A stretch of 21,872 nt of DNA from a virus. The stretch is from IMG/VR virus record IMGVR_UViG_3300042463_000659, positions 1-21,872 of that record, one strand, 5' to 3'. A program made the position numbers and the translations under genes. The notes under the pieces were generated by a model. That model saw only the letters and a list, made by a program, of their open reading frames with translations. It made no database searches and was not told the origin of the DNA. This document shows, piece by piece, positions 1 through 21,872 of this stretch (positions are counted from its first letter, which is position 1; every line of letters begins with the position of its first letter).

Positions 1-167
1 GCCCTGAATGTGGAAGTGACGATGTTAGATTAAATGGCACTAGAGTGTCAGCTGCTGGAGTTAAAAAACGTATTTTACAATGTAGAAAATGTAGTAAGTT
101 TTACAATATAGCTGTAACTCACTATAATAAATTAATGGCCGATAAAGAAAACAAAGCAAAAGTTTAA
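1..167 (+). CDS. Zinc-ribbon protein, C-terminal part only
   Basis: The reading frame is open from the window edge (codons begin at base 3) to a TAA at 165-167, so only the last 54 residues are seen. The fragment starts with PECGSDD and later has CRKC, about 26 residues downstream. Together with a cysteine expected just before the edge this makes a CxxC...CxxC zinc ribbon of the kind found in phage regulators, transposase N-termini and packaging or replication accessory proteins. The tail is basic (Lys-rich). The frame ends two bases before the next ATG, so it belongs to the same transcription unit as the genes that follow. Specific function is unknown; DNA or RNA binding is inferred from the ribbon and basic tail only. 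Confidence 0.7.
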   Translation, partial: PECGSDDVRLNGTRVSAAGVKKRILQCRKCSKFYNIAVTHYNKLMADKENKAKV

Positions 168-169
168 TT

Positions 170-385
170 ATGAAACCTGAATATACCTTACCTGCTTATC
201 TAGCACAATATGTCAAGAATAATACTGATGATATGGTAACATATTTTATTTATGACAAATATTGTTATAATAGAGGTGTAATTAATATGGAATCTAAACC
301 AGCTTTTGAAGAAGCAGCTAATTCGTTTAAAGCGTCTAAAAGAATAAGAGAAAAAACAATTAAAAAATATAATATAGAGTTATGA
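170..385 (+). CDS. Hypothetical protein, 71 aa
   Basis: Small soluble protein that I do not recognise. The N-terminal half is Tyr-rich with acidic patches (AYLAQYVKNN, YFIYDKYCYN) and the C-terminal 30 residues are strongly basic and probably helical (KASKRIREKTIKKYN). No membrane segment or signal peptide is visible. It starts two bases after the stop of the zinc-ribbon gene, and its TGA stop overlaps the next ATG in an ATGA junction at 382-385, so the two are probably translationally coupled. It sits in the run of small genes leading into the terminase, which suggests an accessory role during packaging or late-gene onset, but that is position only. Confidence 0.7.
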   Translation: MKPEYTLPAYLAQYVKNNTDDMVTYFIYDKYCYNRGVINMESKPAFEEAANSFKASKRIREKTIKKYNIEL

Positions 386-669
386 AATTTATAAAATTAC
401 CAGTAATGTGTGTGGCCGAAGAAATATCAATGGATTCTTACAAGTCAGTATTAAAAGAGCTTAACCTTGAACCAGAAGAAACAGTTGATACTGTTTGGAT
501 GGATATGTATTTTAATGTTGAGATGTTTAAAGAAGAATTATATTGTATATCATCTAGAAAATCTAACAAAGACCATAGTGTGTTAGAGTTGTTTGATACA
601 AGAACTTTCATAGTTAACGAACCTGTGGAAAAAATTGTATCTTTGTTAGATGATACCCAAACAATTTAA
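382..669 (+). CDS. Hypothetical acidic protein, 95 aa
   Basis: Unrecognised small acidic protein. It has no membrane helix and no obvious catalytic motif. Asp and Glu are spread along its length (LEPEETVDTV, LLDDTQTI). It begins in the ATGA overlap with the preceding gene, and its last 20 bases overlap the start of the metallopeptidase-like gene, so it belongs to a tightly packed chain of co-translated genes upstream of the terminase. The N-terminal stretch MKFIKLPVM is hydrophobic but too short and polar for a signal peptide. Function unknown. Confidence 0.7.
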   Translation: MKFIKLPVMCVAEEISMDSYKSVLKELNLEPEETVDTVWMDMYFNVEMFKEELYCISSRKSNKDHSVLELFDTRTFIVNEPVEKIVSLLDDTQTI

Positions 670-1018
670 TATCTTAGGTCACGAAATATCTGTTGAGATA
701 GATAATGAATATTGTCATCAAAACAAATGTTTAGGTAGATTTTTATATTACGAGAATAGAATAGTTTTAGCCGATAAGTATAAAGCTAAAAAGAATTGGG
801 TAAAGTATAAAGAAAGTATTGTAGAGCATACCTTCTATCATGAATTGACTCATTGTCTATTATATCATACAGGTCATCAAGATCTATGGTTAGATGAACA
901 GTTAGTTGATGCAGTAGGAGGTTTGTTACATCAATTTGAAATAACGAAAGAATATGAATGTATTACAAGTAAAAGAGAATCTGGAGATAATGATACCTGC
1001 AGAGGTATTAACGATTGA
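650..1018 (+). CDS. Zinc metallopeptidase-like protein (HExxH), ImmA/IrrE or SprT-like
   Basis: 122-residue protein with a clear gluzincin-type zinc motif, HELTH (about residues 65-69), in a helix preceded by EHTFY and followed by CLLYHTG. A second conserved-looking helix, DEQLVDAVGGLLHQF (about residues 84-98), probably supplies the third zinc ligand. The N-terminus (QFNILGHEISVEI) is a beta-hairpin typical of small ImmA/IrrE-type phage proteins. Members of that family cleave repressors in mobile elements, but many short phage versions next to terminase genes have no known substrate. The start at 650 gives a 20-base overlap with the upstream gene and keeps the conserved-looking N-terminus. 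The C-terminal Ser/Asp-rich tail overlaps the next gene by 29 bases. The motif call is firm, peptidase activity is inferred. Confidence 0.72.
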   Translation: MIPKQFNILGHEISVEIDNEYCHQNKCLGRFLYYENRIVLADKYKAKKNWVKYKESIVEHTFYHELTHCLLYHTGHQDLWLDEQLVDAVGGLLHQFEITKEYECITSKRESGDNDTCRGIND

Positions 1019-1556
1019 AGTTTTTAACAAGATAGCAAAACGTAAAAAAGGCAATGTTCCTATTAAAGAGATAGCTTACATATATCACATGTGTAACCCA
1101 TCTTCTCCGTATTATAACTATTCCGAGTCTGATAGACAAGGTAAATTAATTAAAGATTTATTTGAAGGAGTTGTAAAAGACTGGAAACCAGATAGTTTAA
1201 TTGAAGAAGCTATTAAGGTGTACAAAGATAATATTAAAACTCCGTCTTTACACGTAGTAGATACTATGTTAAATTCGTTACATGAATGTAATGATATTGT
1301 ATCTGAAATAACTAAACAGTTAAAAGAAGATTTAAAAGCAGGTAAACATAAAACGGGTATTAATAATAAACGTGGTCAGATTGTTTCTGGTGTAGAATTA
1401 ATGCTTAATGATTTAACGTCATTATTAAAGGTATCAAAAGAAATACCATCCCATATAGATCAATTAGAAAAGTTATACGAAAAGCTACAATCAGAAAGAT
1501 CTAAAGTAGCAAGTAGAGTTAAAGGTGGAGTTTACATTTCAGATAGAGAAAGATAA
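990..1556 (+). CDS. terS: Probable terminase small subunit
   Basis: 188-residue protein directly upstream of the large terminase, touching it through a TAATG junction at 1554-1558. The N-terminal third is helical with a possible helix-turn-helix (IEVFNKIAKRKKG...IKEIAYIYHM). The C-terminal third is long-helical and charged (QLEKLYEKLQSERSKVAS), suitable for the oligomerisation and TerL contact of small terminases. I chose the ATG at 990, which has GGAG just upstream and a 29-base overlap with the previous gene, over the in-frame ATG at 954, which would add 12 residues and a 65-base overlap. The assignment is by position, size and predicted architecture; no sequence motif proves it, because small terminases diverge strongly. 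A general packaging accessory protein is the alternative. Confidence 0.5.
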   Translation: MIPAEVLTIEVFNKIAKRKKGNVPIKEIAYIYHMCNPSSPYYNYSESDRQGKLIKDLFEGVVKDWKPDSLIEEAIKVYKDNIKTPSLHVVDTMLNSLHECNDIVSEITKQLKEDLKAGKHKTGINNKRGQIVSGVELMLNDLTSLLKVSKEIPSHIDQLEKLYEKLQSERSKVASRVKGGVYISDRER

Positions 1557-3631
1557 TGTTTATTTTAGATATATCACATATAAACACAGAAGAGTTTAGT
1601 CCTGAATCTAAACGGTTCCAAATCAATGCTTTACGTGGATTTGACGGTTATATTAATGCTCCTAGAGGAAGTTTAGAATGGAAAGAATATTGGGATGAAC
1701 AAGAATATTATTGTAAAAACGGTTACTCTGTTGGTGGTGTAAGAATCACAGGAGAACATTACTTTTATTTAAACTTTTGCCAAATACAATTAAAAGAAGC
1801 TGTAGCTTTAAAAGAGAATATATCTAAGAAACGAAAGGTTGAAAAGAAAACTACGTTTCCAGCTTTCTGGGATTCTGATTGGTATTATTTTACGGAATGT
1901 GAAAAAGCTAGAGAAGAAGGTCAACACATGATTATAGTTAAGCCAAGACGTAGAGGTTATTCTTTTAAGAATGCTGCTAAGGCTGCTTATAACTATACCT
2001 TTGTTAGGAAATCAACATCTTTAATATTATCTGAACAAGAGAAATATACTAAAGAAACTATGGGTATGGCTGTAGATTACTTGGATTTTCTATTGAAATA
2101 TACTGACTTTGGTAAACAGAGACAGCAGACTAATAGAAGATACGAAGAGGTAATGGCTTCGTTTATAGAAAAAACTCCTGATGGTAGAGAGATAGTCCAA
2201 GGTTTTAAATCTAGGATCATGGGATTTACTGCTTTAAACAACCCAGACGTAGTAAGGGGTAAAGATGCTAACGTAATTCTATTTGAAGAAGCAGGTTCTT
2301 TTAACAACTTATTAGCTACTTACCGTGTAACTAGAGCTACAGTAGAAGAAAGTGTGGACGTTACAGGTCAGATATTTGTATATGGAACTGGTGGTGACTT
2401 TACTGGAGGGCAAGTAGACTTTGAAAGAATGTTTTACGACCCTGAAACTTATAACTTTAGACCGTATCAGAATATATTTGATGACGGTATGGAGCATACT
2501 CAAATGGGTTACTTCTTACCTGACTATTATTCTAAGGGTGGTTTTATTAAAGAAACTGGACTTGGAGGTGGAACTTCTGCTACAACAGAAGCTGAGTTAT
2601 TTATTGAACAACAAGTAGAGAATTTAAAACGTAAATCTAAAAATCCAAATGAGGTTGATGCTTATTTAGCTGAATTTCCACGTAAACCATCAGAAGCTTT
2701 TATTAAGATAGGTACTAATATATTTCCTAAAGCTGAGTTAAACCAACAGATCAATAACATTAGATCTCAAAAAGCCTTACAGTATTTGGGTACACCAGGA
2801 ATCTTATTTACAGATAGTCACGGTAAGGTAAAATTTGAACCTAGAGATGACGTTAAACCTATTAATAACTTTCCTTTAAAACCAGATGTTGACGGAGAAG
2901 GTGCTGTTATTATTTATCAGCAACCCTTTCAGATTAATGACGTAGCTCCTGATAATCTGTACTTTATAGCTACTGACCCTTATGCTATAGATAAAGGTAA
3001 AGATAAGAAAATAACTAAACGTGACTCTTTAGGTGCTACTTTTGTATTTAAACGTGTTAATAACTTTTCAAAGCCTTACGACATGATTGTAGCTGAATAT
3101 GTAGGCAGACCTAATCTTCAAGATGACTACAACAAGAATTTATTTTTGTTAGCTCATTATTATAATGCTAAGATTGTATTTGAAAATGATAGGGACGGAG
3201 ACATTTTAGCTTATGCTAGAATACATAAACTATTCCATCGATTAGAAGAAGAGGTAACGGTGTACGATATGAATGATGCTCCTAAAAGAAAGTTAGGTAG
3301 AAGCTACGGTGTATCTATGTCTAGTATAGAAACTAAAAAACAAGCAGCTAGTTATCTCAGAGACTGGTTGTTACAAAAAAGGGAAGTAACAGAAGACGGA
3401 GAACAATTATTGAATTTACATAAAATTTATTCCGTACCTTTGTTAGAGGAATTGATCAAATTTAGTTATGATGGAAACTTTGATAGGGTTTCAGCTATGT
3501 TTGTAGCTATGCTTTATAAGAAAGAACTTCTTTTAAAGCCACCCCCAGAAGAAAAAAGAACCTCACCTTATGATGAGGAGTTCTTTACTCGGATGGACAC
3601 AAAGTTTGGGATTAACAAATTGTTCCATTAA
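1556..3631 (+). CDS. terL: Terminase large subunit, crAss-like (ATPase + nuclease)
   Basis: 691-residue packaging motor that drives DNA into the prohead and cuts it. The ATPase domain has a variant Walker A, KPRRRGYS (residues 129-136), a Walker B, VILFEE (240-245, with the catalytic Glu pair), and a coupling-motif-like YGTGGD (276-281). The nuclease domain shows the RNase H-like acidic set: D474 in ATDPY, E543 in VFEND and D643 in NFDRVSA. The N-terminal segment with YWDEQEYYCKNGY and GVRITGEHYFYLNF (residues 45-74) is, as I recall the family, typical of crAss-like large terminases. The length is normal for the group. The start overlaps the terS stop by one base. Next is the portal gene, the standard motor order. 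No intron, intein or frameshift is seen. Confidence 0.96.
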   Translation: MFILDISHINTEEFSPESKRFQINALRGFDGYINAPRGSLEWKEYWDEQEYYCKNGYSVGGVRITGEHYFYLNFCQIQLKEAVALKENISKKRKVEKKTTFPAFWDSDWYYFTECEKAREEGQHMIIVKPRRRGYSFKNAAKAAYNYTFVRKSTSLILSEQEKYTKETMGMAVDYLDFLLKYTDFGKQRQQTNRRYEEVMASFIEKTPDGREIVQGFKSRIMGFTALNNPDVVRGKDANVILFEEAGSFNNLLATYRVTRATVEESVDVTGQIFVYGTGGDFTGGQVDFERMFYDPETYNFRPYQNIFDDGMEHTQMGYFLPDYYSKGGFIKETGLGGGTSATTEAELFIEQQVENLKRKSKNPNEVDAYLAEFPRKPSEAFIKIGTNIFPKAELNQQINNIRSQKALQYLGTPGILFTDSHGKVKFEPRDDVKPINNFPLKPDVDGEGAVIIYQQPFQINDVAPDNLYFIATDPYAIDKGKDKKITKRDSLGATFVFKRVNNFSKPYDMIVAEYVGRPNLQDDYNKNLFLLAHYYNAKIVFENDRDGDILAYARIHKLFHRLEEEVTVYDMNDAPKRKLGRSYGVSMSSIETKKQAASYLRDWLLQKREVTEDGEQLLNLHKIYSVPLLEELIKFSYDGNFDRVSAMFVAMLYKKELLLKPPPEEKRTSPYDEEFFTRMDTKFGINKLFH

Positions 3632-3636
3632 ATTTG
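3604..3636 (+). promoter_or_regulatory. Candidate Bacteroidota-type promoter upstream of the portal gene
   Basis: TAAATTTG at 3629-3636 matches the Bacteroidota -7 consensus TAnnTTTG and begins inside the terL stop codon. A TTTG at 3604-3607 lies 21 bases upstream, close to the spacing of the -33 element. Transcription would start near 3640-3645, leaving a short A-rich leader before the portal ATG at 3655. The same octamer recurs before the scaffold gene. No expression evidence is available. Confidence 0.4.
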
Positions 3637-3654
3637 CAATAATAATTAAAATTA

Positions 3655-6000
3655 ATGAGTAATCCAGCAGCAGGAGTAGATATGACTTTTGATATTCCAA
3701 ATCAAAACGTATCGTATAAAGATAAGATAAGAAATGATTATGCTATGGTAAAGTTCACCATGAACGCTTACATAGCTAGATCTACTTTTACTACTAACAC
3801 TTGGAAGCTTAAATTAAAAAAGCTTTACGATTACTATAACGGTAATATCTTCTTAGAAGATTATAAACTAATTACTGAACCATTCGGTACTCCTATTGAA
3901 GGAGATTGGTCAGATGTTCAGAACTATCCTATCATTAATACTAAAGTAGATCTTTTATCATCAGAATATGCTAAACGCCCTAAGAAAGAAATGGTGTACG
4001 TAGTAAATGATGATGTTGTTACTAAAAAAGATGAAGAGTTAAATCAAAAAATTAACCAGACCTTAGAGCAAATGTTTATTAATGAACTTAATGCTCAAGG
4101 TGTTCAGACAGGTGTAGCTTCAGAAGAAGTACCTGTACCTGAGAAAGTTAAAGAAGAATTTGAAGCTACTTATAGAGATAAAAGAGCTATTGCTGGTCAA
4201 AAAGCAATAGACTATATTAAGTCTACTCAAAAATTAGATGAAAAATATAACTTAGCTTTTTTCCATTGGTTAGTTACAGGAGAAACTTATACATTAAAAG
4301 GAATAGAACATAACGAACCTGTTGTAGAAGTAGTAAATCCACTTGACATAGATTTTGATAAAGACCCAGATGTTCAGTTTGTAGAAGACGGTGACTGGGT
4401 AGTTAGAAGAAAATATATGCATCCGTCTACTGTCATTGACATGTTCTATGATGAGCTAGATGAAAAAGAAATTAAATTAATTGATTCTTTAGCTATTCAA
4501 GGTCCAGCTATTAACTCTAACTCTAACGTTTATTACGATAGAAGTGTAGGGTTTAAACAATGGTCTAGATTAATAGAAGTAATGCACGTTGTTTGGAAGT
4601 CAAGGAAGAAAATCGGTTTTGTCGATTTTGTAGACGAAATGGGTATGACTCAAACTTTAGAAGTAGATGAAACTTATACTCCAGAAAAAGGACAGAAAAT
4701 AGAATGGTATTGGGTTAATGAAGTATGGGAAGGTTATAAATTAGGTACTGCATTATATAAAAGAATGCGTCCTGTACCAACACAAAGAGGTAGTTTAGAT
4801 AATCCATCAAAATGTAAGTTACCTTATAATGGTAGGATTATGTCTAACATTAACTCAAAGAGTGTATCTTTAGTTTCAAGAGGTATTCCTTTCCAGGTAT
4901 TATATAATGCTACATTCCATCGTCTTAAATTAGCTATGGCTAAAATGAAAGATGATATGGCTTTAATTGACATTAACTGGAAACCTCAAGGTTGGAGCAT
5001 GGATAAATGGTTATTATATGCTGATCAGGTAAGTATGATGTTTGTTGACTATTCAAAAGATACTGTTAAAATGAATGCTACCCATCAAACTAGATTACAA
5101 TTAGCATCACAGACTATTAAGATGTATATTGATCTTTTAGGTTTCATCAAATCAGAATGGGATGAGGTATGTGGTATCTCTAAACAAAGAGAAGGTCAGA
5201 TTTCATCATCAGAAACTGTAGGTGGAGTTGAAAGATCTGTATTACAATCATCACTTATTACAGAAATGTATTTTACTAAATTTGATGAATTTAGAAAACG
5301 TGAGTACGAAGGAATTATAGATTATTCTAAATTAGCTTGGATTAACGGTAAAGCAGCTACGTTTGTTATGCCTAATTCTACTGATGTAATTTATATGGAT
5401 ATGGATGTACTTACTCACATGGAAACTGAATATGGTATTGCTGTATCTGATAGTAACAGGGAACAAGAAAGATTACAATTAATTCATTCTTTGACTCAAC
5501 CTATGTTGCAAAATGGTACTCCAGCTTCTGCTGTAGTTGATGCTTTAGATGTTAATACAATTGCTGAAGCTAAAACTAAATTAAAAGTTGCTGAAAAGAA
5601 ATTACAAGAATATCAACAAGCACAACAACAAAGTCAGAACCAAGCTGCTATACAATTAGAAGATAAGAAACAAGAAGCTTTACATCTTCAACAACAATAT
5701 GTATTAGAGCAAATTGACAGAAAAGGTATGTGGGATATTAAACGTACTGAACTTACAGCTTTAGCTATTGATGAAGGTCCTAATGCAGATACTATTTTAG
5801 ATCAAGCTAAATTATCTCTTGAACAAACTAAATTGGCTACCACTACTAATTTAAAAATGCAGGAAATGCAAGCTAATCAGTTTAATGATAATAAGAGAAT
5901 GGATCATGAAAAAGAAATGAAAGCAGCTGAAATGAAGATGAAAGAAATGGAAATTAAATCACGTGAGAAAACTGCAGCTAAAAAGCCATCAAGTAAGTGA
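3655..6000 (+). CDS. Portal protein, crAss-like
   Basis: 781-residue portal, the dodecameric gate through which TerL pumps DNA and to which the tail attaches. The N-terminus has the helical pattern KLKLKKLYDYYNG (about residues 51-63) and the core signature YPIINTKVDLL...AKRPK (91-110), which are typical of portals of this group. The length matches crAss-like portals, which are long. Residues about 640-781 are Gln/Lys/Glu-rich and strongly coiled-coil (for example LQEYQQAQQQSQNQ, and KEMKAAEMKMKEMEIK near the end). This may be the barrel plus a disordered tail projecting into the head. The gene follows terL by 23 bases and precedes the scaffold candidate. The start ATGAGTAAT is unambiguous because no upstream in-frame ATG occurs after the terL stop. 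Confidence 0.92.
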   Translation: MSNPAAGVDMTFDIPNQNVSYKDKIRNDYAMVKFTMNAYIARSTFTTNTWKLKLKKLYDYYNGNIFLEDYKLITEPFGTPIEGDWSDVQNYPIINTKVDLLSSEYAKRPKKEMVYVVNDDVVTKKDEELNQKINQTLEQMFINELNAQGVQTGVASEEVPVPEKVKEEFEATYRDKRAIAGQKAIDYIKSTQKLDEKYNLAFFHWLVTGETYTLKGIEHNEPVVEVVNPLDIDFDKDPDVQFVEDGDWVVRRKYMHPSTVIDMFYDELDEKEIKLIDSLAIQGPAINSNSNVYYDRSVGFKQWSRLIEVMHVVWKSRKKIGFVDFVDEMGMTQTLEVDETYTPEKGQKIEWYWVNEVWEGYKLGTALYKRMRPVPTQRGSLDNPSKCKLPYNGRIMSNINSKSVSLVSRGIPFQVLYNATFHRLKLAMAKMKDDMALIDINWKPQGWSMDKWLLYADQVSMMFVDYSKDTVKMNATHQTRLQLASQTIKMYIDLLGFIKSEWDEVCGISKQREGQISSSETVGGVERSVLQSSLITEMYFTKFDEFRKREYEGIIDYSKLAWINGKAATFVMPNSTDVIYMDMDVLTHMETEYGIAVSDSNREQERLQLIHSLTQPMLQNGTPASAVVDALDVNTIAEAKTKLKVAEKKLQEYQQAQQQSQNQAAIQLEDKKQEALHLQQQYVLEQIDRKGMWDIKRTELTALAIDEGPNADTILDQAKLSLEQTKLATTTNLKMQEMQANQFNDNKRMDHEKEMKAAEMKMKEMEIKSREKTAAKKPSSK

Positions 6001-6049
6001 TATACAATTAAAGAACGAAATCTATAAATAAAGTTATTAAATAACATTT

Positions 6050-6057
6050 TAAATTTG
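6050..6057 (+). promoter_or_regulatory. Candidate -7 promoter element before the scaffold gene
   Basis: TAAATTTG, identical to the octamer before the portal gene, sits 9 bases upstream of the ATG at 6067 in the 66-base gap after the portal. Both copies are followed by a YAAT sequence and then ATGAGTAAT. A -33 TTTG is not evident here, so activity is uncertain. If it is used, the transcript would have an extremely short leader or none. Confidence 0.3.
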
Positions 6058-6066
6058 TAATTGAAT

Positions 6067-7188
6067 ATGAGTAATGAAAAAGAAGCAGGATTTGAGGAAT
6101 TAGAGTTTGACTTAACTAAAGTCGGAGAATCAACTCAAACAGAAACCACAAAAGATATTGTGGTAGATGATGTGGAACCAACACCACAACCTGAAAAGAA
6201 AAAAGTTGGAAAGGAAAAAAAGGTTGAACCTGTAGATGACATTTTAGAACCAGAACCTGAGCCTAAAAAAACATCTAAAAAACAACCTGATCCAGAACCA
6301 GAACCTGAAGAAGAATTAAACTTAGAAGGTGAAGGATCTGAATCAACGCTCTTTGAAACATTAGCAGAAAAATTAGGTTATCAATTCGATGAAGATGAAA
6401 CTTATGAAGAAACAGAGGATGGACTTGCACAGTTTATTACCAATGCTTCGGATAAAGTTGCTGACGCAAAATTGAATGGATACTTTGAATCTCTTCCTCC
6501 AATTGCAGGAGAATTTTTTGATTATCTTCAAATGCTAGGTGACGATGCAACAGAAGAAAACATTAAACAATTCTTTACTACAGCTAATCCAGAAGTTGAC
6601 TTTTCAACTATTGATTTGAAAGATGAATCAGTACAAAAATCTGTAATGAGAACATTATACAGAGAAATGGATTACACGGATGAAGAAATTAAAGAGTCTT
6701 TAGAAGATTTAGAAATCTCTGGTACTTTAGCAAAACAAGCACAAATTGCAGCAGGTAAACTTACTAAAATGCAAGATCGTCAACGTGCTGTATTGTTAGA
6801 ACAACAAAGAGCAGCTGATATTCAAAGAAGACAACAATTGCAAAGATTTTGGGGTGAAGTTGATACTACTATTAAAAAAGGTAGAGTACAAAACTTTAAC
6901 ATTCCAACTACTGAGCAAAGAGCAATAATGGACTATATGTCTAGACCAACTAAAAACAATGCTTCACAAATGCAAGAAGATTTAAAAAATCTTAGTGTAG
7001 AAGACAGAGTTGCTTTAGCTATATTCTTAAAAAATAAAGGTAACTTAAATAAATACATATCAACTGCTGCTGCAAGTCAGAAAGCTTCAACTTTAAGGGA
7101 TAAACTTAAAGGAGTAACACCAAAGATGAAAAGTGGTGGAGGCTATTCAAGTTCAGCAGAAGATGATATTGATTTCTCAATTAAATAA
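6067..7188 (+). CDS. Probable capsid scaffold / head assembly protein (acidic)
   Basis: 373-residue, very acidic protein between portal and major capsid protein, the usual place of a scaffold. Residues about 30-95 are low-complexity with Pro-Glu repeats separated by Lys-rich patches (EPEPEPKK, PEPEPEEE), probably disordered. The middle is helical (TLFETLAEKLG, LPPIAGEFFDYLQML). A Gln/Arg-rich coiled coil follows (about 225-260, LLEQQRAADIQRRQQLQRF), and the end is Ser/Gly-rich. Acidic, helical, disordered-tailed proteins are typical of scaffolds and of assembly cores that leave or are cleaved from the head. I chose ATG 6067; a TTG two codons earlier is possible but less likely. No protease motif is visible in it. 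The function is inferred from location and composition. Confidence 0.6.
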   Translation: MSNEKEAGFEELEFDLTKVGESTQTETTKDIVVDDVEPTPQPEKKKVGKEKKVEPVDDILEPEPEPKKTSKKQPDPEPEPEEELNLEGEGSESTLFETLAEKLGYQFDEDETYEETEDGLAQFITNASDKVADAKLNGYFESLPPIAGEFFDYLQMLGDDATEENIKQFFTTANPEVDFSTIDLKDESVQKSVMRTLYREMDYTDEEIKESLEDLEISGTLAKQAQIAAGKLTKMQDRQRAVLLEQQRAADIQRRQQLQRFWGEVDTTIKKGRVQNFNIPTTEQRAIMDYMSRPTKNNASQMQEDLKNLSVEDRVALAIFLKNKGNLNKYISTAAASQKASTLRDKLKGVTPKMKSGGGYSSSAEDDIDFSIK

Positions 7189-7218
7189 ACAATTCTCTAA
7201 AAAAACAACAAATAAACT

Positions 7219-8667
7219 ATGGCACAATTTTTAATGGATCAAGTGTGGAATGAAAGCATGAAAAGTAATGATGCTTCTTTCTCTCGTCTGATTAATGCAC
7301 AGCCTGACAAAATCGCACCAGTTCTTACTCGTATGATGGGTAATGAATCTTCTCGTTTTCCTTTAATGTACCTTTCAGAAGGTATGAACGCTATTCAAGA
7401 AATTGATGGTGACGAATACGAGTATGATGTAATTGGACGTTTGTTCAAGGCAGTATCTCTTCAATCACCTCCTTCAGGTTCTTATGCAGCTAACTTCGGT
7501 ATTGGTTACTCAGAAGCTACTTTGTATTTTGCTGAAGGTATTTTCCCTGTAGGTTACACTATCTTGTCACCTCAAGGTTACCAATTACGTATTACTAACC
7601 GTATTCAAACTAACGGTCAATGGGCTTACAGTGTAAGATTAGTTGCTAAAAATGCATCTGAATTTTTACCTGCAAGTGAAGTTGCTGCTGGTTCATTGTA
7701 TGCATTGGGTTGGAACTCGGTAGCTTCATTTGGATCTTTTGGTAGCTTGTCTACTTCAACTGCTCCAGTTAAAGTTCGTGGTGACGTAGGTACTATTCGT
7801 AAAGGTTATGCTTACGAAGGTAACATCAAATATCGTAAAGCTAAAACTGTACAGTTAGACACCAAAGGTGGAGGTAACCGTGAAATGTATTGGCCTTACG
7901 AAGAATACCAACACAATTTAAGTTTCCGTGTAGAATGTGAAACTAACTACTGGTATTCTAAATCAAATCGTGATGCTTATGGTGTTATCAACGAACGTGA
8001 TGAACAAGGTAATCCAATTGTACGTGGATCTGGTTTGTTCGAACAAATCACTAACAAAGATACCTATGGTGCATTAACAGCTGATAAAATTGATCAAACC
8101 ATTCGTGACGTATTTTATGGTATGTCAGATGCTGAAAATAAAGTTATCACTTTGTTCACAGGTATTGGTGGTCGTTTAATGTTTGACCAAGCTATGAAAA
8201 ATGAACTTAGTTCTAAACAGTACATCAAATTATCAGATAACAAATTCGTTACTGGTGATGGATACAATTTGGGATTAGGTGGATACTTTGATACTTATCA
8301 ACACGTTGATGGTTACAAGGTGATTATCAAAACTGCTTCTATTTTTGATAACGGTCCTCAAGCTTTGGCTTCTCCTAAACACCCTAACTACCCTAACCTT
8401 CCATTGGAATCTTTCCGTATGGCATTTGTAGATACATCTACTTATGATGGTATGAGTAACTTGTCTATGGTTTCTAAGAAAGGCCGTGCAATGTTACGTG
8501 GTATGGTAAAAGGTATTAACGAAGCACCATCAGGAACTGACTTTACTGCTAACGATATCATTGCAACTGATAAAGATGGTAGTTCAGTACACTTCTTGAA
8601 AGCTGGACAAGTTGTTCTTAGAAGATTTAACACTTCTATCGACTTAGCTTGTACTGCTGGTTTGTAG
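7219..8667 (+). CDS. Major capsid protein, crAss-like (HK97 fold expected)
   Basis: 482-residue protein that I recognise as the capsid protein by its sequence pattern (MAQFLMDQVWNESM at the start, GNESSRFPLMYLSEG near residues 41-55), its length and its position after the portal and scaffold. It would form the icosahedral shell. Codon use differs visibly from its neighbours: more C-ending and CGT codons (CGT for Arg rather than AGA), as expected for a highly expressed gene. It has its own A-rich leader, no ribosome-binding purine run, a tandem in-frame stop TAG TAA (8665-8670) and a strong terminator just downstream. An inserted domain after about residue 100 (YSEATLYFAEGIFPVGYT onward) is possible. 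The HK97 fold is known for the family, not read from this sequence. Confidence 0.88.
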   Translation: MAQFLMDQVWNESMKSNDASFSRLINAQPDKIAPVLTRMMGNESSRFPLMYLSEGMNAIQEIDGDEYEYDVIGRLFKAVSLQSPPSGSYAANFGIGYSEATLYFAEGIFPVGYTILSPQGYQLRITNRIQTNGQWAYSVRLVAKNASEFLPASEVAAGSLYALGWNSVASFGSFGSLSTSTAPVKVRGDVGTIRKGYAYEGNIKYRKAKTVQLDTKGGGNREMYWPYEEYQHNLSFRVECETNYWYSKSNRDAYGVINERDEQGNPIVRGSGLFEQITNKDTYGALTADKIDQTIRDVFYGMSDAENKVITLFTGIGGRLMFDQAMKNELSSKQYIKLSDNKFVTGDGYNLGLGGYFDTYQHVDGYKVIIKTASIFDNGPQALASPKHPNYPNLPLESFRMAFVDTSTYDGMSNLSMVSKKGRAMLRGMVKGINEAPSGTDFTANDIIATDKDGSSVHFLKAGQVVLRRFNTSIDLACTAGL

Positions 8668-8678
8668 TAATATTACGA

Positions 8679-8714
8679 TTAAGGGTAGTTGAAATACACT
8701 ACCCTTAATTTTTT
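8679..8714 (+). terminator. Intrinsic terminator after the major capsid gene
   Basis: Perfect 11-bp stem, TTAAGGGTAGT (8679-8689) pairing with ACTACCCTTAA (8698-8708), 8-base loop and a T run to 8714. It begins 12 bases after the capsid stop codon. It would end or attenuate the capsid transcript and protect its 3' end. The next gene starts 32 bases later. Confidence 0.85.
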
Positions 8715-8746
8715 AAATTAAAAAAATTGATTAATAGAATAAAGAC

Positions 8747-9619
8747 ATGGAAAAAAAGATTAAAATTCACAGAAAAGAAGTCCGTAGACACGGAGTACAT
8801 CTTTCTTTAACACAAGAAAGAACAGCTACTTTAGGTAGTTATTTGACAAGAAGTGGTTCAGTAGGAACAGGTTTAACATTTGATGAAGTCAAAAAATGGA
8901 TGCCATCAATTATTGGAGTAGAACCTACAGACCCTAAATTTAGATTGGAAGTTGAAAAGTATTTTAACAACATTGCAATCCCTATTCCTTACGAAGGAAA
9001 GTTATTGAACATTGGATTTGATGAAGAATTAAATGAGCCTTATGACCTCATGGATTACATTAAATACAAGTTTGCAATGTCTCATCCTTTAGTGGCAGAG
9101 AATAAAATAACTTCAGATTCAACACAAACTAAGATGTATTACATTGAAGATGAGCAATTAGAGTTAGACAACAGAAGCAAAAAGCTTATGACTAAAACTA
9201 AAGCTGTGTTGGAATTTGCTAAATTACTTGAAGACGAAGTAAAACAAGATTGGGTATTAAGAAGATTAACAGTAGAAATGCCAGAACTTGGTTCAGTTAC
9301 TTCTCTTTCAAATCTGAAAAAACAAGAAAAAGATTTGAAAATGGAAGAAGCTTACGAAAAGAAACCTGGTTTATTACTAGAAATCGTATCTGATCCAGAT
9401 CTTGAATACAAAGCACAAATAGCTTCATTTGTAGAAGCTAAAATAATTCAAAAAGTAGGTAATAACTATATCTATGGTTCTGAGCCACTTGGAGAATTAA
9501 ACCAAACAATTGCATACTTAAAGAGTCCTAATAACTCTGAATCTTATGCTATTATGTTGGCAAAATTGAAACAATTAGACCTTGGTATGAAAACTAAGGA
9601 AGTTAAAAAAGCTAAATAA
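8747..9619 (+). CDS. Conserved virion-associated protein of unknown role, 290 aa
   Basis: 290-residue protein, basic at both ends and helical overall, directly after the capsid gene. The start (KIKIHRKEVRRHG) is very basic. The middle is helical and charged (residues about 125-205, including LEFAKLLEDEVKQDWVLRRL and KKQEKDLKMEEAYEK). The last 60 residues look like a winged-helix or similar small domain (AKIIQKVGNNYIYG...LNQTIAYLKS). No membrane segment or enzyme motif is seen. Position between capsid and connector genes suggests a capsid-associated or inner-head protein, but I cannot name a function. It ends with a Lys-rich tail, and a GC-rich hairpin follows the stop at once. Confidence 0.7.
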   Translation: MEKKIKIHRKEVRRHGVHLSLTQERTATLGSYLTRSGSVGTGLTFDEVKKWMPSIIGVEPTDPKFRLEVEKYFNNIAIPIPYEGKLLNIGFDEELNEPYDLMDYIKYKFAMSHPLVAENKITSDSTQTKMYYIEDEQLELDNRSKKLMTKTKAVLEFAKLLEDEVKQDWVLRRLTVEMPELGSVTSLSNLKKQEKDLKMEEAYEKKPGLLLEIVSDPDLEYKAQIASFVEAKIIQKVGNNYIYGSEPLGELNQTIAYLKSPNNSESYAIMLAKLKQLDLGMKTKEVKKAK

Positions 9620-9623
9620 AAAC

Positions 9624-9648
9624 AGGGGGTTAATAGCCCCCTACTTTT
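9624..9648 (+). terminator. Weak terminator or RNA hairpin
   Basis: AGGGGG (9624-9629) pairs with CCCCCT (9637-9642), optionally extended by two pairs into the loop, followed by a short CTTTT. It lies 5 bases after one stop codon and ends just before the ATG at 9655. The T run is short, so it may attenuate transcription or stabilise the upstream RNA rather than terminate fully. It is the most G/C-dense spot in an AT-rich window. Confidence 0.6.
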
Positions 9649-9654
9649 AAAAAT

Positions 9655-10764
9655 ATGAATATAACACAAATGCATACAGAGATTCAAGCTGAGATGAATA
9701 AAATGAATTCATTTTTGTTTGATACCTTTTCTCGTCAAGAAGTTGACATTGCTATTAATAGGAGTATTCTAAGATTTTTAAACCAAAAATATTCATCTAA
9801 ATCTAATCTTATGAAGAGAGGATTTGAGATGAGTCAAAAACGTATTGACGACTTACGTGCACTTGTCGTATCTAATTATATTGGAAAAGCAACTATTCCT
9901 CCAAGTACAGATCCAGATGTAAATGAAAAAGTTAATTTTGAATTACCTGGAAATTATTACCATGCTGTAGCTGCTAGATTTAGAGTAGCTCATAATCAAT
10001 GTGGTAGTATTGTACCTACAGCAACTACACAGTTGTATAACTACGCTGTATTAAATATGAGTGATTTTCCTTCTAATACTGATATAGGAACAATTAAAAT
10101 AACTGAAACAGAGGATACTAATATTACAGTAGAGTTTCCTGCTGCAGGTGTAAATTATTCTTTTCCTGAAGATACTAGTTTAATAGCTAGTATTTTAATG
10201 CAAAAGTTAACTAAAGCATTTGCTAATTATCCGTTAATAGAATTTTTCTGGGAATCGTATAAAGATCTTTATTTCCAAAATTCTATTATAATTTTAATTA
10301 AAGAAACAAATCCTTCTTATGTTTTTGAGTACGAGTATAAGTTATTAGATGAAACTGAAGAAGGGCCTACAGAATTAACTAATGAAGAATATAATATTTC
10401 TTTTTATAGTAATGGAACAACTTTAACTACTTCTGGTAAATTAACACAAGAAGATGATATCTATGCAATGCAGGCTGATCCGTTTAATAAAACATCGGCT
10501 GAGTTTCCATTGTATTTTTTCTCAGAAAATCATTTTAATATTTACTATCAAAAAACAGGAAATTTTAATTTTGTTGTAACTGATGTAATTTTATCTTATA
10601 TTCGTAAACCAAATGTTGTGTCTTATTATCTAGAACAAGATTGTGATTTACCAGACGCTACTCATCAAGAAATTGTTAGCATGTCAGCTAATTATTTACT
10701 TGAGGTAACACAAGCTGGTGATAGATTTAAAACTCAAACAGAAATGGTACTAACTAATGAATAA
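9655..10764 (+). CDS. Probable head-tail connector / ring-like protein, 369 aa
   Basis: The N-terminal helical pattern (ITQMHTEIQAEMNKMN, then SRQEVDIAINRSILRFLNQKY, residues about 3-46) is like the adaptor/ring proteins that stack under portals in podoviruses and crAss-like phages: a helical bundle followed by a beta-rich region (residues about 95-320) and a final helix (HQEIVSMSANYLLEVTQA) before the C-terminus. FELPGNYYHAVAARFRV (about 97-113) resembles the first strand segments of such adaptors. The long beta-rich middle (NITVEFPAAG, FYSNGTTLTT) is larger than in P22-gp4-type adaptors and may be an inserted domain. It lies apart from the other ring genes, which are at 16.5-18.4 kb. Role assignment is moderate; a neck or decoration protein is the alternative. 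Confidence 0.5.
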   Translation: MNITQMHTEIQAEMNKMNSFLFDTFSRQEVDIAINRSILRFLNQKYSSKSNLMKRGFEMSQKRIDDLRALVVSNYIGKATIPPSTDPDVNEKVNFELPGNYYHAVAARFRVAHNQCGSIVPTATTQLYNYAVLNMSDFPSNTDIGTIKITETEDTNITVEFPAAGVNYSFPEDTSLIASILMQKLTKAFANYPLIEFFWESYKDLYFQNSIIILIKETNPSYVFEYEYKLLDETEEGPTELTNEEYNISFYSNGTTLTTSGKLTQEDDIYAMQADPFNKTSAEFPLYFFSENHFNIYYQKTGNFNFVVTDVILSYIRKPNVVSYYLEQDCDLPDATHQEIVSMSANYLLEVTQAGDRFKTQTEMVLTNE

Positions 10765-10801
10765 ATTTTTCTTAATTAATAACAAATAAATAAAAAACAA
10801 A

Positions 10802-12148
10802 ATGTCTAAAACCGTTTTAATCGCAAACGTAGATGCTCTTGGTACTGCTACTTTACCTCAAAACTTATCTGATGGTCAAATTGGTATGTATTCAATTGCC
10901 GCAAATGGTGCACTTACCGTATTAACTGGTTCTCCTACTTCAGGTCAACTTGCATTACCTTTAATGGTAGCTGTAGGTGGCCTAAGTGGCAATCCACGTA
11001 CACTTATTTTCCAGCCTAAAAATTCTAATTTTGGAGCTGTTCCTTATTTAGTAGGAGCTACTCAAGCAACTGTTGCTCCTGTACCTAATGTTGATATTGT
11101 AGGTTACACTGGTGCAAGTGGTGATAATAGTACTATTCTTGCCAACCTTGCTGGTACTTACAATTTAACTGCAACTAACACTAGTAAAACTGCTCCTCCA
11201 TTACCTTTTAATTTTGCTTCTTTATCTTATACTACAAATGCTGCTGCAACTCCAGCTGCTGTAGCTTTAGATTGGACTAGAGCAATTAATTCTAAAACTT
11301 TAAATTCTTCATTACAACCTTATGACAGATTTGTAATGGCTCAAGTATTACTTAATACTGCTGCTGGTGGTGGTACTCCTGGTGCTGAAACTGCAATTAC
11401 TACTAATGGTAGTACTATAGTAACTACAAGTGCTACTTTAGGAGCAACAAATTACGCAGCAGGTAATTATATTAGATTTGGACCTGCAGGTGCAACTAAT
11501 ACTACAACTCCAGTTTACAAAATTGCAAGTTTTGATTCAACAACTCAAATTACTTTAACCACTCCATTTGTAGACCCATCATTAGCTATAGGTGCTACAA
11601 CTACTTTTACAGGTAGTGCAACTACTGCTAATTCTCAAATTACTTACATTGCTGCTGCTAGTGTAACAAGTTCAACTCTTGCAGGTGTAAGATTGACTAG
11701 TTTTGGTAACTGGTTTAACGGTTCTGCTTTTAAAGAAAAGTATCCTAACTATTCAATTGCTGCTGGTGTAAGTGGTACAGGTCCTATTGGAACTCCTATT
11801 GTTCATAATGGTGTAACTGCTCAATCATATAGCACAGGTCTTACTATTTCTAGTGGTGTTGCCAAAGTAGGTTATGGTCAAGGATGGCAAGCACAAAAAC
11901 AAGAATTTGAATCACAAGGTTATATTGGAAATACTAATAGAAGTTTCTTACCTTATCCTGTAGAATATTATGCTTCTGCAACTGCTACTTATTCAGGTTT
12001 TACTGTTAAATACAAATCTTCTCCAATTGATGCTGCAAATGCAGGTTATGGAAGAGAAGAAGACCATGAATTAATTGTTTTTGGTTTAACAGGAAGTTTA
12101 ACTGGATTTGCTGCTGTAAGAACTGGTTTAGCCGCTTATATAGCTTAA
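10802..12148 (+). CDS. Thr/Ala/Gly-rich virion structural protein, likely abundant
   Basis: 448-residue beta-rich protein, strongly enriched in Thr, Ala, Gly and Ser and poor in charge. Residues about 198-262 contain a recognisable phage-structural beta domain pattern, GNYIRFGP...VYKIASFDSTTQITLTTPF, seen as an inserted module in various virion proteins. The C-terminus (about 355-448) has a more mixed composition with conserved-looking aromatic blocks (GWQAQKQEFESQGY, SFLPYPVEYYAS). It has its own A-rich leader and a strong terminator 26 bases after its stop, like the capsid gene, so high expression is likely. It could be a capsid decoration or auxiliary protein, a tail component or a fibre. 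I do not recognise its exact family and give no symbol. Confidence 0.65.
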   Translation: MSKTVLIANVDALGTATLPQNLSDGQIGMYSIAANGALTVLTGSPTSGQLALPLMVAVGGLSGNPRTLIFQPKNSNFGAVPYLVGATQATVAPVPNVDIVGYTGASGDNSTILANLAGTYNLTATNTSKTAPPLPFNFASLSYTTNAAATPAAVALDWTRAINSKTLNSSLQPYDRFVMAQVLLNTAAGGGTPGAETAITTNGSTIVTTSATLGATNYAAGNYIRFGPAGATNTTTPVYKIASFDSTTQITLTTPFVDPSLAIGATTTFTGSATTANSQITYIAAASVTSSTLAGVRLTSFGNWFNGSAFKEKYPNYSIAAGVSGTGPIGTPIVHNGVTAQSYSTGLTISSGVAKVGYGQGWQAQKQEFESQGYIGNTNRSFLPYPVEYYASATATYSGFTVKYKSSPIDAANAGYGREEDHELIVFGLTGSLTGFAAVRTGLAAYIA

Positions 12149-12174
12149 TCTTAACTTAAACAATTAAATAAATT

Positions 12175-12203
12175 AGGGAAGTATAAAAATACTTCCCTTT
12201 TTT
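12175..12203 (+). terminator. Strong intrinsic terminator
   Basis: Perfect 10-bp stem AGGGAAGTAT (12175-12184) with ATACTTCCCT (12189-12198), AAAA loop, and six Ts at 12198-12203. It lies 26 bases after the 448-residue structural gene and should separate it from the following group of genes. Confidence 0.88.
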
Positions 12204-12205
12204 AT

Positions 12206-12213
12206 TATATTTG
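12206..12213 (+). promoter_or_regulatory. Candidate -7 promoter element after the terminator
   Basis: TATATTTG fits TAnnTTTG and starts two bases after the terminator T run, 25 bases before the ATG at 12231. A promoter just after a terminator is a sensible arrangement, but no TTTG or TTG lies at the -33 distance, where the terminator stem is. The element is therefore only a candidate. Confidence 0.35.
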
Positions 12214-12230
12214 TAGATAATATTTAAAAT

Positions 12231-13061
12231 ATGGCTTTAATAACGAAATTAAAAACCATAGTAGCTTCTGATTATAAATCCGTAGTATCATCTGACACTA
12301 CTGGAACAGGAATTACTGGATACGGTAATAATCAAGATCCTGCAGGTTATAGAGAAGCAAATGGTGTCGGTACTGATATATTAGGAGGAAGATTAATATT
12401 TACTTCTCCTTCTTTAGCTGAATATCCGTTTAATCTTACTCCATTTGATTGTTATACAGATATATTATCAGCTCAAACTTGGACTACTCTTAATACTAAT
12501 TTAGGAGAAGCGGCTACAGATGACCCTATTGAAGATGGTGTATGGAAATCAGAATATATTACATTTTTTGCTAACCCTTCAGGAGTGTCTATTACTTTAG
12601 ACAGTACTAATGGTTATGCAACTTATACTGCTCCTACTGATTATTTAAAATTTGCTAATACAGGTTATTTATATATAGCTACAACTTTTGGAGGATCTTT
12701 TGATGCTACAAAATTGTTTCCAATAACTACTCCTGTAACAATGAGTTCAAATAAAATTTATTTATCTGGGCTTGATTTAAGTGGCGTTAAAACCTATACT
12801 GAATACAGAGTAGGATATTCAGCTGTTAAATATTTTGTTTCAGCTAGAGCTATTAGACATTGTTTAGATGAAAAGATAGCTGCATTACCTAATTCAAATT
12901 GTCCTTGTAAAGAAAAACAGGTAAACAAATTAATGAACATGTGTATGCTTTATGATGGAATGATGATTAATGCAGAAAATGGTAACCCTACTAAAGCTCA
13001 ATATATTTTTGATATCTTAACCAATTACTGTACAGATTCAGATTGTAAATGCAATGACTAA
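12231..13061 (+). CDS. Beta-rich virion-associated protein with Cys-rich C-terminus, 276 aa
   Basis: The first about 200 residues are beta-rich and Thr/Gly/Tyr-rich. The opening (MALITKLKTIVASDYKSVV, then DTTGTGITGYGNNQDPAGY) resembles a protein type common in Bacteroidota phages whose function is not known to me. The last 70 residues are different: helical, with clustered cysteines (HCLDEKIA, NCPCKEK, MNMCMLYDG, NYCTDSDCKCND), giving at least eight Cys that could bind metal or form disulfides. It starts behind a strong terminator and overlaps the next, also Cys-rich, gene by 8 bases. A fibre-proximal or tail adaptor role is possible from its location before the fibre-like genes. No catalytic motif is seen. 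Confidence 0.6.
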   Translation: MALITKLKTIVASDYKSVVSSDTTGTGITGYGNNQDPAGYREANGVGTDILGGRLIFTSPSLAEYPFNLTPFDCYTDILSAQTWTTLNTNLGEAATDDPIEDGVWKSEYITFFANPSGVSITLDSTNGYATYTAPTDYLKFANTGYLYIATTFGGSFDATKLFPITTPVTMSSNKIYLSGLDLSGVKTYTEYRVGYSAVKYFVSARAIRHCLDEKIAALPNSNCPCKEKQVNKLMNMCMLYDGMMINAENGNPTKAQYIFDILTNYCTDSDCKCND

Positions 13062-13302
13062 CGAACAAAATCAAATAGTAATAGAAAACATTAATTTAGT
13101 ACTGCAAAAGATAAGTAATATCTATGCTAATAAATTAGTGTTTGGTTTTATCAACGGTTGCTGTGATTGTTGTGAAGGAAAATTATTGTATCTTTACAAA
13201 CGTGTTCTTCAAGAAAGAACTTTTGACGAAAATGAATTTCTTACTGAAGATCAGTACAATGCTATTTATATTAATGTTCAACAAATAACTAAAAAATACT
13301 AA
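13054..13302 (+). CDS. Small Cys-cluster protein, 82 aa
   Basis: Helical 82-residue protein with a striking central CCDCC cluster (in INGCCDCCEGKLLYLYKR, about residues 34-51). No other cysteine occurs in the protein. The flanks are amphipathic helices (NQIVIENINLVLQKIS, DQYNAIYINVQQITK). The start overlaps the upstream Cys-rich gene by 8 bases, so the two are likely co-translated, and their matching cysteine-rich ends suggest that the products interact or share a metal site. I do not know a named family. It is followed after 4 bases by the next gene. Confidence 0.65.
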   Translation: MTNEQNQIVIENINLVLQKISNIYANKLVFGFINGCCDCCEGKLLYLYKRVLQERTFDENEFLTEDQYNAIYINVQQITKKY

Positions 13303-13306
13303 AATT

Positions 13307-13639
13307 ATGTCAGGTTTTTCAAAATTAGAAAGTTTAATGGATTCGTTGTTAAGTACTTCAAGACTTTCAACTTTTCTTAGAGCAGCTTCGTTAGGACAAG
13401 GTTCACCTAATTTAATCCTTAATACTACAAATCTTACAACAGGTAACTGGACTGCAGTTCAAATATTATCTCCTACAGGTACTATTGCTTCAATGACATT
13501 AGATGGAGTTACAAATGTTACTTCATTAAGTACTATTACTTTAAATCAAGGAGTAATTATATATGGTCAAATTACTAGTATAACTCTTGGAGGTAGTACT
13601 ACAGTAAGACTATATGGTGGAATCAATACAACTATATAA
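13307..13639 (+). CDS. Small beta-rich fibre- or decoration-like protein, 110 aa
   Basis: A short helical N-terminus (FSKLESLMDSLLSTSRLSTFLRAASLGQ, residues about 4-31) is followed by a compact all-beta region of alternating Thr, Ile, Gly and Ser (about 38-110, e.g. SMTLDGVTNVTSLST, QGVIIYGQITSITLGG). This layout, an anchoring helix plus a trimeric-looking beta domain, is common in small phage fibre, spike and head-decoration proteins. The stop is separated by two bases from the next gene, so the two form a pair. No receptor-binding residues can be assigned. Structural role likely, precise role unknown. Confidence 0.55.
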   Translation: MSGFSKLESLMDSLLSTSRLSTFLRAASLGQGSPNLILNTTNLTTGNWTAVQILSPTGTIASMTLDGVTNVTSLSTITLNQGVIIYGQITSITLGGSTTVRLYGGINTTI

Positions 13640-13641
13640 TT

Positions 13642-14487
13642 ATGCCAAAATTAGGATTAGGGTTAGGTATTGATAATACAATTAGTTTATCTGCAGCATT
13701 TACTACAGAATATCAGGCTATTTTAGCAAGAGGAACAGCTCTTGGATATACTTTACCAAGTGCTGATACACAAATTAAACAAAATCAATTAGTTTTTAAT
13801 TTAAAAGCAGCAGGAACTTGGGATAAATTAGATGTATTATATATCTATGGTAATGGAGCTGCAAGTAGTAATTTTGCTTTAATAAATTGGAAAAACCCTA
13901 ATGTTTCTTTATCTACAATTACAGGTAGTTTAACTTTTGGTAATCTTGGATTTACAGGTGCTGCAAGTAGTTATATAGATACAAATTATAATCCTGTTAC
14001 AAACGGAGTAAAATATAAAACAGATAGTGCTTCTGCTGGTATTTGGAAGTTTTTAAACAATAATACTGCAACAAAGTTTATGTACGGAAACTCAGGATCG
14101 TTTAATAATACTCCAGGTGATAGTGGAGCATCAGCAGCTGTAAGAATTATGACATTTAATACTTTTGTTGGTGCAGTGCAAACAGGTGTAAATAATCAAG
14201 CTACTGGATTATTGATTGCTAATAAATTAAATAACACTGGATCACCTACAGTTAGAGGTACTAATAATTTTGCTTTTTATTCTGGAGGAGCATATCAAAT
14301 TAGAGATACTGAAAACGAAGCTTTAACATCAGGTAATTATAGTGTTTTTGCTTATGCTCCAATAGCAGGAGCATTGCCTAGTACATATTTAGGAGGTATT
14401 GGAAGTTTTTTTGCAGGTGAAAGTTTTACTAGTGACCAATCACTTGGATTTGATGCTGCAATGACTATTTATTTTAATTCGTTATAA
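13642..14487 (+). CDS. Fibre- or adhesin-like beta-sandwich protein, 281 aa
   Basis: Beta-rich and Gly/Asn/Ser/Thr-rich. After a short N-terminus (MPKLGLGLGIDN) comes a helical segment (TEYQAILARGTALGY) and then the block WDKLDVLYIYGNGAAS...FALINWKNP (about residues 60-92). The rest (about 98-281) runs in short strands, with GFTGAASSYIDTNYNP and GIGSFFAGESFTSDQS, like concanavalin/laminin-G-like sandwich proteins found in Bacteroidota phage fibres and adhesins. A role in host or glycan binding, or as a head fibre, is therefore plausible. This is from composition and pattern memory, not from a conserved site. Its TAA stop shares one base with the next, very small gene (TAATG). Confidence 0.6.
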   Translation: MPKLGLGLGIDNTISLSAAFTTEYQAILARGTALGYTLPSADTQIKQNQLVFNLKAAGTWDKLDVLYIYGNGAASSNFALINWKNPNVSLSTITGSLTFGNLGFTGAASSYIDTNYNPVTNGVKYKTDSASAGIWKFLNNNTATKFMYGNSGSFNNTPGDSGASAAVRIMTFNTFVGAVQTGVNNQATGLLIANKLNNTGSPTVRGTNNFAFYSGGAYQIRDTENEALTSGNYSVFAYAPIAGALPSTYLGGIGSFFAGESFTSDQSLGFDAAMTIYFNSL

Positions 14488-14618
14488 TGATGGTAAAAGT
14501 AACAGGTAAAAACTCGGCAATAAAAAAGACATCTTTTGGAAGAAAAAAAGAAGGTGTCCAGAAGAAAAAAAGAAATAAACATGAATCGGTAAAAGAATAC
14601 CGTGGTCAAGGCAAATAA
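14487..14618 (+). CDS. Very small basic protein, 43 aa
   Basis: ATG at 14487 overlaps the previous stop in a TAATG junction, and the frame runs 43 codons to TAA at 14616-14618. The product is extremely basic, with Lys/Arg in about two fifths of positions, several KKK or RKK runs and the ending KEYRGQGK. A second ATG follows the first at once. Its position, coupling to the gene before it and lack of any other frame in the interval support it as real. Short Lys-rich proteins ending in YRGQG-like sequences appear in Bacteroidota phages as far as I recall, with no known function. DNA or RNA binding is possible. Confidence 0.6.
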   Translation: MMVKVTGKNSAIKKTSFGRKKEGVQKKKRNKHESVKEYRGQGK

Positions 14619-14636
14619 TAAAACGTAAATATAACT

Positions 14637-14828
14637 ATGACACATGAATTAAAATCTGAATTTGGAGTTGCTTTGGTTAGCTGGGTTTTCTTGCTAATCA
14701 GTAAAATGGCTCATTTTTTACCTGAACTTCAGGTATTTGCCGTTTTCTTGGCAATTGTAAGTTCTCTTATTAGTATCATCTTAGGACTACCCAAAGTAAT
14801 TACCCTAATTAAAAGATTCTTAAAATGA
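14637..14828 (+). CDS. Holin-like membrane protein, 63 aa
   Basis: 63 residues with two hydrophobic segments (about 9-27, VALVSWVFLLISKMAHFL, and 33-53, VFAVFLAIVSSLISIILGL) and a basic C-terminus (KVITLIKRFLK). This is the size and topology of a small class II or III holin. It overlaps the next gene by an ATGA (14825-14828). Together with the adjacent membrane protein and the peptidase that follows, it forms a lysis module. It could be the holin or the antiholin of the pair; the sequence does not decide. No signal peptide is expected. Confidence 0.65.
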   Translation: MTHELKSEFGVALVSWVFLLISKMAHFLPELQVFAVFLAIVSSLISIILGLPKVITLIKRFLK

Positions 14829-15049
14829 AAAAGTACAGCTATGGCTTAAATCAGTTCTTTAAACCCACACCTAAAAATATTGCTAGGTTTGGGTTAGCTT
14901 TATTTACAACCTGTTCAGCAGCTGCTGGTACATTTGTATATTTTGAACAAGAAAAAGTAGCCATGGTTATAGGTATTATCGGAGTAATTGGTATGTTTCT
15001 ATCTAATTTTTTTGGCAACGGAAATACAGGTAAACAAGAGAATATATGA
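14825..15049 (+). CDS. Second holin-like membrane protein, 74 aa
   Basis: Soluble basic N-terminus (KKYSYGLNQFFKPTPKNIARF) followed by two membrane segments (about 22-40, GLALFTTCSAAAGTFVYF, and 45-66, VAMVIGIIGVIGMFLSNFF) and a polar tail. The PTPKNIARFG motif before the first helix is reminiscent of small membrane proteins that precede endolysins in Bacteroidota phages. It is joined by ATGA overlaps to the genes on both sides (14825 and 15046), so three lysis genes are translated as one chain. Two holin-like proteins in tandem suggest a holin/antiholin or pore/regulator pair. Confidence 0.6.
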   Translation: MKKYSYGLNQFFKPTPKNIARFGLALFTTCSAAAGTFVYFEQEKVAMVIGIIGVIGMFLSNFFGNGNTGKQENI

Positions 15050-15450
15050 AAATAAGTAAACATATTAGCTATGAAGAAGCTACATTATCTCCTACTGCTA
15101 TAAGAAATGGTATAAGTAATCAACCAAATGAAGAGCAGTTGCATAATATGCAGCAATTAGCTGAGAATATATTTGAACCATTGAGGAAAATGTATGGAAA
15201 ACCAATCAAGGTGAATTCATTTTTCAGGTCAGAAGAATTGAATCAACTTGTTAAAGGCCAAAAAGGAAGTCAACATACAAAAGGTCAAGCTATTGATATT
15301 ACTGGTAAAAATAAAGAAGAGAATAAAAAGTTGTTTGAATTGGCAAAGACTTTGGATTATGATCAATTGATTAATGAGTACGATTTTTCATGGATACATA
15401 TCTCATATAAATCTGCAGGAAATAGAAAACAAGTTTTAGTGATAAAATGA
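15046..15450 (+). CDS. Peptidoglycan peptidase, M15 family (endolysin)
   Basis: 134-residue zinc D-Ala-D-Ala carboxypeptidase-like endolysin (M15, peptidase M15_3 type). The zinc triad reads as H77 (SQHTKGQAIDI), D84 in the same motif and H118 (SWIHIS), with E111 as likely catalytic base in LINEYDFSW. The early VNSFFRSEELN (residues 56-66) is the usual substrate-side block. No signal peptide is visible, so export would depend on the holins encoded just upstream. It starts in an ATGA overlap with the second holin-like gene. It cuts cross-links or stem peptides of the wall. It could be structural instead of lytic, but its size and the neighbouring holin-like genes argue for a lysin. Confidence 0.88.
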   Translation: MKISKHISYEEATLSPTAIRNGISNQPNEEQLHNMQQLAENIFEPLRKMYGKPIKVNSFFRSEELNQLVKGQKGSQHTKGQAIDITGKNKEENKKLFELAKTLDYDQLINEYDFSWIHISYKSAGNRKQVLVIK

Positions 15451-15469
15451 TTAAATAAAAATAAATAGC

Positions 15470-15613
15470 ATGAAAGAGTTAATCGTAATTTTCAGTATTT
15501 TTGTAGCATTATTAATTGCCTACTTAGAGTATGATAGTCATGAACAAATTAAGAAAATTAACGAAAAACGTAAAGCTGTTTCTAAAAAGAAAACTAAACA
15601 ATCTAATCAGTAA
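15470..15613 (+). CDS. Small one-helix membrane protein, 47 aa
   Basis: ATG at 15470 after a 19-base A-rich gap, 47 codons, TAA at 15611-15613. One hydrophobic segment spans residues about 4-19 (LIVIFSIFVALLIAYL), followed by a charged tail rich in Lys (KKINEKRKAVSKKKTK). The basic tail probably stays in the cytoplasm. It belongs to the lysis block, between the peptidase and another membrane protein. It could be a lysis regulator or a short inner-membrane partner; it is too short and has the wrong tail charge for a typical i-spanin. Function unknown. Confidence 0.6.
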   Translation: MKELIVIFSIFVALLIAYLEYDSHEQIKKINEKRKAVSKKKTKQSNQ

Positions 15614-15618
15614 TACCG

Positions 15619-15912
15619 ATGATATATGTAATTGTCTTTGTTGTTCTAAAAGCCGTGATGGATTCGATTTCTCATCATGATAGTTTTAAAAAACTAGGTT
15701 GTCATAAGTTCTTTTGGAGAGAAACTGCAGAAGGACCTAAACGTACGTTTCTGCAAAAGTACTTTCCAATGTTTTATGACATGTGGCATTTATCTACTAC
15801 ATTGCAGGTATTAATGGTAGCTTGGTTAGCTTCAGGTACTATAGTAGGAACGTTATTATTATACACTATAGGCAATATAGTATTCATTGCTGTTTATGAA
15901 GGACTAAGATGA
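15619..15912 (+). CDS. Membrane protein in lysis cassette, 97 aa
   Basis: 97 residues. There is a hydrophobic N-terminal segment (1-13, MIYVIVFVVLKAV) and a long hydrophobic C-terminal half with one or two helices (about 62-92, VLMVAWLASGTIVGTLLLYTIGNIVFIAV). Between them is a soluble stretch with conserved-looking Trp/His/Phe (HDSFKKLGCHKFFWRE, FPMFYDMWHLS). I recall similar small proteins in Bacteroidota phages but no function. It starts 5 bases after the preceding gene and ends in an ATGA overlap (15909-15912) with the spanin candidate, so the two are likely coupled and may work together at the membrane. Confidence 0.6.
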   Translation: MIYVIVFVVLKAVMDSISHHDSFKKLGCHKFFWRETAEGPKRTFLQKYFPMFYDMWHLSTTLQVLMVAWLASGTIVGTLLLYTIGNIVFIAVYEGLR

Positions 15913-16355
15913 GATATTTAATTTTTATATTATTTTTAATAACCTCTTGCACAGCAGAGTGGCATTTAAAACAAGCAATAAAGAAAAACCCTAAATACGG
16001 TGACAGCACATATAAAACAGTTATTTTTAAAAAAGATACTCTTATTAAGATATACGATACTATACCTGGTGATAGTAGTTTTCAATTTACCTTATTTTAT
16101 CGTGATTCCTTCAACAAGGTATTTAGTGATAGCTTTACGACTGTATATCAGTCAATTGATAGCCTTAATAAAGTCAAAACTACGGTTGTTAGGAGGCCCA
16201 TTTATGTACGTGATTCTATTCTGGTTAACATTGTAGATACTGTAAAGATAGACGTTCCTAAAACTATTGAGATAAAACAAGGATACCCTGTATGGTATTT
16301 TTGGGTATTAATTGCTATCTTTGTATTGGTATTATGGCTGACATTAAAGAAGTAA
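15909..16355 (+). CDS. Candidate unimolecular spanin (u-spanin)
   Basis: 148-residue protein with both elements of a u-spanin. There is an N-terminal lipoprotein signal (RYLIFILFLITSC, lipobox with Cys14 after ITS) and a C-terminal membrane helix (about 127-146, VWYFWVLIAIFVLVLWLTL) ending in KK. The lipid anchor would hold the outer membrane and the helix the inner membrane. The region between (15-126) is beta-rich, with repeated short strands (TVIFKKDTLIKIYDT, SSFQFTLFYRDSF). Spanins fuse the two membranes in the last step of Gram-negative lysis. Position in the lysis block supports this. An ordinary lipoprotein with an additional helix would be the alternative. Confidence 0.68.
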   Translation: MRYLIFILFLITSCTAEWHLKQAIKKNPKYGDSTYKTVIFKKDTLIKIYDTIPGDSSFQFTLFYRDSFNKVFSDSFTTVYQSIDSLNKVKTTVVRRPIYVRDSILVNIVDTVKIDVPKTIEIKQGYPVWYFWVLIAIFVLVLWLTLKK

Positions 16356-16549
16356 ACAACTTTCTTTGGGTTACAACTCCTCATGGTCACGGACAAGTTC
16401 TATTTTTAATAGATTACGGCCCACATGAAAATTTGATATTTGTTGTAGCTTTAGAGGAAGATGGATCTATAAAACATTACAATAGTAATAATGTAAAGTT
16501 ATGCCATAATCATACATTTTTTAAAACAGATAGAAATGACAAAAAATGA
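16334..16549 (+). CDS. Small conserved-looking soluble protein, 71 aa
   Basis: Start chosen at ATG 16334 (MADIKEVNNF), giving a 22-base overlap with the spanin gene. An ATG at 16292 is open in the same frame, but its extra 14 residues would be read from inside the spanin membrane helix and look artificial. The product, beta-rich with WVTTPHGHGQVLFLIDYGPH and DGSIKHYNSNNVKLCHN, resembles a family of short phage proteins built on a TPxGxGxVLFLIDYG core, of unknown role. It overlaps the ring-like gene that follows by 14 bases, linking the lysis cassette to the tail genes. Confidence 0.6.
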   Translation: MADIKEVNNFLWVTTPHGHGQVLFLIDYGPHENLIFVVALEEDGSIKHYNSNNVKLCHNHTFFKTDRNDKK

Positions 16550-17216
16550 GATAGTCTATAATTTACTGAACTTAATGTCGGCTGGACGTATTAATGACGA
16601 CTTTGCACCTTCAGTATCACAGTTATCGTTTATTATAGACTATAAACGTGCTCAATATATACGTCAAGATCAAAATAAAAACTATTTTGACAACGATCTA
16701 TTTTATCAAGATTTAGGTTGTATTCCATTAATTAAAGTAGATAAAGCTGAATGTTGTGAATTTAATGTGGATTGTGACATTCTTAGAACTGAATTTACTA
16801 TTCCTAAAACTATTAGATTCAAAGAAAGATATGCTTTAAAAGTATCTGCTATAGATAGACAATCTAGATTCAGTTTAATTCTTCCTGAAAGAAGTCCATT
16901 TTATTCAGAAAGAAAATATCCTGGAATGACATTACCGTTTTATTTTTTAAACGATTATCTTTATTTTCCGACTACCTTGGATCTTAAAGTAATTAATGTT
17001 AGGGCAATTTTAGAAGAACCAGAAGATGCAAGGACTTTTACTTGTGATGACGGTTTATGTTACACTGACAATTCAGATTACCCGTTGACAGCAGATTTGC
17101 TAGATTTGATTACAAAAGATATATTAGGAACAGAATTGAAATTCTTATTAGGAACAACTGAAGATAAAGAAAATGACGCAGTGTCACACAACAACAACAT
17201 TAACCAACAGTCATAA
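16536..17216 (+). CDS. Tail-barrel ring / neck protein, 226 aa
   Basis: 226 residues in a layout like crAss ring and adaptor proteins. There is a helical N-terminus (MTKNEIVYNLLNLM, SQLSFIIDYKRAQYIRQD), a middle beta domain with paired cysteines (KAECCEFNVDCDILRTEF, about residues 69-86) and the sequence FTIPKTIRFKERYAL, then a Pro/Cys region (EEPEDARTFTCDDGLC, about 162-177). A C-terminal helix with LLDLITKDILGTELKFLLG (about 191-209) and KENDAV follows. This combination (CCE...CD...IPKxIR, then a final helix ending near ENDAV) is familiar to me from neck proteins of crAss-like and related phages. The exact ring number is not assigned. The C-terminus overlaps the next gene by 44 bases. Confidence 0.6.
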   Translation: MTKNEIVYNLLNLMSAGRINDDFAPSVSQLSFIIDYKRAQYIRQDQNKNYFDNDLFYQDLGCIPLIKVDKAECCEFNVDCDILRTEFTIPKTIRFKERYALKVSAIDRQSRFSLILPERSPFYSERKYPGMTLPFYFLNDYLYFPTTLDLKVINVRAILEEPEDARTFTCDDGLCYTDNSDYPLTADLLDLITKDILGTELKFLLGTTEDKENDAVSHNNNINQQS

Positions 17217-17679
17217 TTGGTATAATGCTAATTATGAAAAACAGATTCCTTTTAAACTGTATAAAAAGATAATCCTTGAATTAAACAACTACGTTGTGGA
17301 TTATCTTCTTTTAGGAGGAAACCGTAAATTTAAAGTGCCTTTTCATCTAGGTGAAATTCAGGTACTTAGGTTTGACAGATCTTTTAAGGTTAAAAATGAC
17401 CGTTTAATAGCACCTGTAAATTGGGGTCAAACTAAGAAGTTAAGAAAAGAAGGTAAATTAGACGATAACAAGTTTATATACTATACCGATAAATATTACG
17501 TAGGGTTTCATTGGAATAAGAAAAATTGTAATATAAAAGGTAGCACTATGTATAAGTTTGATTCTTCTAGGACAAATGGTACTAAATGTAAATCTGGAGC
17601 TAAGAATAAACTTACTGAACGACTTAAATCGGATTCTGAATATTATCTAAGATTTGATAAAATTCCAGTATCTTTGTAA
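17173..17679 (+). CDS. IHF/HU-like protein in the tail gene block
   Basis: 168 residues. The core (residues about 25-75) follows an IHF/HU layout: a helix (YKKIILELNNYVVDYLLLGG) then PFHLGEIQVLRFD, which matches the strand-turn-strand start of a DNA-bending arm. Crassvirales are known to encode IHF-like subunits near their ring-protein genes, and this one lies between two ring genes. The remainder is basic (TKKLRKEGKLDDNK, RTNGTKCKSGAKNK). The start overlaps the previous gene by 44 bases, with no internal ATG upstream of the core. If the assignment is wrong, it is simply an unknown conserved structural-region protein. DNA bending during packaging or ejection, or regulation of late genes, are possible jobs. 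Confidence 0.55.
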   Translation: MTQCHTTTTLTNSHNWYNANYEKQIPFKLYKKIILELNNYVVDYLLLGGNRKFKVPFHLGEIQVLRFDRSFKVKNDRLIAPVNWGQTKKLRKEGKLDDNKFIYYTDKYYVGFHWNKKNCNIKGSTMYKFDSSRTNGTKCKSGAKNKLTERLKSDSEYYLRFDKIPVSL

Positions 17680-17694
17680 TACAAAGCTAAAAAC

Positions 17695-18420
17695 ATGAAT
17701 TATAGATCAGTTTCTTGTAAAAGAATAATAAACAGAGCTTTTGGAGCATACGGTACTTTGCTATCTCAGCATTCTGATAGACTTATTGGAGAAGCTGTTG
17801 ATTGGATTGGAGATGCACTTGAAGCTATTGGTTGTACAGAACAGTTATTAGATAAAACTGCATTTCTAACTATTAAAAATGGTAAAGCCGTAATACCATG
17901 TGATTTATATTTAATTAAATCGGTAGCATATAAAAGCACTTTTTTAAGATATGGATCTCAAACTTTTAACTACGACATGCATTGTGACGATTGTATTAAT
18001 ACATCTATTTTGCATACAGATTATAGCTACACTGTTAATCCTAACTATATCAATACCAATGTGCCTGATGATGAGATTATATGTGTATCTTATCAAGCTT
18101 TTCCTGTTGATGAAGAAGGGTTTCCTTTAATTCCAGACAAAGAAGCAGTAACTCAATGTTTATTTTGGAAGTTAACTTACATGTTAATGTTAGGAGGTTT
18201 TGAACATCCTAATAGAGAAATGACTTTAAGTTATGCTGAAAACCATTACATGAGATACAGAGGACAAGCTGAAAACTTATTGGCTATGTTTGACATTCCA
18301 AGAATGGAATCATTTAAGAATCAATGGGTTAGACTTATTCCTAATATTTCTACAGCAAGAGATTTCTTCTATTCAGATTCAATTGGTGAACACTTTATTA
18401 ATTTAAGATATAATAGATAA
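17695..18420 (+). CDS. crAss-like ring protein 1 (tail barrel)
   Basis: 241-residue structural protein that I recognise by pattern: a helical start (IINRAFGAYGTL, AVDWIGDALEAIGC), a beta section with DYSYTVNPNYINTN (about residues 115-128), FPVDEEGFPLIPD (about 138-150), then a C-terminal helix with YRGQAENLLAMFDIPRMESFKNQWVRLIP split over residues about 185-213. The ending KNQW-RLIP followed by an F/Y-rich stretch is typical of the ring protein that connects portal and muzzle in crAss-like phages. A Cys pair lies in YDMHCDDC. The gene overlaps the next by one base (TAATG), and that gene is the muzzle, which is the expected order. Confidence 0.75.
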   Translation: MNYRSVSCKRIINRAFGAYGTLLSQHSDRLIGEAVDWIGDALEAIGCTEQLLDKTAFLTIKNGKAVIPCDLYLIKSVAYKSTFLRYGSQTFNYDMHCDDCINTSILHTDYSYTVNPNYINTNVPDDEIICVSYQAFPVDEEGFPLIPDKEAVTQCLFWKLTYMLMLGGFEHPNREMTLSYAENHYMRYRGQAENLLAMFDIPRMESFKNQWVRLIPNISTARDFFYSDSIGEHFINLRYNR

Positions 18421-21400
18421 TGCAGCCTTTTTTATTAAATACAGATGGTGATCCACAAAATCAACCTGATAAAACATCAAGGTTGAATATTAATGTAAAC
18501 ATTAATTCAGAAGTTGGAAGTATTACTAATGAAGACGGTAATTATCCACTTTTTAATTATCCTACGTTAATAACTCCAGGTGCTACATGCATTGGTAAAA
18601 TTCCACTTAGCAATGGTTCTGTGGTATTATTTTCTGTAATTGAAGGGGAATCTAAATTTTATGACCCTAATGATCCAACTACACAACTTGTAGGTAGATT
18701 TTGTAGAGGAGAAATTGGAGTAATATCATCAGACAATTCTTACAGAGTATTAATTAGAGACAAAGTAGGAGTTACTGATTTTAATTGGAATCTTAATACA
18801 CAAATACAAGGTAGTTATAAAATTAACTCGGATAATACATTTTCCGTTTATTGGGTAGATTTTAGAAACCCATTAAGATATATAAATGTTGATATTCCAG
18901 AACCTGTTGTAGATCTTAACTTTCAATGTACAGACATTGATGAGTTTAATAAATTATACGTTTTAAAACCTTTTGAACAATTTAAGATTAATTTAGATTC
19001 AGTTCAAAATGGAGGTAACTTAAAATCAGGAGTTTACTACGTATTAGCATCTTATGCAGATGAGAATTTTAATGAAACTAACCTTTCATTTCCATCTAAC
19101 CCTATTTCTATAGTTAATGAGTTAACTCCATTTCCTCTTGAAAACTATGATGGATGCCCACCAAATACCTTAACAGGTAAAAGTTTTACTATTAGTTTTA
19201 GTTCAGACATTAATTTTCCTAATGTAAAATTATACGTTATAACTAAAATTAATCAAGTTTTAGCTGCTTATGATTTAGGGTATTTTCCTAATACAACTGG
19301 AACTTTTACTAGAGAAATTATATCTTTAGATAATGCAGCTACAACAAGTACAGATATTTTAATTAATAAAATTACTTGGGTAGCTAAAACTATTACTCAA
19401 TTAGACAATAGATTATATATTGGTAATTTAAAAGAACAATTAAAAACTAATCTTCAACCTTGGATTAACAATATTCAAGTAGAACCTTATATTGAAATTC
19501 AAGATAGAAGTGTTTTTAATACTTCATTTCACTCAGAAACTGCAATCTTTACTAAACGTTGTTTTCAATATGATGAGGTATATGCTCTTTATGCTACATT
19601 AGTTTATAAAGATGGTACGGAAAGTGAAGCATTTCATATTCCAGGCCGTCAAGCTGAAAGAGTTAGTTATGATGGAACTGCTTCTGCACCTGATATTACA
19701 GGTGGAGTAATAGCACGTGATTCAGCTGGAATAAGACTTAGGTTTGATGAAGATGAAAGACTTGATACAATTCAAGCTACTTACAGATTAAATGAAGATG
19801 AAGGATTTTCTAGTAGTTTAACTGATATTTCTAATGAAGGGGGCACCTTTAATACTACTACGTTGCAATTAATTTATAACGTAAATGCAGCTAATGGTAG
19901 TGGTTTAGCTACTAATGATATTGCTTTATTAAAACAATATGATCTAGCAGGTACAGAATCGTATTATTACGTAAAAGTGTTAAGTACTGATATAACAGGT
20001 ACAGCCCCACTTTTTACATACACTCATACTGTAGAAGCAGTTAAATATGTAAATGGTGCTAATTTAGGAGTTATAACTTTATGGAATATTTCATCAGGTT
20101 ATAATTTACCTGGTATTTTTTACGTACCTCCTATTATAGATGATTACGTAACTAACGGATTAACTTCTACTGATATTTCACCTGCTGGAGAAATATATAG
20201 TATTAATTCTGACTCTAAAGTATTTCATGCTTTTGATTGTGGAGAAGGTAATCTTTTATCACTTCCTTTAAAATTAGGGTTTTGGGAAAATGCTGATGAA
20301 ACTTATGACAACACTACTGATTGGGATGTAAAAAATTCAAGTGGTAGTAATACAGCTTCTTTTAAAAATCAAAAAATTAGACATCATAAAATGCCTGGTC
20401 CTGAAAACATTCAGCAATCAGCTCAAATTTATCAAACAGCTAATTTAGGATTAAAGATTTCTAATATAATTTTACCTGCAGAACTTGAAAATGAAATAGA
20501 TAAAATTAAAATATATTACGCTAAAAGAACTAATTTAAATAGGAGTGTTTTAGGACAATCATTAATAATACATGATTTTTATTTAACTTATGATGGACAA
20601 GATAGACTTGAAGAAGGTGTATTTAGTTTATCGTTTAATAATTCAATGGAGTTTTATTCTGATTACTCTCCTTCAGTTAGTAGATTTATGTATAGACGGT
20701 TAAATAGATTTAGAATGAGTCCTTTTGATATTTCTTCTTCTAATTTAGATGTATCTTCAGCTACACATTTTAAAGCATTTAAAAATGTATCTACACAATT
20801 AGATTATTGGGGATCTGTAGGAACTTCAGCTTGGAATAATAATATAGGTAATGATCCTAGAGCAGCAGATGCTAGATTTTATTGTTTTGAAGAATCAGTA
20901 GCTGATCAGAAAAAATCTTCTTACATTAGAAGATTTACTAATGCTAAATTAACTGAAAGCTTACCTATATATAATCCAGATTCTACTTGGACTACAGGTA
21001 GTGGACATCATCCCCCTAATGCAGGTTTATTAGATTTTACTTATGATACAACTCATTATCTTGGAGAAACTTGTGTAAGTATAGAAACGGCAAATAACAT
21101 AGAAGCAAATTGTTATACTGGTAATCAACAATTAAATTTTACACTTCCTTCAGAAGATCCTTATGATTCTTCTATTTTAAAAGGTAATATTTGTTCATTA
21201 AAACCAAATATGTATCCTAGTTATTATACTCAAGAATTAGTAGATACTGGATACATTGAAACATTAGACGCATCTGCTTTTAGTACAGGATTTGATCCAT
21301 CAAGTCATTTTTATGGTGGAGATACATTTCAATCATTAGATTCTTACAGATCTGCTAGTGATTTAGTATATGCTTATAATCAAGGATATTTTACACCTAG

Positions 21401-21872
21401 TACTATTTATACTTCTATGCAGTTTATTACTTTGTATTCAGCATATTTAGAAACAGTTTCAAATGTTAATTATAAACATCAAGGAACAGGTACTTACGAT
21501 ATTTACTATCCTAAATCTGATTATGTTTCAGTTTTAAGAGTACCTTTATTACCTAACGGTTTTGCTAACTACTACGGTTATAATAGAGATTACACTTCAG
21601 TTAACGATTTACGTGCTCCTATTATTCATTCATTTTTATCTACTAAAATAGACAGTTTTCCTACCAGAATAGCTAGATCTGCAGTAGACAATCCAGAATC
21701 TGTACAAGATAATCTTAGGATTTTCTTACCTAATGAATATACGGATGTAGAAAAATCTAAAGGTGAAATTAATAACATTACTAATTTTGGTAACGCTTTA
21801 GTTATTCAACATAGCCATACTTTAAAAAGAACAGCTACTAAAGATAGGATGAAAACAGATTCTTCTGAAGCT
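18420..21872 (+). CDS. Tail muzzle / stabilization protein, crAss-like, N-terminal 1151 aa (3' truncated)
   Basis: Open from ATG 18420 through the window end with no stop, 1151 codons. It is almost certainly the large crAss muzzle (also annotated as stabilization protein) that caps the tail barrel. The start MQPFLLNTDGDPQNQPDKTS is followed by beta-rich repeats with WVDFRNPLRYINVD, then Ile/Tyr/Asn-rich sandwiches. Near nt 20380 the block KIRHHKMPG followed by LGLKISNIILP and KIYYAKRTNLNRSVLGQ is typical of this protein family. Toward the end ALVIQHSHTLKRTATKDRM is also a family-like block. The last part is outside the window, so total length is unknown. The start shares one base with the ring protein 1 stop. 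Confidence 0.82.
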   Translation, partial: MQPFLLNTDGDPQNQPDKTSRLNINVNINSEVGSITNEDGNYPLFNYPTLITPGATCIGKIPLSNGSVVLFSVIEGESKFYDPNDPTTQLVGRFCRGEIGVISSDNSYRVLIRDKVGVTDFNWNLNTQIQGSYKINSDNTFSVYWVDFRNPLRYINVDIPEPVVDLNFQCTDIDEFNKLYVLKPFEQFKINLDSVQNGGNLKSGVYYVLASYADENFNETNLSFPSNPISIVNELTPFPLENYDGCPPNTLTGKSFTISFSSDINFPNVKLYVITKINQVLAAYDLGYFPNTTGTFTREIISLDNAATTSTDILINKITWVAKTITQLDNRLYIGNLKEQLKTNLQPWINNIQVEPYIEIQDRSVFNTSFHSETAIFTKRCFQYDEVYALYATLVYKDGTESEAFHIPGRQAERVSYDGTASAPDITGGVIARDSAGIRLRFDEDERLDTIQATYRLNEDEGFSSSLTDISNEGGTFNTTTLQLIYNVNAANGSGLATNDIALLKQYDLAGTESYYYVKVLSTDITGTAPLFTYTHTVEAVKYVNGANLGVITLWNISSGYNLPGIFYVPPIIDDYVTNGLTSTDISPAGEIYSINSDSKVFHAFDCGEGNLLSLPLKLGFWENADETYDNTTDWDVKNSSGSNTASFKNQKIRHHKMPGPENIQQSAQIYQTANLGLKISNIILPAELENEIDKIKIYYAKRTNLNRSVLGQSLIIHDFYLTYDGQDRLEEGVFSLSFNNSMEFYSDYSPSVSRFMYRRLNRFRMSPFDISSSNLDVSSATHFKAFKNVSTQLDYWGSVGTSAWNNNIGNDPRAADARFYCFEESVADQKKSSYIRRFTNAKLTESLPIYNPDSTWTTGSGHHPPNAGLLDFTYDTTHYLGETCVSIETANNIEANCYTGNQQLNFTLPSEDPYDSSILKGNICSLKPNMYPSYYTQELVDTGYIETLDASAFSTGFDPSSHFYGGDTFQSLDSYRSASDLVYAYNQGYFTPSTIYTSMQFITLYSAYLETVSNVNYKHQGTGTYDIYYPKSDYVSVLRVPLLPNGFANYYGYNRDYTSVNDLRAPIIHSFLSTKIDSFPTRIARSAVDNPESVQDNLRIFLPNEYTDVEKSKGEINNITNFGNALVIQHSHTLKRTATKDRMKTDSSEA

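Follow-up and report, generated by a model that had tools for sequence, protein, structure and literature searches.

Between the fibre genes and the ring 2 gene of a viral contig lies a run of small, closely packed genes, several of which resemble components of phage lysis. In this study, we asked what this run encodes, how it is likely to be expressed, and whether it travels between phages. The window, as we call the whole stretch of 21,872 nucleotides that was analysed, is assigned to a Crassvirales contig, judged by its capsid (PF23898, E=2e-58), ring 1, ring 2 and muzzle families. In the family search, capsid, ring and muzzle genes of Crassvirales type flank the cassette, all on the same strand, and tblastn with ring 2 against named phages recovered distant gut relatives only. 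Our reading, to which we give a probability of roughly 85%, is that the cassette serves a crAss-like phage as its late lysis module, seated in a fibre-to-ring slot that is common in the lineage, and that slot and cassette are exchangeable.

The locus is a tight, same-strand lysis cassette between the fibre genes and ring 2 (Table 1), comprising two candidate holins with two transmembrane segments each (2-TM), an M15 endolysin, two small membrane proteins and one protein with a lipobox and a C-terminal transmembrane domain (TMD). In line with the preliminary description of this DNA, which had proposed such a chain, we confirmed the gene order and coordinates, found all three ATGA overlaps (at 14825, 15046 and 15909) to be exact, and found the 71-residue protein to tie the cassette to the ring genes, its ORF sharing 22 nt with the 148-aa gene and 14 nt with ring 2. 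The remaining cassette genes likewise overlap or are separated by gaps of 5-19 nt. Measured against L003, a relative 93% identical to the window, most cassette ORFs are under purifying selection (dN/dS 0.02-0.32), and we therefore regard them as genes and not as chance frames. Two broader claims of that description stood in part. The system is likely to be complete, as stated there, but the holin call is made from topology and position, with no family match. The cassette does separate fibre genes on one side from ring 2 on the other, but the border is not clean: upstream, at 9655-10764, ring 3/4 is matched weakly (PF25710, E=4.5e-4, short of the cut-off), and the cassette therefore probably splits the ring set.

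Table 1. Positions of the lysis cassette, neighbouring structural genes and terminator-like sites in the window
Feature	Position	Strand	Basis or remark
Intrinsic-terminator-like hairpin 3' of major capsid gene	8677..8710	+	13 bp stem, -16.7 kcal/mol
Intrinsic-terminator-like hairpin and U-run, upstream of fibre/lysis/ring segment	12175..12198	+	10 bp stem, -18.4 kcal/mol (50-nt fold), T6
Basic 43-aa protein ending YRGQGK; cassette start by synteny	14487..14618	+	no TM
Candidate holin 1, 63 aa, 2 TM (9-25, 33-49), basic C-terminus	14637..14828	+	topology, position
Candidate holin 2, 74 aa, 2 TM (22-38, 45-61)	14825..15049	+	topology, position
Putative endolysin, Peptidase_M15_3, 134 aa, without signal peptide	15046..15450	+	PF08291 E=5.7e-18; PHROG 894 endolysin E=6e-31
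47-aa single-TM protein (TM 3-19), basic C-terminus	15470..15613	+	PHROG 35006 E=2.6e-4; Rz-like PHROG 4349 only E=0.029
97-aa polytopic membrane protein, lysis-linked family, 2-3 hydrophobic segments	15619..15912	+	
Candidate unimolecular spanin, 148 aa, lipobox LITSC (Cys14), ~110-residue periplasmic part, C-terminal TMD 128-144	15909..16355	+	
71-aa soluble protein, overlaps ring 2	16334..16549	+	inside nominal 85-aa ORF from 16292
Ring protein 2, downstream cassette boundary	16536..17216	+	PF25702 CrAss_Ring_2 E=9.4e-30
Ring protein 1	17695..18420	+	PF24228 CrAss_Ring_1 E=7.2e-42
Muzzle protein, runs off contig end	18420..21872	+	PF25731 crAss_MUZ E=4.4e-21

The M15 protein scores 65.5 bits against PF08291 (curated cut-off 23.2) and matches muramoyl-pentapeptide carboxypeptidase 1lbu (E=4e-6). 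Across eight homologues, H77, D84, E111 and H118 are invariant; going by what is known of the M15 family, we take these to be the His/Asp/His metal-site and Glu catalytic positions. The family carries the endolysin annotation in related phages, and we consider the protein a putative endolysin with intact active-site residues, from which we infer peptidoglycan cleavage. The two proteins encoded 5' of it have the size, topology and position of two-TM holins, with ATGA overlaps linking the 63-aa gene to the 74-aa gene and the latter to the endolysin gene. Homologues of the 63-aa protein occupy the same place in L003 (95%), L034 and L033, and those of the 74-aa protein occur in L003, L009 and L033; dN/dS against L003 is 0.21 and 0.05, respectively. 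As neither had a significant holin match in Pfam or PHROG, we refer to them as holin-like only.

The preliminary description placed the cassette start at 14487. The 43-aa ORF found there has no TM and is not a membrane protein, but homologues precede holin-like, PAS and endolysin genes in other phages; these are 40-45 aa long, end in YRGQGR and lie just 5' of TM-PAS-endolysin genes in, for example, L054, L071, L072, L076 and L080. In L003 the gene is missing, and a fibre-like gene (809 aa) stands before that for the holin candidate. As a separate observation, 71 out of 80 other phage loci encode, within 1.2 kb of an endolysin, a virus-only protein joining a PAS sensor to two TM segments; its TM part has no detectable homology to either of the small 2-TM proteins.

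At the 3' end of the cassette, the 148-aa protein is a candidate unimolecular spanin (u-spanin). Its TMD has a hydropathy of 2.61 and is modelled as a helix over residues 128-147 (pLDDT about 80), and both Cys14 and the C-terminal TMD are kept in 6/6 homologues. We found the combination of lipobox and C-terminal TMD in 15 ORFs, eight of them dissimilar (less than 60% position-wise identity), all within 2.5 kb of an endolysin and none further away. This is the build of the T1 gp11-type u-spanins and of those annotated in the Cellulophaga phages Ingeline and Nekkels, each of which combines lipobox (N-terminal) and TMD (C-terminal) in a single protein encoded beside the endolysin (PMC6139136, PMC8776804). 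The 148-aa protein differs from these in having no sequence match to a known family (Pfam, PHROG) and in the extra periplasmic Cys of half its homologues, which is found in L009, L034 and L036 and not in the window, L003 or L033, as compared with 0 of 58 described u-spanins (PMC6139136). The periplasmic domain of T1 gp11 is predicted to be mainly beta; our fold model, of low confidence (mean pLDDT 51.6), has three strands at 69-73, 77-83 and 89-95.

Among the remaining small genes, that for the 47-aa protein differs from its L003 counterpart by one synonymous change only, and the protein has a homologue in L033. An ORF overlapping it (15531-15680) was considered as an alternative and rejected, its codon evidence being no better and its product lacking a TM. 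The 97-aa protein is related to a family encoded just 3' of endolysins in L005, L043 and L045 (hhalign probability 92.7%, E=4e-7). The 71-aa ORF has a dN/dS of 0.02 against L003, and homologues are confined to the window, L002 and L003. Its protein is probably not a lysis protein, being absent in L033 and L034, and the block conserved in L033 stops at 16356, before most of its gene.

The endolysin position is an exchangeable slot. Between L003 and the window the flanks are 93-94% identical and the slot 47%, and in L003 an unrelated DUF5675 protein, with Cys95 and His84 as conserved residues, replaces the endolysin gene between these preserved flanks. A natural swap between genomes that are 93% identical provides a clean argument that DUF5675 does the endolysin's job. 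The DUF5675 model resembles the L,D-transpeptidase Tlde1a by Foldseek only, at the top of a noisy list (E=0.069, probability 0.95), and a sequence search of the PDB gave no match. Other relatives have Amidase_2 or GH19 at this position, and four unrelated peptidoglycan enzymes take the slot in turn, with the lipobox-TMD and 2-TM genes often remaining adjacent. The whole cassette can also be exchanged between phages as a block, L033 being 82% identical to the window over 14823-15057 and 15444-16356 and at most 79% elsewhere. We think it possible, at somewhat under even odds, that these genes belong to a lysis kit of Bacteroidetes phages exchangeable slot by slot. The wall-cutting slot would then hold M15, Amidase_2, GH19 or DUF5675, the last being a Tlde1-like cysteine L,D-peptidase that acts as an endolysin of a new kind. 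In the holin place there would be either small 2-TM proteins, as here, or a PAS-sensor/2-TM protein that ties lysis time directly to a sensed signal.

The M15 gene lies among structural genes and adjoins ring 2, as would be expected if its product were a virion-associated peptidoglycan hydrolase used for entry and the adjoining membrane proteins unrelated accessory genes. Such a role sits poorly with the two 2-TM genes 5' of it, the second overlapping by ATGA, with the alternation of enzymes beside lipobox-TMD and 2-TM neighbours that often stay, and with the endolysin annotation of the family in related phages, and we consider it very improbable. The spanin function could also be divided as in Rz/Rz1, with the 47-aa protein as i-spanin and the 148-aa lipoprotein as o-spanin; the weak Rz-like PHROG score of the former is in keeping with this, as are L004 and L005, which carry two overlapping TM-bearing genes at the place of the 148-aa gene. 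Systems of this type pair a separate i-spanin bearing a periplasmic coiled coil with an o-spanin that has no TMD. We rejected this two-component arrangement, which we hold to be unlikely, because the 47-aa protein has ~28 residues past its TM, too short for the periplasm, and because the 148-aa protein, unlike an o-spanin, has a TMD at its C-terminus.

As to expression, one late transcript probably covers the cassette together with the fibre, ring and muzzle genes. Both clear-scoring hairpin/U-run sites on this strand lie 5' of the genes preceding the cassette (that at 12175 is identical in L003), and no strong terminator was found between 12.2 and 21.9 kb or flanking the cassette. Expression apart from the ring and muzzle genes, from an own promoter or by a switch at the mRNA level, is given some room by the AT-rich genome, whose sequence alone leaves space for RNA start sites and contains many weak sigma-70-like matches. 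These matches are, however, no more frequent than in shuffled sequence (59 found against 74.5 expected), near the cassette there is no match to the Bacteroidetes -33/-7 pattern, and the genes are separated by the short gaps or overlaps described above with no strong terminator 3' of them; we judge separate expression improbable. The isolating promoter and terminator that would have spoken against the preliminary description thus find no counterpart in the sequence. Lambda is the textbook example of lysis timed by the holin when the late transcript is shared, and the claim of obligatory post-transcriptional or holin-based timing is an overstatement, as nothing here discriminates. Nor is the embedding of lysis genes in a structural operon special: structural, holin and endolysin genes are co-expressed in the late module of crAss001 by RNA-seq (PMC8375218), and late structural and lysis genes have been reviewed as one transcriptional unit (PMC10136315).

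Taken as a lysis module, the cassette would act in steps. The small 2-TM proteins would accumulate in the inner membrane, one or both opening it as holin and the other perhaps serving as antiholin; the M15 peptidase would pass the opened inner membrane and cut peptidoglycan peptides; and the 148-residue lipoprotein, with Cys14 in the outer membrane and its C-terminal TMD in the inner, would remove the outer membrane as u-spanin. With this cassette, an abundant phage order whose lysis has received little study gains an annotated lysis module that includes a candidate u-spanin. For DUF5675, which as a family has formally no assigned function, the natural swap makes an endolysin role directly testable; should the PAS/2-TM proteins encoded near endolysins in other phages be holins, the same would hold for the timing of lysis by direct sensing.

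Comparison with relatives, proposed earlier as a check, revealed the position of the cassette to be conserved, the fibre-to-ring slot being used in phi14:2 and most crAss-like relatives checked. A peptidoglycan enzyme occupies it in most of the loci whose upstream sequence is long enough, plus cr114_1 and phi14:2; exceptions are crAss001, L024, whose slot holds no recognised enzyme, and L011 and L012, which have no lysis genes from capsid to ring 2. The cultured Cellulophaga phage phi14:2 (Crassvirales, Steigviridae) shares the order of fibre/structural genes, lysis genes with endolysin, ring 2, IHF-like, ring 1 and muzzle, but has a GH19 endolysin and no M15, a TM-coil-PAS protein 5' of the endolysin, and a metallophosphatase between lysis genes and ring 2. 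The crAss-like phage cr114_1 (Aurodevirus) has an M15 endolysin, an annotated holin and LysB-like proteins 5' of ring 2, but its spacing is larger, with other genes between, and it is read with a recoded stop codon (for ring 2, TAG=Q). In Bacteroides phage crAss001, the lysis genes gp27-gp30 likewise come after fibre/tailspike genes and are part of the late module by RNA-seq (PMC8375218), but lie before the major capsid gene, and the enzyme, gp30, is of the DUF5675 / L,D-transpeptidase-like family. The arrangement of the cassette is known and not unusual among these systems, and the useful addition made here is the slot swap.

The 21.9-kb virus record belongs to a crAss-like phage by its structural families, and its + strand carries every gene discussed. 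In the Pfam search, capsid (PF23898), ring 2 (PF25702), ring 1 (PF24228) and muzzle (PF25731) exceeded the cut-offs, and PHROGs matches were obtained for terminase and portal. The elements that the preliminary description grouped as a lysis cassette are all present where it placed them, with genes overlapping by exactly ATGA at 14825, 15046 and 15909. The lysis genes do lie between structural genes, but the clean border drawn between head/fibre and ring/muzzle genes is not borne out: because of a weak ring 3/4 match upstream, the cassette probably splits the ring gene set, rather than parting head from tail.

Features of the window and of related viral loci
Feature	Coordinates	Observation
Hairpin + U-run	8677-8710	After capsid gene
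Weak ring 3/4 match	9655-10764	Below cut-off
Hairpin + U-run	12175-12198	5′ of 12.2-kb gene
43-aa basic ORF	14487-14618	Just 5′ of lysis genes
71-aa ORF	16334-16549	14-nt overlap with ring 2
DUF5675 gene	L003:8531-8938	In place of M15
PAS-coil-2TM gene	L005:7119-7865	Adjoins M15 gene
Overlapping gene pair	L005:9332-10004; L004:574-1213	At u-spanin position
TM-coil-PAS gene (g078)	L040:12356-12985	Cellulophaga phage phi14:2

Family assignment makes the 134-aa protein a Peptidase_M15_3 endolysin; its candidate metal-site and catalytic residues do not vary among eight homologues. Both proteins encoded upstream of it have two TM segments, a small-holin layout, and neither matched a holin family. 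The 148-aa protein combines a lipobox with a C-terminal TMD, both retained in six homologues at identities down to 38%. Across 95 endolysin loci, 15 ORFs share this topology, eight of them mutually dissimilar (<60% position-wise identity) and all ≤2.5 kb from the enzyme, against 0 of 246 ORFs farther away (Fisher p=0.016, which is optimistic, the loci being not fully independent; the topology filter is a simple one). Topology and endolysin proximity thus fit a candidate u-spanin. A 2018 survey entered the Bacteroidetes phages B124-14, P2559S and P2559Y as spanin-less (PMC6139136); later work annotated u-spanins in Cellulophaga phages (PMC8776804). In two related loci, L005 and L004, paired genes in different frames overlap by ~110 nt, one product having an N-terminal TM and the other a C-terminal TMD in addition to a signal-like N-terminus, possibly a distinct spanin arrangement. 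In other phages, members of the membrane family that includes the 97-aa protein are encoded next to endolysins. The 43-aa ORF has homologues at the equivalent relative position elsewhere, a tiny basic family ending in YRGQG[RK] and encoded a short way 5′ of lysis genes in unrelated phages.

As for the conservation of cassette position, which had been proposed as a check, most relatives with enough sequence, phi14:2 included, do have a peptidoglycan enzyme in the interval from the fibre region to ring 2 (exceptions: crAss001, L011, L012, L024). The enzyme itself varies. The window and its relative L003 are 92.6% identical over 14614-15043 and 93% over 15444-20081, and between these flanks L003 carries an unrelated DUF5675 gene (PF18925, E=8e-33). 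This substitution for the M15 gene argues that DUF5675 takes the endolysin role in L003. DUF5675 also occurs in the lysis region 5′ of ring 2 in L009, L033, L006, L008, L013, L021, L025, L026, L028 and L030, Amidase_2 fills the slot in L004 and L036, and GH19 in phi14:2; no locus examined had two of these four families together upstream of ring 2. In DUF5675, His84 and Gly94-Cys95 are invariant. The sole plausible PDB match of its structure model (pLDDT 86) was the Salmonella L,D-transpeptidase Tlde1a (probability 0.95, TM 0.53, but E=0.069), and one member scored below threshold against the Tlde1 family of Pfam (E=0.003); crAss001 gp30, of the same family, is annotated as an L,D-carboxypeptidase/transpeptidase. 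The chemistry may be of the Tlde1 type.

Against L033, another relative, identity is 82% over 14823-15057 and 15444-16356 (second holin candidate and 47-, 97- and 148-aa genes) and 68-79% in the remaining aligned stretches. dS agrees, at 0.46-0.61 in the 97-aa and 148-aa genes vs 1.3 in ring 2, and the cassette was probably transferred between lineages as a unit. Most of the 71-aa ORF falls beyond this exchanged block, and a lysis role for it is improbable. Compared with L003, the small genes are mostly under purifying selection (dN/dS 0.05, 0.12, 0.32 and 0.02 for the 74-, 97-, 148- and 71-aa genes).

Since no terminator-like hairpin flanking the cassette is as strong as the two tabulated, it is likely read, as proposed, on a shared late transcript. 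crAss001 RNA-seq, showing late co-expression of structural and lysis genes (PMC8375218), and a review in which one unit comprises both (PMC10136315) agree with this, so the embedding, presented as special, is ordinary in kind. That timing must be post-transcriptional or holin-based, as suggested, finds no support in the evidence here. Both strong hairpins sit within the late block and could set how strongly capsid is expressed compared with the genes after it.

In one protein of L005, a crAss-like relative, a PAS domain and coil precede a C-terminal TM pair. Scanning viral contigs gave 180 relatives; among the best 80 (loci L042-L121), M15 or GH19 lies ≤1.2 kb from the PAS/2-TM gene in 71. Six of the other nine end ≤0.8 kb downstream of it, a phage-lysozyme gene lies near that of L066, L068 has almost the same neighbourhood as L066 but truncated, and in L097 no enzyme was recognised. 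Some members have two PAS domains. The fusion appears virus-specific, as 84,980 bacterial and archaeal genomes matched it in part only, chiefly over the PAS region, and gave no full-length relative. We hypothesize a candidate sensory holin; no description of PAS holins turned up in the literature searched.

Compared with known systems, crAss001 resembles the window in having its lysis genes after the fibre genes, but differs in placing them before the capsid gene. Unlike L005, the window is without any PAS/2-TM gene. The cultured crAss-like phage phi14:2 has a TM-coil-PAS gene in the equivalent place, in opposite domain order and directly upstream of its GH19 endolysin.
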